A DNA stretch of 64,000 nt, from assembly GCF_023169965.1 (NCBI RefSeq), contig NZ_AP025592.1, positions 2,294,001-2,358,000 of the forward strand, written 5' to 3'. A program made the translations under genes and the position numbers. This DNA comes from Anaeromyxobacter paludicola. GTDB taxonomy: Bacteria; Myxococcota; Myxococcia; Myxococcales; Anaeromyxobacteraceae. Shown here in pieces: positions 1 through 64,000 of this stretch (positions within the stretch are counted from its first letter, which is position 1; the number at the start of each line of letters is the position of its first letter). The notes under the pieces were generated by a model. It saw only the letters and a list, made by a program, of their open reading frames with translations. It ran no database searches and was not told the origin of the DNA.

Positions 1-261
1 CGAGGTAGAGGACGGCGTCGGCGTCGCAGTCCACCTTCACCGCGACGACCTCCTGCAGGTGGCCGCTCGTGGCCCCCTTCTTCCACAGCTCGCGGCGGCT
101 GCGCGACCAGTAGTGCGCATAACCGGTGGCGACGGTGGCGTCGAGCGCCTCGCGGCTGGCCCAGGCGAGCATGAGGACGGTGCCGTCCTCCTCCTGGGCG
201 ATCACCGGGACGAGGCCGCGCTCGTCGTACTTGAGGCCGTCGAGAACGCCGGGGGCGAGCG

Positions 262-268
<7 letters not shown>
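1..268 (-). CDS. hisI: Phosphoribosyl-AMP cyclohydrolase (partial, C-terminus outside window)
   Basis: Opens the cyclic ring of phosphoribosyl-AMP, the third step of histidine synthesis, in the cytoplasm. The visible N-terminal 89 residues carry the family signature: [13 protein letters not shown], then [26 protein letters not shown] and the metal-binding VDCDADA stretch at the window edge. The chosen start is GTG at 268, which overlaps the hisF stop codon (GTG CTGA), the coupling pattern seen throughout this operon. It is the last his gene visible. The rest of the gene, and whether a hisE domain follows, lies beyond the left end. Confidence 0.93.
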
Positions 269-1023
<755 letters not shown>

Positions 1024-1743
1024 CTAGGTCGTCTCCCCGGAGAGGCGCAGCGCGTCGGCGAGCTCGAGCCGCCGCTCGTACAGCGCCTTCCCGATTATCA
1101 CGCCGGCGAGGCCGGCCTCCACGCAGGCGCGCACGTCGTCGAGGCTCGCCACGCCGCCCGACGCCACCACCGGCACCCCGGCGTCGCGCTGCAGCGCCGC
1201 CGCGCCGGCGGCGTCCACCCCGGTGAACATGCCGTCGCGGGCGACGTCGGTGTACTCGACGAGCGACACCCCGGCGTCGCGCACCCGCTTCGCGACCTCC
1301 ACCGCCTGGAGCCCGCTCCCCGACTCCCAGCCCTGCACCGCCACCTCGCCCCCCTTGGCGTCGATGGCGGCGTAGACGCGGCCCGGGAAGGCCCGGCAGG
1401 CCTGCTGCACCAGCTCGAGCCGCGACACCGCCGCGGTGCCGACGACGGCCGCCCGGGCCCCGGCGGCGAGCACCGCCTCGATGGCCTCGAGGCTGCGCAG
1501 CCCGCCGCCCACCTCCACCTCGACCTCCACGGCGGCGATGGCCTTCACGGCGGCGGTGTTGACCGGCCGCCCGGCCCGGGCGCCGTCGAGGTCCACCACG
1601 TGGATGCGCCGGGCGCCGGCCTTGCGGAAGCCTTCGGCCACCTCGGCCGGATCGGCGGAGTAGACGGTCTGGGTGTCGAAGTCGCCCTTCTGGAGCCGCA
1701 CCACGCGGCCGCCCATCAGGTCGATGGCGGGGAGCACGATCAT
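1024..1743 (-). CDS. hisA: ProFAR isomerase (phosphoribosylformimino-AICAR-P isomerase)
   Basis: Catalyses the Amadori rearrangement of ProFAR to PRFAR, the substrate of HisF-HisH. The 239-residue barrel starts [21 protein letters not shown], with the catalytic Asp in AIDLMGG. The paired phosphate-binding motifs VEVGGGLRS and VVASGGVAS and the second catalytic Asp region VARDGMFTG are all visible. The stop codon abuts the hisF ATG, and hisH ends six bases upstream. Typical length and motifs, no anomaly. Confidence 0.97.
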
Positions 1744-1749
1744 GGATCC

Positions 1750-2352
1750 CTACAGGCGCACGAAGCGCTCGAGGAGCGCGAGCCCGACCTTCTGGCTCTT
1801 CTCGGGGTGGAACTGGACGGCGAAGACGTTGCCCCGCGCCAGGGCGGCGCAGTAGTCGCGGCCGTGGGTGGCGAGGAGCGCGGTGCCCTCCGCCCCGGCG
1901 GGCGCCGCGTAGGAGTGGGCGAAGTAGACGTACTGCCCGTCGAGCGGGCGGAAGAGCGGGTGGCAGGCCGCCGTGGCCCGCACCGGGCTCCAGCCGATGT
2001 GCGGCAGCTTCACCGTGTCGGGGAGCCGGTCGATGGTGCCCGGGATGAGCCCGAGGCCGCTCGCGCCCCCGGCCTCGACGCCGCGCTCGAACAGGATCTG
2101 GAGCCCGACGCAGATGCCGAGGAGCTTCGCCCCGCGCTCCACCGAGGCGAGGAGCGCCCCGGCGACGCCGCTGTTCCGCATCGCCTCGGCGCAGGCCGGC
2201 ATGGCGCCCTGGCCCGGCACCACGATGCGATCGGCGCTCCCCACCACCTCGGGGTCGCGGGTGACCACCACCTCGGCCCCGACCGCCCGCAGCGCGTTCT
2301 CGACCGAGCGCAGGTTCCCGGCGCCGTAGTCGACGAGGGCGATCGGGCTCAC
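1750..2352 (-). CDS. hisH: Imidazole glycerol phosphate synthase, glutamine amidotransferase subunit
   Basis: Releases ammonia from glutamine and channels it to HisF. It is a class I amidotransferase of 200 residues: oxyanion-loop GQGAMP, nucleophile Cys in [11 protein letters not shown], and the His-Glu of the triad in VQFHPEKSQ near the C-terminus. The start is GTG at 2352, overlapping the hisB stop in a GTGA arrangement, so translation is probably coupled to hisB. Both subunits of the synthase are therefore in one operon, separated only by hisA. Confidence 0.97.
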
Positions 2353-2942
2353 AGCGTCCCCTTGGTGGACGGGAGCCCGCCGGCCTGCGGCGCGGTGGCG
2401 GCGCGGAGCGCCCGGGCCGTCGCCTTGAAGATCGCCTCGACGATGTGGTGCAGGTTGCGGCCGTAGCGGACGTTCACGTGCACGCAGATCCGGGCGTGGT
2501 TCACGAGCGCCTGGAAGAAGTCGCGCGAGAGGTCCACGTCGAAGTTGCCGATGAACTTCTTGCCGGCGGGCAGGTCGGCGTTCCAGGTGAGGTGCGGGCG
2601 GCCGGAGAGGTCCACCACCGCCTCCACCAGCGCCTCGTCGAGCGGGACGACGGCGTGGCCGTAGCGGGCGAGCCCGGTCTTGTCGGCGGTCGCCTCCCGG
2701 AGCGCCTCCCCGAGGGCGATGCCCACGTCCTCCACGGTGTGGTGGGCGTCCACGGCGAGGTCGCCCTCGGCCCGGACGCGCAGGGTGAGGCCGCCGTGGC
2801 GGGCGATCTGGTCGAGCATGTGGTCGAAGAACGGCACGCCGGTGGCGATCGACGCCTCGCCGGGGGCGAGCGCGAGGGCCACCTCGACGGCGGTCTCCTT
2901 GGTGCGGCGGCTCACCGCGCCCTTCCGGGCGGCGGGCTTCAC
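2349..2942 (-). CDS. hisB: Imidazoleglycerol-phosphate dehydratase
   Basis: Dehydrates IGP to imidazole acetol phosphate. At 197 residues it is the monofunctional form without the histidinol-phosphatase domain. Mn-binding His/Glu clusters are visible: [24 protein letters not shown] and [10 protein letters not shown]. Start chosen at GTG 2942 ([16 protein letters not shown]), which overlaps the hisC stop codon as GTGA. The frame is open much farther upstream, but that part is only the hisC gene read out of frame. Since the phosphatase domain is absent, histidinol-phosphatase must be encoded elsewhere. Confidence 0.95.
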
Positions 2943-4015
2943 TGGACCGCGGCGCGCAGCGCTTCGAGGCACTGGTCGTTCTCCTCTTCGGTGCCGGCGG
3001 TGATCCGCAGGCAGTTCTCGAGCGGCCCGGGCCGCGACAGGTTGCGCACCAGCACGCCCTTCGCGAGCATCCGCTCGTACACCCCGCGGGCGTCCACCGG
3101 CGTGCGGACGAGGACGAAGTTGGCGTCGCTCGGGTAGACCACCAGCCCGCCGACCGCTTCGAGCTTCGCGGCGAGGTCCTCGCGCGCCGCCCTCACCCGC
3201 GCGATGCGGGCGTCGAGCCGCGCCGGGCTGGCGAGCAGCGCCCGCGCGAGCGCGATCGAGACCGCGTTCACGTTGTAGGGCAGCCGCACCTTGTCGAGCT
3301 GCGCGATGAGGTCGCGCGGGCCGACGAGCGCGCCGAGCCGGAGCGCCGCGAAGCCGATCTTGGAGAGCGACTTCATCACGCAGAAGCTCGCGCCCTCGCG
3401 CACCCGCGGGAGCTCGGTCCGGCCGGAGAAGTCGGCGTAGGCCTCGTCGGCCACGAGCACGCCGCCGAAGCCCTCGGCGAGCCGCCCCAGGACGGCCGAA
3501 TCGAAGCGGTTGCCGGTGGGGTTGTTCGGGGTCGCGAAGAGCGCCAGGGCCGGCGCCTCGCGCCGCATCGCCTCGGCGAGGGCCGGCTCGTCGAGCTGGA
3601 ACCGCCCGTCGAGCGGGACCTTCACGCAGGCCATGCCGCGCGCCAGCGCCGCCGCCTCGAAGGTGCCGAAGGTGGGGGTCGGGAAGAGCGCCTTCGCCGG
3701 CCGCCCGTCCCGGCCGGCGCCGAAGGCGGTGTAGAGGATCGAGATGATCTCGTCCGAGCCGTTGCCGAGGATGATCTGGTCGGGCGAGACGCCCCAGCGG
3801 GACGCCAGCGCCTCGCGCAGGGGCCGCCCGCTCACCTCGGGGTAGCGGTGCACCAGCACGTCGCCGAGCGCCGCCGCCATGAGCTCCCGGTCCTCGCGCT
3901 CGAGCGGGAAGGAGCACTCGTTGGCGTCGAGCCGGACGAGGCCGGGGGTGTACTCGAAGGGCCGGTAGAGCTCGAGCCCGAAGACGGCCTCGCGCAGGTG
4001 GTCGCGCCAGCTCAT
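2939..4015 (-). CDS. hisC: Histidinol-phosphate aminotransferase
   Basis: PLP-dependent class I/II aminotransferase converting imidazole acetol phosphate to histidinol phosphate. 358 residues. Visible family marks are ILGNGSDEIIS (cofactor phosphate region), ATPNNPTGN (substrate/PLP contact), VADEAYADFSG (PLP ring Asp/Tyr), and the Schiff-base lysine in MKSLSKIGFA. The ATG at 4015 overlaps the hisD stop (ATGA). The C-terminal Arg in LVRNLSRPGPLENCLRIT binds the substrate phosphate or carboxylate in homologues. No anomaly. Confidence 0.96.
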   Translation of the reverse strand: MSWRDHLREAVFGLELYRPFEYTPGLVRLDANECSFPLEREDRELMAAALGDVLVHRYPEVSGRPLREALASRWGVSPDQIILGNGSDEIISILYTAFGAGRDGRPAKALFPTPTFGTFEAAALARGMACVKVPLDGRFQLDEPALAEAMRREAPALALFATPNNPTGNRFDSAVLGRLAEGFGGVLVADEAYADFSGRTELPRVREGASFCVMKSLSKIGFAALRLGALVGPRDLIAQLDKVRLPYNVNAVSIALARALLASPARLDARIARVRAAREDLAAKLEAVGGLVVYPSDANFVLVRTPVDARGVYERMLAKGVLVRNLSRPGPLENCLRITAGTEEENDQCLEALRAAVQ

Positions 4016-5520
4016 CGGCGGCTCCCGGCGGCCTTGCGGGCCGGCTTGCGCGCGGGGGCCTTCGCCGCGACCCTGGAGGTCGCCTGGCGCGCGGGCGCCT
4101 TCGCCGCGACCTTGGGGCTCGCCCGGCGCGGCGCGGCGCCGGCGGCGGCCACCTCGCGGGCGAGCGTCTTCCGCGGCCGGGGCGCCCCGGCCCGCTCCGC
4201 CGCGAGGGCGAGGCGGACCCGCACCGCCCGGGCGTGCCCCTCGAGCCCCTCGGCCATGGCGAGGGCGTCGAGCGAGGGCGCCACCTCGGCGAGGGCCTTC
4301 GGGGTGAAGGCGAGCACGCTCATGCGGCGGCGGAAGGTGGCCACCGAGAGCGGCGACGCGAAGCGGGCGGTGCCGGCGGTGGGGAGCACGTGCGAGGGTC
4401 CGGCGAGGTAGTCGCCCACCGCCTCCGGGGTGCTCGTGCCGCAGAAGACGGCGCCGGCGCGCGAGAGCCGCTTCACCCAGCGCGGCGCGTCGCGCAGGAG
4501 GAGCGCCAGGTGCTCGGGGGCGAACTCGTCGGCGAGCCGGACCGCCTCGGCGACGTTCCTCGCCACCACCACCGCGCCGCGTTCGTGGATCGAGCGGCTC
4601 GCGATCTCCTGCCGCGGCAGCACGGCGAGCTGCCGGTCCACCTCGGCCAGGGCCTGCCGGGCCAGCCGCTCGGAGGAGGTGACGAGCACCGACACGGCGC
4701 GCACGTCGTGCTCGGCCTGGGCGAGGAGGTCGGCCGCGACCTCCTGCGGCGCGGCCGCGCCGTCGGCGACCACCAGGATCTCGCTCGGCCCGGCGATCAT
4801 GTCGATGTCCACCTTGCCGTAGACCAGCCGCTTCGCCGCCGCGACGTAGGCGTTGCCCGGGCCGCAGATCTTGTCCACCGCGGGGACGGTGGCGGTGCCG
4901 TAGGCGAGCGCCGCGACCGCCTGGGCGCCGCCCATCCGGAAGAGGCGCGAGACGCCGGCGACGTGGCAGGCGGCGAGCGTCCAGGCGTCCACCTGCCCGC
5001 CCTGGCCGTCCGGGCCGGGCTTGGCGGCGGGCGAGCAGGCGACGACCTCGGCCACGCCGGCGACCTTGGCCGGCACGGCGGTGTGGAGCACGGTGGACGG
5101 GTAGCGGGCGGTGCCGCCCGGCACGTAGAGGCCGACGCGCGCCAGCGGGCGCGACTCCTGGCCGAGCGTGGCGCCGATGGCGTCGCGGCGGGAGGGCACG
5201 AGGGCGTCGCTCTCGCGGCGGTGGAAGGCCGCCACCCGGTCGGCCGCGAGCTTCAGCGCCTTGCGGGCCGCGGCGGGGAGGCCGTGGAAGGCGCGGGCGA
5301 AGTCGGCGGGGCCGAGGGCGAGGTCGGCGGCCGACGAGGGCGCGAAGCCGTCGTAGCGGGCCGTGTACTCGAGCAGGGCCGCGTCGCCGCGCTTGCGGAC
5401 GTCGTCCACGATGCGGGCGGCGGCCTCGCGGACGGGGGCCTCGTCCTCGTCCGAGCCGCGGGCGCAGAGGCGGGTCCAGCGTTCCTGGAAGTCGGGGTCG
5501 CGGGTGCGGAAGATCTGCAA
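4012..5520 (-). CDS. hisD: Histidinol dehydrogenase with a basic C-terminal tail
   Basis: Zn-dependent, NAD-linked four-electron oxidation of histidinol to histidine. The core matches the family (GGTARYPSTVL, KICGPGNAYVAAAKRLV, IDMIAGPSEILV, AEHD, EFAPEHL, VGDYLAGPSHVLPT). I place the start at TTG 5520 (LQIFRTRD), because a GAGGAG ribosome-binding site lies 7 nt upstream. A TTG 13 codons farther out would lie on the presumed -10 box. The protein has 502 residues, against about 430 usual; the excess is a Lys/Ala/Arg/Pro tail of some 60 residues with a repeated VAAKAPAR unit, resembling histone H1-like tails. First gene of the his operon seen here. hisG and hisE are not in the window. Confidence 0.94.
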   Translation of the reverse strand: MQIFRTRDPDFQERWTRLCARGSDEDEAPVREAAARIVDDVRKRGDAALLEYTARYDGFAPSSAADLALGPADFARAFHGLPAAARKALKLAADRVAAFHRRESDALVPSRRDAIGATLGQESRPLARVGLYVPGGTARYPSTVLHTAVPAKVAGVAEVVACSPAAKPGPDGQGGQVDAWTLAACHVAGVSRLFRMGGAQAVAALAYGTATVPAVDKICGPGNAYVAAAKRLVYGKVDIDMIAGPSEILVVADGAAAPQEVAADLLAQAEHDVRAVSVLVTSSERLARQALAEVDRQLAVLPRQEIASRSIHERGAVVVARNVAEAVRLADEFAPEHLALLLRDAPRWVKRLSRAGAVFCGTSTPEAVGDYLAGPSHVLPTAGTARFASPLSVATFRRRMSVLAFTPKALAEVAPSLDALAMAEGLEGHARAVRVRLALAAERAGAPRPRKTLAREVAAAGAAPRRASPKVAAKAPARQATSRVAAKAPARKPARKAAGSRR

Positions 5521-5524
5521 CGGA

Positions 5525-5553
5525 GGGCTCCTCGAAAAGAGCCCATCCTTATA
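5525..5553 (-). promoter_or_regulatory. hisD -10 box and 5'-leader hairpin covering the ribosome-binding site
   Basis: Reading the minus strand, TATAAG (5553-5548) matches five of six -10 positions; no convincing -35 is seen. Just downstream GGGCTC (5544-5539) pairs with GAGCCC (5530-5525) around an 8-nt loop. The GAGGAG ribosome-binding site lies in the loop edge and 3' arm, so the hairpin could limit initiation at the TTG start. Seen directly: the box and the inverted repeat. Function is inference. Confidence 0.4.
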
Positions 5554-5614
5554 GTCCAAAGCCGCGGGTGTGGGGAGGTGGGCGCGCCCGGCCGGGACCC
5601 GCCGGGCCGCGGCG

Positions 5615-6097
5615 CTAGCAGCCCGGGCCGAACGACCAGCGCCAGCGCCCGCCCGACTTCTGGAAGCAGACCTCCGGCACGTACTCGAGGCCCGCCGCGT
5701 GGAAGTAGGTGCAGGCGAACCCGTCGTTCCGCTCGTCCGGCTGGCGGACCTCGATCCGGACGCCCTTGCCGGCGCGCTTCAGGAACTCGGCGAAGGAGTA
5801 CGGCGCGGGCCGGCGCTTCGCCTGCTGCTCCATCTCCCGGGTGCTGAAGAGCGAGGCGTGGAGCCAGCTCCCGGGCTCGCCCAGGTACTCCGGCAGGTCG
5901 CGGGGCGCGTACTGCTCCTCGCCGCAGGTGATCCCGGCGGGGCTCGCCATGTCGAGCAGCCCCGCGACGTCCCGCCGCCGCACCGCGCCGGCGAAGCGGA
6001 GGGCGGCGCGGCGCACCGGCTCGGGCCGCTTCATCTCCACGCCCGCGGAGTGGGGCGCGGCGGCCAGGAGGTGGGCGATGGCGAGGAGGGGGAGCAT
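5615..6097 (-). CDS. Predicted secreted protein of unknown function
   Basis: 160 residues starting at ATG 6097 (MLPLLAIAHLLAAAPHS), which gives a short hydrophobic signal peptide likely cut near the AAPHSAG region. The frame is open 16 codons farther upstream, but those residues would sit before the hydrophobic core. The mature part contains four cysteines (TCGEEQY, FACTYFH, VCFQKSG and the last residue), which could form disulfides in the periplasm, and a WRWSF motif near the end. I recognise no family. It sits between hisD (same strand, about 95 bp downstream) and the divergent iron-transport gene and shows no obvious link to either. Confidence 0.65.
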   Translation of the reverse strand: MLPLLAIAHLLAAAPHSAGVEMKRPEPVRRAALRFAGAVRRRDVAGLLDMASPAGITCGEEQYAPRDLPEYLGEPGSWLHASLFSTREMEQQAKRRPAPYSFAEFLKRAGKGVRIEVRQPDERNDGFACTYFHAAGLEYVPEVCFQKSGGRWRWSFGPGC

Positions 6098-6171
6098 CGA
6101 GAGGCGCCGGGGACCGTAGCAGCGATCGGCCGGGTGCGGAACCACCTTTCCGCGTTAAGCTTCGGGCATCC

Positions 6172-7287
6172 ATGGCCGACCGCACCGACCTGTGGCTCCA
6201 GAACTACGTCGACGAGCGCGACGGCGCCGCCCTCTACGAGGGGCTCGCCAAGGTGGAGCGCGACCCCGAGCGGGCGAAGAGCTTCCGCGAGCTGGCCGAG
6301 GGAGAGCGGCGCCACTGCGAGGTCTGGCGGCGCAAGCTCGAGCGGGCCGGCCATCCGCTGCCGCCGGAGCTCCCCTCCTCCCGCATCCGCGTCCTCATCT
6401 GGCTGGCGCGCCGGCTCGGCACGGCGGCGGTCCTGCCCATGGTGGTGGAGAACGAGAGCGGCGACGCCGACAAGTACGAGCGGCAGGGCGGCGAGGCGGA
6501 GCTGGCCATCGCCGAGGAGGAGAAGGAGCACCGGAAGGTGCTCGTCGGGATGAACCGCGGCGAGCCGTCCGAGCCGCGCGGCCTCATCGCCACCCGCGAG
6601 CGCTGGCACCGCGGCGGGCGCGCCGGCGCCATCCGGGCCGCCATCTTCGGCATGAACGACGGGCTCATGTCGAACCTGTCCCTCGTGCTCGGGGTCGCGG
6701 GCGCCGGGGCGGAGCCGCGCCAGCTCCTCGTCACCGGGTTCGCCGGGCTCCTCGCCGGCGCCTGCTCGATGGCGGTCGGCGAGTACACCTCGGTGGCGAG
6801 CCAGCGCGACCTCCTGATGCGGCAGGTGGAGATCGAGCGGCGCGAGATCGCCGAGGCGCCGGAGGAGGAGGCGGCGGAGCTCGCCCTGATCCTCAAGGGG
6901 AAGGGGGTCTCCACCGAGCAGGCGAGCCGGACCGCCGCCGAGATCTTCAAGAGCCCGGACCACGCGCTCGACACGCTGGTGCGCGAGGAGCTGGGGCTCG
7001 ACCCCGACGACCTCGGCTCGCCCATGGAGGCGGCGGTCTCGAGCTTCGCCATGTTCGCCATCGGCGCCATCGTGCCGGTGCTCCCCTTCCTCTTCACGCG
7101 GGGGCTCACGGCGGTGCTCGCCAGCGCCGGCCTCTCCTTCCTGGTCCTCGCCAGCGTCGGCGCCCTGGTCGGCTTCCTCTCCGGCACGAGCATGGTCCGC
7201 TCGGTGGCGCGCACGGTGGGGCTCGCGGCGCTCGCCGGCGCGGTCACCTACGGGGTGGGGCGGCTCGTGGGCGCGCGGCTCGACTGA
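6172..7287 (+). CDS. Er-VIT family protein: ferritin-like domain fused to a VIT1/CCC1 iron transporter (MbfA-like)
   Basis: 371 residues in two parts. Residues 1 to about 140 form a rubrerythrin-type helical domain with ExxH metal-ligand motifs (GERRHCE and EEKEHRK). Residues about 145 to 371 form the VIT1/CCC1 membrane domain, with the conserved FGMNDGLMSNLSLVLGV, AGACSMAVGEYTS and C-terminal hydrophobic pairs. The fusion matches membrane-bound ferritin MbfA, shown in alphaproteobacteria to export iron. Likely role: Fe/Mn efflux or storage under iron excess, in the inner membrane. The last codons coincide with the first unit of a 33-bp tandem repeat, so the C-terminus may be variable between strains. 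Confidence 0.9.
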   Translation: MADRTDLWLQNYVDERDGAALYEGLAKVERDPERAKSFRELAEGERRHCEVWRRKLERAGHPLPPELPSSRIRVLIWLARRLGTAAVLPMVVENESGDADKYERQGGEAELAIAEEEKEHRKVLVGMNRGEPSEPRGLIATRERWHRGGRAGAIRAAIFGMNDGLMSNLSLVLGVAGAGAEPRQLLVTGFAGLLAGACSMAVGEYTSVASQRDLLMRQVEIERREIAEAPEEEAAELALILKGKGVSTEQASRTAAEIFKSPDHALDTLVREELGLDPDDLGSPMEAAVSSFAMFAIGAIVPVLPFLFTRGLTAVLASAGLSFLVLASVGALVGFLSGTSMVRSVARTVGLAALAGAVTYGVGRLVGARLD

Positions 7288-7370
7288 GCGATCTGGCGGC
7301 CTCGGCCCGGCTCGACTGGAGCGAGCTCGCCGCTTCGGCCCGGCTCGACTGGAGCGAGCTGGCGGCTCCC
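7277..7370 (+). repeat. Three-copy 33-bp tandem repeat at the end of the Er-VIT gene
   Basis: Units begin GGCTCGACTGGAGCGAGCT at 7309 and 7342; a 32-bp unit begins at 7277. The first unit lacks one G, which creates the TGA stop codon of the iron-transport gene. With that G restored, the frame would continue through all units as an 11-residue repeat (ARLDWSELAAS). Seen directly. Whether the stop arose by slippage is inference. Confidence 0.85.
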
Positions 7371-7371
7371 A

Positions 7372-7396
7372 CCCTCTCCCGCGCAGCGGGGGAGGG
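7372..7396. repeat. REP-like palindrome
   Basis: CCCTCTCCCGC, a 3-nt loop, then GCGGGGGAGGG: an 11-bp stem with one G-U wobble, followed by a G-rich tail. Near-identical cores recur at 31596-31619 and 31669-31692. It lies between two convergent genes, where it may end transcription from either side. No transposase of the RAYT type is in the window. Confidence 0.7.
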
Positions 7397-7432
7397 CCGG
7401 GGAGGGGGCGGCGGCAGGCGCGCGGCCCGCGC

Positions 7433-8677
7433 TCACCCCCCGCGGCGCTTCATGCGGCGCGCGGCGTAGTAGCGCGACACCTTCGGCAGGCTGAACCGGT
7501 TCATGGTCACCGAGTGGGTGACGAGCGCGTTCAACCGGTCGAGGTCGGTGAACCACTCCGGCAGGTGCACCGGGCCGGCGCAGAGCCCCTCCTCGATGAG
7601 CTCGCGGACCAGCTCCGCGTCGTCCACGCTCATCTTGCCGGCGAGGAACGCCCGCGCGAGGTCGAGGTCGCGCTGCTCCAGCACGGCCCGCAGGAAGTTG
7701 AAGGTGCGGCAGTAGCCGCGCTGGTAGGCGGCGTCCTTGGTGAAGGGCGCGCCCCCCTCGACCACGCCGCCGCGGAAGACCCGTTCGCTCATGAGCGCCG
7801 CGCGGTGCGGCGGGAACCGGTTGGCGAGGTAGCGGAACACCTCGAGGTAGTCGGCGCCGCGGGCCGCCATGTCGATGGCGATGGTCCGCTCGCCGAGCTC
7901 GATGTAGCGCTCGTCGGTGATGTTGCCGGAGAGGTACTCGGAGACGATGCCGCCGCCCTCCTGCGACTCGGTGTGGCGCGGCAGGCCCACGCGGAGCACC
8001 GTGAGGACCGGCTGGGCGGCGCCGTTGAGCGAGGTGAGGACGTGCCAGAGCCCCTCGTGGTGGGCCAGCGCCCGGACCTGGCGGGCCGAGAAGACGGCGC
8101 CCTTGCGCACCGCGATCCGCGTCGCGCCGGCAGCCGCGTTGGCGGTGAGCCGGACCCGCTCCTGCACCGTCACCCGGTCGCCCAGCACCGGCGCGCAGAG
8201 CCGGCGCACCCGCTCCACCGCCTCGGCGCTGCCCACGGTCTGCTCCTCGCCGGCGGCGCGCGGCCGGGCGGCCCAGAGCCGCGCGATGGCGAGGTTGTCG
8301 GCGTTGTTGTCCGGGAAGCGGTCGCGCGGGTCGCCGAAGATGCGGCGCGAGAGCTCGTAGAAGCGGCGCGTGCCCCGGGCGGCGAGCATCTCGACGACGC
8401 GCGCGAACTCGTCGCACTTCTCGCGCAGGAGGTGCTCCACCGGGTTCTTGCCGCGGATGCGCCGCCGGAGCCGCTGCAGCTCGCGGACCTTGGCGGCCGC
8501 GTCGTAGCCGAGCGGCGCGTACTCCGGGCGCGGCAGCTCGGTCGCGTCGTGCCGGAAGAAGCGCTCGTGGACCGCGGGATCCCAGTTGATGGCCTTCAGG
8601 ATCCGGACCGGACGCTGGGCCGCGACGAGCTCGTCGGAGAGGCGGCGCAGGTACTCGGGGCCGGGGACGGCGCTCAC
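7433..8677 (-). CDS. DUF1704/QEGLA-motif putative zinc metallopeptidase (MATCAP-like)
   Basis: 414 residues from GTG 8677 (VSAVPGPEYLRRLSDEL). It resembles the family annotated as flavohemoglobin expression-modulating QEGLA motif protein (TIGR02421/DUF1704). Key marks are HHEGLWHVLTSLNG near residues 206-219, an HExxxH zinc motif, and SQEGGG near 238-243, which replaces the usual QEGLA. Eukaryotic relatives (MATCAP/TMCP) are tubulin carboxypeptidases, so hydrolysis of a peptide C-terminus is a fair guess, but no substrate is known in bacteria. The frame stays open far upstream into the type III cluster; that extension is antisense. Divergently oriented from the secretion operon, with about 170 bp between. 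Confidence 0.8.
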   Translation of the reverse strand: MSAVPGPEYLRRLSDELVAAQRPVRILKAINWDPAVHERFFRHDATELPRPEYAPLGYDAAAKVRELQRLRRRIRGKNPVEHLLREKCDEFARVVEMLAARGTRRFYELSRRIFGDPRDRFPDNNADNLAIARLWAARPRAAGEEQTVGSAEAVERVRRLCAPVLGDRVTVQERVRLTANAAAGATRIAVRKGAVFSARQVRALAHHEGLWHVLTSLNGAAQPVLTVLRVGLPRHTESQEGGGIVSEYLSGNITDERYIELGERTIAIDMAARGADYLEVFRYLANRFPPHRAALMSERVFRGGVVEGGAPFTKDAAYQRGYCRTFNFLRAVLEQRDLDLARAFLAGKMSVDDAELVRELIEEGLCAGPVHLPEWFTDLDRLNALVTHSVTMNRFSLPKVSRYYAARRMKRRGG

Positions 8678-8801
8678 GAGGCGACGATAGCACGGCCGGT
8701 GCGGGCGCACCCTGGCCGCGCGGCGCACCCCGGGACCGCCGCGCGGACGGACGGCCGCGCCCGCGGCGTCGCCCCGCGCCGATCTGGCGGGGATGGGCCC
8801 G

Positions 8802-8817
8802 CGGCACGCCCGTTGCT
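8802..8817 (+). promoter_or_regulatory. Sigma-54 (-24/-12) promoter of the type III secretion cluster
   Basis: CGGCACGCCCGTTGCT matches the sigma-54 consensus TGGCACG-N4-TTGCW at 11 of 12 defined positions. The invariant GG (8803-8804) and GC (8815-8816) have the required spacing. The predicted start is near 8828, leaving a short leader with AAAGGAG 7 nt before the ATG at 8847. Seen directly; activity is inference. No activator site was recognised upstream. Confidence 0.7.
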
Positions 8818-8846
8818 CTTCGGCCGCCCACGAAAGGAGAACGTCC

Positions 8847-9335
8847 ATGGACCCCATCGGATCCGTCCACGTCGCCCCCACCACCGAGCGGACCGCCGCC
8901 CGGAGCCGCTTCGAGAACGCCGTCGAGAGCGCGAAGGCGCAGCTGGCGCGCGGCGCCCTCGCCACCGCCGACGTGGCGGCGCCGTTCCTGCCCGGAGGCC
9001 CGGTCCTCTCGGCCGCCGTCCGCGGCGCCATCGGCCCGGGCGAGCCGCTCTCCGTCAAGAGCTCCAGCGCCAGGAAGGGCGCGCCCGCGCCGCCGCGCGA
9101 TCCCGGCTCCGGCTCGACCGGCTCCGGGAGCGGCTCCGGCACCGGCGGGCTCTCGACCGGCGGCGACGTCCTCGAGGCGACCCGCGCGCTGCAGATCGAG
9201 TCGCAGAGCATGAACCTCCAGTACCTGCAGCTCCAGGAGAGCATGCAGGCCGAGAGCCGGGAGTACACGGCGCTCAGCAACGTGATGAAGGTGAAGCACG
9301 ACACCGCCAAGGCGGCCATCAACAACATCCACTGA
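8847..9335 (+). CDS. First gene of the type III cluster; candidate needle (SctF-like) subunit with long N-terminal extension
   Basis: 162 residues from ATG 8847, preceded by a strong AAAGGAG site. The N-terminal 75 residues are Ala-rich and partly helical, followed by a Gly/Ser/Thr linker (GSGSTGSGSGSGTGG) and a C-terminal helix of about 55 residues ending SNVMKVKHDTAKAAINNIH. That end aligns without gaps to the end of the Salmonella needle protein PrgI as I remember it (SNTVKVFKDIDAAIIQNFR), sharing S, N, K, V, D, A, I and N. Its place just before sctI and sctJ equals that of the needle gene in SPI-1 (prgI-prgJ-prgK). Needle subunits are usually about 80 residues, so this would be an unusual form. 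Alternative: another secreted early substrate or regulator. Confidence 0.5.
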   Translation: MDPIGSVHVAPTTERTAARSRFENAVESAKAQLARGALATADVAAPFLPGGPVLSAAVRGAIGPGEPLSVKSSSARKGAPAPPRDPGSGSTGSGSGSGTGGLSTGGDVLEATRALQIESQSMNLQYLQLQESMQAESREYTALSNVMKVKHDTAKAAINNIH

Positions 9336-9344
9336 TCCCTCCCG

Positions 9345-9716
9345 ATGACCCCGACCTCGCTCGCGGCGGCCGCTTCCGGCCCGGCCGCCCCCTCCACCCC
9401 CGCCCCGGGCAGCGGCTTCGGCGCGGTGCTCGAGGCCCGCAGCATGCGGCTGCCGGCGGCGGGCGCGCCGGCCGGGAGCTCCATCCCTGGCGGCGCGCTC
9501 GCCGCGGCCCGCGACGCCCTCGCCTCCCTCGAGCGCGCCCGGGAGCGGCTCGACCGGCTCCTCGACGGCGGCCGGGCGGGGCGCACCTGCACCGCCCGCG
9601 AGCTCCTCGCCGTGCAGCGCGAGGCGTACGGCTACGCCCAGCGGGTCGAGCTCGCCGCCAAGGTGGTGGAGCAGGGCGCCCAGACGGTGAAGCAGGCCGT
9701 GGGGACGCAGGTGTGA
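9345..9716 (+). CDS. sctI: Type III secretion inner rod protein
   Basis: 123 residues. The N-terminus is Ala/Pro-rich and probably disordered. The C-terminal half has the YscI/HrpB-type pattern ELLAVQREAYGYAQRVELA followed by AKVVEQGAQTVKQ, which forms the inner-rod/adaptor helix in homologues. The rod connects the export gate to the needle across the periplasm. It starts 9 bp after the previous stop and its TGA overlaps the sctJ GTG, consistent with an operon and with the order found in SPI-1. The assignment rests on the C-terminal pattern and context. Confidence 0.75.
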   Translation: MTPTSLAAAASGPAAPSTPAPGSGFGAVLEARSMRLPAAGAPAGSSIPGGALAAARDALASLERARERLDRLLDGGRAGRTCTARELLAVQREAYGYAQRVELAAKVVEQGAQTVKQAVGTQV

Positions 9717-10465
9717 GGGCGGCAGGGCGCTCCGCCGGCGCGCTCGCGGCGGCGCTCCTCGCCACCGGCTGCGGCGGCGGCGAGGAGGTGCTCCACGGGC
9801 TCGACGAGCCGCAGGCCAACCAGGTGCTGGTCGCCCTCGAGGAGGGCGGCATCCACGGCCGCAAGGACCGGCCCGACGGCGCCGACGGCGGCTGGACGGT
9901 GCTCGTCCCCTCCGGCGCGGGCGGGCGCGCCCAGCAGCTGCTGGCCCAGCGGGAGCTGCCGCGGCCGCGCGCGCCCGGCTTCGGCGAGGTCTTCGGGAAG
10001 GGCAGCCTCGTCCCGTCGGCGACGGAGGAGCGCGCCCTCTACCTGCACGCGCTCGCCGGCGAGCTGTCGCGCAGCGTGGAGGCCATCGACGGCGTCCTCG
10101 AGGCGCGCGTGCACCTCGCGCTCCCGGAGCCCGGCCCGCTGCGGCCGGAGCCCGGGCCGCCGCCGCGCGCCGCGGTCCTGGTGAAGTCGTCCCCGGGGGC
10201 GCGGGAGCGGCTCGCCGCGCTCTCCGGCGGCATCCAGGCCCTCGTGGCCGGAGCGGTCGCCGGGCTCGAGCCGGCGGCGGTGTCGGTGGTGGTCGCCGAG
10301 GCGATGGCGTCGCCCCGGGCGCCGTCGCCCGCGCGCGGCCGCCCGCGCTGGGCCATCGCCGCCGCGGCGGCGGCGCTCCTCGCCGCCCTGGCGCTCACCG
10401 GCCTCGCGCTGCGCGGGGCCCTCTCCCTCCCGCCCGTCCCGTCCTGGCCATGGCTCAAGCGCTGA
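9713..10465 (+). CDS. sctJ: Type III secretion inner-membrane ring lipoprotein
   Basis: 250 residues, YscJ/FliF family, the inner ring of the injectisome base. A lipoprotein signal (LAAALLATGC, Cys at residue 20) is followed by the ring-building motifs: a first segment LDEPQANQVLVALEEGGI, then TEERALYLHALAGELSRSVEAIDGVLEARVHLALP, both classic for SctJ. A transmembrane helix near residues 208-230 (AIAAAAAALLAALALTG) anchors the C-terminus. GTG start at 9713 overlaps the sctI stop. Clearly an SctJ rather than flagellar FliF, because it is short and a lipoprotein. Confidence 0.92.
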   Translation: MRAAGRSAGALAAALLATGCGGGEEVLHGLDEPQANQVLVALEEGGIHGRKDRPDGADGGWTVLVPSGAGGRAQQLLAQRELPRPRAPGFGEVFGKGSLVPSATEERALYLHALAGELSRSVEAIDGVLEARVHLALPEPGPLRPEPGPPPRAAVLVKSSPGARERLAALSGGIQALVAGAVAGLEPAAVSVVVAEAMASPRAPSPARGRPRWAIAAAAAALLAALALTGLALRGALSLPPVPSWPWLKR

Positions 10466-10809
10466 CCCGACCTCACCCCGACCGCCGGCTCGCCGCGCTG
10501 GCGGCGGCGTTCCTGCCGGCGCCCCGCGCCGCCCTGTCCCGCCTCACGCCGGCCGCCGCCTCGCCCGTGCGCGAGGAGGCGGAGCGGCTCGCCTCGGCCG
10601 GCCGCGGCCACACGCTGCTCGCGCTCCGCCGCGCCTTCGCGCCGCCCGCGCCGCCCGCGGCGGCCACCGTCGAGGCGGCCGCCGGGCGCGAGCGCGGCGG
10701 GCTCGCGGCCCTGCTCGGGCGCGCCGCGCACTCGGCGCCCGGCGCGGCGGCGCACCCGCTCGCGCGGCTCTGCCGCGACCACCTCTCCTCCGACCGGAGC
10801 CTCCCGTGA
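10450..10809 (+). CDS. Unknown small protein in the SctK/SctL position
   Basis: 119 residues, ATG 10450 inside the end of sctJ (16-bp overlap) and stop overlapping the sctQ GTG, so it is embedded in the operon and very likely real. Composition is Ala/Arg/Pro-rich with a helical first half (RLAALAAAFLPAPRAALSRL) and no membrane segment or signal peptide. I recognise no family. In other injectisomes the genes between SctJ and SctQ encode SctK and SctL sorting-platform proteins or the ATPase SctN; this protein is far too short for SctN. A degenerate or minimal SctK/SctL is possible but unproven. Confidence 0.6.
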   Translation: MAQALTRPHPDRRLAALAAAFLPAPRAALSRLTPAAASPVREEAERLASAGRGHTLLALRRAFAPPAPPAAATVEAAAGRERGGLAALLGRAAHSAPGAAAHPLARLCRDHLSSDRSLP

Positions 10810-11795
10810 GCGCCGCCCTCCCCTTCGACCTGCCGAGCGTCTCCCGCGCCCACTGCGCCCTCGGGCCGGGCGCGCGCGCCGCCGGAATCGCCGCCGCCGA
10901 GCGCGTGGCGGCCGGGCTCGGCGCCTTCCTGCGCGCCCCCGTCCGGATCGAGGGCCGCGCGCTGCCCGGGCCGGCGCGGCCGCTCGCGGGCGCCGTGCGG
11001 CTCGGCCTCGACCTGCCGGCCCTCCCCGGCCAGGCGGTCCTCGAGCTCGAGGCGGCCTTCGTCTCCCGCGTGGTGGACCGCTTTGCCGGAGGGGACGGGA
11101 CGCTCCCGCCCGCCCTGGCGCTCACGCCGGTGGAGACGAGCGCGCTCGAGCTCCTCGCGCTCGTGGCGCTCGAGGCGCTCGGCCCGGACTCGCTCCCGGA
11201 GCGGCTGCTCGCGCCGCGGCTCTCCCGCGAGGCCGGGACGCCCGAAGGTCCGCTCGTGGTGGCCCTGACGCTCGAGGCCGGTCCCGAGCACGGCCGGGGG
11301 CGGCTCCTGCTCCCGCCGGCGGCGGTGCGGGCCCTCTCGGCGGCGGTCGAGCTGTCGGCGCCCGCGGCGCGGCTCGCGCTCGACGGGCGGCTCTGCCGGG
11401 CGACCGCCCCGCTCACGGCGGAGGAGCTCGAGGCGCTCGCGCCGGGAGACGTCGTGCTCGCCGAGCCCGAGGCGGCCGCCGTGCTCGCCTTCCCCGGCGG
11501 CCTGGAGCTGCGCGGCCGGCTGGAGGAGCAGGCCTTTCACGTGGAGGAGCTCGCAGTGAACGAACGGACCGCCGCCTTTCCCATCACCCTCGCCGTGGAG
11601 CTCGGGCGCGTGCCCGTGACGCTGGGCGAGCTCGCCCGGCTCGAGCCCGGCGCCACCCTCGAGCTGCCGCTCGGGCGCCGCGGGCTCGTGACGCTGCGCG
11701 CGGGCGAGCGGGCCGTCGCGCGCGGAGAGCTCTGCGAGGTGGACGGCGCGCTCGGGGTGCGCGTGCTCTCGCTCGGCGACGGGGAGCTGCCGTGA
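10806..11795 (+). CDS. sctQ: Type III secretion cytoplasmic ring/sorting platform protein
   Basis: 329 residues, SctQ (YscQ/HrcQ) related to flagellar FliM/FliN. The C-terminal SpoA domain covers about residues 250-326 (LGRVPVTLGELARLEPGATL, then GLVTLRAGERAVARGELCEV) and is the most conserved part. A less conserved upstream SpoA-like region and an N-terminal domain precede it. It should form the sorting platform beneath the export gate and pick substrates with SctL/SctN, neither of which is recognised here. GTG start overlaps the upstream stop. It is followed by a FliO-like gene, as flagellar fliN is followed by fliO. Confidence 0.85.
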   Translation: MSAALPFDLPSVSRAHCALGPGARAAGIAAAERVAAGLGAFLRAPVRIEGRALPGPARPLAGAVRLGLDLPALPGQAVLELEAAFVSRVVDRFAGGDGTLPPALALTPVETSALELLALVALEALGPDSLPERLLAPRLSREAGTPEGPLVVALTLEAGPEHGRGRLLLPPAAVRALSAAVELSAPAARLALDGRLCRATAPLTAEELEALAPGDVVLAEPEAAAVLAFPGGLELRGRLEEQAFHVEELAVNERTAAFPITLAVELGRVPVTLGELARLEPGATLELPLGRRGLVTLRAGERAVARGELCEVDGALGVRVLSLGDGELP

Positions 11796-12154
11796 CCGCG
11801 CCCCGGGCACCGTCGCTCGTCCTCCTCGGAGGCCGCCGCGGACTGGGCGGCGCCGTCGCGGCCCTCTCGGCGGCGGCGCTCGCCGCCGGCTCCGTGGCCG
11901 GTGGCCTCGCCGGCGCCGGGCTGCGGGCGTCGGCGGTGGTCGGCGCGCTCGGCTGCGCCGCGCTCCTCCTCGGGAGGCCGCCGCGCCGCGCCGCGCCGGC
12001 CGCCCTGGCGGTGCTCGAGACCCGCAGCCTGGGGCGGGACGCCGGGGTGGCCCTCGTCTCCTGCGCCGGCCGGCGCTGGCTCGTCGGACACGGCGCGGGC
12101 GGGGTCCGGCTCCTCACCGAGCTGCCGCCCGCCGCGGAGGAGGGCGCCCCGTGA
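11792..12154 (+). CDS. FliO-like membrane protein within a type III secretion cluster
   Basis: 120 residues. The N-terminal half holds one or two hydrophobic segments (about residues 18-62). The C-terminal half reads LETRSLGRDAGVALVSCAG then RRWLVGHGAGGVRLLTEL, which follows the FliO pattern: an R.SLG turn, a V.V..G strand, a ..LL(V)G strand, and a final G-V-.-L-L-.-.-L strand. Flagellar FliO is the assembly chaperone of the FliP (SctR) ring and is encoded just before fliP, the same place as here. Classic injectisomes lack it. GTG start overlaps the sctQ stop and its end overlaps sctR, so it is part of the operon. Confidence 0.7.
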   Translation: MTAPRAPSLVLLGGRRGLGGAVAALSAAALAAGSVAGGLAGAGLRASAVVGALGCAALLLGRPPRRAAPAALAVLETRSLGRDAGVALVSCAGRRWLVGHGAGGVRLLTELPPAAEEGAP

Positions 12155-12852
12155 CCGGCGTGGATCCGGCGCCGCTGCTGGGGGCGGGACCGGCCGGCGA
12201 CCACCCGGCGCAGGCGCTCCTGCTGCTCGGGGCGATGGCGCTCCTCCCGGCCGCCTTCGTGACCTTGACCTCGTTCCTGAAGATGAGCGTGGTCCTGGGC
12301 GTGGCCCGCTCGGCGCTGGGCGCGCCGCAGGTGCCGCCGGGGACGGCGGTGACCGGCCTCGCGCTCCTGCTCACCTTCACCGCCATGGCGCCGGTGGCCG
12401 AGGCGAGCTGGCGGGCGGCGCGGGAGCCTGCGCCGCCCGGGGTGGAGGGGGTGCTGGTCTCGGCCGGCCGCGCCGCCGAGCCGCTCCGGGCCTTCCTGCG
12501 CCGGTTCGCCCGGCCCGACGACCGGCGCGCCTTCCTGGAGCTCTCGGCCCGGGCCCGGCCGGCGGGAGCCGCGCCGGAGCTCGCGCCGCCCGGGCCGCCG
12601 TCGGAGGACGACTTCGCCGTGCTCGCCCCGGCGTTCGTGGTCTCGGAGCTGCGCCGCGCCTTCACCATGGGCTTCCTCGTCTTCCTGCCGTTCCTGGTGG
12701 TCGATCTCTTCGTGGCGAGCGTGCTGCTCTCGCTGGGGCTCACCCAGCTCTCGCCGACCAGCGTCGCGCTCCCCTTCAAGCTCCTCCTCTTCGTCGCCGC
12801 CGACGGCTGGCGGGTCCTCGCCCGCGGCCTCGTCGCCGGCTACCTGCCCTGA
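12151..12852 (+). CDS. sctR: Type III secretion export gate protein
   Basis: 233 residues, FliP/SctR family, the five-copy core of the export gate. The conserved ends are clear: FVTLTSFLKMSVVLGVARSA near the N-terminus and PAFVVSELRRAFTMGFLVFLP, then LPFKLLLFVAADGW near the C-terminus, with four hydrophobic helices. The methionine-rich loop usual before LPFKLLLF is here SLGLTQLSPTSVA, poor in methionine; that loop acts as the gasket of the gate in flagellar and Salmonella proteins, so the seal may differ. GTG start at 12151, overlapping the FliO-like gene. Confidence 0.95.
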   Translation: MTGVDPAPLLGAGPAGDHPAQALLLLGAMALLPAAFVTLTSFLKMSVVLGVARSALGAPQVPPGTAVTGLALLLTFTAMAPVAEASWRAAREPAPPGVEGVLVSAGRAAEPLRAFLRRFARPDDRRAFLELSARARPAGAAPELAPPGPPSEDDFAVLAPAFVVSELRRAFTMGFLVFLPFLVVDLFVASVLLSLGLTQLSPTSVALPFKLLLFVAADGWRVLARGLVAGYLP

Positions 12853-12884
12853 CGTCCCCCCACCTCACGCGCCGGAGCCCGCCC

Positions 12885-13151
12885 GTGGACCTCGCCCTCC
12901 TCGCCGCCGCCCGCGAAGCCCTGCTCCTCGCCCTGCTCGTCTCGGCGCCGCCGCTCGTCGCGGCGCTCCTGGCCGGGCTCGCCGCCGGGGTCCTCCAGGC
13001 GGCCACCCAGATCCAGGAGCCGTCGCTCTCGGCGCTGCCCCGGCTCGCCGCGTCGTTCGGCGCGCTCGCCGCCGCCGGCCCCTGGATCGGCGCCCGGCTG
13101 GTCCGCTTCGCCGTGGCCTGCCTCGAGCTCGCGCACCGGACCGGGACATGA
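12885..13151 (+). CDS. sctS: Type III secretion export gate protein
   Basis: 88 residues, FliQ/SctS family, two-helix hairpins that wrap the SctR ring. GTG start at 12885 (VDLALLAAAREALLLALLV). The characteristic ATQIQEPSLSALPRLAA loop between the two hydrophobic helices is present and the length is exactly typical. The stop overlaps the sctT ATG as ATGA. A 32-bp gap separates it from sctR, the largest gap within this part of the operon. Confidence 0.95.
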   Translation: MDLALLAAAREALLLALLVSAPPLVAALLAGLAAGVLQAATQIQEPSLSALPRLAASFGALAAAGPWIGARLVRFAVACLELAHRTGT

Positions 13152-13981
13152 CGGCGCTCCTCGACGTCGCCCGCGCCCTCGCGCCCTGGCTCGCCGGCGC
13201 CGGGCTCCACGGGCTGCGCCTCCTCCCGGCGGCGCTCCTCTCCCCGCTCCTGGGCGGCCCGGCGGCGCCACCCCTGGCCCGGCTCTCGCTCGCCTTCGGG
13301 CTCGGCGCGGTGGCCTGGTCGGCGCGCGGAGGGCCGCCGCCCCCGGCCGGGCTCGACCTCCTCGCCGCCGCCGCCCGCGAGCTCGCCGTCGGCGTGGCGC
13401 TCGGCCTCGCGGCGGCCCTCCCCGTCGAGGCGGCCCGGGCCGGCGGGCGGCTCGCCGACACCGCCCGCGGGGCGACGCTGGCCGAGCTGCACGTGGCCCC
13501 GCTCCGCCAGCGCGAGTCGGCGCTCGGCGACCTGCTCGCGCAGTGGACGGTGGCCCTCGCCGGCGCGACCGGCGGCGGGCGGCTCGTGGTGGCGGCGCTG
13601 CTCGGCAGCTTCGAGGCCCTCCCCGCGGGAGGGCCTGCCTCAGCGGGCGCGCTCCTCGACTCCGGCCTCCTCGTGGCCGGCGAGCTCGTCGGCTGCGCGG
13701 CCTGCCTCGCCGCCCCCGCGTTCGCCGCCGTCCTCGCCGCCGACCTCGCGCTCGCGCTCGCGGCCCGGGCGGTGCCGCAGCTCGCGCCGGGGGCCGCCGC
13801 GGCGCCGGCCCGGGCGGCGCTCGGGATGGCCGCGGTGGCCCTCTCGGCGGGCGCGCTCGCGGGCCGGCTGGTGACCGAGGTCGCCTTCTCGGCCGGCGCC
13901 GCGCGCGCGGCGGCGCGGCCCGCCGCGATCGCCGCTGGCCCCGGGACCGCCGCACCGCTCGCCCGCGGGGCCCGGCCGTGA
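13148..13981 (+). CDS. sctT: Type III secretion export gate protein
   Basis: 277 residues, FliR/SctT family, one copy of which completes the export-gate cone. The sequence is almost wholly hydrophobic with about six predicted membrane segments. Family features include the N-terminal LRLLPAALLSPLLGG, VGVALGLAAALPVEAARAGG and GELVGCAACLAAPAFAAVLAADLALAL. The C-terminal part is more Ala-rich than usual, in keeping with the genome. ATGA overlap with sctS and overlap of its TGA with the sctU GTG. Confidence 0.9.
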   Translation: MTALLDVARALAPWLAGAGLHGLRLLPAALLSPLLGGPAAPPLARLSLAFGLGAVAWSARGGPPPPAGLDLLAAAARELAVGVALGLAAALPVEAARAGGRLADTARGATLAELHVAPLRQRESALGDLLAQWTVALAGATGGGRLVVAALLGSFEALPAGGPASAGALLDSGLLVAGELVGCAACLAAPAFAAVLAADLALALAARAVPQLAPGAAAAPARAALGMAAVALSAGALAGRLVTEVAFSAGAARAAARPAAIAAGPGTAAPLARGARP

Positions 13982-15027
13982 GCGGCGCCCGGACCGAGCG
14001 CCCCACCCCGCGCCGGCAGCGCGAGGCCCGCCGCCGGGGCGAGGTGGCGCGCAGCCCGGAGCTCCTCGCGCTCGCCGCGCTCGCCGGCGGGCTCGCCGCG
14101 ATCTGCGCCACCGGGCGGGGGCTCCTCTCGGCCCTCTCGCGCCTGCTCCGGTCCGGCCTCGAGCGCTCCCTCGACCTCGCGCCCGACCCGGCGGCGGCGC
14201 TCCTGGCGGCGCTCGGCGCCTTCGCGCGCGCCGCGGCCCCGGTGCTCGCGGGGGCGGCGCTGGCGGCGGGGCTCGCCGGCCGGCTCGTCGCGGGGCCGGT
14301 CTTCTCGTTCGAGGCCTGCGCCTTCCGCCTCGACCGGCTCGGGCCGCGTCGCGGGCTCTCCCGGCTCTGCTCCGGCGCCCGGCTCGGCCGCGCGCCGCTC
14401 GAGGCCCTCCGGGCCGCCGTCCTCGTCGCCTCCGGCGGGCTCGCGCTCCGCGCGGCCGCCCCGGCCCTCTCCCGCCTCCCGAGGCTCGAGCCCCGGGCGC
14501 TGCTCGCCGGCGAGGGGCTGCTCGGGGCGCGCGCCGTCGCGGCGCTCCTGCCGGCGCTCGCCCTCTTCGCGGCGGCCGACCTCGGGCTCGCGCTCCGCCG
14601 CCACCGGGCCGCGCTCCGGATGACGCGCGAGGAGGTCCGGCGGGACCAGCGCGAGGAGGAGGGCGACCCGCAGCGGCGGGCGGAGCGGCGGCGGCTGCAC
14701 CGCGCCCTCGCCGACGCGCCCCCGCTGTCGCGCGCCACCTGCCTCGTCGTGAACCCGGTCCACTTCGCGGTCGCGCTCCGGCACGAGCGGGGCTCGGACG
14801 AGGCGCCGCGGGTGCTCGCGAAGGGGGCCGGCGAGGCGGCGGCGCGGCTGCGGGGCGCGGCCCGGCGCGCCGGGGTGCCGGTCGTGGAGGACGTCCCGCT
14901 GGCGCGGGCGCTCCACCGGCTCTGCGAGGTGGGCGAGGAGATCCCCGAGGAGCTGTTCGAGGCCGCCGCCGCGGTGCTGGCGCACCTCTACGCCGGCGCC
15001 GGCCGCGCGGTCGAAGGGGAGGCCTGA
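13978..15027 (+). CDS. sctU: Type III secretion export switch protein with NPVH in place of NPTH
   Basis: 349 residues, FlhB/SctU family. N-terminal signature TERPTPRRQREARRRGEVARS, four hydrophobic helices to about residue 210, the linker helix DQREEEGDPQRRAERRR, and the cytoplasmic switch domain with CLVVNPVHFAVALRH. The autocleavage motif is N259-P260-V261-H262 (bases 14752-14763), where nearly all relatives have NPTH. The cleaved Asn-Pro bond is kept, so cleavage may still occur but at an altered rate. GTG start at 13978 overlaps the sctT stop. Confidence 0.95.
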   Translation: MSGARTERPTPRRQREARRRGEVARSPELLALAALAGGLAAICATGRGLLSALSRLLRSGLERSLDLAPDPAAALLAALGAFARAAAPVLAGAALAAGLAGRLVAGPVFSFEACAFRLDRLGPRRGLSRLCSGARLGRAPLEALRAAVLVASGGLALRAAAPALSRLPRLEPRALLAGEGLLGARAVAALLPALALFAAADLGLALRRHRAALRMTREEVRRDQREEEGDPQRRAERRRLHRALADAPPLSRATCLVVNPVHFAVALRHERGSDEAPRVLAKGAGEAAARLRGAARRAGVPVVEDVPLARALHRLCEVGEEIPEELFEAAAAVLAHLYAGAGRAVEGEA

Positions 15028-15028
15028 G

Positions 15029-17038
15029 GTGGCGCTCGGCTGGCGCGCGGCGGCGGCGGTGCGGGGCGCGGGGGACGTGGCGCTCCCGCTCGTCGCCCTC
15101 TCGGTGGTCGCGCTCCTCTTCGCGCCGCTCTCCCCGGCGCTCCTCGACGGGCTGCTCGCCCTGAACCTCGCCCTCTCGGCGACGGTGCTCGTGGTCACGC
15201 TGCTCGCCCGGGAGGCGCTCCGCTTCGCGAGCTTCCCCACCCTGCTCCTCTTCACCACCCTGTTCCGGCTGGCGCTCGAGGTCTCCTCCACCCGCCTCGT
15301 GCTCTCGCGCGGCGACGCGGGGCGGCTCATCCACGCGCTCGGGGCGGTGGTGGTGCAGGGCGACGTCGTGGTGGGCGTGGTGGTCTTCGCCATCCTCACC
15401 CTGGTCCAGCTGCTCGTGGTCGCGAAGGGGGCCGAGCGGGTGGCGGAGGTGGCGGCCCGCTTCAGCCTCGACGCCCTCCCCGGGAAGCAGATGGCCATCG
15501 ACGCCGACCTGCGCGCCGGCGCCATCGACCAGGCCGAGGCGCGCAGCCGCCGGCGCGCGCTGGAGCGCGAGAGCCAGCTCTACGGCGCCATGGACGGCGC
15601 GCTCAAGTTCGTGAAGGGGGACGCCATCGCGGCGGTCGCGATCGTGCTCGTCAACCTCGGCGGCGGGCTCTGCGCCGGGCTCCTGCGCGGCCTCGACCCG
15701 GCCCAGGCGGCGCGGCGGTACGCGCTCCTCGCCATCGGCGACGGCCTCGCGGCGCAGGTGCCGGCGCTCCTCCTCGCCGTCGCCGCGGGGGTCGCGGTGA
15801 CCCGCGTGGCCGCGGAGGAGGAGGGCGGCGACCTCGGCGGAGAGATCGCGCGGCAGCTCTTCTCGGACCCGCGGGCCCTCGCGCCGGTGGCGGCGCTGTG
15901 CGGCGGCCTCGCGCTCGCCCCCGGCCTCCCGGCGCTGCCCTTCGCGCTGCTCGCGGCGGCGGCGCTCGCCGTCTCCGCGCGCCCCTGGCGGCGCCCCGCT
16001 CCGGCGCCGGACGACCACCCGGCGCCGGCCCCGCCGGGGCCGTGGGCGCCCGCGCCCCCGCTCACGCTCGAGCTCTCGCCGGACCTCGCCGCGCTCGCCG
16101 GCGGCTGCGACGGCCGGTTCTCGCGCGAGCTGCTCCCCTCCCTGCGCGAGGACCTCTGGCGGGCGCTGGGCGTGCGGCTGCCGCCGCTGCTCCTCCGGAC
16201 CGCGCCGCTCCCGCCCGGGCGGTGGCGGCTCCTCGCCGACGACGTCCCCTGCGCCGCCGGCGCCGCCCCGGCCGGCGCGGTCGCGCTGGCCGAGCCGGGC
16301 GAGCTCGCCCTCGTGGGCATCGGGTGCGCGGCGCGCCGGCACCCGCTCACCGGCGCCGCGGCGGCCGCCATCGCCGCGGCGGACGCGGCCCGGGCCGCGG
16401 CGGTCGCGCAGGTGCTCGACCCGCTCGCCTGGCTCGGGCTCGAGCTCGCCGCCGCGCTCCGCCGCGCCGCCCCGCAGCTCCTCTCCCTGCAGGAGGCCCA
16501 GGCGCTCCTCGACGCGCTCGAGCCGGGGCACCCGGCGCTGGTCCGCGAGGCCTCGCGGCAGGTCCCGCCGTCCCTGCTCGTCGAGGTGCTGCGCCGGCTG
16601 CTGGAGGAGGAGGTCTCGATCCGGCCGCTGCCCGCCATCCTGGAGGCGCTGCTCGACGCCGGACCGACCCGGGGGCCCGACGCCCTCGCCGAGCGCTGCC
16701 GGCGCGCGCTCCGGCGGCAGATCGCCTGGCAACAGGCGGAGGGGCGCCCCCTGCCCGCGATCCTGCTCGATCCGGGGGCGGAGCTCTCCCTCAAGGACGG
16801 GCTCGCGGGCGACGCGCCCGCCCTGAGCGCCGCCGAGCTCGAGCGGCTGCTCGACGCGCTCGACGCGGAGCTGGCCCGGGAGCCCGGGCGCAAGGTGCTC
16901 CTCGCCTGCCCCGAGGTCCGGCGGGGGCTGCGACAGGTGGTGGCGCTGCGCCACCCGAGGCTCGCGGTGCTCAGCTACGAGGAGCTACCGCCCGGGCTGG
17001 TCGTGCGCCCGGTCGGCAAGCTGTCGCTCCCGGCCTGA
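15029..17038 (+). CDS. sctV: Type III secretion export gate protein, major
   Basis: 669 residues, FlhA/SctV (FHIPEP) family. The first half is membrane-embedded (about eight helices to residue 325) with the family segments FPTLLLFTTLFRLALEVS, STRLVLSRGDAG, DALPGKQMAIDADLRAG, and SRRRALERESQLYGAMDG. The second half is the cytoplasmic nonamer-ring domain. It should form the outer export gate that accepts substrates and couples proton flow to export. GTG start at 15029, one base after the sctU stop. Last gene of the cluster; a hairpin follows directly. Confidence 0.96.
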   Translation: MALGWRAAAAVRGAGDVALPLVALSVVALLFAPLSPALLDGLLALNLALSATVLVVTLLAREALRFASFPTLLLFTTLFRLALEVSSTRLVLSRGDAGRLIHALGAVVVQGDVVVGVVVFAILTLVQLLVVAKGAERVAEVAARFSLDALPGKQMAIDADLRAGAIDQAEARSRRRALERESQLYGAMDGALKFVKGDAIAAVAIVLVNLGGGLCAGLLRGLDPAQAARRYALLAIGDGLAAQVPALLLAVAAGVAVTRVAAEEEGGDLGGEIARQLFSDPRALAPVAALCGGLALAPGLPALPFALLAAAALAVSARPWRRPAPAPDDHPAPAPPGPWAPAPPLTLELSPDLAALAGGCDGRFSRELLPSLREDLWRALGVRLPPLLLRTAPLPPGRWRLLADDVPCAAGAAPAGAVALAEPGELALVGIGCAARRHPLTGAAAAAIAAADAARAAAVAQVLDPLAWLGLELAAALRRAAPQLLSLQEAQALLDALEPGHPALVREASRQVPPSLLVEVLRRLLEEEVSIRPLPAILEALLDAGPTRGPDALAERCRRALRRQIAWQQAEGRPLPAILLDPGAELSLKDGLAGDAPALSAAELERLLDALDAELAREPGRKVLLACPEVRRGLRQVVALRHPRLAVLSYEELPPGLVVRPVGKLSLPA

Positions 17039-17055
17039 GGGATCCCGAGGATCCC
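17039..17055 (+). terminator. Hairpin after sctV, possible terminator
   Basis: GGGATCC, a 3-nt loop (CGA), then GGATCCC: a perfect 7-bp stem starting directly after the sctV stop codon and lying between convergent genes. No T-tract follows, so it is at best a partial terminator or a transcript-end stabiliser. Confidence 0.4.
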
Positions 17056-17089
17056 CTCACAGGCCCGGATCGGCGGGAGGAGGATCCCG

Positions 17090-17473
17090 TCAGATGGAGC
17101 CGTTGGCGGCGACGGGCGGCGTGCCGGTGCCGCCGTCGTTCTCGCCCGGCGTCTTCGCCGCGATCTCGGCGGCCCCGGACTTGGCCGGCTGCGCCTCGTC
17201 GCGGTTCACGCGGTCGCGCAGTTCCTTCCCGGTGCGGAACAGGATTCCCCGCTTGGGCTTCACGGGGATGACCTCGCCGGTCTTGGGGTTCCGGCCCTGG
17301 TAGCCGTCGTAGTTCTTCACGTGGAAGGCGCCAAGCCCGCGGATCTCGATGTTCTCACCACGGCAGAGGGCCGTCTTCATCGACTCGAAGATGTTCTCGA
17401 TGGTCGACTCGGCCTGCTTCTGGGTGACTCCCCGCTTGACGACGAGAATGTTGATGAGATCCGACTTGAGCAT
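17090..17473 (-). CDS. HU/IHF-family DNA-binding protein with C-terminal tail
   Basis: 127 residues from ATG 17473 (MLKSDLINILVVKRGVTQKQAES), with GGAG 7 nt before. A full HU/IHF fold spans residues 1-95: dimerising helices, IEIRGLGAFHVKNY, the DNA-intercalating arm QGRNPKTGEVIPVKPKRG, and the closing helix FRTGKELRDRV. The remaining 30 residues form an acidic/Ala/Gly tail absent from standard HU. The IEIRGLGAF wording is closer to IHF than HU, but IHF subtype cannot be settled by eye. Nucleoid architecture and promoter bending are the likely roles; IHF-like proteins commonly assist sigma-54 promoters such as those in this window. Confidence 0.93.
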   Translation of the reverse strand: MLKSDLINILVVKRGVTQKQAESTIENIFESMKTALCRGENIEIRGLGAFHVKNYDGYQGRNPKTGEVIPVKPKRGILFRTGKELRDRVNRDEAQPAKSGAAEIAAKTPGENDGGTGTPPVAANGSI

Positions 17474-17511
17474 GCAGCGCTCCGGCACTGGGGGCCCCCA
17501 CCCTCGGAAGG

Positions 17512-17575
17512 CCACGGGAATGGCGCAGAGCCTAGCCCAGCCCAGGAAAATCGGCAAGGGTTCCACGGGAATGGC
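17512..17575. repeat. Pair of 13-bp direct repeats flanking the HU-family promoter
   Basis: CCACGGGAATGGC occurs at 17512-17524 and again at 17563-17575, exactly 51 bp apart. One copy lies just upstream of the proposed -35 and the other just downstream of the -10 of the minus-strand promoter. Seen directly. An operator role is inference. Confidence 0.6.
17529..17557 (-). promoter_or_regulatory. Probable sigma-70 promoter of the HU-family gene
   Basis: On the minus strand TTGCCG (17557-17552), a 17-bp spacer and TAGGCT (17534-17529) precede the ATG at 17473, leaving a leader of about 50 nt. The matches are moderate (four and three of six). Confidence 0.45.
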
Positions 17576-17623
17576 CCACCACCCCTCGATTTCGAGGGCC
17601 AGGGCCCTCCGAACAGGGGGACG

Positions 17624-18895
17624 TCAGGCGCCGCGCGAGGAGCCGGCGAGCGCCTGCCCGCCCTGCTGGGGCTTCTGATCCGCGGGCGCCGGCTCGAGGG
17701 GCGGCGCCGCCTCGTCGCAGAGCTCCGCGATCGTCACCGCGCCGAGCGCCGCGGCCGAGGCGCGCTCCGACTCGAGGAGGGCCTGGCCGAGCCGGACCGA
17801 TCCGGGATCGGCCTGCGGCGCCGGCCCGGAGATCGCCCGGCGGACCTCCGCGAGGGTGATCCGGTCGAGCGGCCGGCCGGGCACGAAGCCGCCGCCGGCC
17901 GCCTCCACGAGCAGCCCCGCCTGCCGGAGCGCCCCGAGGGCCTCGCGGACCGGCTCGGCCAGCGCGGAGAGCCGGTCGGCGAGCTCGGCCGGCTCGGGCG
18001 GCGGCGCGCCGGCCCGGTAGGCGAGCGCGATCTCCCGCAGGGTCCTCGCGGCCAGCAGCTCCCGCCCGGCGGCGGTCTGGTCCGACGGGTGCGCGTGGAC
18101 GAGCGCCCGCGCGTGCTGCGCGACGAACGCCACCCGCGCGCCGAAGAGGAAGATGGTCCAGCTCACGAAGATCCAGAGCAGGAAGATCGGGACCGCCGCC
18201 AGCGAGCCGTAGACGGCGTGGTAGTGGAAGAACCGCGCCACGGCGAAGGCGTAGATCGCCTTGGCGATCTCCCAGGCGAGCCCGGCGGTCAGCCCGCCGA
18301 TGGCCGCGGGCCGGGGCCGGACCTTGGTGGCCGGGATGATGAGGTAGAAGACGCTGAAGAAGGTGCAGGTGAGCGCCAGCGACGCGATCCCGGCGCCGAG
18401 CTGCCCGGCGGGCGACGCGCCCAGGCGGGCCTGGAACGCGTGGCCGAGCGCCAGCGAGCCGGCGAGGAGCAGCGGCCCGAGCGTCAGCCCCGCCCAGTAG
18501 GTGAGGAGGGTCGAGACCAGGGGCCGGCGCTTGTGCACCGCCCAGAGGTCGTTGACCGCCCGCTCCACCTGGCTGAAGAGGCTCACCGCCGACCAGACGA
18601 GGAGCGCGCCGCCGACGATCCCGGCGCTGGTCGCGTGGGCGTTCCTCACGAACTCGTCGAGGTGAGGCGCCACCGCCGTGCGCGCGCCCACGGCGAGGTT
18701 CTCGAGCAGGAACTCGTGGACCCGGACCCAGAGCCGCTCCATCCCGGTGAAGGCCTGGACGACCGAGAAGGCCACCACCAGCGCCGGGACGAGCGCGAAG
18801 AGCGAGGTGTACGTGAGCGCCATGGCGCGCACGCGCAGCTCGCGGTCGCGCAGCGCGCCGGCGACCGCGAGCAGCTTGATGAGCTCGGGGCGCAT
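17624..18895 (-). CDS. YihY/BrkB-family inner membrane protein
   Basis: 423 residues. Residues 1 to about 265 form the YihY (UPF0761, BrkB) domain with six hydrophobic segments; typical are LTYTSLFALVPALVVAFSVV, the WSAVSLFSQVERAVNDLW stretch, and SLAAVPIFLLWIFVSWTI. The cytoplasmic C-terminal 150 residues contain a winged-helix-like segment (LREIALAYRAG to LRQAGLLVEAAGGGFVPGRP). The function of this widespread family is unsettled; it was once mis-annotated as RNase BN. It ends the transcription unit that begins with the RNase E/G gene (6-bp gap), so the two are probably co-transcribed. Confidence 0.85.
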   Translation of the reverse strand: MRPELIKLLAVAGALRDRELRVRAMALTYTSLFALVPALVVAFSVVQAFTGMERLWVRVHEFLLENLAVGARTAVAPHLDEFVRNAHATSAGIVGGALLVWSAVSLFSQVERAVNDLWAVHKRRPLVSTLLTYWAGLTLGPLLLAGSLALGHAFQARLGASPAGQLGAGIASLALTCTFFSVFYLIIPATKVRPRPAAIGGLTAGLAWEIAKAIYAFAVARFFHYHAVYGSLAAVPIFLLWIFVSWTIFLFGARVAFVAQHARALVHAHPSDQTAAGRELLAARTLREIALAYRAGAPPPEPAELADRLSALAEPVREALGALRQAGLLVEAAGGGFVPGRPLDRITLAEVRRAISGPAPQADPGSVRLGQALLESERASAAALGAVTIAELCDEAAPPLEPAPADQKPQQGGQALAGSSRGA

Positions 18896-18901
18896 CCCGC
18901 G

Positions 18902-21409
18902 CTAAGGCTTCTCCGGGCCGGCGCCGGCCGGGGCCCGCTCCGCCCCGCCCTTCTCGCCGCCGCGCTCGCCCTGCTGGCCGCGCTCGCCCTGGCGCTCCTG
19001 GCGCTCGCGCTCGCCCTGGCGATCCTGCTGCCCGCGCTCGCCCTGCTGCTGGTTCCGCTGCCGGTCGCGGTCGCCCTGCTGGCCGCCGCGCCCGCCGCGC
19101 CCGCCCCGCCGATCGCGGTCGCGCCCGCCGCGGCCCTCGTCGCGCCGGCCGTCCTCGCGCCGCCCCTCCTGCCGGGGCTCCTCGCGCGGCCGGGCCTGCT
19201 CCGGGCGCCCGCCCTCCTCGCGATCGCGCTCCTGGCGGCCGTAGATGTCGAACTGCTCCTGGTGGTAGTTCTGCTGCACCTTCACCTGGATGGTCTTGTT
19301 GAACCGATCCATGAGGTAGCGGAGCTCGTCCCGCTCCGGCCCCTGGAGCACCCGGGCCACCTCGGGGTGGCAGTTCACCACCATCACCGGCTCGGGGAAG
19401 CTCGGCGCGTCGCGCCGGATCTCGCGGAAGATCTCGTAGGCCACGGTGATCTTCGACTTCAGGTGGCCCTTGCCCTCGCAGTAGCCGCAGGGCTCGTTCA
19501 TCATCCGCGTCACCGACTCACGCACCCGCTTGCGCGTCATCTCGACGAGGCCGAGCTCCGAGATCTTGAGGACGTTGGTCTTGGCCTTGTCCCGTCCCAG
19601 CGCGTCCTGCAAGGCCTTGAAGACCTTCTCGCGGTTCTGGGATTTGTCCATGTCGATGAAGTCGATGATGATGATGCCGCCGATGTTGCGGAGCCGGAGC
19701 TGGTAGACGATCTCCTTGGCCGCCTCGGTGTTGATCTTGGTGATCGTCTCCTCGAGGTTCTTCTTGCCGACGTAGCGGCCCGAGTTGACGTCCACCGCGG
19801 TGAGCGCCTCGGCCTGGTCGATGATGAGGTAGCCGCCGCTCTTCAGCCAGACCTTGCGCTGGCTGGCCCGCTTCAGCTCCTGCTCGATGCCGTAGGCGTC
19901 GAAGATGGGCTCGTCGCCCTGGTAGAGCTCGATCTGGCTCTCGAGGTGCGGCGCCTGCTCGTGCACGAAGCGGAGGATGCGCTCGTACTCCTCGCGGTCG
20001 TCGATGACGAGCTTCTGCACGTCCGCGGTGAAGAGGTCGCGGGTGGCGCGCAGGATGAGGTCGAGGTCGGGGTGGAGCAGCGCCGGCGCGCCCACCTTGT
20101 CCTTGGTGCGGATGATCTCGTTCCACACCTGGATGAGGAAGCGGATGTCGGCCTCGAGCTTGGCGGCCTCGACGTTCTCGGCCACGGTGCGGACGATGAA
20201 GCCGGTGCCCTCCGGGCGCATCCGGTCCACGATCTCGCGCAGGCGGCGCCGCTCGCCCTCCTTCTCGATGCGGCGGCTGATGCCGATGTGATCCACCGTC
20301 GGCATGAAGACGAGGTGCCGGCCGGGGAGCGAGATGTGGCTGGTGATGCGGGCGCCCTTCGTGCCGATCGGATCCTTGGCGACCTGGACGATCACCTCCT
20401 GCCCTTCCTTGAGCAGGTCCTGGATGTTCTTCGACTCCTTGGGCCGGCGCTCCTCGTCGCGGCGCCCGCCGTTGCGGCCCCGGTCGTGCCCGCGGTCGCG
20501 GTCGCGGCCGTCGCGCCCCTCGCGGCCGTCCCGCCGCCCGCGCTCGTCGCGCCGGTTGCGGTCGCGCCCCTCGCGCGCCTCGCGCGCCGACTCCTGCGGA
20601 CGGGCCGCGATCTGCCCGGCCTTGGGGGTGGTGTCGGTCTGGGCCGGCAGGAGGTGCTGCGCGCCGGCCGGCTCGGCCGCGACGGCCTGCGCGCCCTCGG
20701 CGGGCGCGGGCGCGGTGGCCTGCTCGGGCGCGCCGGCCGCGGGGGCCTCCGCGGCGGGCGGCACCTCGACCGGGTTCGTGAGCGGGATGGGGGCGGGCTG
20801 CTCCGCCGCGGCCTCCGGCGCCGCGGCCGGCTCGGGCCGCGCCTCCGGCTCCGCCGCGACCGGCGCCGCCTCGGCGGCCGGCTGCGGCTCGGCGGCCGCG
20901 CCCTCGGCGACCGGCGGCGCGCTCGCGATGCCCGGGAACTCCTGCTGCGCGGCCTCGCGGCGGACGGCCTCCGGCGCCGGGGCCGCCTCGGCCTGGGCCT
21001 CGGCCTCGGCCGGCGCGGGCTCGGCGGCGGGCGCCGGGGTGGGCTCCTCCGCCCCGCGCTCGGCGTCGGCGCGGACCTTCGCCTCCTGCTGCTCGGCCTC
21101 CTCCTCCGACGGGACCTGGTCGAGCACGGCGCCGTGCTCGCCCTCGGTGAGCTCGAACTCCTCGGAGAAGTCCGGGTCGCCGTAGACGTCGCCGACGTAG
21201 AGGAAGGCGGCCTTCTCGAGGCCGATGTCCACGAAGGCGGCCTGCATGCCCGGGAGGACCCGGACCACCCGGCCCTTGTAGATGTTGCCGACGATGCCCT
21301 TCTCGCGCTTCCGCTCGAGATAGAACTCGTGGATGGTGCCGCTCTCGACCAGGGCCACGCGCGTCTCGGCGCCGGCCGCGTTGATCACGAGGATGCTGTT
21401 TCCTGCCAT
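18902..21409 (-). CDS. rng: Ribonuclease E/G with a large disordered insert in the S1 domain
   Basis: 835 residues from ATG 21409 (MAGNSILVINAAGAETRVAL). The S1 domain starts at about residue 35 (GIVGNIYKGRVVRVLPGMQAAFVDIG) but is interrupted at about 75 by some 250 residues: first Glu/Ala/Pro-rich, then Arg/Asp/Gly-rich (about 280-320). It then resumes at about 330 (NIQDLLKEGQEVIVQV). The catalytic part is intact: IIIIDFIDMD with both Mg-binding Asp residues, and the Zn-link CGYCEGKG. A second RGG/RQ-rich tail of about 110 residues ends the protein. The low-complexity arms probably bind RNA or degradosome partners. Followed by the YihY gene and preceded by a radical SAM gene often found next to rng. 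Confidence 0.93.
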   Translation of the reverse strand: MAGNSILVINAAGAETRVALVESGTIHEFYLERKREKGIVGNIYKGRVVRVLPGMQAAFVDIGLEKAAFLYVGDVYGDPDFSEEFELTEGEHGAVLDQVPSEEEAEQQEAKVRADAERGAEEPTPAPAAEPAPAEAEAQAEAAPAPEAVRREAAQQEFPGIASAPPVAEGAAAEPQPAAEAAPVAAEPEARPEPAAAPEAAAEQPAPIPLTNPVEVPPAAEAPAAGAPEQATAPAPAEGAQAVAAEPAGAQHLLPAQTDTTPKAGQIAARPQESAREAREGRDRNRRDERGRRDGREGRDGRDRDRGHDRGRNGGRRDEERRPKESKNIQDLLKEGQEVIVQVAKDPIGTKGARITSHISLPGRHLVFMPTVDHIGISRRIEKEGERRRLREIVDRMRPEGTGFIVRTVAENVEAAKLEADIRFLIQVWNEIIRTKDKVGAPALLHPDLDLILRATRDLFTADVQKLVIDDREEYERILRFVHEQAPHLESQIELYQGDEPIFDAYGIEQELKRASQRKVWLKSGGYLIIDQAEALTAVDVNSGRYVGKKNLEETITKINTEAAKEIVYQLRLRNIGGIIIIDFIDMDKSQNREKVFKALQDALGRDKAKTNVLKISELGLVEMTRKRVRESVTRMMNEPCGYCEGKGHLKSKITVAYEIFREIRRDAPSFPEPVMVVNCHPEVARVLQGPERDELRYLMDRFNKTIQVKVQQNYHQEQFDIYGRQERDREEGGRPEQARPREEPRQEGRREDGRRDEGRGGRDRDRRGGRGGRGGQQGDRDRQRNQQQGERGQQDRQGERERQERQGERGQQGERGGEKGGAERAPAGAGPEKP

Positions 21410-21602
21410 TTGGGACCTCGCTCGCCCGTCGCTCCGGATGCGGAGGCAGCGAGGCCCACCTCGGGCCACGGCCACGGCGGCCGCGCTCCAGGTGGAGCGC
21501 AACCGTCGGGGCCGTATGTCGAGCTTTCGCTCAAGATTCGCGATCCTCCGCGCCGGGCGGCCGCCGCGCAGGCGGCCCGATGCCGGGCACGTTCGTAATG
21601 GT

Positions 21603-24269
21603 TCAGGCGTCGGAGTAGCGCGGGGTTCGGGGCTGCCCCGGCTGCGACCGAGGGACCTCTGCCCTCGCGAAGCTGACGCCTTCCTTCAAGACCTTCACTC
21701 CCCTTGGCGGCGCGCCGTCGCCGAAGATGGCCGCCAGCACTTCCGCTGGCTTGGCGCTTCCGGTCGGGTCCGCCTTCAAGCTGAATGTGACCTGGCCTCC
21801 CACTTCGACGGAGAGGTGGGTCACGATGCACTTCAGGTCTATCTCCCTTTGCTTCCCGCGCGCAATCTTCTCGTTCCTTTTCCCGCGGGGCCGGGGCGGA
21901 GGGGCGCGGTGCACCACCGAGCGCTCCTGGCCCTGGAAGGTCGCGACGCGCTCGGAAAGGTCCGTAACGTCCCAGGATTCCGGGAACGACGCCAGGTAGT
22001 GGACGGCGAGCTGGGCGTCGCTGATCGAGCGCTCGCGGGGGTCGATGGCCCGGGCCTCGTAGAGGGGCAGCCCCGGCGGGAGCTGGGGTGCGAGCTTCCC
22101 CGCCACCTCGGCGGGCTCGTGGACCCCGTGCAGCTCGAGGTCGAGGTACTCGCAGCGGCTCTCCACCCCGACCGGCAGGGCCGGGCCGAAGGAGACCCGC
22201 GGCTTCGGGTGGAAGCCCTGTGACCAGGCCACCGGCAGCCCCGCCCGGCGGACCGCGCGCAGGATGGCGTGCATGATCTCGAGGTGCGAGAGGGCCACGA
22301 GCCGCCCGAGCTTGCCGTAGCGGACGCGCACGAAGCTCCGCGCCTCGGGCAGCGGCGCGCGCGGGGGCGGCAGCGGGGCCGGCACGTAGTCCTTCGCCTC
22401 GTAGACCCGGTTCTTGACCACCTCGTAGTCGCAGGCCCCGCAGACGGTGCACGGGGCGAGCACGCAGTCGGGCACCTCGGCCAGGTTCCGCGCCGCGGCG
22501 AGCTGCTTCTGGAGGTAGGCCTTGGTGACGCCGCAGTCGATCCGGTCCCAGGGCAGGACCTCGTCGAAGCGGCGGCGCCGGTGCGCGAAGAAGGCGATCC
22601 CCACCCCGTGCACCCGCTCGCACTCGGCGAACGCCTCGAGCCAGGCGTCCTCGCGGAACCACTCGGTCCAGCCGTCGAGCCGCTGCCCCTTCCTGAAGGC
22701 GTGGAGCACGGCGGTGCCGGCGCGCCGGTCGCCGAGCGCGAGCGCCCCCTCGATGGACGACTGGCGCGACTCGTGCGGCTTGAAGGAGATGGCGCCGTGG
22801 CGGCCGCCCAGCTCGGCGGAGACGAGCGCCTGGCGGCGGCGGGTCTCCTCCGGCGGGATCATCGGCTCCCACTGGAAGGGGGTGAACGGCTTCGGCACGA
22901 AGGTGCTGGCGCCGAGGTTGATGGCGGCCGAGCCCTGCCCCTTCGGCAGCACGCGGCGGGCGGCGGCGAGGCACTTCTTCGCGAGCTGCGCGATCGCCAC
23001 CACGTCCTCGTCCCGCTCCTCCGGGAGGCCGATCATGAAGTAGAGCTTGAGGAGCGACCAGCCGTTCTTGAAGATCGACTCCACCGCGCGGAGCAGGTCC
23101 TCCTCGCGGTTGCCCTTGTTGATGACCGCCCGCATCCGCTCCGTCGCCGCCTCGGGCGCGAGCGTGAAGCCGGTCTTGCGCACCCGCCCGATCTTCTGCG
23201 CCAGCGACTCGCTCATGGTCTCGGTGCGGAGCGAGGGGAGCGACATCGAGATCCGCTCGCCCTCCCAGCGCGCCAGGAAGTCGTCGAGGAGCGGGTTCAG
23301 GCAGTCGTAGTCGCCGGAGCTGAGCGAGAGGAGCCCCACCTCCTCGTAGCCGGAGGCCTTGAGCCCCTGCTCCGCGAGCCGGAGGATCTCCCCCGGGCTG
23401 CGCTGGCGCGTGGGGCGCGTGATCATGCCGACCTGGCAGAAGCGGCAGCCGCGGGTGCAGCCGCGCTGCAGCTCGATGGGGAGCCGGTCGTGCACGGTCT
23501 GCATGAACGGCACCACCGGCCGCTCGTAGGCGCTGGTGGAGAGCGCGTCGAGGTCGGGCATCACCCGCCGCTCCACCTTCTCGTACCCGGGCAGGAGCGG
23601 CTCCAGGCCGGTGAGCACCTTCGTCTCCGGGTGGTAGTGCGGCCGGAAGAAGGACGGGACGTAGACGCCCGGGATGCGCGCCAGCGCCTCGAGGAGCGCC
23701 CCGCGCGAGGCGCCGGAGCCCTTCCAGTCCATCACCGCCCGGGAGAGCTCGTGCACCGCCTCCTCGCCCTCGCCGACCACGAAGCAGTCGAAGAAGTCGG
23801 CCACCGGCTCGGGGTTGTAGGCGCACGGACCGCCGCCGACGACGAGCGGGTCGCCCGGGCCGCGGTCCTTCGCGAGGAGCGGCACGCCGGCGAGGTCGAG
23901 CAGCGCGAGGCAGCTCGTGTAGCAGAGCTCGAACTGCAGGGTGATGCCGAGGACGTCGAAGTCGCGCGCCGGGAGGCGGGACTCGAGCGAGAAGAGCGGC
24001 TCGCCACGCTCGCGGAGCGCCGCCTCGAGGTCGGGCCAGGGCAGGAAGAGCCGCTCGCAGGCGATCTCCGGCCGGTCGTTGAGCGTGTGGTACAGGAGCC
24101 GGAACCCGAGGTTCGACATCCCGACCTCGTAGGTGTCGGGGAACGCGAGGCCGAACCGGAGCCGGACGGCGGACAGGTCCTTCTTCACCGCGCCGAACTC
24201 CTCGCCGACGTAGCGGGAGGGCTTCTGCGCCCGGAGGATGAGCTCGTCCAGGGTCTCGGGAGCGTTCAT
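21603..24269 (-). CDS. Radical SAM protein (TIGR03960-type) fused to a DUF2344 domain
   Basis: 888 residues. An N-terminal B12-binding-like domain (AFPDTYEVGMSNLGFRLLYH, VVGGGPCAYNPEP) precedes the radical SAM core, whose 4Fe-4S cysteines lie in GCTRGCRFC (Cys 271, 275, 278). A further cysteine cluster (CTVCGAC, near residue 605) may hold a second cluster. The final 240 residues match DUF2344/TIGR03936 (FVRVRYGKLGRLVALSHLEI, AWSQGFHPKPRVSFG). Such proteins are commonly encoded near rng and ribosomal L21/L27 genes, hinting at RNA or ribosome modification, but no reaction is established. Here the two parts are one polypeptide, upstream of rng by about 190 bp. Confidence 0.88.
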   Translation of the reverse strand: MNAPETLDELILRAQKPSRYVGEEFGAVKKDLSAVRLRFGLAFPDTYEVGMSNLGFRLLYHTLNDRPEIACERLFLPWPDLEAALRERGEPLFSLESRLPARDFDVLGITLQFELCYTSCLALLDLAGVPLLAKDRGPGDPLVVGGGPCAYNPEPVADFFDCFVVGEGEEAVHELSRAVMDWKGSGASRGALLEALARIPGVYVPSFFRPHYHPETKVLTGLEPLLPGYEKVERRVMPDLDALSTSAYERPVVPFMQTVHDRLPIELQRGCTRGCRFCQVGMITRPTRQRSPGEILRLAEQGLKASGYEEVGLLSLSSGDYDCLNPLLDDFLARWEGERISMSLPSLRTETMSESLAQKIGRVRKTGFTLAPEAATERMRAVINKGNREEDLLRAVESIFKNGWSLLKLYFMIGLPEERDEDVVAIAQLAKKCLAAARRVLPKGQGSAAINLGASTFVPKPFTPFQWEPMIPPEETRRRQALVSAELGGRHGAISFKPHESRQSSIEGALALGDRRAGTAVLHAFRKGQRLDGWTEWFREDAWLEAFAECERVHGVGIAFFAHRRRRFDEVLPWDRIDCGVTKAYLQKQLAAARNLAEVPDCVLAPCTVCGACDYEVVKNRVYEAKDYVPAPLPPPRAPLPEARSFVRVRYGKLGRLVALSHLEIMHAILRAVRRAGLPVAWSQGFHPKPRVSFGPALPVGVESRCEYLDLELHGVHEPAEVAGKLAPQLPPGLPLYEARAIDPRERSISDAQLAVHYLASFPESWDVTDLSERVATFQGQERSVVHRAPPPRPRGKRNEKIARGKQREIDLKCIVTHLSVEVGGQVTFSLKADPTGSAKPAEVLAAIFGDGAPPRGVKVLKEGVSFARAEVPRSQPGQPRTPRYSDA

Positions 24270-24418
24270 GCGGATGCGGGCGGCGGGTTCGAACCGCCGG
24301 TGGCCCGTCCTATGTCGAGTGGCGTGGGGGCGCGCGAGGCGCCGGAAAAGGCGAGGGATTTAACAGAGCCGGGCCGGGGCCACAAGCCGGGCGGCGGGCC
24401 TGCCGCCGCGCGCGGGGC

Positions 24419-25219
24419 TCACCGGCCCGGCGACTCGCCGAGCGCCTTCTCGGCCTCCTCGCGGGCGCGGCCCGCGTCGGGGTCGCCCCGGGACTGCGCG
24501 GCGGTCGCCAGGGCGAGCGCCCGCTCGTAGGCGGCCCGCGACTCGGCCGCGGCGCCGTTCTTCCCGAGCGCCTCGCCGAGCGCCACCTGGTTCCCGGCGG
24601 CGTCGGGGAAGAGCCCCGCGGCCGCCCGGGCCTCCTCCAGCGCGGCCTCCGGGTCGCCCGGCCCGAGCGGCCAGCCCGGCGCGCGCAGGTAGACGATGGC
24701 GAGCACGCGGTGCGGGCCGCCCTCGTCGAGCGACGGGGCGGCGGCGATCGTCTTCTTCAGCAGCTCCACCATCATCCCGAGCGCGTCCTTGCCGGTGGAC
24801 GGCCGCTCCCGGGCCTGCTGGCCGAGCGCGATGGCGAGCCGGTAGTCGCAGGCCGCCTCCCGCGGCGCGCGCCGCTGGCACCACTGCCCGAGCTGGACCC
24901 CCTCCGCGGCGAGCCGGCCGCGCGCGCCGGCGTCCGGCTCCCGCTCGAGCCGGAAGGTGATGGCGCGCATCGCCCCGAGCAGCCCGGCCGCGCTCCGCTC
25001 GTCGGCGGCGGCCGCGTCGAGGTAGAGCGCCTGCGCCGCGGTCGCCTCCCGGGGGTCGGCGCGGCGCGCCCAGGCGGCGTCGGCCTCGCGCAGGAGCTCC
25101 GCGGCGCTCCTCCCGCCCGCCGCGCCGGGCGCCAGCGCCGAGACCGGCGGCGGCTCGTGGAGCGCCGAGGCGCAGCCCCCGAGGAGCGCGAGCGCGAGGA
25201 GCGCGGAGCGCCGCCTCAC
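24419..25219 (-). CDS. Lipoprotein with TPR-like helical repeats
   Basis: 266 residues starting GTG 25219; lipobox LALALLGGC puts the lipidated Cys at residue 16. The mature part is helical with TPR-like units (AAQALYLDAAAADERSAAGLL, GNQVALGEALGKNGAAAESR, AYERALAL) resembling TRAP-T-associated TatT proteins. The GTG overlaps the stop of the upstream periplasmic binding protein, so the pair is co-translated. TatT proteins are thought to work with periplasmic substrate-binding proteins, which fits. No membrane permease is nearby, so a transport role is unproven. Confidence 0.65.
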   Translation of the reverse strand: MRRRSALLALALLGGCASALHEPPPVSALAPGAAGGRSAAELLREADAAWARRADPREATAAQALYLDAAAADERSAAGLLGAMRAITFRLEREPDAGARGRLAAEGVQLGQWCQRRAPREAACDYRLAIALGQQARERPSTGKDALGMMVELLKKTIAAAPSLDEGGPHRVLAIVYLRAPGWPLGPGDPEAALEEARAAAGLFPDAAGNQVALGEALGKNGAAAESRAAYERALALATAAQSRGDPDAGRAREEAEKALGESPGR

Positions 25220-26049
25220 CGGGCCGCCTCCGCGAAGGCGCGGCGCGCCGCCGCGAGCGCCTTCTCGTCGAGCGGGGCGAAGCGGGTGGTCTGGATGGCG
25301 TCCAGCGCGGCCGCGCCGGACGGATCGGACGGCAGGCCGCGCAGGGCGCCCTCGAGCGCGCTCCAGGACCTCGCCGGCAGCCGATTCCCGACGGTGACCA
25401 CGAGGCCGGATGGGAGCGGCGCCGACCGCGCCACCGCCTCGAGCTCGGCCGCGAACGGCAGGGTCGGCAGCGCCGCCTCCTGGGCGCCGTCGAGCAGCAC
25501 CGCCACCTTCTCGCCCGCCGCCGCGCGCCGCAGGGAAGAGAGCACCGCGGTGGAGGACGTCACGCGCGCCGTCGCCGGGAGCGGCCCGAAGCCGCCCAGC
25601 GCCGGCCCGCGCACGAAGGCGGGCGCGAATCCCGCGTTGGAGGGGATCGTGTAGCCGTCGAGCGCGGCCGGCCCGGTCACCCGCCCCTTCTTGGCGACCA
25701 GGGTCCAGCGCTCGAGCTCCGGACGCCCCTTCTGGACGGCCTGGAGCCGCGCGTGAAGGGCGAGGTCGCGCTCGTGCTTCAGGAAGAACGGCAGCGACAC
25801 CAGGGCGAGGTCGGCGTCCTTCGCCCGCAGCCGGGACACGCCCGCCTCCTCGGTCTCGTCGTAGACCGCGGCGACCGGGACGCCGGCCCTGGCCGACAGC
25901 GCGGCGGCGAAGGCGTCCATGGTCGGCTGCGCCTCGGCGGTGGTCCCCGGAGAGCCCGGCGAGCAGACCACCAGGAGGTGCTTCGCGGGGGGCGCCGCGA
26001 GCGCGGCGGGCGCGGCGGCGAGGAGGAGGGCGGCGAGCGCGGGCTTCAT
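25216..26049 (-). CDS. Periplasmic substrate-binding protein, PhnD-like
   Basis: 277 residues from ATG 26049 with a clear signal peptide (MKPALAALLLAAAPAALAAP). The mature part reads as a type 2 periplasmic binding protein of the phosphonate-binding PhnD class: LLVVCSPGSPGTTAEAQPTM at the start, the DADLALVSLPFFLKHERDLAL hinge, the LVAKKGRVTGPAALDGYTI substrate loop, and VTSSTAVLSSLRRAAAGEKV. Ligand unknown. The overlapping downstream gene encodes a TPR-like lipoprotein. A codon 24 positions upstream is also open but lacks a signal peptide context. No ATPase or permease is adjacent. Confidence 0.7.
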   Translation of the reverse strand: MKPALAALLLAAAPAALAAPPAKHLLVVCSPGSPGTTAEAQPTMDAFAAALSARAGVPVAAVYDETEEAGVSRLRAKDADLALVSLPFFLKHERDLALHARLQAVQKGRPELERWTLVAKKGRVTGPAALDGYTIPSNAGFAPAFVRGPALGGFGPLPATARVTSSTAVLSSLRRAAAGEKVAVLLDGAQEAALPTLPFAAELEAVARSAPLPSGLVVTVGNRLPARSWSALEGALRGLPSDPSGAAALDAIQTTRFAPLDEKALAAARRAFAEAAR

Positions 26050-26099
26050 CCCCGGAAATCTAGCGCGTTCGCCTCGCGTCGCGGGGCCGCGGCGAGGGA

Positions 26100-26123
26100 G
26101 GGTGACGCCCAGTCGAGTCACCC
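26100..26123. promoter_or_regulatory. Inverted repeat in the divergent region upstream of ispA
   Basis: GGGTGAC and GTCACCC form perfect 7-bp arms around a 10-bp spacer, a shape fitting a dimeric regulator. It lies between the divergent periplasmic-protein and ispA genes, 33 bp before the ispA start. Function is inference. Confidence 0.35.
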
Positions 26124-26155
26124 CCCGCGGTTGGCGAGTGTGCTAAGACCCGGTC

Positions 26156-27037
26156 GTGCCCTCGCCCATCCACATCGAGGAGTACCTCCGAGGCGTCTCC
26201 GAGCGCGTCAACGACCAGCTCCGGCTGCTCGCCGCCGAGTGGAAGCGCACCGGCCCCAAGCCCCTCACCGAGGCGGTCGAGTACGCGCTGCTCGCGGGGG
26301 GCAAGCGGCTCCGCCCCGCGCTCGTGCTCGCCTCCTGCGAGGCCCTCGGCGGGGACGTGGGCGACGACGGGCTCGCGCTCCGGTTCGCCCTCGCGCTCGA
26401 GATGGTGCACACCTACTCGCTCGTGCACGACGACCTGCCGTGCATGGACGACGACGACCTGCGCCGCGGCCGGCCCACGGTCCACAAGGCCTACGACGAG
26501 GCCACGGCGATGCTGGTCGGCGACGGCCTGCAGTCGCTCGCCTTCCGGCACCTGCTCTCGACCGGCGACGCCCGCGCCGCGCCCCTCGCCGCGCTGCTCG
26601 CGGAGAGCGCCTGGCGGATGGTGGAGGGCCAGGCGCTCGACATCGGCGCGGAGGGCCGCGCGCTCGGCGAGGCCGAGGTGCTGGCCCTCATGGCCGCGAA
26701 GACCGGCGCGCTCCTCACTGCCGCCTGCGCGGGCGGCGCCATCGCGGCGACCGGCGCGCCGAGCGGGCTCGACCGGGTCGGGCAGAAGCTCGGGCTCGCC
26801 TTCCAGATCGCCGACGACCTGCTCGACCTCACGAGCGACGCCGCCACCCTCGGCAAGCGCGCGGGGAAGGACCAGGCGGCGGGCAAGGCCACCCTGCCCT
26901 CGATCGTCGGCATCGAGGAGGCCCGGCGCCGCGCCCAGGCCGCCTGCGACGAGGCGGTGGCGCTGCTCGCGCCGCTCGGCGCGCCGGCCGAGCCGCTGCG
27001 CGCGCTCGCCCGCTTCGTGCTGGCGCGCAAGAAGTAA
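26156..27037 (+). CDS. ispA: Farnesyl/geranyl diphosphate synthase
   Basis: 293 residues, short-chain trans-prenyltransferase. First Asp-rich motif [14 protein letters not shown], second motif [14 protein letters not shown], and the family GGKRLRPAL and [11 protein letters not shown] elements. The two-residue Pro-Cys insertion in the first motif (DDLPCMD) is typical of bacterial FPP synthases. Product FPP feeds the squalene/hopanoid operon 3-14 kb downstream. GTG start at 26156. It converges on the barrel gene, with only 6 bp between stops. Confidence 0.93.
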
Positions 27038-27043
27038 CGCCCG

Positions 27044-28315
27044 TCAGTACGGGTAGCCGAGCTCGACGTACACCTTGAGCCCCTCGCCGCCGGTGGCGAG
27101 GTCGATGCGCCCGAGCACGTTCGGGTGGACGAAGGCCCGCAGGCCGAGGCCGCCGGCGAGCTGCGGGCGCGACAGCGCCTGGTCGAACGACCCGAACACC
27201 TGCCCCGCGGCGACGAACGGGTCCACGCGCCAGTCGGCGACCACGCCGAAGATCCGGGTCTGGAAGACGCGGAGGCGCTGCTCGAGCTCCACCTCCCACG
27301 CCTGCCGGTCCACGAACCGGTCCTCGGTGAAGCCGCGCATGAGGAAGGCGCCGCCGAGCCGGCTCTGCTGGTAGAAGGGCACGCCGCCCGCGCTCACGCC
27401 GGTCCAGGCCGCGCGCGCCGCCCCGGAGAGCCACTCGAGCTCGGGCACGACCGCGCTCGCCTGGAAGCTGCCGCGGAGGAAGGTCGGCGAGCCGGCCAGC
27501 CCCTCCACCACCGCCCCCGCGAGCTCGGCGCGCACGCCGCGCTCGGCGTAGTCGCCGCCGCGCCGATCGTCGTACCGCAGGCTCGCGCCCTGCGAGAGGA
27601 GCGTGGCGCCGCCCATGCCCGGGGCGCGCGGGAACACCTCGGGGCTGAGGGGCAGCCCGGGCACGCCCTGGTCCTCGACCCCGTCGCGCTCGATCCCGAG
27701 CGAGAGCCCGGCGTTGAGGTGCCGGGCGAGGTTCAGGCCGCGGCGGGCCAGCGCCAGGGCGCGGAAGCCGGTGTAGCTCGTCTCGGCGGAGGCCGGCGTG
27801 TCGGGGCCGAGCCCGAAGAAGCGGAAGAAGGCGCTGCGCTGCAGCCGGAGCGTCAGCTCGTCGGTGCTGCGCCCCGTCTCCTGGGGCAGCCGCTGCCAGA
27901 CCACGAGGTTGTTGTAGTTGATGCGCGTGCTGCCCGAGGCGATGACGGTGAGGCTCTCGTCGTCGGTCGGGTACCAGTACCAGCGGAAGGTGCCGGTGTA
28001 GTGGATCACCGAGTTCCAGGTGACGCTCGGCGCGATGATCGACTCGGTCCGCTGGCCGTCGGGGCAGACCCGCAGGAACACGGGCATGGCGCCCCAGGTG
28101 TCGCCCTCGTTCGGGAGGGTGGCCCAGACCGGGAGCGGGATGATCTCGGTGCGGAGGGGCTGCGCGCAGTCGGCCAGGGCCGGCCGGGCCAGGGCGAGCG
28201 CGAGCGCGCCGAGGATCCACGCGGCGGTCCGCGCAGGACCGCGGCGGGGCCTGCGTGCGGACGTCCCGGAAGCGCTTGACTCGCGGAGCCATCGCCGTAA
28301 CTTGCTGCGCACCAT
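27044..28315 (-). CDS. Outer-membrane beta-barrel protein of the Omp85 (surface antigen) type without POTRA domains
   Basis: 423 residues from ATG 28315. A long basic N-region leads into a signal peptide (AAWILGALALALARPALA) near residues 32-50. The rest shows alternating strand patterns. The C-terminal third carries the Omp85 loop-6 motif MRGFTEDRF and a final strand ending VELGYPY with an aromatic last residue. No POTRA repeats are visible, so it resembles short BamA-like barrels rather than BamA itself. Role unknown; outer membrane location is likely. Its ATG overlaps the ATG of the divergent PAP2 gene, so either start might actually lie farther in. Confidence 0.75.
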   Translation of the reverse strand: MVRSKLRRWLRESSASGTSARRPRRGPARTAAWILGALALALARPALADCAQPLRTEIIPLPVWATLPNEGDTWGAMPVFLRVCPDGQRTESIIAPSVTWNSVIHYTGTFRWYWYPTDDESLTVIASGSTRINYNNLVVWQRLPQETGRSTDELTLRLQRSAFFRFFGLGPDTPASAETSYTGFRALALARRGLNLARHLNAGLSLGIERDGVEDQGVPGLPLSPEVFPRAPGMGGATLLSQGASLRYDDRRGGDYAERGVRAELAGAVVEGLAGSPTFLRGSFQASAVVPELEWLSGAARAAWTGVSAGGVPFYQQSRLGGAFLMRGFTEDRFVDRQAWEVELEQRLRVFQTRIFGVVADWRVDPFVAAGQVFGSFDQALSRPQLAGGLGLRAFVHPNVLGRIDLATGGEGLKVYVELGYPY

Positions 28316-29285
28316 GCCGAGTTCTGAGCCAAGTGTACCCGGGCCGGTCGCGGGGGCGCTCGGGTTTTCGCGCGGGCTCGCGCGCGAGTGGCTCCTGCCC
28401 TCGCGCACCATGACCCGGCGGCTCTGGCCGCCGGCGGTGGGGCTCCTCTACATCGCGGCCGTGGGGCTCCTCGGAGGGCTGCGGAGCGACCACCTCGTCA
28501 TCGGGCTCCTCGGGTTCCTCGACGTCTACAACGAGAAGTCGCGCCTGTTCCTGAAGGTGTTCTTCCCCTTCATCCTCACCGGCGTGGTCTTCGACTCGAT
28601 GCGCTACTTCTACTGGCAGGGCATCGCGGGCCGGGTCCACGTGGCCGAGCCGTACCTCGTCGAGCGGGCCTGGTTCGGCGTCGGCGGGCGCACGCTCAAC
28701 GAGGTCTTCGCGGAGCGCCACTGGGCGCTCGCCGACCTGGCGTGCGGCTTCGCCTACCTCGCCTACGTCGGCGAGTACCTGGCGCTCGCGTTCTTCCTCT
28801 TCTTCCGCGGCCGGCTCGCCCGGGCCGGCACCTTCGCGCGCGCCTTCCTGCTCGTGAACGTGATGGGGTACGTGACCTACTTCGTCTACCCGGCCGCGCC
28901 GCCCTGGTACGTCTCGGAGTACGGGCTCGGCCCGGCCCGCATGGACGTGCACCCCACCGCCGCGGCGGCCCACCGGTTCGACGCGCTCCTCGGGACCCAC
29001 TTCTTCGACTCGATGTACTCGCGCGGCGTGGACGTGTTCGGGGCCCTGCCCTCGCTGCACGTGGCCTACCCGCTCATCGCGGTCCTGCTCGCCTTCCGGC
29101 TCGCCGAGCTGCGCTGGGCCCGGATCCCTACCGTGCTCTTCTTCGCGCTCATGTGCTTCAGCGCCGTCTACCTGCAGCACCACTACGTGATCGACGCGGT
29201 GCTGGGCGCGGTCTACGCGGTGCTCGCGCTCGCGGCCGTCACCGCCTGGGAGCGGCGCCGCGCGGCGCCGGCGCCGGCGGCGTGA
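28314..29285 (+). CDS. PAP2-superfamily membrane enzyme related to Aur1/inositol phosphorylceramide synthases
   Basis: 323 residues with about six membrane helices. The C-terminal part has the PAP2 active-site pattern of the Aur1 branch: GALPSLHVAYPLIAV (Ser-x-His) and LQHHYVIDAVLGAVYA (His and Asp). An upstream region contains KVFFPFILTGVVFDSMRYF and YVTYFVYPAAPPWY. Aur1-type enzymes move a phospho-head group between lipids, and some bacterial members make inositol lipids, so a lipid head-group transferase or phosphatase is likely. GTG of the next gene overlaps its stop. The annotated ATG overlaps the start of the opposite gene; ATG 28410 is an alternative start. Confidence 0.75.
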   Translation: MPSSEPSVPGPVAGALGFSRGLAREWLLPSRTMTRRLWPPAVGLLYIAAVGLLGGLRSDHLVIGLLGFLDVYNEKSRLFLKVFFPFILTGVVFDSMRYFYWQGIAGRVHVAEPYLVERAWFGVGGRTLNEVFAERHWALADLACGFAYLAYVGEYLALAFFLFFRGRLARAGTFARAFLLVNVMGYVTYFVYPAAPPWYVSEYGLGPARMDVHPTAAAAHRFDALLGTHFFDSMYSRGVDVFGALPSLHVAYPLIAVLLAFRLAELRWARIPTVLFFALMCFSAVYLQHHYVIDAVLGAVYAVLALAAVTAWERRRAAPAPAA

Positions 29286-31546
29286 GCGCGCCGGGCCGCG
29301 ACCGGATCGCGCGGGCGCTCGCGGCGGTATTGCGCCTGCGCTGGCCCATCCTCGCCGCCTACGCGCTCCTCGTGCCCTGGGCGGCGCTCGTCGCCGCCCG
29401 CATCCCGAACGAGGGCGCGATCGACCGGCTCATCGTCCCGAGCGACCCCGACTACGTCACCACCCGCGCCTTCCAGCGCGTCTTCCCCGAGGCGCAGACG
29501 GTGCTCCTCCTCGTGGAGGCGGACGATCCCTGGTCGCCCGCGGCGCTCGACCGGGTGGCGCGCGCCGAGGCGGCGGTGCGCGCCGTGCCGCACGCCGGCG
29601 CGTTCTCGCTCCTCGACGCGCTCCGCCGCGCCCGCCCGGGCGCCTCGCCCGAGGCGCTGCGCCGGCTCGCGCTCGGCACGCCGTTCTTCCGGGGCCAGGG
29701 CCTCGTGGGCGATCGCTTCCTGGCCGTGGTGGCGAGCCTCGACGTCCGCACCCCCGCGGAGCGCGACGCCGCCCTCGCCGGCGTGGACGCCGCGCTCGAC
29801 GCGGCGGGGGTGGGGCCGGTGCGCCGCGTGGGCGCGCCCTACGTCAGCTCCTGGCTGGAGCGCCAGTCCTCGCAGGCCTCGGCCCGCTCCTTCCCCATCT
29901 TCGCGGTGCTCCTCGTCGGCATCGCCCTCTTCCTCTACCGCTCCTTCCGGGCGCTCCTCGCCCTCGTCCTCGCGCTCGGCGCCGCGGTGGCGCTCGGGGT
30001 GGCCGCCGGCGCGCTCCTCGGCTTCGCCTTCACCATCGTCTCGGTGCTCGTGCCGCTCACGATCCTCGTGACCACGCTCGCCACGCTCGTCTACCTGCAC
30101 TCGCGCTTCGTGGACCAGCCCGAGGGCGTGCCCCTCGCCGAGCACCACCTCGCCGCCCTGCGGAACAAGTTCCTCCCCGTCACCGCCTCCACCCTCGCCG
30201 CCGCCATGGGGTTCGCCGCGCTGGCGGTCTCGCGCATCCGGCCCATCCGCGAGATGGGGATCTGGACCGCCGCCGGCCTCGTCATCGCCTGGGTGGTCGC
30301 CTACACGCTCTTCCCCGCCCTCCAGGCCGTGCTCCGCACCCCGACCGGCCGCAGCCGCCGCGTGCGGAGCGGGCTCTACGACGCGCTCGCCGGCGTGCTC
30401 CCGGGGTTCACCTTCCGGCACCGCTTCGCCCTCGTGGGCGCGGCGCTCGCCGCCTGCGCCGCCGGGCTGGTGGGGCTCTTCGGCGCGCCCGGGATCGCGA
30501 AGGGGATGTCGGTCGGCGTGGACACGCTCGCCTACCTCGACCCCTCGACCGCGCTCCACCGCGACCTGCGCTGGTTCCGCGAGAACGTGATGGATCTCAA
30601 CGTGGCGCGGATCTGGATCCACCTGCCCGCGCCCGCCGCCGCCGACCCCGAGGTGCTGCGCGGCGTGGACCGGTTCGAGACCGCGCTCGAGGGCTCGACC
30701 GACGTGACCGGCGTCACCGGCCCCACCACGCCGCTGCGCATCCGCGGCTACCTGGCCGGGAGGGGGGAGCGGCTGCCCACCGACCCGGAGGGCTTCGCCC
30801 GCGCCGCCGCCGACGTGGAGCAGCTCCTCCTCACCGAGCCCGACCTGCGCGGCTTCATCGACGTGAAGGGGCTCGCCGACCTGCAGCTCACCGTGCTCTT
30901 CAGGAACGGCGACGCCCAGGGCTACGCCGCCCTCTCCCGCCGCGTGCAGGCGGCCTGGGACGCCGCCCGCGCCGGCGCGCCCGCGCTCGAGGGGGCCCGG
31001 ATGCGGGTGGTCGGCGAGTCGCTCCTCCAGGTCAAGGTGGGCGCGAGCCTCGTCCCCACCCTGGCCGAGAGCTTCCTGCTCACCGTGGCCCTCATCTTCA
31101 CGGTCTTCCTCTTCCTGTTCCGCAGCGGCGTCGAGCGGCTGCTGGCGATGATCCCGTCGCTCTTCGCGCTCCTCGCCACCTTCCTCGGGATGCGGCTCCT
31201 GGGCGGCTCGCTCAACGTCGCGACGATCATCATCGCCACCACCGTGCTCGGCACGACCGAGAACGACCAGATCCACTTCTTCCACCACATGCACGAGCGG
31301 GCCGGCGCGCCGCTGGAGGAGCGGCTGCGCCACGCGCTGCGCGTCTCCGGCGGCGCCATCGTCTTCGCCACGCTCATCAACGCCGCCGGGTTCCTGGGGC
31401 TCGCCGTGTCGAGCTTCCCGCCGCTGCGCCAGTTCGGCCTCATGACCTCCGCCGCCTTCCTGCTCGCGCTCGTCGCCGACTTCACCGCGCTGCCGGCGGC
31501 GCTCTGGATCGCCTCGGGGGAGCGGCCGGGGGGAGCGAAGGAATAG
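29282..31546 (+). CDS. RND/MMPL-superfamily transporter, HpnN-like
   Basis: 754 residues from GTG 29282. Two MMPL halves: N-terminal helix LRWPILAAYALLVPWAALVA, a periplasmic domain to residue 200, five to six helices (FPIFAVLLVGIALFLYRSF onward), then a second copy starting near residue 385 (HRFALVGAALAACAAGLVG) with the conserved TTENDQIHFFHHMHE segment near residue 655. Similar proteins (HpnN) move hopanoids to the outer membrane, and the nearby hopanoid operon supports this. The sequence alone cannot exclude another lipid cargo, for example the product of the overlapping PAP2 gene. Confidence 0.8.
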   Translation: MSAPGRDRIARALAAVLRLRWPILAAYALLVPWAALVAARIPNEGAIDRLIVPSDPDYVTTRAFQRVFPEAQTVLLLVEADDPWSPAALDRVARAEAAVRAVPHAGAFSLLDALRRARPGASPEALRRLALGTPFFRGQGLVGDRFLAVVASLDVRTPAERDAALAGVDAALDAAGVGPVRRVGAPYVSSWLERQSSQASARSFPIFAVLLVGIALFLYRSFRALLALVLALGAAVALGVAAGALLGFAFTIVSVLVPLTILVTTLATLVYLHSRFVDQPEGVPLAEHHLAALRNKFLPVTASTLAAAMGFAALAVSRIRPIREMGIWTAAGLVIAWVVAYTLFPALQAVLRTPTGRSRRVRSGLYDALAGVLPGFTFRHRFALVGAALAACAAGLVGLFGAPGIAKGMSVGVDTLAYLDPSTALHRDLRWFRENVMDLNVARIWIHLPAPAAADPEVLRGVDRFETALEGSTDVTGVTGPTTPLRIRGYLAGRGERLPTDPEGFARAAADVEQLLLTEPDLRGFIDVKGLADLQLTVLFRNGDAQGYAALSRRVQAAWDAARAGAPALEGARMRVVGESLLQVKVGASLVPTLAESFLLTVALIFTVFLFLFRSGVERLLAMIPSLFALLATFLGMRLLGGSLNVATIIIATTVLGTTENDQIHFFHHMHERAGAPLEERLRHALRVSGGAIVFATLINAAGFLGLAVSSFPPLRQFGLMTSAAFLLALVADFTALPAALWIASGERPGGAKE

Positions 31547-31595
31547 CGGGCGGGGCGGGCGGGGTCTCGCGGTGATGCGACCACGAGTTCCTCTT

Positions 31596-31692
31596 CCCCT
31601 CTCCCGCGGAGCGGGGGAGCGAAAGGGAGGGGGTGAGACGCGAGGCTCTCGCGACCGCCCCTCCCCTACCCTCCCCGCCCGAGCGGGGAGGG
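31596..31692. repeat. BIME-like double REP palindrome closing two convergent genes
   Basis: Three hairpins in a row: CCCCTCTCCCGC-GGA-GCGGGGGAG (31596-31619), CGCGAG-GCT-CTCGCG (31639-31653) and CCCTCCCCGC-CCGA-GCGGGGAGGG (31669-31692). The outer two are inverted copies of one element, each with a G-rich tail facing the middle. The last part encodes the final residues and stop codon of hpnG. It probably serves as a two-way transcription end. Confidence 0.75.
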
Positions 31693-32361
31693 AGAACAGC
31701 AGGTCGCCGCCCGCTCCCGCCAGCCCTCCCGGAGCCGCTCCCGCCAGGCCGAGGTCTCGCGCAGGAAGGCGGCGGCCCGCGCCGGCGCGCGCGCGGCCTC
31801 GACGGCGGCCCGCGCGGCGAAGGCGGCGCGCTCGCCCAGGCCCCGGGCGGAGAGCGCGCCCCCGAGCAGCCCCGCCAGCCTCGGCAAGGGCCGCCCCGGC
31901 GCGTCGGTCACGAGCCGCAGCACGGCGAAGGGCAGCCCGGCCGCCTCGGCGGCCTCCGCCAGCGCCGCCGACTCCATGTCCACCGCCGCGGGCGCCGGGA
32001 GCCCGAAGTCCCCGCCGCCGACCACGGCCTCCGCCGTGAGGAAGGCGCAGGGCACGGCGCCGTCGAGCGCGCCCAGCGTGCCGGGCCGGAGCGCCACCGG
32101 CCGCGCGCGCCCCGCCTCGAGCCGGTGGAGCGAGGTGGCCGTCGCCCACGCGAGCGGCGCCAGGTCCGCCGAGAGGGCGCCGCAGAAGCCGGAGGAGACC
32201 ACCCGGACCGGCCGCGCGCCCTCCCGGAGCCGCCGCCGGAGCGCCGCCGCGGCGCGCGCCGGCCCGACGCCCGTCGCGAGGACCTCGAACCCGGCCGCGC
32301 CGAGGAGCCCCTCCCGGCAGGCCGCCGCCTCGGCGCCGGTGGCCGCGCAGACCAGGATCAC
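31666..32361 (-). CDS. hpnG: Hopanoid-associated nucleoside phosphorylase
   Basis: 231 residues from GTG 32361 (VILVCAATGAEAAACREGLL), purine nucleoside phosphorylase fold. Visible: ATGVGPARAAAALRR, VVSSGFCGALSADLAP, and the catalytic/ribose motif AAVDMESAALAEAA followed by VLRLVTDAPG. In hopanoid producers HpnG removes adenine from adenosylhopane made by HpnH; hpnH lies in the same operon, which makes this more likely than futalosine hydrolase or MTA nucleosidase. The last dozen residues (CCSPSPLGRGG) come from the REP palindrome and are probably not part of the ancestral protein. Start overlaps the cruF stop. Confidence 0.8.
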   Translation of the reverse strand: MILVCAATGAEAAACREGLLGAAGFEVLATGVGPARAAAALRRRLREGARPVRVVSSGFCGALSADLAPLAWATATSLHRLEAGRARPVALRPGTLGALDGAVPCAFLTAEAVVGGGDFGLPAPAAVDMESAALAEAAEAAGLPFAVLRLVTDAPGRPLPRLAGLLGGALSARGLGERAAFAARAAVEAARAPARAAAFLRETSAWRERLREGWRERAATCCSPSPLGRGG

Positions 32362-33200
32362 GCGAGCCGCCCCGGCGCCCGGAGCCGCCAGGCGAGCCAC
32401 GAGAGCGTCACCGCCACCACGGCGCCGCTCGCGGCCGCGAGCGCCCAGTCCCGGATGAAGAGCGTCATCGCCAGGTTGAAGCCGAACACCCCCGCGTAGA
32501 CCCCGTACACCGCCCAGGCGAACCGCGGGTGCACCGGGCGCCACGCGCCCCGGCACCAGGGCAGGACCCGCAGCGCGAGCTGGAACAGCCACTGGCTCGC
32601 CGCCCCCACCGCGAACCAGCCCAGGAAGTTGGCCGCGGTGACCCCGAACCAGAAGCCGCGGTACGGGTACTCGTAGATCCGCCCCAGGAACCACTTGTCG
32701 CCCTGGAGCGCCACCGGGTCGATGACCACGTCGAGCAGCATCATCACCGCGCCGCCCACGAGCGGCGCCGCCGGGTGGCGCAGGCCCGGCCAGCGGCCGC
32801 GCGCGAGGTCCTCGCGCGGGGAGAGCAGCGCCGCCGCCAGCACCAGGCTGAAGTAGGAGAGGAAGACGAAGGAGAGCGAGTCCCAGAACGGCACGTTCGA
32901 GATCCAGAGCTCGCGGGTCCGCGTCTCGTCGAAGTAGCTGTAGGGGCCGAAGGGGAAGCCGTTCCGGGTGGAGCTGTACTCGGCGGCGAAGGCGACGAGC
33001 CAGGTGGAGACGGCGAAGGTGGCGGTGCGCCGGGCGCCGAGCTGGTACACCGCGAAGGCGAGGAAGCAGGCGAAGAAGGCGTAGACGTAGGGCCGGTGGA
33101 CCACCGTGCCCCAGAGGAGCGCGAGGAAGCCCGGCCCGGCCGCCGGCGACGGCGCGCCCGCGAGTGGCGCGCCCAGCCCCGCGAGGAGTCCCGGCGCCAT
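32358..33200 (-). CDS. cruF: CruF/DUF422-type carotenoid biosynthesis membrane protein
   Basis: 280 residues with about seven helices. It fits the Caroten_synth family (DUF422), whose member CruF hydrates carotenoid 1',2' double bonds: FAAEYSSTRNGFPFGPYSYF, VPFWDSLSFVFLSYFSLVLA, MMLLDVVIDPVALQGDKWFLG and YGVYAGVFGFNLAM. These conserved acidic and aromatic stretches are strong family marks. The gene lies between shc and hpnG in one operon, so either the organism uses the operon for carotenoids as well as hopanoids, or the hydratase acts on another polyprenoid end. Starts 5 bp after shc. Confidence 0.75.
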   Translation of the reverse strand: MAPGLLAGLGAPLAGAPSPAAGPGFLALLWGTVVHRPYVYAFFACFLAFAVYQLGARRTATFAVSTWLVAFAAEYSSTRNGFPFGPYSYFDETRTRELWISNVPFWDSLSFVFLSYFSLVLAAALLSPREDLARGRWPGLRHPAAPLVGGAVMMLLDVVIDPVALQGDKWFLGRIYEYPYRGFWFGVTAANFLGWFAVGAASQWLFQLALRVLPWCRGAWRPVHPRFAWAVYGVYAGVFGFNLAMTLFIRDWALAAASGAVVAVTLSWLAWRLRAPGRLA

Positions 33201-33205
33201 CCGCC

Positions 33206-35179
33206 TCAGGCCCCGGCCGCGGCGCAGTACCGGCCCAGCGCCATGAGCGGGAAGTAGTGCCGGTAGAGGTGGTAGCGCAGGTAGAAGTGGCGCGGGAAGC
33301 CGGTCCCCGTGAACGCCTCCTCCGCCCAGGAGCCCACCGCCCGGCCCTCCCCGAGCTGGCGCTCGACGAGCCAGGCCACGCCGCGCCGCACCGCCTCGTC
33401 GGAGGGCGGCAGGTACGCGAGCAGCCCCATCACGCCCCAGGCCGTCTGCGACGCCGTGGACGGGCCGCGCCCCATCGCGCTCCGGTCGGCGTAGGACTCG
33501 AGCCCCTCCCCGAAGCCGCCGTCCGGGTTCTGCACCGAGAGGAGCCAGCGGAGCGCCCGGGCCACCATGGGATCCGAAGCGGTCACGCCCTGGCGCGCCA
33601 GCCCGTTCAGGACGTTGGAGGTGCCGTAGACGTAGTTCACGCCCCAGCGGCCGAACCAGCTCCCCTCCTCCTCCTGCGAGCCGCGCAGGTACGCCACCCC
33701 GCGCTCGGCCGCCGCCCGGTGGCGCGGATCGCCGAGCGCGCCGAGCGCCTCGAGCACGCGCCCCGCCACGTCCGGCGTGGAGGGATCGCAGAGCGAGTCC
33801 ATGTCGGAGAACGGGATCCGGTTCAGGAACTCGCGGTCGTTCTCGACGTCGAAGGCGGCCCAGCCGCCGTCCCGGTTCTGCATCGAGACCATCCACGCCG
33901 CTCCCCGGCGCACCACCTCGCCGCCGCGCGAGGCGGGATCGGTCTTGAGGAGGGCCAGGATCACCGCGGCGGTGTCGTCCACGTCGGGGTACCAGGTGTT
34001 GACGTGCTCGAAGGACCAGCCGCCCGGCCGCCCGCGCCGGTTGAAGACCATCCAGTCGCCGTGGTCGTCGAGGATCTGCTTCCCCGCGAGCCAGCGCCGG
34101 ACCGTCGCGAGGCGGGGATCGGCGCCGTCCTGGCCGGCGTCGGCGAGGCCGATGAGCGCGAGCGCCGAGTCCCAGACCGGCGACTGGCAGGCCTCCACCC
34201 GGAAGCCCTCCTCGTCCTGGATGCCGAACCGCTCGATCGCCTCGAGCCCGCGCCGCACCGGGCCGGAGTCGAGGGGGTGTCCGGCGAGGCGGAGCGCCAG
34301 CACGCCGTTGAGCATCGGCGGGAAGATGCCCGCCCAGTCGCCGCTCTCCTCCTGGTGCTCGAGCACCCAGCGCTCGCAGCGGCGCAGCGCGTGCTCGCGC
34401 ACCCGCGAGACCACCGGCGCGCCGCGCACCCCCTCGTAGGCGCGCAGGAGGGCGTCGCTCGCGTTGAAGAAGCTCTTCCAGCCGAGCCCGTCGCCGCGCA
34501 GCGTGTCCACGATCGAGTCGCGGTACGGCAGGTGCTTGCGGGCCGGGTCGAGCCAGAGGTGGTCGAGCAGCCCGCTCTCGCCCGCCGCCGCGCCCGGGAG
34601 GGCGAAGACCGGCCGGTGGTGCATCACGATGAAGAGCGGGACCATGGTGCCGCGCGCCCAGCTCGACAGCCGGTAGACGTTGATGGGGCTCGCGTCGGGG
34701 AGGAGGATCACCTCCGGCGGCACGCACGGCACCGCGTCCCACGGGAAGAGGCCGAACAGGGCGAGGTTGATGCGCGTGAAGACGCGCACCTTCGCCACCC
34801 CGCCCGCCGACCGGATGAACCGCTCCGCGCGCGAGAGCCGCGCGTCCCCGCGCGGCACGCCCACCAGCAGGAGCGCGAGGTAGGTCTCGACCGTGGTGGA
34901 GACGTCGCCCGGCAGGTTCCAGGCGATCCCCCAGCTCCCGTCCGGCTTCTGGCGCGAGGAGAGCCAGCGCGCGATCTCCCCCCGCCTCTCGCCGAGGTCG
35001 ATCCCGAGCGCCTGGCAGAGCAGCACGTACTCCGCGGTGATGGTGGCGTTCGACTCGAGCTCGGCGCACCAGTGGTCGCCGCGCTGGACGCGGAAGAGGA
35101 AGTCCCCGGCGGCGCCGGCGGCGGCGCGGGCGCGGGCGGGGAGCGCGTCCTCGAGGGGCCGCACCTCGGCGCGGCTCAT
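33206..35179 (-). CDS. shc: Squalene-hopene cyclase
   Basis: 657 residues, cyclises squalene to hopene/hopanol at the inner membrane. The catalytic Asp motif is PDVDDTAAV at about residues 398-406. QW repeats are present (KPDGSWGIAW, ESGDWAGIF, NRDGGWAAFDVE, EEEGSWFGRWG, NPDGGFGEG). Membrane-channel residues and the C-terminal GTGFPRHFYLRYHLYRHYFP are standard. ATG 35179 overlaps the upstream synthase stop. This is the committing enzyme for hopanoids and anchors the interpretation of the operon. Confidence 0.97.
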   Translation of the reverse strand: MSRAEVRPLEDALPARARAAAGAAGDFLFRVQRGDHWCAELESNATITAEYVLLCQALGIDLGERRGEIARWLSSRQKPDGSWGIAWNLPGDVSTTVETYLALLLVGVPRGDARLSRAERFIRSAGGVAKVRVFTRINLALFGLFPWDAVPCVPPEVILLPDASPINVYRLSSWARGTMVPLFIVMHHRPVFALPGAAAGESGLLDHLWLDPARKHLPYRDSIVDTLRGDGLGWKSFFNASDALLRAYEGVRGAPVVSRVREHALRRCERWVLEHQEESGDWAGIFPPMLNGVLALRLAGHPLDSGPVRRGLEAIERFGIQDEEGFRVEACQSPVWDSALALIGLADAGQDGADPRLATVRRWLAGKQILDDHGDWMVFNRRGRPGGWSFEHVNTWYPDVDDTAAVILALLKTDPASRGGEVVRRGAAWMVSMQNRDGGWAAFDVENDREFLNRIPFSDMDSLCDPSTPDVAGRVLEALGALGDPRHRAAAERGVAYLRGSQEEEGSWFGRWGVNYVYGTSNVLNGLARQGVTASDPMVARALRWLLSVQNPDGGFGEGLESYADRSAMGRGPSTASQTAWGVMGLLAYLPPSDEAVRRGVAWLVERQLGEGRAVGSWAEEAFTGTGFPRHFYLRYHLYRHYFPLMALGRYCAAAGA

Positions 35180-36114
35180 TCGCGGTCGCCTCCGTGCAGG
35201 AGCGCCGCCGTCCAGGCGTGCCAGAGCGACGACGGCAGGAGCGCCACCTTCTCCGGGAGCGACAGGTAGGCCCGGCGCGAGAAGACGTCGTAGCCGGCGT
35301 CGCGGATCTTCCCGAGGATCCCGGAGTAGGCCTCCGCCGCGAACTCGAAGGCGGTCCGTCCCCGGCTGCTGGTGAGGAGCGGGATGAGCGCCAGCCCCTG
35401 GGCGTAGAGCCGCTCGGCGCGGGCGATCTCGAACTCCATCAGGGCGCGGAAGCGGGCGTCCACGCGGTGCTCGAGCAGGTCGGCCTCGACGAGCCCGAAG
35501 GCGGCGAGGTCCTCCTTGGGCAGGTAGAGGCGCCCCCGCGCCAGGTCCTCGCCGACGTCGCGCAGGATGTTGGTGAGCTGCATGGCCGTCCCGAGCGTCT
35601 TGGCGTGCTCGAGGGCCCGGCTCCCGGCGCGGTACCCCGCCACCGGCGTGATCATGAGCCCCACCGTGCCGGCCACCCGGTAGCAGTAGAGCTCGAGGTC
35701 GGCGAAGGTCTCGTAGCGGACCGGCTCGAGGTCCATGAGCACGCCCTCGACGAGGTCGTCGAAGGGCTGGAGCGGGATGTCGTAGCGGAGCACCGTCTCG
35801 CCCAGGATGGCGAAGCGGGGATCGCGGCTCTCGCCGGCGACGGCCCGGCGCAGCTCGGCCTGCATCTCGCGCAGCCTGGCGCGGATCGACTCGGGCGTGT
35901 CGCCGGGGGCGGGCTCGTCCACCAGGTCGTCGGCGACGCGGGCGAAGCGGTACAGGGCGGCGATGGCGTTGCCGCGCTCGGGGCCGAGGGCGCGGGCCAT
36001 GAGGTGGAACGTCTTGCCGTTCTCGCGCAGGACGTCCCAGCACTCGGCCCAGCCGCGCAGCACCTCGGCGTTCGACAGGCGCCCGGCCGGCCCCATCGTG
36101 GGATCGAGGATCAT
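35176..36114 (-). CDS. Squalene/phytoene synthase family enzyme (HpnD-like)
   Basis: 312 residues. Both Asp-rich substrate motifs are present: ARVADDLVDE and NILRDVGEDLARGRLYLP, with YCYRVAGTVGLM between. The enzyme condenses two farnesyl (or geranylgeranyl) diphosphates head to head. I chose ATG 36114, which overlaps the upstream stop (ATGA) and has GGAGGAG about 10 nt upstream; an ATG nine bases earlier sits directly on that site. It is the only synthase in the operon, so squalene is made either by this enzyme alone or with an HpnC encoded elsewhere. Its position just before shc favours squalene or its precursors as the product. Confidence 0.85.
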   Translation of the reverse strand: MILDPTMGPAGRLSNAEVLRGWAECWDVLRENGKTFHLMARALGPERGNAIAALYRFARVADDLVDEPAPGDTPESIRARLREMQAELRRAVAGESRDPRFAILGETVLRYDIPLQPFDDLVEGVLMDLEPVRYETFADLELYCYRVAGTVGLMITPVAGYRAGSRALEHAKTLGTAMQLTNILRDVGEDLARGRLYLPKEDLAAFGLVEADLLEHRVDARFRALMEFEIARAERLYAQGLALIPLLTSSRGRTAFEFAAEAYSGILGKIRDAGYDVFSRRAYLSLPEKVALLPSSLWHAWTAALLHGGDRE

Positions 36115-37817
36115 CGGAGCCATCTCCTCCCCGGCGCGACGGACACCGCGCCAGCAGCGCTCCTCATGTTGCCAGATCCCGGGGCGGCCGGCGCGCGCCG
36201 CCGGGCCCGCAGCCCCTCGTGGGCCCGCAGCGCCGCGATCTTGCCCGACAGCGCCGCGGTCGGGACCGCGCCCGGCCAGACGGTGAAGTGGCCCGCCGCG
36301 TGGAGGTTGGCGAGCGGCGTCTCGACGTGCGCGAGCGGGTTCAGGAAGGGGAAGTTGCGCCAGTTGAGCTCGAACCCGCAGCTGCCGCCGAAGGCGTTGC
36401 GGGTGAAGCGGACCGTGGAGGGCGGCGCGCCCACGTCGAGGAAGGAGACGAGCGACGCCGCGCCCGGGGCGAGCTTCTCGAAGGTGGCGAGGAGCTCCTC
36501 CCCCACGGCGCGCTTCCGCTCCCGGTACGCCCGCGGGCGGGGCGGCGGGCGCCCCTCGCGGGCGGTGTCGCCGGTGAGCCCCGTCCCCCAGCCGTCGAGC
36601 CAGTCGTGGCGCGTGAAGGCCTGCAGCACCACCGCGGCGCGGGGGGCGCCCCGGAGCGCCGGCTCCTCGCCGCCGTGCGCCGTCACCTCGAGGAAGGCGC
36701 GCCGGTGCGCGCCGGGGTCGCGCGGGTCGAGGTCGGTGGTGCAGCCGGGGCTGGGGAAGAAGAAGACGTGGGAGGCCCGGAGCTGGCGGCCGAGCTCCTC
36801 GGGCGGGACGTCGAGGCCGACGTACGCCGAGACGAGCGCGTCGGAGTGACGCGCGGCGTCGAGCCGCGAGAGCTCGCGGGGACCGTAGCGCGCCGGGCCG
36901 GCGAGCCGGTGCACGAGCTGCCGGTAGTCGCCGCAGTAGACCACCTCGCGCGCCTCGAACCGCTCGCCCCGGTGGGTGACCACGCCCGCCACCCGGCCGC
37001 CCTCCGCGTCGAGGGCGGTGACGGTGCGCTTGAAGAGGAAGCGCACCCCGCGCTCGCGCAGCCGCTCCACCCAGCGGTCGATCCAGGGCTGCAGCCCGCC
37101 CTCCGGGTACCAGTAGTCGTGCGCCCAGAGGTGCCAGAACGCGGAGGCCACGAAGACGTTCATCCGGCTGTAGCCGCAGCGCGAGAGGAGGTCGCGGACG
37201 CCCGAGGCGGGGAGCTCGCGCTCGTACCAGGCGGTGAAGTCGTCGAGCAGCAGCCGCCGGAGCTCGGCGATGAGCCGGGGGAGCCCGAGCGGCGATTCGA
37301 GCGCCGCCCCCGCGAGCGCCTGCGCCACCCAGCGCGGCAGCGCGAGCGCGCGCTCGCCGCGCACGTAGGGGATGCGGTCGGGCGTGAAGAGCCGCCGGAT
37401 GAGCGCCGAGGTCCGCTCGTGCTGGTCGAAGACGCGCCCCAGCCCCGCCGCCTGCTCCGGGTAGGCCTCCTGGAAGGCGCGCCGGATCTGCGGGAGCGAC
37501 TCGACCACCGCGTCGAGCCCCGGCATCACCAGCCGGTAGCGCGCCCGCCGGAAGCTCGCCAGGTCGGCGAGCCCGTACTGCTCGAGGAGCGGGAAGACGA
37601 TGCCCATGTCCTCGAAGGACTGGCAGCCCGCGTCGAAGTAGAGCCCCTGCCGGCGGATGCCGGAGAGGAGCCCGCCGGCCTGGTGGTTGTGCTCGAGGAC
37701 GAGGACGCGGTGGCCGCGCCGCTCGAGGTCGGTGGCGGCGACGAGCCCCGCGATCCCGGCGCCGACCACGACGGCGTCGTACCGGTGCGGCTCCGGCGGG
37801 CCCCCGATCCCCGCCAC
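36111..37817 (-). CDS. FAD-dependent phytoene desaturase/HpnE-like amine oxidase-fold enzyme
   Basis: 568 residues from GTG 37817. N-terminal dinucleotide fold VVVGAGIAGLVAATDLERRG followed by VLEHNHQAGGLLSG; C-terminal FAD motif LHAAGHFTVWPGAVPTAAL. Middle part matches carotenoid desaturase/isomerase proteins (CGYSRMNVFVASAFWHLW, WYPEGGLQPWIDRWVERL). In squalene synthesis HpnE is an FAD enzyme of this superfamily, but HpnE is usually nearer 430 residues, so a carotenoid desaturase or isomerase is equally possible. Located between fni and the synthase in the operon. About 30 extra residues at the C-terminus look unconserved. Confidence 0.75.
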   Translation of the reverse strand: MAGIGGPPEPHRYDAVVVGAGIAGLVAATDLERRGHRVLVLEHNHQAGGLLSGIRRQGLYFDAGCQSFEDMGIVFPLLEQYGLADLASFRRARYRLVMPGLDAVVESLPQIRRAFQEAYPEQAAGLGRVFDQHERTSALIRRLFTPDRIPYVRGERALALPRWVAQALAGAALESPLGLPRLIAELRRLLLDDFTAWYERELPASGVRDLLSRCGYSRMNVFVASAFWHLWAHDYWYPEGGLQPWIDRWVERLRERGVRFLFKRTVTALDAEGGRVAGVVTHRGERFEAREVVYCGDYRQLVHRLAGPARYGPRELSRLDAARHSDALVSAYVGLDVPPEELGRQLRASHVFFFPSPGCTTDLDPRDPGAHRRAFLEVTAHGGEEPALRGAPRAAVVLQAFTRHDWLDGWGTGLTGDTAREGRPPPRPRAYRERKRAVGEELLATFEKLAPGAASLVSFLDVGAPPSTVRFTRNAFGGSCGFELNWRNFPFLNPLAHVETPLANLHAAGHFTVWPGAVPTAALSGKIAALRAHEGLRARRRAPAAPGSGNMRSAAGAVSVAPGRRWLR

Positions 37818-37821
37818 CGCC

Positions 37822-38862
37822 CTAGCCCTCCGCCGTGTAGTCGCGGGCGCGAGCGAGGGGTCGGAGGCGGAGCTCCGCCACCGTCCGGCACCCGGTCACG
37901 AACATGGCCGTGCGCAGCTCCTCCACGAGCTGCCGGAGCGCGAGCAGCGCGTCCTCCGCGGAGCGGTCCGCGGCGCGCAGGAGCGGCAGCGCGACGGAGA
38001 CCGCGTCGGCGCCGAGCGCGAGGGCCTTCGCCGCCTCGATGCCGTTGCGGATCCCGCCCGAGGCGATGACCACCCGGTCCGGCAGCGCCTCGCGGCAGAT
38101 GGCGACGCTCTCCGCGGTGGGGACGCCCCAGCGCGCGAAGAGCTCGCCGGTGCCGCGCTGCACGGGGTCGGCGGTGCGCAGGCTCTCCACCTTCGACCAG
38201 GAGGTGCCGCCCACGCCCGAGGTCTCGACCCCGGCCACCGGCAGGTCGCGGATCCGGGCGGCGGTGGTGCGCGAGATCCCCGAGCCGACCTCCTTCAGGA
38301 GCACCGGCACGCCGGCCTGCGGGACCACCTCGCGCAGCTTGGGCAGCAGCCCGGAGAAGCGCGTGTCGCCCCCCGGCTGGATCGCCTCCTGGAGCGGGTT
38401 CAGGTGGAAGTAGAAGGCGTCGCAGCCGGCCCCCTCCACGAGCGCGCGCACCTCGCGCGCGCCCACCCCGTAGTTGAGCTGCACCGCCCCCACGTTGCCG
38501 AACAGGAGCGGGATCCCGGGGGCGGCGTCGCGGACCGCGAAGGTGGCGCGGGTGGAGGGATCCTCGAGCATCTTCCGCTGCGAGCCGAGGGCCATCCCCA
38601 CGCCGCACGCCTCGGCCGCGAGCGCCAGGCGCCGGTTCAGCTCGCCGGCCCGCGGCGTCCCGCCGGTCATCGAGGCGATGACGATGGGGGCGGCGAGCCG
38701 CTTCCCGAAGAGCTCCACCCCGGTATCCACCTCGTCGCGATCGAGCTCCGGCAGCGCGTCGTGGTCGAAGCGCAGCCCGGCGAACCCGCTCGCCCCGGGG
38801 AACTCGACCTCCTCCTCGAGGCACAGCGCGAGGTGGCTGTCCTTGCGATCGAGCTCGGCCAT
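37822..38862 (-). CDS. fni: Type 2 isopentenyl diphosphate isomerase (FMN-dependent)
   Basis: 346 residues, interconverts IPP and DMAPP using reduced FMN. Marks: RKDSHLALCLEEEVEF at the start, APIVIASMTGGTPRAGELN, GSQRKMLEDPS, the HLNPLQEAIQPGGD loop, KEVGSGIS, VAGVETSGVGGTSW, and IASGGIRNGIEAAKALALGAD for FMN phosphate. It supplies DMAPP for ispA and downstream isoprenoids. The ATG shares one base with the hpnH stop codon (TGATG), so it is translationally coupled in the hopanoid operon. Confidence 0.95.
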   Translation of the reverse strand: MAELDRKDSHLALCLEEEVEFPGASGFAGLRFDHDALPELDRDEVDTGVELFGKRLAAPIVIASMTGGTPRAGELNRRLALAAEACGVGMALGSQRKMLEDPSTRATFAVRDAAPGIPLLFGNVGAVQLNYGVGAREVRALVEGAGCDAFYFHLNPLQEAIQPGGDTRFSGLLPKLREVVPQAGVPVLLKEVGSGISRTTAARIRDLPVAGVETSGVGGTSWSKVESLRTADPVQRGTGELFARWGVPTAESVAICREALPDRVVIASGGIRNGIEAAKALALGADAVSVALPLLRAADRSAEDALLALRQLVEELRTAMFVTGCRTVAELRLRPLARARDYTAEG

Positions 38863-39860
38863 CAGCGGAAGGTGGACCGGAGGGAGCGGACGACGTTGCC
38901 GAGGCTGGCCATCGAGTCCTCCACCGCCGAGGGCTCGTAGCCGCTGTGGACCATGCAGTCCTCGCACTTGGGGTGGCGGCCCGCCCCGTAGCGGTCCCAG
39001 TCGGTGGTCTCCATCAGCTCGCGGAAGGTCCGGGCGTAGCCGCCCTCGCTGAAGAGGTAGCAGGGGCGCTGCCAGCCGAGGACGCTGAAGTTCGGGCTCC
39101 CCCAGGGCGTGCACTGGTAGTCGCGCTCGCCCTTGAGGAAGTCGAGGTAGAGCGGCGAGTGGTTGAAGTGCCAGGGCCGCCCGGCGGCCGGCCCGAGCAC
39201 GGCGCGGAAGAGGGCCCGCGTCTGCTCCTTGTGCAGGAACTGGTCCTGCACCGGCGCCTTCTCGTAGCCGTAGCCGGGCGAGATGGTCATCCCGTCCACG
39301 CCGAGCGCGGTCATCTCGTCGAAGAAGCGGTGCAGGTCGGCCGGGTCGTGGCCGAGGAAGATGGTGGAGTTGGTGGTGACGCGGAAGCCGCGCTTCTTGG
39401 CCTCGCGGATGGCGGCCACCGCGGTGCGGTAGACGCCCTCGCGCTGGACCGAGGCGTCGTGCCGCTCCGCGACGCCGTCGAGGTGGATGTTGAAGCTGAA
39501 GTGGTCGTCGGGCCGGAAGAGGTCGAGCTTGCGCTCGAGCAGGATGGCGTTGGTGCACAGGTAGACGAACTTCCCGCGCTCCACCAGCCCCGCGACGATG
39601 CGGTCGATCGACTTGTGGATGAGCGGCTCCCCGCCGCAGACGCTCACCATGGGCGCGCCGCACTCCTCCGCGGCGGCCCAGCACTGCTCGGGCGTGAGCG
39701 CCTGGTCGAGCACGCTCTCCGGGTGCTGGATCTTGCCGCACCCCATGCACTCGAGGTTGCAGCGGAAGAGCGGCTCGAGCATCAGCACGAGCGGGTAGCG
39801 CTTCACGCGCCGGAGCTTCTGGCCGGCGATGTACCTGCCGACCGCGACGACCTGCTTCAT
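38862..39860 (-). CDS. hpnH: Adenosyl-hopene transferase, radical SAM
   Basis: 332 residues, adds the 5'-deoxyadenosyl group to diploptene, the first step of side-chain extension of hopanoids. The radical SAM cluster motif is FRCNLECMGCGKI (Cys 34, 38, 41); further family marks are VSVCGGEPLIH, FNIHLDGVAERHDASVQREG, and a C-terminal SPASM-like cysteine set (WQRPCYLF, KCEDCMVHSG). ATG 39860 overlaps the hpnA stop as ATGA. Together with hpnG it shows the organism can make extended (C35) hopanoids. Confidence 0.95.
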   Translation of the reverse strand: MKQVVAVGRYIAGQKLRRVKRYPLVLMLEPLFRCNLECMGCGKIQHPESVLDQALTPEQCWAAAEECGAPMVSVCGGEPLIHKSIDRIVAGLVERGKFVYLCTNAILLERKLDLFRPDDHFSFNIHLDGVAERHDASVQREGVYRTAVAAIREAKKRGFRVTTNSTIFLGHDPADLHRFFDEMTALGVDGMTISPGYGYEKAPVQDQFLHKEQTRALFRAVLGPAAGRPWHFNHSPLYLDFLKGERDYQCTPWGSPNFSVLGWQRPCYLFSEGGYARTFRELMETTDWDRYGAGRHPKCEDCMVHSGYEPSAVEDSMASLGNVVRSLRSTFR

Positions 39861-40879
39861 TGGGATGCCCAAGCGGCGTTCCTCCTCGACGTCGGGATGT
39901 ACCCGTGCTGCTCGAACCAGATGATGGCGTCCTCGAAGGCGGCGCGCACCGGCGTTTGGGGCAGCCCGAGCTCGCGGATCGCCTTGCCCGGGTCGAAGAA
40001 CATCCGCCGGCGCGCCATGCGCACCGCCTCGAGCGCCACGGCCGGGGGCCGGTGGGTGACGAGGTCGGAGAGCGCGGTGCTCACCGCGCCGGCGGCCCAG
40101 GCCACCGCGTACGGGAGCCGCAGGCGCGGCGCCGGGATGCCGGTGAGGGCCGAGAGCTCCCCCAGGATCTCGACGAGCGTCATGTCGCGGTGGCCGAGGA
40201 TGTAGCGCTCGCCGATCCGCCCGCGCTCCGCCGCGGCGAGGTGCCCCTCGGCGACGTCCCGCACGTGCACCACGTTGAGCCCGGTGTCCACCACCGCCGG
40301 CAGGCGGCGGCGGACGAAGTCCACGACGATCTGCCCGGTGGGCGTGGGCTTCGCGTCCCAGGGGCCGACGGGCGCGCTCGGGTTCACCACCACGAGCGGC
40401 AGCCCGCGCGCCACGAAGGCGAGCGCCGCCCGCTCGGCCTCGAGCTTGGAGCGCTTGTAGTGGCTCGTGAGCTGCCCCTCGAGGAGCGGCGTGCGCTCGT
40501 CGCACGGCGCGGGGAGCGCCGAGAGGCCGATGGTGCCGACGGTGGAGGTGTGGACCACCCGCTCCACCCCCTCGGCCAGGCAGGCCTCCATCACGTTCAC
40601 CGTGCCGTCCACGTTGCTCCGGTAGAGCTCGCCGGGGTCGCGCGCCCAGAACCGGTAGTCGGCCGCGACGTGGAAGACGCGCCGGCAGCCCTGGACCGCG
40701 CGGCGGACCGAGCCGGCGTCGCGCAGGTCGCCCGTGACCACCTCGACCGGCAGGCCCTTCAGGTTCCTCCGGTCGGAGGTGGGCCGTGCCAGCACCCGGA
40801 CGTCGTCGCCGCGCTCGAGCAGCAGCCGCGCGACGTTCGCCCCGATGAAGCCGGTCGCTCCCGTGACGAGCACGTGCAT
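39857..40879 (-). CDS. hpnA: Hopanoid-associated NAD-dependent epimerase/dehydratase
   Basis: 340 residues, extended short-chain dehydrogenase fold. Rossmann motif LVTGATGFIGANVARLLLERG, active-site YKRSK (SHYKRSKLEAER), and RVVHTSTVGTIG. The family HpnA is commonly found with hopanoid genes and is proposed to act on sugar or side-chain intermediates; its reaction is not firmly known. It is the first gene of the operon, with the ATG at 40879 and a 216-bp intergenic region shared with the divergent histidine kinase. No clear promoter box was found there. Confidence 0.88.
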   Translation of the reverse strand: MHVLVTGATGFIGANVARLLLERGDDVRVLARPTSDRRNLKGLPVEVVTGDLRDAGSVRRAVQGCRRVFHVAADYRFWARDPGELYRSNVDGTVNVMEACLAEGVERVVHTSTVGTIGLSALPAPCDERTPLLEGQLTSHYKRSKLEAERAALAFVARGLPLVVVNPSAPVGPWDAKPTPTGQIVVDFVRRRLPAVVDTGLNVVHVRDVAEGHLAAAERGRIGERYILGHRDMTLVEILGELSALTGIPAPRLRLPYAVAWAAGAVSTALSDLVTHRPPAVALEAVRMARRRMFFDPGKAIRELGLPQTPVRAAFEDAIIWFEQHGYIPTSRRNAAWASQ

Positions 40880-41095
40880 GGGCCGGGAAACGTAACACGA
40901 TCGGCCGCGCTCCACCCGAGAGACCGGCCGGAGGGGAACCCGCACGCCGGGTGGAGGCCGTCCGCGGGGGGACCCGAGCGGGTGACATCCCGGTCGTGCC
41001 CCGGTCCCCGATCCGTGCGACACTTTCACCTTCGGCGCAACCGGGGGGACGCGCCGGACGACCGCTGCCCACCGGGCCCCATCGAGAACGGCACC

Positions 41096-42661
<1,566 letters not shown>

Positions 42662-42745
42662 GTGAACGGCTGCGCACCCGGTCTCGGGCGAGTCGCTGAC
42701 AATCGACGACCTGCCGAAGCCTGCCCGGGAGCCGCGTCCGGCAAC

Positions 42746-43024
42746 CTACCGCGCCACCCGGAACCCGCCCGACTCGCCGGTGGGCGGCTCCCAGGCCACC
42801 TCCACCGCCTCGACGCGGGCCGCCGGGGGGCCGCGGTGGCACCAGCGCACCAGCGCCTCCACCGCCTCGCGCTCTCCCTCGGCCTGCACCTCGACCTCGC
42901 CGCCGGGCAGGTTGCGCGCGGTGCCGGACAGTCCGAGCCGCTCCCCCTCGTCGGCGGTGGACTGCCGGAAGTAGACCCCCTGCACGAGGCCTCGGACGAG
43001 CATGCGGACGCGGGCGCGGGCCAT
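42746..43024 (-). CDS. acyP: Acylphosphatase
   Basis: 92 residues, hydrolyses acyl phosphates. The catalytic Arg lies in the phosphate loop GLVQGVYFRQST, and the catalytic Asn in GTARNLPGGEVEVQAEG. ATG 43024 lies 3 bp after the ligA stop, so the two are probably co-transcribed. Converges on the histidine kinase gene. Typical length, no anomaly. Confidence 0.93.
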   Translation of the reverse strand: MARARVRMLVRGLVQGVYFRQSTADEGERLGLSGTARNLPGGEVEVQAEGEREAVEALVRWCHRGPPAARVEAVEVAWEPPTGESGGFRVAR

Positions 43025-43027
43025 CCG

Positions 43028-45184
<2,157 letters not shown>

Positions 45185-45742
45185 CTAGAAGCTGTGGAAG
45201 GTGACGTCGTCCTCGGCGCCCGGCTGCGGGTACTCCGAGGCCCGATCCTTCTGGAAGGCGCCGCCGGTGCTCACGTACCGGATGTGCTTCTCGGTCTGGA
45301 CGCCGTCGCCGTCGAGATCGCCGTTCGCCACCACCCAGAAGTCGGAGGTGGTGCCGCTCTTCGTCGCGCTGAAGTAGTAGGAGAAGTAGCAGGCGCCGTT
45401 CACGACCAGCGGCAGCTCCTTGAAGCCGCTCATCCCCTGCGTCCAGACCCGCTTGGTCGGCGAGGGATCGCCCGGCGGGTTCTGCGGGCTGGTCCAGGTC
45501 CCGTCCTGGGTCGGGTCGGGGACGCCGGTCGAGTCGGGCTGGCCGAACCCGTGCTGCGCGCCGTAGTCGTAGAGCGACCGGGTGATGCTCTCCATGATCA
45601 TCTGCCGCTCCGCCGTGCGCGTGCGCAGGAGCGAGCGGTTGAAGCTCGGGAGCGCCACCGACGACATGAGGCCGATGATCCCGACCACCAGCATCAACTC
45701 GACCAGCGTGAAGCCGCGTGCGCTGCGGATTCGACCGCTCAT
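45185..45742 (-). CDS. Type IV pilin/pseudopilin-like protein
   Basis: 185 residues from ATG 45742. A short basic leader ends in the prepilin-peptidase site ARG/FTLVELMLVV, with Glu at +5, followed by the hydrophobic alpha-1 helix (MLVVGIIGLMSSVALPSF). The globular part includes a single Cys pair candidate and Gly/Asp-rich loops. It could be a pilin of the twitching machinery or a minor pseudopilin; no assembly ATPase or platform gene is next to it. Its ATG overlaps the stop of the upstream Ala/Pro-rich membrane protein. Confidence 0.85.
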   Translation of the reverse strand: MSGRIRSARGFTLVELMLVVGIIGLMSSVALPSFNRSLLRTRTAERQMIMESITRSLYDYGAQHGFGQPDSTGVPDPTQDGTWTSPQNPPGDPSPTKRVWTQGMSGFKELPLVVNGACYFSYYFSATKSGTTSDFWVVANGDLDGDGVQTEKHIRYVSTGGAFQKDRASEYPQPGAEDDVTFHSF

Positions 45743-46707
45743 GGCCCACCTCCGCCGGGAGGCGTGGCCCGGCGCCCGTTGGAAGGCGACATCACCATCC
45801 ACACGCCCGGGCCGATCTCCCGGACCGTCTTGCCGCGGGCCACCTGGTCGGCGCGGAACTTCTCGAAGCGGGCCCGGTCGGCGCCCGGGCCGGCGGTGAT
45901 GGTGCGCAGGTCGCTGTCGGGCGGCGCCGAGGCGCGGTACCCCTCCGGCAGGTCGGCGCCCATCGGCGGGCGCTGGCGCGCGCTCCAGTAGCCGTAGCCG
46001 TGGTAGCCGCCGGCGGCGAGCAGCGCGAGCGCGAACGCGACGGCGGTCCCGCGCCCCTTGCGCCGCTCCGGCGCGGCGTGCGGCTGGTACTCGATCACCT
46101 TGCCGGCGGCCGGCGCCGCCGGGGCGGGCCTGGGCGCCGGCGCGACGGGCGCCGCCTCCGGCGCGACGAGCCGCTGGGCCGCGCTGGTCACCGCGAAGGC
46201 CTGGTCGAGGAGCGCGGCGCGGGCCTCGGCCGCCTCGGCGCGGGCCTCGGGCGGCAGCCGCGCGGCGAGGGCGGTGAGCGCCCCGAGGCAGCCGTCCGCC
46301 TCGGCCAGCAGCGCGTCCACCGCCGGCTGATCATGGGCGCCCCCCGCGGCGAGGGCCTCCGCGCAGGCCGAGAGCCGCTCGCGCAGGGAGGCCGCCTGGG
46401 AAAGCTCGGGCAGGGCCGAGGGCGCGGGCGCCGCCGCCGCGGGGGGATGCGGAGCGACCGGCGGACGCGGCGCGACGGGCGCGGGCGCCGCCGCAGCCGG
46501 ATGCGGGGCGACCGGCGCGGGCGCGACCACCGGCGGATGCGCCGGGCCGGCCGGCGCGCGAGAGAGCACGGGAGGAGCGGCCGACGCGGGCCGCGCGCGC
46601 TGCAGCACTGGCGCGGCGGAGGCGCCCGGCGCGGGGCTCGCGAGGTGCGGCTCGACCGCTCCGTCGACAGCGGAGCCGGGCGAACGCGAGGTCTGCTCGT
46701 TCGACAT
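45739..46707 (-). CDS. Ala/Pro-rich single-pass membrane protein, unknown function
   Basis: 322 residues from ATG 46707 with GGGAGA 6 nt upstream. Residues 20-105 are a proline/alanine-rich disordered region (repeated APVAPHP-like units), 105-185 a helical segment (SLRERLSACAEALAAGGA), then a second Pro/Ala stretch, a basic cluster and one transmembrane helix near 230-250 (GTAVAFALALLAAGGYHGY), leaving about 70 residues outside. No signal peptide, so it is probably N-in/C-out. Overlaps the pilin gene (ATGA), which suggests a joint role in pilus function or regulation. Not a family I recognise. Confidence 0.65.
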   Translation of the reverse strand: MSNEQTSRSPGSAVDGAVEPHLASPAPGASAAPVLQRARPASAAPPVLSRAPAGPAHPPVVAPAPVAPHPAAAAPAPVAPRPPVAPHPPAAAAPAPSALPELSQAASLRERLSACAEALAAGGAHDQPAVDALLAEADGCLGALTALAARLPPEARAEAAEARAALLDQAFAVTSAAQRLVAPEAAPVAPAPRPAPAAPAAGKVIEYQPHAAPERRKGRGTAVAFALALLAAGGYHGYGYWSARQRPPMGADLPEGYRASAPPDSDLRTITAGPGADRARFEKFRADQVARGKTVREIGPGVWMVMSPSNGRRATPPGGGGP

Positions 46708-46836
46708 GCAATCTCCCTGATGCATTGTGGAGCGAAGTCCCGATCGGGCGCCACCCCTGATTCATGGCACAGCGCCCAAGAAAACCGAGAGTACGTGGGC
46801 ACTTGTGCGATGCCGCCGCCACGGCACCTCCACCCG

Positions 46837-46866
46837 TTGACAGCCCCGGTGCGCCGAAGTTAGGAA
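46837..46866 (+). promoter_or_regulatory. Probable sigma-70 promoter of rho
   Basis: TTGACA (46837-46842), a perfect -35 hexamer, then an 18-bp spacer and TAGGAA (46861-46866; three of six). A leader of about 70 nt follows to the rho ATG. The -35 is convincing, the -10 weak. Confidence 0.5.
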
Positions 46867-46944
46867 AGGAGCCTCTCGCCGGGTCCCCGGCACGGCCTCA
46901 CGCCTCTCGCGCCCCCTCGCGGCGCCCCTCTCCCCAGGACCTCC

Positions 46945-48258
46945 ATGCCCGCCGCAGCGCCCGAGCCCCATCCTGCCGCCAGCAGCCTCACCGAGCTCAA
47001 GCAGAAGAAGGTCGCCGAGCTCGCCAAGATGGCCGAGGAGCTCCAGGTCGAAGGAGTCGGCTCGCTCAAGAAGCAGGACCTCATCTTCGCGATCCTCCAG
47101 GCCCAGGCCAAGGCGGCCGAGGCGCAGCAGGAGGAGGTGGAGGTGTCGGGAGAGGGGACGCTGGAGGTGCTCCCCGACGGCTTCGGCTTCCTGCGCAGCC
47201 CCGACTTCAGCTACCTGCCCGGCCCGGACGACATCTACGTCTCGCCCTCGCAGATCCGCCGCTACAACCTCCGCACCGGCGACACCGTCCGCGGCACCGT
47301 GCGCCAGCCCAACGAGGGCGAGCGCTACTTCGCCCTGCTCGAGGTCGAGACCATCAACGGCGCCTCGCCCGAGGAGAACCAGGCCAAGGTCCTCTTCGAC
47401 GACCTCACGCCGCTCTACCCGACCGAGCGGCTCAGCCTGGAGCACGACCCGGAGGAGATGACCACCCGCGTGGTGGACCTCTTCGCCCCGGTCGGCAAGG
47501 GCCAGCGCTGCCTCATCGTCTCCCCGCCGCGCGCCGGCAAGACGGTGCTGCTCCAGAACATCGCCCACGCCATCACCGAGAACCACCCCGAGGTCACCCT
47601 CATCGTGCTGCTCATCGACGAGCGGCCGGAGGAGGTGACCGACATGGAGCGGACGGTGAAGGGCGAGGTGGTCTCCTCGACCTTCGACGAGCCGGCCTCC
47701 CGCCACGTCCAGGTGGCGGAGATGGTGATCGAGAAGGCCCGGCGGCTCGCCGAGCACAAGAAGGACGTGGTGATCCTGCTCGACTCGATCACCCGCCTCG
47801 CCCGCGCCTACAACTCGACCGTCCCGCCCTCGGGCAAGATCCTCTCGGGCGGCGTGGACGCGAACGCCCTGCACAAGCCGAAGCGCTTCTTCGGGGCGGC
47901 GCGCAACATCGAGGAGGGCGGCTCGCTCACCATCATCGGCACGGCGCTGGTGGACACCGGCAGCCGCATGGACGAGGTGATCTTCGAGGAGTTCAAGGGG
48001 ACCGGCAACTCGGAGATCGTGCTCGACCGCAAGCTGATGGAGAAGCGCATCTTCCCCTGCATGGACATCGCCAAGAGCGGCACCCGCAAGGAGGAGCTGC
48101 TCCTCCCGGCCGACTGGCTGTCGAAGATCTACATCCTGCGCCAGACCATCCTGAACGGGCTCGACAACGTCGAGGCGATGAAGTTCATCCTCGACAAGTT
48201 CCGCCAGGTGCCGACGCACCAGGAGTTCTTCAAGATGATGGTCGGGGGCGGGAAGTAG
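46945..48258 (+). CDS. rho: Transcription termination factor Rho
   Basis: 437 residues, hexameric RNA-dependent ATPase. N-terminal Rho_N helices ([20 protein letters not shown]), the RNA-binding cold-shock-like domain ([20 protein letters not shown]), and the RecA-like motor with Walker [12 protein letters not shown], Walker [18 protein letters not shown], the Q-loop/R-loop region [17 protein letters not shown], and the C-terminal [18 protein letters not shown] short Ala/Pro N-terminal extension precedes the usual start. Next gene is rpmE, a widespread neighbour of rho. Confidence 0.98.
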
Positions 48259-48275
48259 GCGGAAGATCAGCCGCC

Positions 48276-48304
48276 TTGACCGGCCGGAGCGAAGAGATTA
48301 GAAA
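48276..48304 (+). promoter_or_regulatory. Sigma-70 promoter of rpmE
   Basis: TTGACC (48276-48281), 17-bp spacer, TAGAAA (48299-48304): five and four matches to consensus with ideal spacing. It lies in the 121-bp gap between rho and rpmE, giving rpmE its own transcript with a leader of about 70 nt. Confidence 0.65.
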
Positions 48305-48379
48305 CGCCCCCTTCATCGGAGGCCCGGACCATCTCCGCGCAGCGCGGGCGGCGGTGCAAGCGGCCGTTAGGAGCGTCAA

Positions 48380-48760
48380 GTGAAGGAAGCCATCCACCCC
48401 GACTACAAGGCCGCGAAGGTCCTCTGCGCCTGCGGGAACGTCATCGAGACCCGCAGCACGCGCGGCGACTTCCACGTGGACATCTGCAACGCCTGCCACC
48501 CGTTCTTCACGGGCAAGCAGAAGCTGATGGACACCGCCGGCCGCATCGAGAAGTTCAAGACCCGCTACGCCGCGACCCCGGAGAAGGCCGAGAAGGCCGC
48601 CCCCAAGGCCGCCGCGCCCGCCGAGGCCCCGAAGAAGGCCGCCGCGCCCAAGGAGAACCGGGCCGCCAAGCGCGCCAAGGCCAACGCCGGCAAGCCGAAG
48701 CCGGCGCCCCAGGCCGAGGCTCCCGCCGCCGAGGCGAAGCCCGAGGGCGAGACGGCCTAG
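48380..48760 (+). CDS. rpmE: 50S ribosomal protein L31, zinc form, with Lys/Ala/Pro tail
   Basis: 126 residues from GTG 48380, preceded by AGGAG. The first 65 residues are L31 of the zinc-binding (C+) type with Cys in VLCACGN and [13 protein letters not shown]. The extra 60 residues are Lys/Ala/Pro/Glu-rich ([16 protein letters not shown]), absent from most L31 proteins, and probably flexible and RNA-binding. Because this is the zinc form, a zinc-free paralogue may exist elsewhere. Own promoter upstream and a hairpin terminator downstream. Confidence 0.95.
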
Positions 48761-48784
48761 CCGTCCCGAGCAGCGCGTCTCTCC

Positions 48785-48825
48785 GGAGCGGCCCGAGCCC
48801 CAGGCTTGCGCCGCTCCTTCCTTTT
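48785..48825 (+). terminator. Intrinsic terminator after rpmE
   Basis: GGAGCGGC (48785-48792) pairs with GCCGCTCC (48810-48817) in a perfect 8-bp stem with a 17-nt loop, followed by TTCCTTTT. It lies 25 bp after the rpmE stop and before the next plus-strand gene. Confidence 0.6.
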
Positions 48826-48844
48826 CAGGGGTCCGCCCTCCGCC

Positions 48845-49171
48845 ATGCGCCTCCTCGCCGCCGCCGCCCTCACCGCGCTCTGCGTCCTCGTCGCCGGCTG
48901 CCCGGAGCAGCGGGCGGGCGTCACTCCCAGCTCGATCCCGCGCCCGGCGGCGGTGCTCATCCCCTCCCCCGACGCCGGCTACGTCCCGGCCCCGGACGCC
49001 GGCGTCCCGTCGGCCTACGCGGCCCCCTCCCTGCCGCTGCCGGCCCTGCGCCCGCCCCGTGTGCGCGCCCTCGACGGCGGCGTGACCGCGCCGCCCGCCG
49101 CGCCCGGCCCGGTCGCGCCGCTCGACGGCGGCGCCGGGGTCGGCGCCGTGGCCCCCGCGGCCGCGCGGTAG
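48845..49171 (+). CDS. Small Pro/Ala-rich lipoprotein
   Basis: 108 residues from ATG 48845. A lipoprotein signal (LTALCVLVAGC, Cys at residue 19) is followed by a low-complexity mature part rich in Pro, Ala and Asp-Ala-Gly/Asp-Gly-Gly units (SPDAGYVPAPDAGVP, ALDGGV, PLDGGAG). No domain is recognised. It lies just upstream of the sigma-54 activator on the same strand (47-bp gap). A surface or periplasmic spacer role is possible; function unknown. Confidence 0.6.
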   Translation: MRLLAAAALTALCVLVAGCPEQRAGVTPSSIPRPAAVLIPSPDAGYVPAPDAGVPSAYAAPSLPLPALRPPRVRALDGGVTAPPAAPGPVAPLDGGAGVGAVAPAAAR

Positions 49172-49218
49172 CGGCGCCGGGTTGCGACGCGCGCGCCCCG
49201 CCGCGCTAGGATGCCCGC

Positions 49219-50613
<1,395 letters not shown>

Positions 50614-50615
50614 CC

Positions 50616-50668
50616 TGCCAAATTGGCGGCGAGCCGTCCTCGGCCCGGCCGGTTTTGCCAAATTGGCA
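50616..50668 (+). promoter_or_regulatory. Two palindromic upstream activator sites for the type II operon
   Basis: TGCCAAATTGGCG (50616-50628) and TGCCAAATTGGCA (50656-50668) are copies of one 6-1-6 inverted repeat set 40 bp apart. They lie about 164 and 124 bp before the predicted start of transcription, the usual range for NtrC-type activators. A weaker third copy (AAATTGG) begins at 50711. Binding by the adjacent regulator is inference. Confidence 0.65.
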
Positions 50669-50759
50669 GCCCCGGATCGGACGGAAAGGTATCGGACGGG
50701 CTCGGGTCAGAAATTGGTCCGAAATCCAGGTCGTTATGTGCTACTCAAGGGCCTTGGCG

Positions 50760-50775
50760 TGGCACGGCCCTTGCT
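50760..50775 (+). promoter_or_regulatory. Sigma-54 (-24/-12) promoter of the type II secretion operon
   Basis: TGGCACGGCCCTTGCT matches the consensus TGGCACG-N4-TTGCW at all 12 defined positions. Start of transcription is predicted near 50786, only about 15 nt before the gspC ATG, so the leader is very short and no strong ribosome-binding site is visible. Confidence 0.8.
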
Positions 50776-50800
50776 CCTCCGGCCGCTGGGTTCCCTCTCG

Positions 50801-51772
50801 ATGCTCGACCTCTTCTTCCGCAAGTACGTCTGGGTGGTGAACGCCCTGCTGCTGTTCGCCGCGGCGTGGCTCTCCGCGAAGACGGTGAACACGGTGGTCG
50901 GCGCGGCCATCCGGCCCACGCCGCAGATCGACCTGCGGGCGGCCCCCCCGACGCCCGCGCGCCCGGTCGCTCCCGCGCAGGTCGAGCCGGACAAGATCTA
51001 CGCGCTCATCGGCCAGAAGCCACCCGCGCCCGCGCCGGCCGAGTCCGCCGAGGCCGCGCCCCCGCCGCCCCGGACCTGCGACGACGCGAAGGCCGCGCCG
51101 GTGAAGGCCACGCTCCGCGCCCAGCTCGTGGCCGGCGTGATCGCCGAGAAGCCGCAGTGGTCGATCGCCTCCATCACCGACCTCGCGAGCCGCGAGACCC
51201 GCATCTACGGCGTCGGCGACTCCTTCCAGGGCGCGAAGATCCTGGCCATCGGGCGGATGAAGGAGCCGCACGACATCACCGGCCAGGGCTACAAGATGGT
51301 CGCGGTCGTCTGCCACGACGGCCGCAAGGAGTTCATCGACTTCGAGCCCGGCGAGGCCGCCGCGCCCGCCTTCCAGGCCGCCACCGCCCCGACCCCGGGC
51401 GCCGCCGCGGCCGCCCTGCCGCCGGACGGGGTGAAGACGGTGGCCGAGAACCGCTACGACGTGAAGCGGTCGGTCCTCGACCAGAGCCTCTCCAACATGT
51501 CGAGCCTCGCCACGCAGGCGAGGATGGTCCCCAACTTCAAGAACGGCGTGGCCAACGGCTTCAAGCTGTTCTCGATCCAGCCCAACTCGCTCTACGCGTC
51601 GGTCGGCATCGAGAACGGCGACGTGGTCACCAAGATCAACGGCTACGAGATCAACTCGCCCGACAAGGCGCTCGAGGTCTACCAGAAGCTCAAGGAGGCG
51701 AGCCACATCAGCCTCGAGCTCGAGCGCAACGGCCAGCCGATCCGCAAGGAGTACAACGTCACCGGCCCGTAG
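50801..51772 (+). CDS. gspC: Type II secretion inner-membrane protein GspC
   Basis: 323 residues from ATG 50801 (MLDLFFRKYVWVVNALLLFAAA). A cytoplasmic stub, one membrane helix, a Pro-rich linker (APPTPARPVAPAQV), the homology region that contacts the secretin (ATLRAQLVAGVIAEKPQWSI to EFIDFE), and a C-terminal PDZ domain (FKLFSIQPNSLYASVGIENG, VVTKINGYEI, LELERNGQP). Connects the inner-membrane platform to GspD and selects substrates. An upstream open stretch would pass through the promoter and is rejected as coding. Confidence 0.95.
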   Translation: MLDLFFRKYVWVVNALLLFAAAWLSAKTVNTVVGAAIRPTPQIDLRAAPPTPARPVAPAQVEPDKIYALIGQKPPAPAPAESAEAAPPPPRTCDDAKAAPVKATLRAQLVAGVIAEKPQWSIASITDLASRETRIYGVGDSFQGAKILAIGRMKEPHDITGQGYKMVAVVCHDGRKEFIDFEPGEAAAPAFQAATAPTPGAAAAALPPDGVKTVAENRYDVKRSVLDQSLSNMSSLATQARMVPNFKNGVANGFKLFSIQPNSLYASVGIENGDVVTKINGYEINSPDKALEVYQKLKEASHISLELERNGQPIRKEYNVTGP

Positions 51773-51791
51773 CGCCCCCGACGGCACCGCC

Positions 51792-54503
51792 ATGCGCAAG
51801 CTCCTCCTCCTCACGCTCCTCCTCCCGGTCCTCGCCACCTCGCAGTCGCTGCCGCCGCAGCGCGCCGGCCGGCCCCCGCGCTACCTCCCGCAGGAGCCCG
51901 CCGGGACGCCGCAGCCGGCGCCCCCGCGCCAGCCGCTGCCGCCCGGCGCCGCCGGGGTGCCGCCGTCCGGCGCGCCCGCCCCGGCCGCGGGCGGGGCCGG
52001 CGGCGACGCCGTGATCTCGCGCTCCGAGGGCAAGTGCCAGCCGATGGAGGGGCACTTCCTCCTCGCCTTCAACAAGGCCGAGATCGTGGACGTGCTCGAG
52101 CAGGCCAGCCGCTGGACCTGCCGCAATTTCGCCTACACCGACGAGATCGCGCGCGGGAAGATCACCCTCGTCTCGAAGACGCCGGTCTCGGCGGAGGAGG
52201 CCTACGCGGCGTTCCTGGCCGCCCTCTCCGCCAACAACATCGCCGTCTACCCGTCGGGCAAGTACCACAAGCTCATCCGCATCGCCGACGCCAAGAAGAC
52301 GCCCATCCCCACGCTCACCGACGGCGCCGAGGCGCCGGCCACGGAGCAGCCGGTCACCAAGATCATCCGGCTGCGCTACTCGGATCCCGACCAGCTGCGC
52401 GGCATCCTCGGCAACTTCACCTCCCCGCAGGGCGCCGACATCCAGGTGGTGGCGCCGGACCTCCTCATCGTCACCGACATCGGCCTCAACGTCCGGCGCG
52501 TCGAGAAGCTCATCGAGGCGGTGGACCGGCCGGGCGGCGGCGACCTCATCCGCGTGGTGCAGGTGCAGTACGCCTCGGCCCGCGACCTCGCCGAGAAGGT
52601 CAACCAGGTCTTCCAGCAGTCGCCCGCCACCCCCGGCCGCCCCGGCGCCGGCCGGCGCACGCTCATCGGCGGCGTGGCCCCCTCGACGCCCGGCGCGCCC
52701 GCCGCCGCCCCCGCCGCCGGCGGGACCGAGCCGTCCGAGATCTCCATCTCCAAGGTCCTCGCCGACGAGCGGACCAACAAGCTCATCGTCATCGCCGACG
52801 ACAAGAGCTTCCAGCGCATCCTCGACCTCGTGAAGCAGCTCGACCTGCCCACGAGCGGCGAGGGGACCATCCACGTGGTGTTCCTCAAGAACGCCAACGC
52901 CGAGGACCTCGCGCAGACGCTGCAGGCGCTGGCGCAGGGCCAGGCCTCCGCCCGCAAGCAGCAGGGCGCCACCGGGGCGCCGGCGGGCCTCCCGGTCACG
53001 CCGGCCGCGGCTCCCGGCCAGCAGGCCGCGCAGGCCGCCCTCGCCGGCGGCCACGGCCCGGCCACCAGCGCCGACCTCTTCAGCGGCGAGGTGAAGGTCA
53101 CCGCCGACAAGACCCAGAACGCCCTCGTGGTGATGGCGAGCGCCACCGACTTCGCCGTGATGACGCGGCTCATCGACAAGCTCGACCGGCCGCGCCGCCA
53201 GGTGTTCGTCGAGGCGGTCATCATGGAGGTCAACCTCAACAACGAGAACCAGTTCGGCGTCTCGATGCACGGGGTCATCCCGTACAAGACCTCGGACGGC
53301 ACGGGCTACATCCCGCTCGGCTCCGAGACGGGCCGCGTGAACTCGTTCAACGTCTCGAGCCTCATCTCCCTCGGCGGCTTCCTCACCGGCCTCGCCGGCC
53401 CGACCTCGGCCCAGCTCAAGGACGTGCTGCCGGGCGTCCCGAGCGTGTCGCTGCTCGTGCAGGCCCTGCAGACCTCCTCCGACGTGAACGTGCTCTCGAC
53501 GCCGCACCTGCTCGCCTCGGACAACGAGGAGTCGGAGATCACCGTCGGCCAGAACGTCCCGTTCCAGGCCGGCTACTCGGCGCTGAGCGGCCTCTCGAGC
53601 ACCACCGGGACCACCGCCGCCGGCTCCACCCTCGGCACCCTCGGCCTGCTCTCGGGCGGCCTCAACAGCCTCTACGCCCCGATCCAGCGGCAGAACGTGG
53701 AGCTGAAGCTCCGCATCAAGCCGCAGATCAACGAGGGCGACAACGTGCGGCTCGACCTCGAGGAGCAGACCGAGGAGATCGCCTCCAAGGATCCGACCCT
53801 CGGCCCCACCACCGCCAAGCGGAGCGTGAAGACCAAGATCGTCGCCAAGGATCAGAACACCATCGTGATCGGCGGCCTCATCCAGGAGCGTACGGTCCAG
53901 GGCGTCCACAAGATCCCGGTCCTCGGCGACATCCCGATCCTGGGCTGGCTCTTCCGCGACCAGGTCACCACCAAGACCAAGACCAACCTGCTGCTGTTCC
54001 TCACGCCGTACATCATCCGCGACGAGTCGGACTACAAGCGCATCCTCGAGCGGAAGCGGCGGGAGCAGCAGGAGTTCACCGAGCAGTTCTACGGCAAGAC
54101 CGCCCGCTACGACGTCCCGGTGGACTACGCCCGGAAGGCGGGCGCCTACACCCGCATCCACAAGGACATGGACGTCGAGCTCCTCAAGCTCGAGAACGGC
54201 GGACCCGGCTCGCCCGGCGAGCGCACCGTCCGGCCGCCGGCGCAGGACCAGGAGCTCGACGAGCGGAACCTGCCGCCGTCCGCGACCCCTGGCGCGGGCG
54301 CGCCCGCCCCGGGCGGCGCTGGCGCGCCCGCGCGGCCGGCCCCCGCGACCCCGCCCGCGACCCAGGCGCCGGCACCCGCTCCGACCCAGGCGCCGGCGCC
54401 CGCTCAGCCCCAGGCCCCGGCGCCCGCTCCGGCGCCGGCGAGCCCGCCCGCAGGGCAGGCGGCGCCGTCGCCCGGCCCGCAGGCTCCGGCTCCCGGGCGC
54501 TGA
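51792..54503 (+). CDS. gspD: Type II secretion secretin
   Basis: 903 residues with a signal peptide (MRKLLLLTLLLPVLATSQS). N0 domain near 80-150, then N1-N3 repeats (IIRLRYSDPDQLRGILGNF; VVQVQYASARDLAEKVNQVF; VVFLKNANAEDLAQTLQAL) separated by Ala/Pro/Gly inserts, and the secretin domain (VFVEAVIMEVNLNNENQFGV, DVNVLSTPHLLASDNEESEI, VGQNVPFQ, IKTKIVAKDQNTIVIGGLIQ, VPVLGDIPILGWLFR-like). The final 90 residues are a Pro/Ala repeat tail. Forms the outer-membrane channel. Starts 20 bp after gspC. Confidence 0.97.
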   Translation: MRKLLLLTLLLPVLATSQSLPPQRAGRPPRYLPQEPAGTPQPAPPRQPLPPGAAGVPPSGAPAPAAGGAGGDAVISRSEGKCQPMEGHFLLAFNKAEIVDVLEQASRWTCRNFAYTDEIARGKITLVSKTPVSAEEAYAAFLAALSANNIAVYPSGKYHKLIRIADAKKTPIPTLTDGAEAPATEQPVTKIIRLRYSDPDQLRGILGNFTSPQGADIQVVAPDLLIVTDIGLNVRRVEKLIEAVDRPGGGDLIRVVQVQYASARDLAEKVNQVFQQSPATPGRPGAGRRTLIGGVAPSTPGAPAAAPAAGGTEPSEISISKVLADERTNKLIVIADDKSFQRILDLVKQLDLPTSGEGTIHVVFLKNANAEDLAQTLQALAQGQASARKQQGATGAPAGLPVTPAAAPGQQAAQAALAGGHGPATSADLFSGEVKVTADKTQNALVVMASATDFAVMTRLIDKLDRPRRQVFVEAVIMEVNLNNENQFGVSMHGVIPYKTSDGTGYIPLGSETGRVNSFNVSSLISLGGFLTGLAGPTSAQLKDVLPGVPSVSLLVQALQTSSDVNVLSTPHLLASDNEESEITVGQNVPFQAGYSALSGLSSTTGTTAAGSTLGTLGLLSGGLNSLYAPIQRQNVELKLRIKPQINEGDNVRLDLEEQTEEIASKDPTLGPTTAKRSVKTKIVAKDQNTIVIGGLIQERTVQGVHKIPVLGDIPILGWLFRDQVTTKTKTNLLLFLTPYIIRDESDYKRILERKRREQQEFTEQFYGKTARYDVPVDYARKAGAYTRIHKDMDVELLKLENGGPGSPGERTVRPPAQDQELDERNLPPSATPGAGAPAPGGAGAPARPAPATPPATQAPAPAPTQAPAPAQPQAPAPAPAPASPPAGQAAPSPGPQAPAPGR

Positions 54504-54542
54504 AAGAGAACGCCCTCGCCGCGTGTTCTCGATGGTTCGACC

Positions 54543-56309
54543 ATGCCCGATCTCGTCAGCCCCGCCCCCGCCGCCCCGCAGGCCTCCCTCTCCGGTCGCC
54601 TGATCGGGGAGATCCTCGTCGCCACCGCCGGTCTCTCCCCCGAGAAGCTCGAGGAGGCCCTCGCCGCCCAGCGCGGCCCGGAGGCGGGCAGCCGCCTGGG
54701 AGAGGTGCTGCTCCGCATGAAGGCGGTGAGCGAGGACGAGGTGCTGCGCGCGCTCTCGATCCAGCTCGACCTCCCGTTCGCGGAGCGCATCGACCCGGAG
54801 TCGGTGCCGCCCGAGCTGGTGGCGAAGGTGCCCATCAACTTCGCGAAGCAGGCCCGGGTGGTGCCGCTCGGCCGGCTCGACGGCGCCGTCCGGCTCGCGG
54901 TGGCCGACCCGCTCGACACCGCCAGCCAGGAGAGCGTCGCGCTCCTGCTCGGCCTGCCGGTGCTGCCGGAGGTGGTCCCGCCGCAGGTCATCGTGGACGC
55001 CATCAACCAGGTCTACGACCGCGCCGCCGACGAGAACGCCCGGCTCATGGAGGACCTCGAGACCGAGGACCTCGAGAGCGTGGCGCACGAGCTCGAGGAG
55101 CCGACCGACCTGCTCGAGGCCGACGACGAGGCCCCGATCATCCGGCTCGTGAACTCGCTCCTCTTCCGCGCCGTGAAGGAGCGGGCGAGCGACATCCACA
55201 TCAACCCCGAGGAGCGCGACCTCTCGGTGCGGTACCGCATCGACGGCGTGCTGCGCGAGGTGATCCGCCCTCCGAAGCGGATCCAGGCCTCCATGGCGAG
55301 CCGCATCAAGATCATGGGCGGCCTCAACATCGCCGAGAAGCGGCTCCCGCAGGACGGCCGCATCCGCATCAAGATCGCCGGCAAGGACGTGGACATCCGC
55401 CTCTCGACGGTGCCCACCGCCTACGGCGAGCGCATCGTGATGCGCCTCCTCGACAAGTCGAACGTGCTGCTCGACCTGGGCGAGATCGGCTTCGAGGACT
55501 GGCAGCTCCGGATCATGGACCAGCTCATCACGCGGTCCCACGGCATCGTGCTCGTGACCGGCCCCACCGGCTCCGGCAAGACCACCACGCTCTACGCCGC
55601 CCTCTCGAAGATCAACTCGCCCGACCTCAACATCCTCACCATCGAGGACCCGGTCGAGATCCCGCTCAAGGGCGTCGGCCAGGTGCAGGTGAACCCGAAG
55701 ATCGACCTCACCTTCGCCTCCGGCCTGCGCGCCTTCCTCCGCCAGGACCCCGACGTGGTGATGGTGGGCGAGATCCGCGACCTCGAGACCGCCGAGATCG
55801 CCATCCAGGCCTCCCTCACCGGCCACCTGGTGTTCTCGACCATCCACACCAACGACGCCGCCGGCGCGATCACCCGCCTCGCCGACATGGGCGTGCAGCC
55901 GTTCCTCGTGGCCTCGTCGCTGGTGGGCGTGCTGGCGCAGCGGCTCGTGCGCGTGCTCTGCCCCGAGTGCAAGCGGGCCTACGTGCCGACGGCGGAGGAG
56001 CTCGCCCAGGCCAGCATCACCCCCAAGATCCTGGCCAGCGCCGGCAACCCCAGCCACCTCTACAAGGCGGTGGGCTGCCCGGCCTGCCAGCAGACCGGGT
56101 ACCAGGGCCGGACCGGCATCTACGAGCTCATGCTCGTGGACGACGATCTGCGGCAGCTCATCCTGCGGAACGTGGACTCCTCCACCATCAAGCGCAAGGC
56201 GGCCGAGCACGGGATGCTCTCGCTGCTCGAGCACGGCGCCTACAAGGTCGCGATGGGGATCACCACCGCCGCCGAGGTGCTGTCGGTGACGGCGGAGGAC
56301 CTGCATTGA
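54543..56309 (+). CDS. gspE: Type II secretion assembly ATPase
   Basis: 588 residues. N-terminal MshEN-type domain (LIGEILVATAGLSPEKLEEAL), then the motor with SDIHINPEERDLSVRYRIDG, Walker A GPTGSGKTTTLYAAL, Asp box and Walker B (LRQDPDVVMVGEIRD), His box (STIHTNDAAGAITRLADMG) and the four-cysteine Zn module (CPEC and CPAC). Drives pseudopilus assembly at the inner membrane. A 39-bp gap follows gspD. Confidence 0.97.
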   Translation: MPDLVSPAPAAPQASLSGRLIGEILVATAGLSPEKLEEALAAQRGPEAGSRLGEVLLRMKAVSEDEVLRALSIQLDLPFAERIDPESVPPELVAKVPINFAKQARVVPLGRLDGAVRLAVADPLDTASQESVALLLGLPVLPEVVPPQVIVDAINQVYDRAADENARLMEDLETEDLESVAHELEEPTDLLEADDEAPIIRLVNSLLFRAVKERASDIHINPEERDLSVRYRIDGVLREVIRPPKRIQASMASRIKIMGGLNIAEKRLPQDGRIRIKIAGKDVDIRLSTVPTAYGERIVMRLLDKSNVLLDLGEIGFEDWQLRIMDQLITRSHGIVLVTGPTGSGKTTTLYAALSKINSPDLNILTIEDPVEIPLKGVGQVQVNPKIDLTFASGLRAFLRQDPDVVMVGEIRDLETAEIAIQASLTGHLVFSTIHTNDAAGAITRLADMGVQPFLVASSLVGVLAQRLVRVLCPECKRAYVPTAEELAQASITPKILASAGNPSHLYKAVGCPACQQTGYQGRTGIYELMLVDDDLRQLILRNVDSSTIKRKAAEHGMLSLLEHGAYKVAMGITTAAEVLSVTAEDLH

Positions 56310-56347
56310 CCGCCCGGCCCGCCAGCGGCGGGGGGGAGGCGTAGCCC

Positions 56348-57577
56348 ATGCCCGTCTTCGAGTACAAGGCGCTCGACGCCGGCGGCAAGGCGGTCGGTGG
56401 CCTCAAGGAGGCCGACTCGCCGCGCACGCTCCGCACCGTGCTGCGCCGCGACGGCCTCTTCCTCACCGAGGTGGTGGGGCAGAAGCAGGCCGCCGAGGCG
56501 GCCGCGCGCGACGTCCGCAAGCGCTGGCTCACCGGCCGGATCAAGGCCGACGACCTCGCCATCATGACCCGCCAGCTCGCGGTGCTGGTGGGGGCGGGCG
56601 TCCCGCTCGTGGAGGCGCTCACCGCGCTCGTGGACCAGGTGGAGCACGAGCGGCTCAAGCGGATCGTCTCCGACGTGCGCCAGCGCGTGAACGAGGGCAG
56701 CTCGCTCGCCGACGCCCTGGCCTCGCACCCGCGCGTCTTCACCAACCTCTACGTGAACATGATCCGCGCCGGCGAGTCCTCGGGCGCGCTCGAGATCGTG
56801 CTCGTCCGGCTCGCCGACTTCACCGAGAACCAGGCCCGCCTGCGCTCCAAGATCGTGGGCACCCTCACCTACCCGGCGGCGATGCTCGTCATCGGCACGG
56901 TGATCATGGCCATCCTGTTCACGGTGGTGATCCCCAAGATCACCCGCATCTTCGACGAGACGCGGGTGACGCTGCCGCTCACCACCCGCGCCCTCATCGG
57001 CTTCTCCACCTTCGTCCACGACTGGTGGTGGGCGGGCGGGCTCCTCACCATCGTGGCCGGCGTGCTCGTCGCGCGCTGGAAGGAGACCCCGTCCGGCCGC
57101 GCCGCCTGGGACCGCCGCGCCCTCACCGTGCCCATCTTCGGCGGGCTCATCCGGCAGATCGCCATCGCCCGCTTCTCGCGCACGCTGTCCACCCTGCTGA
57201 AGAGCGGCGTCCCGCTCCTCACCGCCATGGACATCGTGAAGAACATCGTCGGCAACGTCCGGCTCCAGTCGGTGATCGAGGAGTCGGCGGCCGCCATCCG
57301 CGAGGGCGAGAGCATCGCCGCGCCGCTGAAGCGGTCCGGCGAGTTCCCGCCGCTCGTCTACCACATGGTCGCCATCGGCGAGCGCTCCGGGCAGCTCGAG
57401 GAGATGCTCAAGAACGTCGCCGACGCCTACGACTCGCAGGTGGAGACCAAGATCGGCGCGCTCACCTCGCTGCTCGAGCCGGTGATGATCGTCGGCATGG
57501 GCGTGGTGGTGGCGCTGATCGTCTTCTCGATCCTGATGCCGATCCTGCAGATCAACAACCTGGCCGGAGGAGCCTAG
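56348..57577 (+). CDS. gspF: Type II secretion platform protein
   Basis: 409 residues, polytopic inner-membrane protein at the centre of the assembly platform. Typical start MPVFEYKALDAGGKAVGG, two GspF cytoplasmic repeats (IMTRQLAVLVGAGVPLVEAL and FSRTLSTLLKSGVPLLTAMD), the ERSGQLEEMLKNVADAYDSQ motif, and three membrane helices (AAMLVIGTVIMAILFTVVIP; the last MIVGMGVVVALIVFSILMPI). Length normal. Confidence 0.97.
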   Translation: MPVFEYKALDAGGKAVGGLKEADSPRTLRTVLRRDGLFLTEVVGQKQAAEAAARDVRKRWLTGRIKADDLAIMTRQLAVLVGAGVPLVEALTALVDQVEHERLKRIVSDVRQRVNEGSSLADALASHPRVFTNLYVNMIRAGESSGALEIVLVRLADFTENQARLRSKIVGTLTYPAAMLVIGTVIMAILFTVVIPKITRIFDETRVTLPLTTRALIGFSTFVHDWWWAGGLLTIVAGVLVARWKETPSGRAAWDRRALTVPIFGGLIRQIAIARFSRTLSTLLKSGVPLLTAMDIVKNIVGNVRLQSVIEESAAAIREGESIAAPLKRSGEFPPLVYHMVAIGERSGQLEEMLKNVADAYDSQVETKIGALTSLLEPVMIVGMGVVVALIVFSILMPILQINNLAGGA

Positions 57578-57582
57578 CCCCC

Positions 57583-57978
57583 ATGCAGACCCAGCGACGC
57601 CGCGAGCGCGGCATGACCCTCATCGAGATCATGGTGGTGATCACCATCCTCGGCCTCATCGCCGCCGCGGTGGCGGTGAACGTGGTGAGCAACCTCTCCG
57701 ACGCCCGCATCAAGCAGGCCAAGGCCGACCTCCACACCCTCGAGAACTGCCTCGACCTCTACAAGATCGACAAGGGCCGGTACCCGACGACGGAGGAGGG
57801 GCTGCAGGCGGTGGTGGCCGCCGGCAAGTGCAAGAACCAGCTCAAGGACCCGTGGAGCCACGACTACGTCTACCTCTACCCGGGCCAGGTCCACCCCGAC
57901 GGCTTCGACCTCAAGAGCTACGGCGCCGACGGCGCGCCGGGCGGAGAAGGCGAGAACGCCGACATCGTGAACCGCTGA
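57583..57978 (+). CDS. gspG: Major pseudopilin
   Basis: 131 residues. Prepilin leader MQTQRRRERG/MTLIEIMVVI with Glu at +5, hydrophobic helix, and the GspG-type C-terminal part (YKIDKGRYPTTEEGLQAVV, DPWSHDYVYLYPG, DLKSYGADGAPGGEGENADI) with the calcium-binding Asp/Gly loop. Main shaft subunit of the pseudopilus. Starts 5 bp after gspF. Confidence 0.97.
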   Translation: MQTQRRRERGMTLIEIMVVITILGLIAAAVAVNVVSNLSDARIKQAKADLHTLENCLDLYKIDKGRYPTTEEGLQAVVAAGKCKNQLKDPWSHDYVYLYPGQVHPDGFDLKSYGADGAPGGEGENADIVNR

Positions 57979-57986
57979 GGAAGCTT

Positions 57987-58634
57987 ATTCTCGCGCAAGG
58001 CACACGAGCCCGAGCCGAGCAGGGCTTCACCCTCATCGAGCTCCTGATCGTCATCGCCATCGTGGCGATGGTGTCGGCGGCCGCCATCCCGGCGCTCGAC
58101 TCGGTGACCGGCGCGAACGCGCGCGGCGCCGCCGGGGAGCTCTCGGCGGCGGCCCGCTACCTCTACGACCTCGCCATGCTGCGCCACCAGACCTGCCGGC
58201 TCGCGCTCGACCTCGACCACCAGCGCTGGTGGGCCGAGTGCACCGAGGGTCGCTACCTCGCCTCCCGCGAGGCGCGGAGCCAGCAGGACCAGGCGCGCGA
58301 GGAGGACGACGACCAGCTCGCCGAGCGGATCCCGGACGAGCGCGACGCGGAGCGGCGCAAGCTCCTCGCCCGCGCCCGGTTCGGCGAGTTCAAGGACCGG
58401 CTCGCGGCCAAGCGCGCGCTGCCCGGCGCCGCCGCGTTCACCGAGGTCTGGACCGAGCACCAGCGCGAGCCCTGGTCGCGCGGCATGAGCTACGTCTACT
58501 TCTACCCGGGCGGCCGGACCGAGGCGGCGCGGATCCCGGTGGCCGACGGCTCCAACGTTTACTCGGTGGTGCTGCAGCCCTTCACCGGCCGCGCCCGCGT
58601 GGTCACGGGCAAGCCGGAGGTGCCGCGGTCGTGA
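57987..58634 (+). CDS. gspH: Minor pseudopilin GspH, probably started at an ATT codon
   Basis: 215 residues if started at ATT 57987: a 13-residue leader ending AEQG/FTLIELLIVI with Glu at +5, then the alpha-1 helix and a globular domain that is longer than usual (about 170) owing to a charged helical insert (QQDQAREEDDDQLAERIPD). No ATG, GTG or TTG lies between the gspG stop and the leader. GAGGA sits 5 nt before the ATT; a CTG overlapping the gspG stop is the other option. The nearest ordinary start would add about 53 residues inside gspG and no leader. A sequencing error is possible but not needed. Confidence 0.85.
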   Translation: MLAQGTRARAEQGFTLIELLIVIAIVAMVSAAAIPALDSVTGANARGAAGELSAAARYLYDLAMLRHQTCRLALDLDHQRWWAECTEGRYLASREARSQQDQAREEDDDQLAERIPDERDAERRKLLARARFGEFKDRLAAKRALPGAAAFTEVWTEHQREPWSRGMSYVYFYPGGRTEAARIPVADGSNVYSVVLQPFTGRARVVTGKPEVPRS

Positions 58635-59389
58635 GGCGCGGGTTCACGCTGCTCGAGGTGATGGTGGCGCTCGCCATCCTCGCCACCGCGCTCATGGCCA
58701 TGGCCGACCTCGGCGGCAGCGCGCTCGAGAACCACCTCTACGCGCGCCAGCTCTCGACCGCCACGCTCCTCGCCCGCGGCAAGCTCGCCGAGCTCGAGGA
58801 GAAGTACGACGACGACGGCTTCAAGGACTTCGACGAGCGCGAGGAGGGCACCTTCGACGGGCAGGGCCACCCGGAGATCCGCTGGCGCGCCGAGGTGGTG
58901 AAGCCGGACGGCGACCTCGGGCCGGACCAGCTCATGGGGCTCCTCACCGGCATGGGCGGCGAGGCGGGCGCCACGCAGGGGCTCATGGACCAGCTCTTCG
59001 GGGGGAAGCAGGGCCAGCAGTCCCAGCAGGGCAGCGGGCCCACCCAGGGCGCGAGCCCGATGGGCGCGGCCATGGGCGGCATGCTGCAGACCCAGCTGCA
59101 GACCTTCGGCGAGCAGCTCAAGAAGTCGCTGCGGGAGCTCCGCTTCACCGTGGCGTGGAAGGAGGGCAAGAAGGACCGCCAGTTCACGGTCACCTCCCAC
59201 CTCGTGGTGCTGAACCCCCGCGCCCCCGGCGGCGCCCGCGGCGACAGCCCGGACGTCCCGCCCAACGTCGCCCCCGCCGCCGGCCTCCCCGGCGCCACGG
59301 GGCAGGGCACCGGCGCGACCACCGGGACCGGCACGACGACCGGCACCGGCACGAGCGGCACCCGCACCGGCGCGACGGTGGTCCGATGA
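58631..59389 (+). CDS. gspI: Minor pseudopilin GspI with long C-terminal extension
   Basis: 252 residues from GTG 58631: MRRG/FTLLEVMVALAILATAL, a minimal prepilin leader with Glu at +5, followed by the GspI pattern NHLYARQLSTATLLARGKLA and IRWRAEVV. GspI is commonly about 125 residues; here a Gly/Gln/Met-rich insert (residues about 105-155, GGKQGQQSQQGSGPTQ) and a Gly-Thr repeat tail (GTGATTGTGTTTGTGTSG) double the length. The GTG overlaps the gspH stop. Forms the pseudopilus tip with GspJ and GspK. Confidence 0.9.
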   Translation: MRRGFTLLEVMVALAILATALMAMADLGGSALENHLYARQLSTATLLARGKLAELEEKYDDDGFKDFDEREEGTFDGQGHPEIRWRAEVVKPDGDLGPDQLMGLLTGMGGEAGATQGLMDQLFGGKQGQQSQQGSGPTQGASPMGAAMGGMLQTQLQTFGEQLKKSLRELRFTVAWKEGKKDRQFTVTSHLVVLNPRAPGGARGDSPDVPPNVAPAAGLPGATGQGTGATTGTGTTTGTGTSGTRTGATVVR

Positions 59390-60042
59390 GGCGCGGGTTC
59401 ACGCTCATCGAGGTGATGATCGCCATCGGCATCTCGGCCGTGATCGGCGTGATGGCGCTCGGCTCGTTCCAGCGCGCCCACGCCGCGCGCGAGCTCACGC
59501 AGGCCCAGGAGGAGCGGTTCGGCGGCGCGCGGCGCACGCTCACCCGCATGGCCCGCGAGCTCTCCATGGCCTACCTGTCGGAGCACTACGACCACAAGCG
59601 CTTCCGCGAGCGCCCCACCCTCTTCCGCGGCAAGGACGGCGGCCGGCGCGACGCCCTGCTCTTCACGAGCTTCTCGCACCAGCGGCTGGTCCGCGACGCG
59701 AAGGAGTCGGACCAGGCGCTGCTCGAGTACACCGTGGACTCCGATCCCGAGCGGCCGGGGAAGCTGGCGCTGTTCCGGCGCGAGAAGGTCCACCTCGACG
59801 AGGATCCGGACCGCGGGGGCGACAAGCAGCTGGTCCTGCAGAACGTCGCCGGCTTCGACGCGCAGTTCTGGGACTGGAAGAAGCAGGAGTGGGTGAACGA
59901 CTGGGTCTCCTCGTCGGTGGAGCGGCAGGGGACCCTGCCCACCCGCGTGAAGGTCCGGCTCACCCTCGAGATGCCCGACGGCAAGGAAGAGAACTTCGAG
60001 ACGCAGGCCCGGGTGGCGATCATCCGGCCCTTGGACTTCTGA
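59386..60042 (+). CDS. gspJ: Minor pseudopilin GspJ
   Basis: 218 residues: MRRG/FTLIEVMIAIGISAVIGVM, then the GspJ pattern (RTLTRMARELSMAYLSEHYD, LLFTSFSHQRLVRDAKESDQ, LEYTVDSDPERPGKLALFRRE, VRLTLEMPDGKEE). Tip-complex partner of GspI and GspK. ATGA overlap with gspI and one-base overlap with gspK, so the pseudopilin genes are translated as a coupled block. Confidence 0.94.
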   Translation: MRRGFTLIEVMIAIGISAVIGVMALGSFQRAHAARELTQAQEERFGGARRTLTRMARELSMAYLSEHYDHKRFRERPTLFRGKDGGRRDALLFTSFSHQRLVRDAKESDQALLEYTVDSDPERPGKLALFRREKVHLDEDPDRGGDKQLVLQNVAGFDAQFWDWKKQEWVNDWVSSSVERQGTLPTRVKVRLTLEMPDGKEENFETQARVAIIRPLDF

Positions 60043-61337
60043 TGAGATCGCGCGGCGCCGCCCTCCTGCTGGTCATCACCGCCATCGCCATCCTGACGGC
60101 GATCTCGGTGGACCTCGCCTACGAGTCCCGGGTCTCGATCGAGGCGGCGGCGGGCGCGCGCGACGAGCTGCGCGCCACCTACCTCGCGAAGAGCGCGGTC
60201 GGGTTCTCGCGCCTCGTGCTCCACTTCCAGCAGCAGCTCGGGCAGGCGTCGGCCGCGGTCGGGCAGCTCGGGCAGGTGGCGCAGGCCAGCGGGCTCCCGG
60301 CGCAGCTCGCGCAGCAGCTCCAGGGGACCCTCGGGGGCGGCGCGGGAGGCGGCACGCTCTCCATCCGGCTCTGGGAGCTCGTGCCGGTGGACTCCTCGAT
60401 GACCTCGCTCTTCCTCTCTCGCGGCGCCCGGAGCGCCGCCGCCCCGCCGCGCGAGGGCGCGGCCGCGGCGGCCGGCACGGCCCGCGGCTTCGGCGACTTC
60501 GAGGGCTCCTTCCACGCCCGGATCGAGGACGAGGACCGGAAGATCAACCTGCCGCAGTTCAACGGCCTCGGGGCCCTCCCGGCGGCGCAGCTGCAGCGCT
60601 TCCTCCAGCTCGTGAAGGATCCGAAGTACGACTTCCTCTTCGACCAGGACGACGCCAACGGGATCCGGGTCAACCGGAACGACACCGCCGCGGCCATCAA
60701 GGACTGGGTGGACGAGGACGAGGTCTCGTCGGCGGTGACCGGCAACCCGCTCACCCCCTTCGAGCAGGGCTTCTCCGACGAGAACGCCGTGTACGACCGG
60801 CTCCCCGACCGCTACAAGGCCAAGAACGCGCGCTTCGACTCGCTCGAGGAGCTGTTCCTCGTGGCCGGCATCTCCGACGCCTTCATGGCCGCCTTCGCCG
60901 ACCGGCTCACGGTCTACCCCGACGTGAACGGGCAGGTGAACGTGAACACCGACGACCCGATGCAGATCCTCACCAACCTGCTCGTGATGTCCGACCCGCC
61001 GGGCGTGCTGCAGGGGCCGCTGCTCGACCCCGGCTTCCCGCAGCGCTTCCAGGCCGCGCTGGCGCAGCTCAAGCCCCTGCCGTTCCTCTCGGTGAGCCCG
61101 CAGCAGTTCGCGACCGTGGCCCAGGCGCTCGGGGTCAAGATCCAGGCGGTCTACCTCCAGGCGCAGAACAGCGACAACCGGGCGGTCTTCTCCGACCACT
61201 CGAGCACCTTCCACATCCACGCCACCGGCCGGGCCGGCGGCGTGCAGAAGACGATCGACGCGGTGGTGACGCTCGACACCCGGGCCGGCGCGCTGGCGCA
61301 GGACCTCGGGCGCGTCCTCCACTGGAGCGAGGAGTAG
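60042..61337 (+). CDS. gspK: Pseudopilus tip protein GspK
   Basis: 431 residues. Leader-like start MRSRG/AALLLVITAIAILTAIS without the Glu at +5, as usual for GspK, which caps the pseudopilus. The T2SSK domain follows: DEDRKINLPQFN, AAIKDWVDEDE, YKAKNARFDSLEELFLVAGI (the alpha domain with helix-hairpin-helix), and VNVNTDDPMQILTNLL. A Gly/Ala/Gln-rich insertion lies near residues 65-105. Starts on the last base of the gspJ stop. Confidence 0.94.
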   Translation: MRSRGAALLLVITAIAILTAISVDLAYESRVSIEAAAGARDELRATYLAKSAVGFSRLVLHFQQQLGQASAAVGQLGQVAQASGLPAQLAQQLQGTLGGGAGGGTLSIRLWELVPVDSSMTSLFLSRGARSAAAPPREGAAAAAGTARGFGDFEGSFHARIEDEDRKINLPQFNGLGALPAAQLQRFLQLVKDPKYDFLFDQDDANGIRVNRNDTAAAIKDWVDEDEVSSAVTGNPLTPFEQGFSDENAVYDRLPDRYKAKNARFDSLEELFLVAGISDAFMAAFADRLTVYPDVNGQVNVNTDDPMQILTNLLVMSDPPGVLQGPLLDPGFPQRFQAALAQLKPLPFLSVSPQQFATVAQALGVKIQAVYLQAQNSDNRAVFSDHSSTFHIHATGRAGGVQKTIDAVVTLDTRAGALAQDLGRVLHWSEE

Positions 61338-61340
61338 CGC

Positions 61341-62903
61341 ATGGCGCAGCAGATCCTGGGGCTGGACCTCGGCGCGGACGAGGTGAGGGGCGTGCTCCTC
61401 GAGGGGAGCTTTCGCGGGCAGCAGGTGACGGCGGCGGCCTCCGCCCCGGTCGCCCCGCCGGCCGAGGGCGAGGAGGCGCCGGACCTGCTCTCGCGCCAGG
61501 CGGCGGCGGCGCAGGCGCTGCTCGCGGGCCAGGGGTGGGCGTGGGACGTGGCCATCGTGGCGCTGCCGGGCGCCTCGGCGGCCGCCCTCGCGGTCACCCT
61601 CCCCTTCACCGACCTGCGCCGGATCGAGCAGACCGTCGGCTTCGAGGTGGAGGGGCAGATCCCGTTCGACCTCGACCAGGCGGCCTGGGACTGGCAGCCG
61701 CTCGGGCAGCGCGAGGGCCGGACCGACCTGCTCGTCGCGGTCACCCGCAAGGAGGAGCTCGCGGCGCTCCTGGCGGCGCTCGCCGGGGCGGGGCTCGACC
61801 CGCGAGCGGTGGTGCCCCCGGCGGTGGCCTACGCCTCGCTCTTCGCGGGCGCGGTGGCGACCTCTGCCCCGGCCCCGGCGCCGGCCGCGAGCGACGCCGC
61901 CGCTCCCGAAGCCGGCGCGGGCGAGCCGGCCTCGCCCCCGGCCGCTCCGGCGCCGTGCGCGCCGGTGGAGGGGGTGCTCGATCTGCGCGCCGGTCGGGCC
62001 AGCCTCGCGCTCGTGCGCGGCACCGAGCTGCAGGCGGGCCGCACCTTCGGGCTCGGCGCCGGCGATCCGGTCCGCGCGCTCTCCCGCGAGCTGCGCGCCA
62101 CGCTGCGCGCCTGGCGCGCCCGGCTCGGCCCGGGGCACCACCCGGTGGCGCGGCTCCACCTCGCGGGCGAGGCGGCCCGGCTCCCGGGGCTGCCGGAGGC
62201 GCTGGCGCCGGAGCTCGAGGGGCCGGTCGCGCCGCTCGCGCTCGCGCCCTGGGCGGCGTCGCGGCTGCCGGACGGGGCCGGCCCGGACTACGCGCTCGCC
62301 CTGGCGCTGGCGCTCCGGGGCCAGCAGGGCGCCCGCGCCGGCCGGCTCAACCTGCGGCGCCGCGACCTCGCCTTCACCCGCGACTTCGAGCACCTGCGCG
62401 GCAAGGTGGCGCGGCTCGCCGTCTACGCGGCCCTGGTGCTGGCGCTCGCCCTCACGAGCGCGGTGGTGCGGGTGGTGGCGCTCTCGCACCAGGAGTCGCT
62501 CCTCGACGGGGCGCTCTGCGAGACCACCAAGAAGGTCGTCGGGCGCTGCCTCGACAACTTCGAGACCGCCGAGGCGGTGCTCAAGGGGCGCGGCACGCCG
62601 TCGGCGGCCATCCCCCGGATCTCGTCGGTGGACGTGCTGGCCGAGCTCGAGCAGCGCGCCCCGGACGTCCCGATGAAGCTCGAGCGGATCGAGATCACCC
62701 GCGAGAAGCTGCACCTCCAGGGCACCACCGAGGCGGCCGAGAACGTGGACCGGATCGTGACCAGCCTGCGCGGCTCGCGCTGCTTCGGCGACGCGCGCTC
62801 GGGCGGCGCCCGCAAGCGCGCCAGCGACGGCAAGTTCGAGTTCAGCGTGGACTCGGACCTCACCTGCGACGTCACCGCCGCCGCCCAGGGCGGGAAGGGC
62901 TAG
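61341..62903 (+). CDS. gspL: Type II secretion platform protein GspL
   Basis: 520 residues. The cytoplasmic N-terminal part has an actin-like/PilM-type fold: ILGLDLGADEVRGVLLEGS, DVAIVALPGASAAALAVTLP and VEGQIPFDLDQAAWDW, with an Ala/Pro insert near residues 170-205. One membrane helix lies near 358-380 (LAVYAALVLALALTSAVVRV) and a periplasmic ferredoxin-like domain ends the protein (VPMKLERIEITREKLHLQG). Links GspE to GspM and the pseudopilus. Closest in style to the PilM/N-like GspL of deltaproteobacteria. Confidence 0.9.
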   Translation: MAQQILGLDLGADEVRGVLLEGSFRGQQVTAAASAPVAPPAEGEEAPDLLSRQAAAAQALLAGQGWAWDVAIVALPGASAAALAVTLPFTDLRRIEQTVGFEVEGQIPFDLDQAAWDWQPLGQREGRTDLLVAVTRKEELAALLAALAGAGLDPRAVVPPAVAYASLFAGAVATSAPAPAPAASDAAAPEAGAGEPASPPAAPAPCAPVEGVLDLRAGRASLALVRGTELQAGRTFGLGAGDPVRALSRELRATLRAWRARLGPGHHPVARLHLAGEAARLPGLPEALAPELEGPVAPLALAPWAASRLPDGAGPDYALALALALRGQQGARAGRLNLRRRDLAFTRDFEHLRGKVARLAVYAALVLALALTSAVVRVVALSHQESLLDGALCETTKKVVGRCLDNFETAEAVLKGRGTPSAAIPRISSVDVLAELEQRAPDVPMKLERIEITREKLHLQGTTEAAENVDRIVTSLRGSRCFGDARSGGARKRASDGKFEFSVDSDLTCDVTAAAQGGKG

Positions 62904-62905
62904 CC

Positions 62906-63469
62906 GTGGAATACCTCCGGAAGCTGCGCAGCGATCTCGAGAACGCCCTCTCCCGCCTCTCCCCGCGCGAGCGGGTGATGGTGGCCGCCGCCGCCGCCGC
63001 GGTGGTGCTCTTCGTCCTCCTCATGGTCTCCACCTCCGTCTCGCGCTCGATCCGCGCCCGCGAGTCGCGCATCGACGACAAGACCCGGGTCCTGTCGGAG
63101 ATCGGCCGTCTGGCCCAGGGCTACCGGTCGGCGCAGGCCGAGCGCCAGGCGATGGAGTCGCGGCTCAAGGGGCCGCCCATCCAGCTCATGAGCTACGTCT
63201 CGCAGGCGGGCTCGCGGCTCGGGATCGAGGTCAACGACCTGCGCCCGGGGCAGAGCACCAGCGGGACCGGCAGCGACCAGGTGCTCGAGGACAGCGTCGA
63301 GGTGAACCTGGCCCGCATCGACCCGCCGCGCCTGGTGCAGCTCCTGCGCGCGCTGGAGGCGGGGCCCGGGGTGGTCAAGGTCCGCCGGCTCCGCATCTCG
63401 ACCCGCAGCGACGATCCCAACCTGGTGGACGTGACCCTGCTCGTCGCCACCTACCAGCTCAAGGGGTAA
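62906..63469 (+). CDS. gspM: Type II secretion platform protein GspM
   Basis: 187 residues from GTG 62906 (VEYLRKLRSDLENAL). The pattern is that of GspM: an amphipathic cytoplasmic start with LSPRERVMVAAAAAAVVLFV, one membrane helix near 27-45, a coiled-coil (SRIDDKTRVLSEIGRLAQGY) and a periplasmic ferredoxin-like domain (VEVNLARIDPPRLVQLLRAL, VKVRRLRISTRSDDP). Binds GspL and GspE. Starts 2 bp after the gspL stop. Confidence 0.9.
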   Translation: MEYLRKLRSDLENALSRLSPRERVMVAAAAAAVVLFVLLMVSTSVSRSIRARESRIDDKTRVLSEIGRLAQGYRSAQAERQAMESRLKGPPIQLMSYVSQAGSRLGIEVNDLRPGQSTSGTGSDQVLEDSVEVNLARIDPPRLVQLLRALEAGPGVVKVRRLRISTRSDDPNLVDVTLLVATYQLKG

Positions 63470-63473
63470 CCCC

Positions 63474-64000
63474 GTGGAACTGCCCGCCCTCAAGCCCTGG
63501 CAGCGCCGGCTCGCCTACGGCGCCTTCACCGTTCTCGCCTTCCTCTTCGCGCTCCAGCGCACCTTCCCGTCCGACGCGGTCAAGGAGCGGCTGGTGCTGG
63601 CGGCGGCGGCGCAGGGCTGGCAGCTCTCGATGGACGACATCCGCCCGCGCGGCTTCCCCGGCGTGCGCGCCACGGGGGTCACGCTCGAGTCGGCGGAGGG
63701 GACGCGCATCCCCGTGGACGAGCTCGACGCCACGCTGCGGCTCTGGCCGCTCCTGCTCGGCCGGCGCGGGGTCTCCTTCGAGGCGAAGCTGTACGACGGC
63801 CGGGTGAAGGGGCTCTCCGAGGAGGGGCGCACCGCGAGCCGGCTCGCCCTCACCGCCTCGGGCATCGACCTCGCCCGGGCGGCGGCGGTGAAGAAGGTCT
63901 CGGGGCTCGACCTCGCGGGCACCCTCTCGGCCGACGTGGACGTCACCATCGACTCCAAGGACGCCGCCCGGAGCAACGGCCACGCCGACCTCGACGTGCA
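63474..64000 (+). CDS. gspN: Type II secretion protein GspN (partial, 3' end outside window)
   Basis: Starts GTG 63474 (VELPALKPWQRRLAYGAF), 4 bp after gspM. Visible are 175 residues: one N-terminal membrane helix (AFTVLAFLFALQRTFP) and a beta-rich AsmA/GspN-like periplasmic region (LSMDDIRPRGFPGVRATGVT, LDATLRLWPLLLGRRGVSFE, YDGRVKGLSEEG, LAGTLSADVDVTIDSKDAA). GspN is found at this position in deltaproteobacterial type II operons. Its role in secretion is accessory and not well defined. The gene runs off the window. Confidence 0.8.
   Translation, partial: MELPALKPWQRRLAYGAFTVLAFLFALQRTFPSDAVKERLVLAAAAQGWQLSMDDIRPRGFPGVRATGVTLESAEGTRIPVDELDATLRLWPLLLGRRGVSFEAKLYDGRVKGLSEEGRTASRLALTASGIDLARAAAVKKVSGLDLAGTLSADVDVTIDSKDAARSNGHADLDV

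Follow-up and report, generated by a model that had tools for sequence, protein, structure and literature searches.

The export-gate cluster of a non-flagellar type III secretion system (T3SS) in Anaeromyxobacter paludicola carries, between sctQ and sctR, a gene of the FliO family. This gene was probably inherited together with the gate from a flagellum-like ancestor and kept, whereas the classical lineage lost it, and its product most likely serves as an SctR chaperone. FliO has long been held to be a protein of flagella only and is cited among the clearest differences between flagellum and injectisome. The cluster lies in a stretch of 64,000 nucleotides, hereafter the window, to which coordinates refer unless another sequence is named.

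The presence of FliO in non-flagellar T3SS of Myxococcota, including both systems of Myxococcus xanthus (WP_020477618.1 and WP_216608840.1), was already reported in PNAS in August 2025, along with its occurrence in such systems of several Pseudomonadota orders, and repurposing was suggested (PMC12403147). Judged by description, the window protein resembles those of M. xanthus in that all are FliO-family members encoded in Myxococcota loci for non-flagellar T3SS, but it differs in coming from the Anaeromyxobacteraceae and in being of the short type; it may itself be among the proteins in the supplement of that report. The present analysis adds a gate tree that bears on retention versus repurposing, the finding that the classical loci studied leave FliO no space, and the two-helix architecture of the protein.

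Gene content of the cluster

The cluster spans positions 9345-17038 and comprises, in this order:

9345..9716, + strand: SctI-like (inner rod) candidate, 123 aa; putative role from position and PMC3459982
9713..10465, + strand: sctJ, inner-ring lipoprotein, 250 aa; TIGR02544 132.9 bits vs FliF 52.0
10450..10809, + strand: small frame between sctJ and sctQ, 119 aa; no family match
10806..11795, + strand: sctQ, cytoplasmic ring, 329 aa; TIGR02551 79.2 bits vs FliM 34.3 and FliN 30.5; FliMN_C
11792..12154, + strand: fliO-like gene, 120 aa; PF04347 35.5 bits, TIGR03500 32 bits, AlphaFold2 model
12151..12852, + strand: sctR (FliP homologue), 233 aa; NF009438 EscR/YscR/HrcR 213.6 bits (cut-off 179) vs fliP 170
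12885..13151, + strand: sctS (FliQ homologue); Bac_export_3 E=2e-21
13148..13981, + strand: sctT (FliR homologue), 277 aa; Bac_export_1 E=1e-30
13978..15027, + strand: sctU (FlhB homologue), 349 aa; TIGR01404 224 bits vs flhB 216.1
15029..17038, + strand: sctV (FlhA homologue), 669 aa; TIGR01399 546.8 bits vs FlhA 493.2

The Q-O-R-S-T-U-V order read in the earlier note is correct, with the SctI-like frame and SctJ ahead of it. The start of sctJ was picked from its 4-base overlap with the upstream frame, and for sctS we took the first in-frame start codon close to the Bac_export_3 domain. The SctI candidate gave only a sub-threshold match to Pfam PF17001 (13.6 bits, E=0.096); a homologous frame is found directly 5' of sctJ in 13/13 short loci. 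The 119-aa frame had no Pfam or NCBIfam match and phmmer returned only the frame itself; the same slot in Myxococcaceae (L030, L031, L074) is occupied by frames unlike it in sequence. SctU presents NPVH instead of the self-cleaving NPTH motif usual in FlhB/SctU. The flanking genes are unrelated, with VIT1 and MATCAP families upstream and HU, BrkB and RNase E/G downstream. The MATCAP-family (PF08014) peptidase gene (7433-9592, - strand) is divergent to the cluster, and its frame as annotated overlaps the SctI candidate, so that its true start is probably lower.

That the cluster is non-flagellar, as first proposed from the letters, is borne out by the five neighbours tested (SctJ, SctQ, SctR, SctU and SctV), each of which scores better against T3SS models than against flagellar ones, with a margin that is large for SctJ and small for SctU, and by a flagellar set elsewhere in the genome. 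Indeed, a profile search of the genome, a single contig of 4.59 Mb, retrieved exactly two matches each for FliP, YscJ/FliF and FliO; the second set lies at 1.19-1.21 Mb, with its genes ordered as is typical for flagella (locus L029). As this complete, separate flagellar gate carries its own FliO (C1:1212952), the window copy is not a displaced flagellar gene.

A second T3SS-type ATPase gene (436 aa, C1:958973-960283, corresponding to L069:7972-9282 on the - strand) is located beside rpoC, about 1.35 Mb from the gate cluster. Relatives in the family that have no flagella, and no second FliP, keep exactly one T3SS-type ATPase, and the gene beside rpoC appears to belong to the non-flagellar system. 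In L065 and L090, the gap between sctJ and sctQ reaches 3.5-4.4 kb and could hold an ATPase gene inside the cluster. No secretin is encoded in the cluster; the nearest one (51792-54503) lies 35 kb downstream, in an operon for type II secretion. The cluster departs from a classical injectisome both in this absence of a secretin in or near the locus and in the presence of FliO between sctQ and sctR. By its gene content, it is best classed as a short, secretin-less non-flagellar T3SS of Anaeromyxobacteraceae.

Abby and Rocha described secretin-less short and long loci of this kind in 2012 and found them to branch basally among non-flagellar systems (PMC3459982). The window cluster matches their short type in its gate genes, small inner-ring protein, rod candidate and missing secretin, and in stemming from the same bacterial group, but FliO is unmentioned in that account and the ATPase gene is remote here. 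Similarly, by description, it is comparable to the needleless T3SS* of M. xanthus, which is also a secretin-less non-flagellar T3SS of a myxobacterium; unlike the window cluster, T3SS* is encoded by a large cluster (mxan_2434-2464) and acts together with the Kil pilus to lyse prey (PMC12075869).

The FliO-like gene and its protein

The 120-residue frame had been located exactly by the earlier note. It starts with GTG and shares four bases with its neighbours at each end, the stop of sctQ and the start of sctR, and its GC content at the three codon positions (0.89/0.69/0.96) is of the coding type for a 75% GC genome. A Pfam profile search of the protein returned FliO (PF04347) as the sole family, at residues 64-116, with a score (E=1.1e-8) above the gathering cut-off of 22 bits. 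The score against the NCBIfam model of flagellar FliO, TIGR03500 (E=9.3e-8), falls under the equivalog cut-off of 55.25, and by that rule the protein would be classed as related to FliO and not as a flagellar FliO equivalog.

The expected layout, one or more N-terminal hydrophobic segments followed by a small beta domain, was recovered in the AlphaFold2 model built from 36 aligned relatives: two predicted membrane helices (15-33 and 40-61) precede a four-stranded domain (73-111), with a mean pLDDT of 96-98 across residues 71-110. Like flagellar FliO (PF04347, Salmonella), the protein thus has membrane helix and then beta domain, and its gene lies just 5' of the FliP homologue; unlike it, it presents two predicted helices, has neither the long N-terminal region nor the C-terminal tail, and occurs in a non-flagellar context. 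As the usual FliO core has a single membrane segment (PMC12403147), the modelled two-helix hairpin without a long N-terminal region distinguishes the short-type FliO from the usual form. The long-type FliO of some Myxococcota genomes that are small or branch deeply (L062, L063, L064) has shed its N-terminal region, and one helix and the beta domain remain.

A phmmer search of PDB sequences with the protein returned no real match. It is hardly credible that the frame encodes a small membrane protein of a different family with a mere resemblance to FliO. The sub-cut-off NCBIfam score would suit this reading, as would the comparison of the model with PDB folds, which gave generic four-strand pieces of unrelated proteins (Z <= 6.1) and no FliO among the matches listed. 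However, the Pfam score exceeds its cut-off with no competing family, an iterative search ties the protein to flagellar FliO both within and outside the phylum, and the gene slot is that of flagellar FliO. Scarcely more probable is a degenerate, drifting remnant of a FliO that is no longer needed, in spite of the low identity among relatives (22-44%) and of the absence from short-type proteins of the conserved C-terminal tail of Myxococcota flagellar FliO. Against a remnant stand the intact frame with its overlaps on both sides, the domain in every short-type locus read, and conservation across four families. Moreover, dN was lower than dS in 6/6 fliO comparisons, although dS is near saturation at this GC content, so that the dN/dS ratio itself is uninformative. 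The gene can be taken, from its sequence, to encode a genuine FliO-family protein.

Distribution of FliO

FliP was found in 136 and FliO in 134 of 156 Myxococcota genomes. FliO precedes FliP/SctR in 59/59 Myxococcota loci read (13 short non-flagellar including the window, 26 long non-flagellar and 20 flagellar), a count biased by the location of most of these loci through their FliO match; the seven among them that were picked by FliP alone have it as well. The short arrangement, SctI-SctJ-Q-O-R-S-T-U-V, occurs in 13 loci from four families, and this constant position of fliO is more than chance would give. With the frame kept in all of these related clusters and a FliO relationship found both in the profile search and in the predicted structure, neither of the outcomes named in the earlier note as speaking against its proposal, a missing relationship or a missing frame, was observed.

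A further 80 loci were collected independently, by searching named genomes for a FliP pattern; upstream sequence was available for 74, and 69 of these had a FliO match. Of the five without one, two come from Myxococcota, namely L079 and L107 (Sandaracinaceae, Polyangia); in both, sctR is separated from the genes that normally adjoin it, and no SctS, SctT or FliO was detectable in the fetched stretch. Their SctR is 45-48% identical to that of the window. Comamonas sp. KCTC 72670 (L074, BNCN01000001.1, 9.0 Mb) was considered as a betaproteobacterial short system and rejected as a mislabelled Myxococcus-like genome, on the basis that G166 and G106 carry FliP at identical coordinates.

Non-flagellar systems of Sphingomonas, Novosphingobium and Ottowia also encode FliO (Pfam scores of 38.7-53.4 bits), but in another slot; in the sphingomonad-type systems the gene sits between sctU and sctQ and not between sctQ and sctR. 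On the contrary, and in agreement with the initial statement that classic injectisomes have no FliO, none was matched in six classical injectisome loci (five from Pseudomonas-family genomes and one from Paracoccus, a set without Chlamydia, Ysc or SPI systems). The gap between sctQ and sctR measures 0-94 bases in these six, compared to 316-485 in short-type loci, and thus leaves no room for FliO at that place.

Retention or recruitment

A tree of the export gate (IQ-TREE, LG+F+G4, concatenated SctR+S+T+U, that is P+Q+R+B, from 93 loci) united all non-flagellar systems with a UFBoot of 100. The same support was obtained for a Myxococcota-type group, which includes a few other phyla, and for a group of classical and sphingomonad-type systems, the classical ones alone reaching 99. 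The FliO-less classical systems are therein sister to the FliO-bearing sphingomonad-type, and the Myxococcota-type lies outside both. Since FliO-bearing systems are found on both sides of the non-flagellar base and are not monophyletic, ancestral presence followed by one loss is the simplest account. This topology suggests inheritance of FliO from a flagellum-like ancestor, with a later loss in classical injectisomes, rather than a recent borrowing. It is fairly likely that FliO was present in the ancestor shared by all non-flagellar T3SS and disappeared once toward the classical injectisomes, a single event that we infer, in which case the Myxococcota-type and sphingomonad-type systems would be living stages from before the loss.

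The FliO tree, with only 74 usable columns in its alignment, is not resolved and too weak to settle retention. It does not recover a single group of non-flagellar FliO; forcing one costs 53 log units, and such a group narrowly escapes rejection (AU p=0.052). The retained intermediate put forward in the earlier note agrees with the gate tree, whereas the FliO tree gives no proof of it.

Recruitment of FliO from a flagellar operon after the systems had split ('repurposed', PMC12403147), possibly more than once, is the less likely course, yet one to be taken seriously. A grouping of short-type FliO with Myxococcota flagellar FliO, as expected from borrowing from flagella of the phylum in general, survives the AU test (p=0.163), but borrowing from the flagellum of the window's own family is rejected (p=0.018). 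Likewise, the window protein shares 39% identity with one flagellar FliO (L038) and only 18-30% with the long-type proteins, but its closest matches are other short-type FliO (51-41%). The different slot of fliO in sphingomonad-type systems would also fit independent gain; recruitment would, however, require separate gains in the Myxococcota-type and sphingomonad-type lineages, each beside gate genes.

A change at FliP position R143 (Salmonella numbering) was considered as an explanation of the loss of FliO and rejected. Arginine occupies this position in 64/74 flagellar, 9/13 short-type, 0/26 long-type and 0/6 classical proteins, and so follows whether a system is flagellar and not whether it has FliO; it is uninformative on the loss because long-type systems keep FliO yet have no R143.

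Proposed role and meaning

In Salmonella flagella, FliO shields FliP from proteolysis and promotes the FliP-FliR complex while being absent from the finished basal body (PMC5542435). It is also a scaffold for the FliP ring, and its loss is partly bypassed by FliP R143H (PMC5542437). By homology and gene position, a chaperone role in SctR assembly is the most likely one for the window protein. It would act in the membrane to stabilise SctR, as FliO does in Salmonella, would help SctR close into a ring before SctS, SctT, SctU and SctV join, and would then depart. Its client is nevertheless uncertain, because in Campylobacter the effect of FliO falls on FlhB instead of FliP (PMC12403147).

The origin of injectisomes from flagella is a long-standing question. 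The published reading of non-flagellar FliO is repurposing and the gate tree favours retention, and both can now be compared. If FliO is ancestral and was lost only in classical injectisomes, SctR must there have learned to form its ring unaided.

Follow-up and report, generated by a model that had tools for sequence, protein, structure and literature searches.

A conserved putative sigma-54 control region before the type II secretion operon of Anaeromyxobacter paludicola and its probable regulon in myxobacteria

We analysed a 64-kb stretch of Anaeromyxobacter paludicola DNA (the window) and found that the control region of its type II secretion (T2SS) operon is very probably part of a conserved myxobacterial sigma-54 regulon, in which an Nla4-type activator would serve both the gspC-N operon and the MXAN_2561/MXAN_2562 locus. 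The arrangement is not peculiar to this genome. The sites, the promoters, the gene order, their conservation and exclusivity and the presence of rpoN were all observed directly. An initial annotation had described a regulator-enhancer-promoter-operon unit dedicated to the T2SS operon. Phylogenetic footprinting and co-conservation of the recognition helix strongly support such a unit, and the gspC promoter is indeed conserved; 'dedicated' proved too narrow in view of the MXAN_2561/MXAN_2562 locus, a second T2SS and, in two species, another predicted outer-membrane protein.

The control region and the operon it precedes

The sequence was read from 48800 to 51600, and the following elements were found before gspC.

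49219-50613, + strand: NtrC-type response regulator / sigma-54 activator, 464 aa (Pfam Response_reg, Sigma54_activat, AAA lid, HTH_8)
50616-50628, no strand: distal enhancer-like palindrome TGCCAAATTGGCG, starting 2 bp past the regulator stop codon; kept in 19/19 family genomes
50656-50668, no strand: proximal enhancer-like palindrome TGCCAAATTGGCA; kept in 19/19 family genomes
50760-50775, + strand: sigma-54 -24/-12 promoter TGGCACGGCCCTTGCT, 12/12 consensus; TGGCA[CT]N5TTGCT invariant in 19/19 family genomes

The palindromes are spaced by exactly 40 bp and the perfect 12/12 element lies 25 bp before the gspC ATG (50801), both as the initial annotation had it. With TGGC-N7-TTGC and its GG and GC at the fixed spacing, the element has the form of a sigma-54 (RpoN) promoter, and transcription is predicted to start near 50786. 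The genome carries a single copy of rpoN (G000:C1:3455898-3457358; 437 bits, above cut-off). A third half-like site had been proposed at 50711. It lacks conservation and was rejected: in relatives the place holds an AT-rich block (GGATTT...GTTG), only loosely kept, and no palindrome half. This block (window 50690-50745; GGATTT...TGT...GTTG in relatives) sits between the site pair and the promoter and is possibly a bend or protein site.

The genes downstream (gspC, D, E, F, the pseudopilins, L and M) identify a type II secretion operon.

50801-51772, + strand: gspC (NF041515 GspC_delta, 272 bits, cut-off 150)
51792-54503, + strand: gspD, secretin (TIGR02517, 534 bits)
54543-56309, + strand: gspE, ATPase (TIGR02533, 719.7 bits)
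56348-57577, + strand: gspF (TIGR02120, 498 bits)
57583-57978, + strand: gspG, major pseudopilin (prepilin motif GMTLIEIMVVITILG)
57990-58634, + strand: gspH, start approximate (prepilin motif GFTLIELLIVIAIV)
58631-59389, + strand: gspI, start approximate (prepilin motif GFTLLEVMVALAIL)
59386-60042, + strand: gspJ, start approximate (prepilin motif GFTLIEVMIAIGIS)
60042-61337, + strand: gspK, start approximate (from gene order and sequence)
61341-62903, + strand: gspL (Pfam T2SSL, PilM_2, PilN)
62900-63469, + strand: gspM (Pfam T2SSM)
63474-64000 and past the window end, + strand: gspN-like (by position; 304 aa in L204:475-1389)

The N-terminus of GspE matched an MshE-type c-di-GMP-binding motif (NF053729, 44.3 bits, cut-off 38), which suggests a second, post-translational control of the gspC-N T2SS. 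A lone prepilin-like gene (GFTLVELMLVVGIIG) was seen a few kb before the operon, at 45185-45802 on the minus strand.

Rarity and conservation of the sites

Within the window the palindrome occurs in two places only (chance mean 0.12). The exact TGGCACG-N4-TTGC was found once in the window and five times in the 4.59 Mb genome, or ~0.07 per 64 kb. When one mismatch was allowed, the promoter motif gave 63 matches genome-wide versus 56 for the reversed control. As this barely exceeds the control, the promoter by itself is weak evidence, and the low enrichment would fit a chance meeting of a promoter-like element and repeats in one GC-rich window. Against such a coincidence, conservation and exclusivity are far above those of shuffles and reversed patterns; we regard it as already refuted, with a residual probability close to nil.

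A genome-wide search for the site, which the initial annotation had proposed as a way to define the regulon, found exactly two paired palindromes: the pair at gspC and one further pair, before an MXAN_2561-like gene (control 0). Searching 24 genomes of the family for the promoter with two sites gave 39 matches and no control matches. The matches fell at gspC (19), before the MXAN_2561-like gene (17) and at other places (3). Of the last three, two stand before predicted outer-membrane protein genes that resemble each other, in G003 and G004; the third (G020), on the opposite strand and overlapping the MXAN_2561 sites, was taken as fortuitous. A scan of real myxobacterial DNA (481 kb) matched the full architecture 17 times, every time at gspC or the MXAN_2561-like target. 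The predicted outer-membrane protein genes with paired sites and a sigma-54 promoter were seen in two Anaeromyxobacter species (L175:795-1469 and L203:1171-1902, both minus strand).

Of the 24 family genomes, 19 (6 genera) have a GspC homologue; the five without one are all at most 81% complete. In an alignment of the 19 upstream regions both palindromes and TGGCA[CT]-N5-TTGCT were kept throughout, while the other intergenic DNA was not. Across the order, GspC was found in 92/99 genomes, and deduplication left 59 upstream regions, 19 from the family and 40 from other loci. The site pair together with a sigma-54 promoter was present in 51/59 (19/19 and 32/40, respectively). The 40 other loci had a promoter in 38 cases, a site in 39 and the pair plus promoter in 32, where dinucleotide shuffles gave expectations of 0.34, 2.5 and 0.000. 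The site consensus widens order-wide to TGNCA-N3-TGNCA, and the Myxococcaceae gspC pair is imperfect (TGACAGGCCGTCA / TGACAATTTGTCC, ~33 bp apart). Ten more distant loci kept the site pair in 8/10 cases and a strict promoter in 3/10, the strict -24/-12 element not being found in the remaining seven; the gspC of G025 has lost the control elements.

The second T2SS of Myxococcaceae (20 upstream regions, L238-L257) had been taken as the intended negative control. It carried TGGC-N7-TTGC in 16/20 regions and a TGACA/TGTCA-type site in 17/20, with the pair in 0/20. With such promoter and site counts it fails as a negative control, and we therefore extend the regulon to this second T2SS. Usually a sigma-54 promoter of its own is present there, and ~100 bp upstream of it a single TGACA-N3-TGTCA-type site.

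The adjacent regulator and Nla4

The gene directly upstream had been described as a complete NtrC-type activator with receiver domain, and this was borne out by Pfam: the protein has a receiver, a sigma-54 AAA+ domain with lid and a Fis-type HTH. These domains and the GAFTGA loop in its translation place it in the NtrC family; the translation also contains TDLMMPG. It scored below the NCBIfam equivalog cut-offs for NtrC (430.7/558.6 bits), AtoC (455/714) and PrsR (412.2/502.6), and these three names were rejected.

Of the order genomes examined, nearly all have the regulator gene immediately before gspC, at 60-76% identity. In 14 genomes it was non-adjacent or seen incompletely, and 13 of these have an orthologue elsewhere, with 54-67% identity versus 44-53% for the next paralogue, a lead of 6-20 identity points. 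Where the recognition helix of a detached orthologue was read, it was GDKxxAAxLLGIxxRTIYRK or close to it, and the second-best paralogues had quite different helices. Only G107 (1.8 Mb) has no orthologue, and there the sites and the promoter are missing as well. This co-conservation of the recognition helix is the best computational evidence that the regulator would read these sites, as judged from sequence. It could be, though we think it unlikely, that the sigma-54 circuit is real and a different activator acts on the palindromes, the adjacent gene being a neighbour with other targets. There are dozens of NtrC-type paralogues per genome, and distant genomes keep the sites although the regulator gene is not beside gspC. 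The order-wide adjacency, the separation of the 13 orthologues from their paralogues with their RTIYRK-type helices, and the joint loss in G107 all argue for the adjacent regulator.

The flanks of the regulator were read in the window and in a Myxococcaceae genome (L205), and in neither does a kinase gene adjoin it. A candidate cognate kinase was seen in one distant genome, where a hybrid histidine kinase (L215:2879-4345) is convergent with the regulator orthologue. In four genomes of distant Myxococcota (L214, L217, L218, L220) similar FKBP-like lipoproteins with the motif ASGLAYKVL are encoded beside the detached regulator.

For Myxococcus xanthus the published locus tags are Mxan_2516 for nla4 (PMC2875238), MXAN2514 for GspD and MXAN2505 for GspK (PMC3222651). 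From the first two tags gspC would be MXAN_2515 and Nla4 its adjacent regulator, and the same regulator-gspC gene order was read in L205. On the basis of locus tags and this gene order we propose that the regulator at 49219-50613 is the syntenic counterpart of Nla4. Nla4 is a developmental regulator whose known phenotypes concern growth, ppGpp and sporulation (PMC2875238, PMC7910581). The open-access literature that we searched contains no link of Nla4 to type II secretion or to MXAN_2561 as direct targets. We tentatively raise the possibility, while leaning against it, that both the myxobacterial T2SS and the core surface-protein locus answer directly to Nla4 as their master switch. On that reading nla4 mutants would show their growth, ppGpp and fruiting-body defects because surface-protein display and secretion fail, and direct stringent-response control would not be the cause.

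The surface-protein locus, the proposed mechanism and known systems

The second target lies 110 kb from gspC.

G000:C1:2233963-2234013: second site pair, 40 bp spacing
G000:C1:2232996-2233859, leftward: MXAN_2561-like surface protein gene with its own sigma-54 promoter TGGCGTCGGGCTTGCA

A signal peptide was recognised by eye in the encoded protein, which also matches fibronectin type III weakly and has a C-terminal GGCSS-helix-RKRRR. It matched NF045522 (MXAN_2561 family MXYO-CTERM-anchored protein) with 116.7 bits over residues 5-287, full-length and below the cut-off of 150, and by this match we call it MXAN_2561 family-like only. The tail of GGC, transmembrane helix and Arg-rich end, with its invariant Cys, was found in 14/14 aligned homologues; TIGR03901 was not reported at E<=0.01, and because this MYXO-CTERM model went unreported despite the invariant Cys, the tail is termed MYXO-CTERM-like. 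The next gene encodes an MXAN_2562-family outer-membrane barrel (NF040596, 197.6 bits, cut-off 100).

MXAN_2561-like homologues are present in 22/24 family genomes. All 22 main copies have TGGC-N7-TTGCA right before the start codon, and nearly all have two recognisable sites. A site with a sigma-54 promoter was found at 21/22 family loci and 30/30 Myxococcaceae-type loci; the latter have the site in every case (TGACA-N3-TGGCA in 29) and TGGC-N7-TTGCT, the promoter being preceded by one full site and a weaker second one. At the MXAN_2561-like gene (L051 and 21 homologues) the start codon lies only ~13-17 nt past the -12 GC, which would leave a sigma-54 transcript with almost no leader.

This locus bears on the idea that the palindromes are an unrelated repressor's operator, or a conserved non-regulatory element tied for example to where the regulator gene ends, with a coincidental promoter. 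Palindromic DNA can have several roles, and the distal site does begin just past the regulator stop codon. The same pair, however, precedes the MXAN_2561-like gene, where an NtrC gene is absent upstream. There the sites always lie ~65-170 bp before the sigma-54 promoter with spacing largely kept, and an invariant TGGC-N7-TTGC is common to the promoters of both targets. We consider the operator or non-regulatory reading very improbable, and favour activation from these sites.

The M. xanthus T2SS carries MYXO-CTERM proteins to the cell surface (PMC11980579). The MXAN_2561/MXAN_2562 surface-protein locus probably depends on the T2SS, and the MXAN_2561-like protein may be a client of the gspC-N machine. 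TraA, the kin-recognition receptor, is a MYXO-CTERM protein moved to the surface by the T2SS.

In the mechanism that we propose, dimers of the Nla4-type regulator would bind the two tandem TGNCA-N3-TGNCA palindromes, ~3-4 helical turns apart. Phosphorylation by an unlinked kinase would lead to assembly of the AAA+ ring, DNA would loop over the ~90 bp between sites and promoter, and sigma-54 RNA polymerase, waiting in a closed complex on TGGC-N7-TTGC, would then open the DNA. The outputs would be the whole gspC-N operon and the secreted MXAN_2561-like protein with its MXAN_2562-family barrel, such that the cell would co-induce an export machine and a surface-protein locus. Protein-DNA binding, phosphorylation, looping, sigma-54 dependence and a biological signal are what we infer from the DNA here.

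No regulator of the myxobacterial T2SS was described in the open-access literature searched. All the parts are of known kinds; going by that literature, the regulon is new, and so is the proposal to assign Nla4 to it. The analysis provides an order-wide promoter and binding-site model and a named candidate regulator, nla4, already mutated in M. xanthus, together with a co-regulated surface-protein/barrel locus probably tied to the T2SS.

In canonical NtrC-glnA enhancers, two tandem palindromes precede a -24/-12 promoter by ~100-160 bp. The layout before gspC is alike, with two tandem palindromes upstream of such a promoter, but the recognition sequence is TGNCA-N3-TGNCA, the targets are others and there is no linked kinase. 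Nla4 is likewise an NtrC-type sigma-54 activator, and its locus tag stands beside those of T2SS genes (MXAN2514, MXAN2505). In Aquincola and Zoogloea, PrsR/RpoN provides sigma-54 control of PEP-CTERM genes, whose sorted surface protein is tagged at its C-terminus (PMC9850573), and PrsR too is an NtrC-type regulator. That system is an exosortase/exopolysaccharide one without a T2SS operon, and the window protein scores 412 bits on the PrsR model, below its cut-off of 502.6. Switching of a whole secretion machine by a sigma-54 activator is described for HrpRS (T3SS) and T6SS clusters (cited in PMC3162934); those are T3SS and T6SS machines, whereas here it is a T2SS with a co-regulated surface protein.
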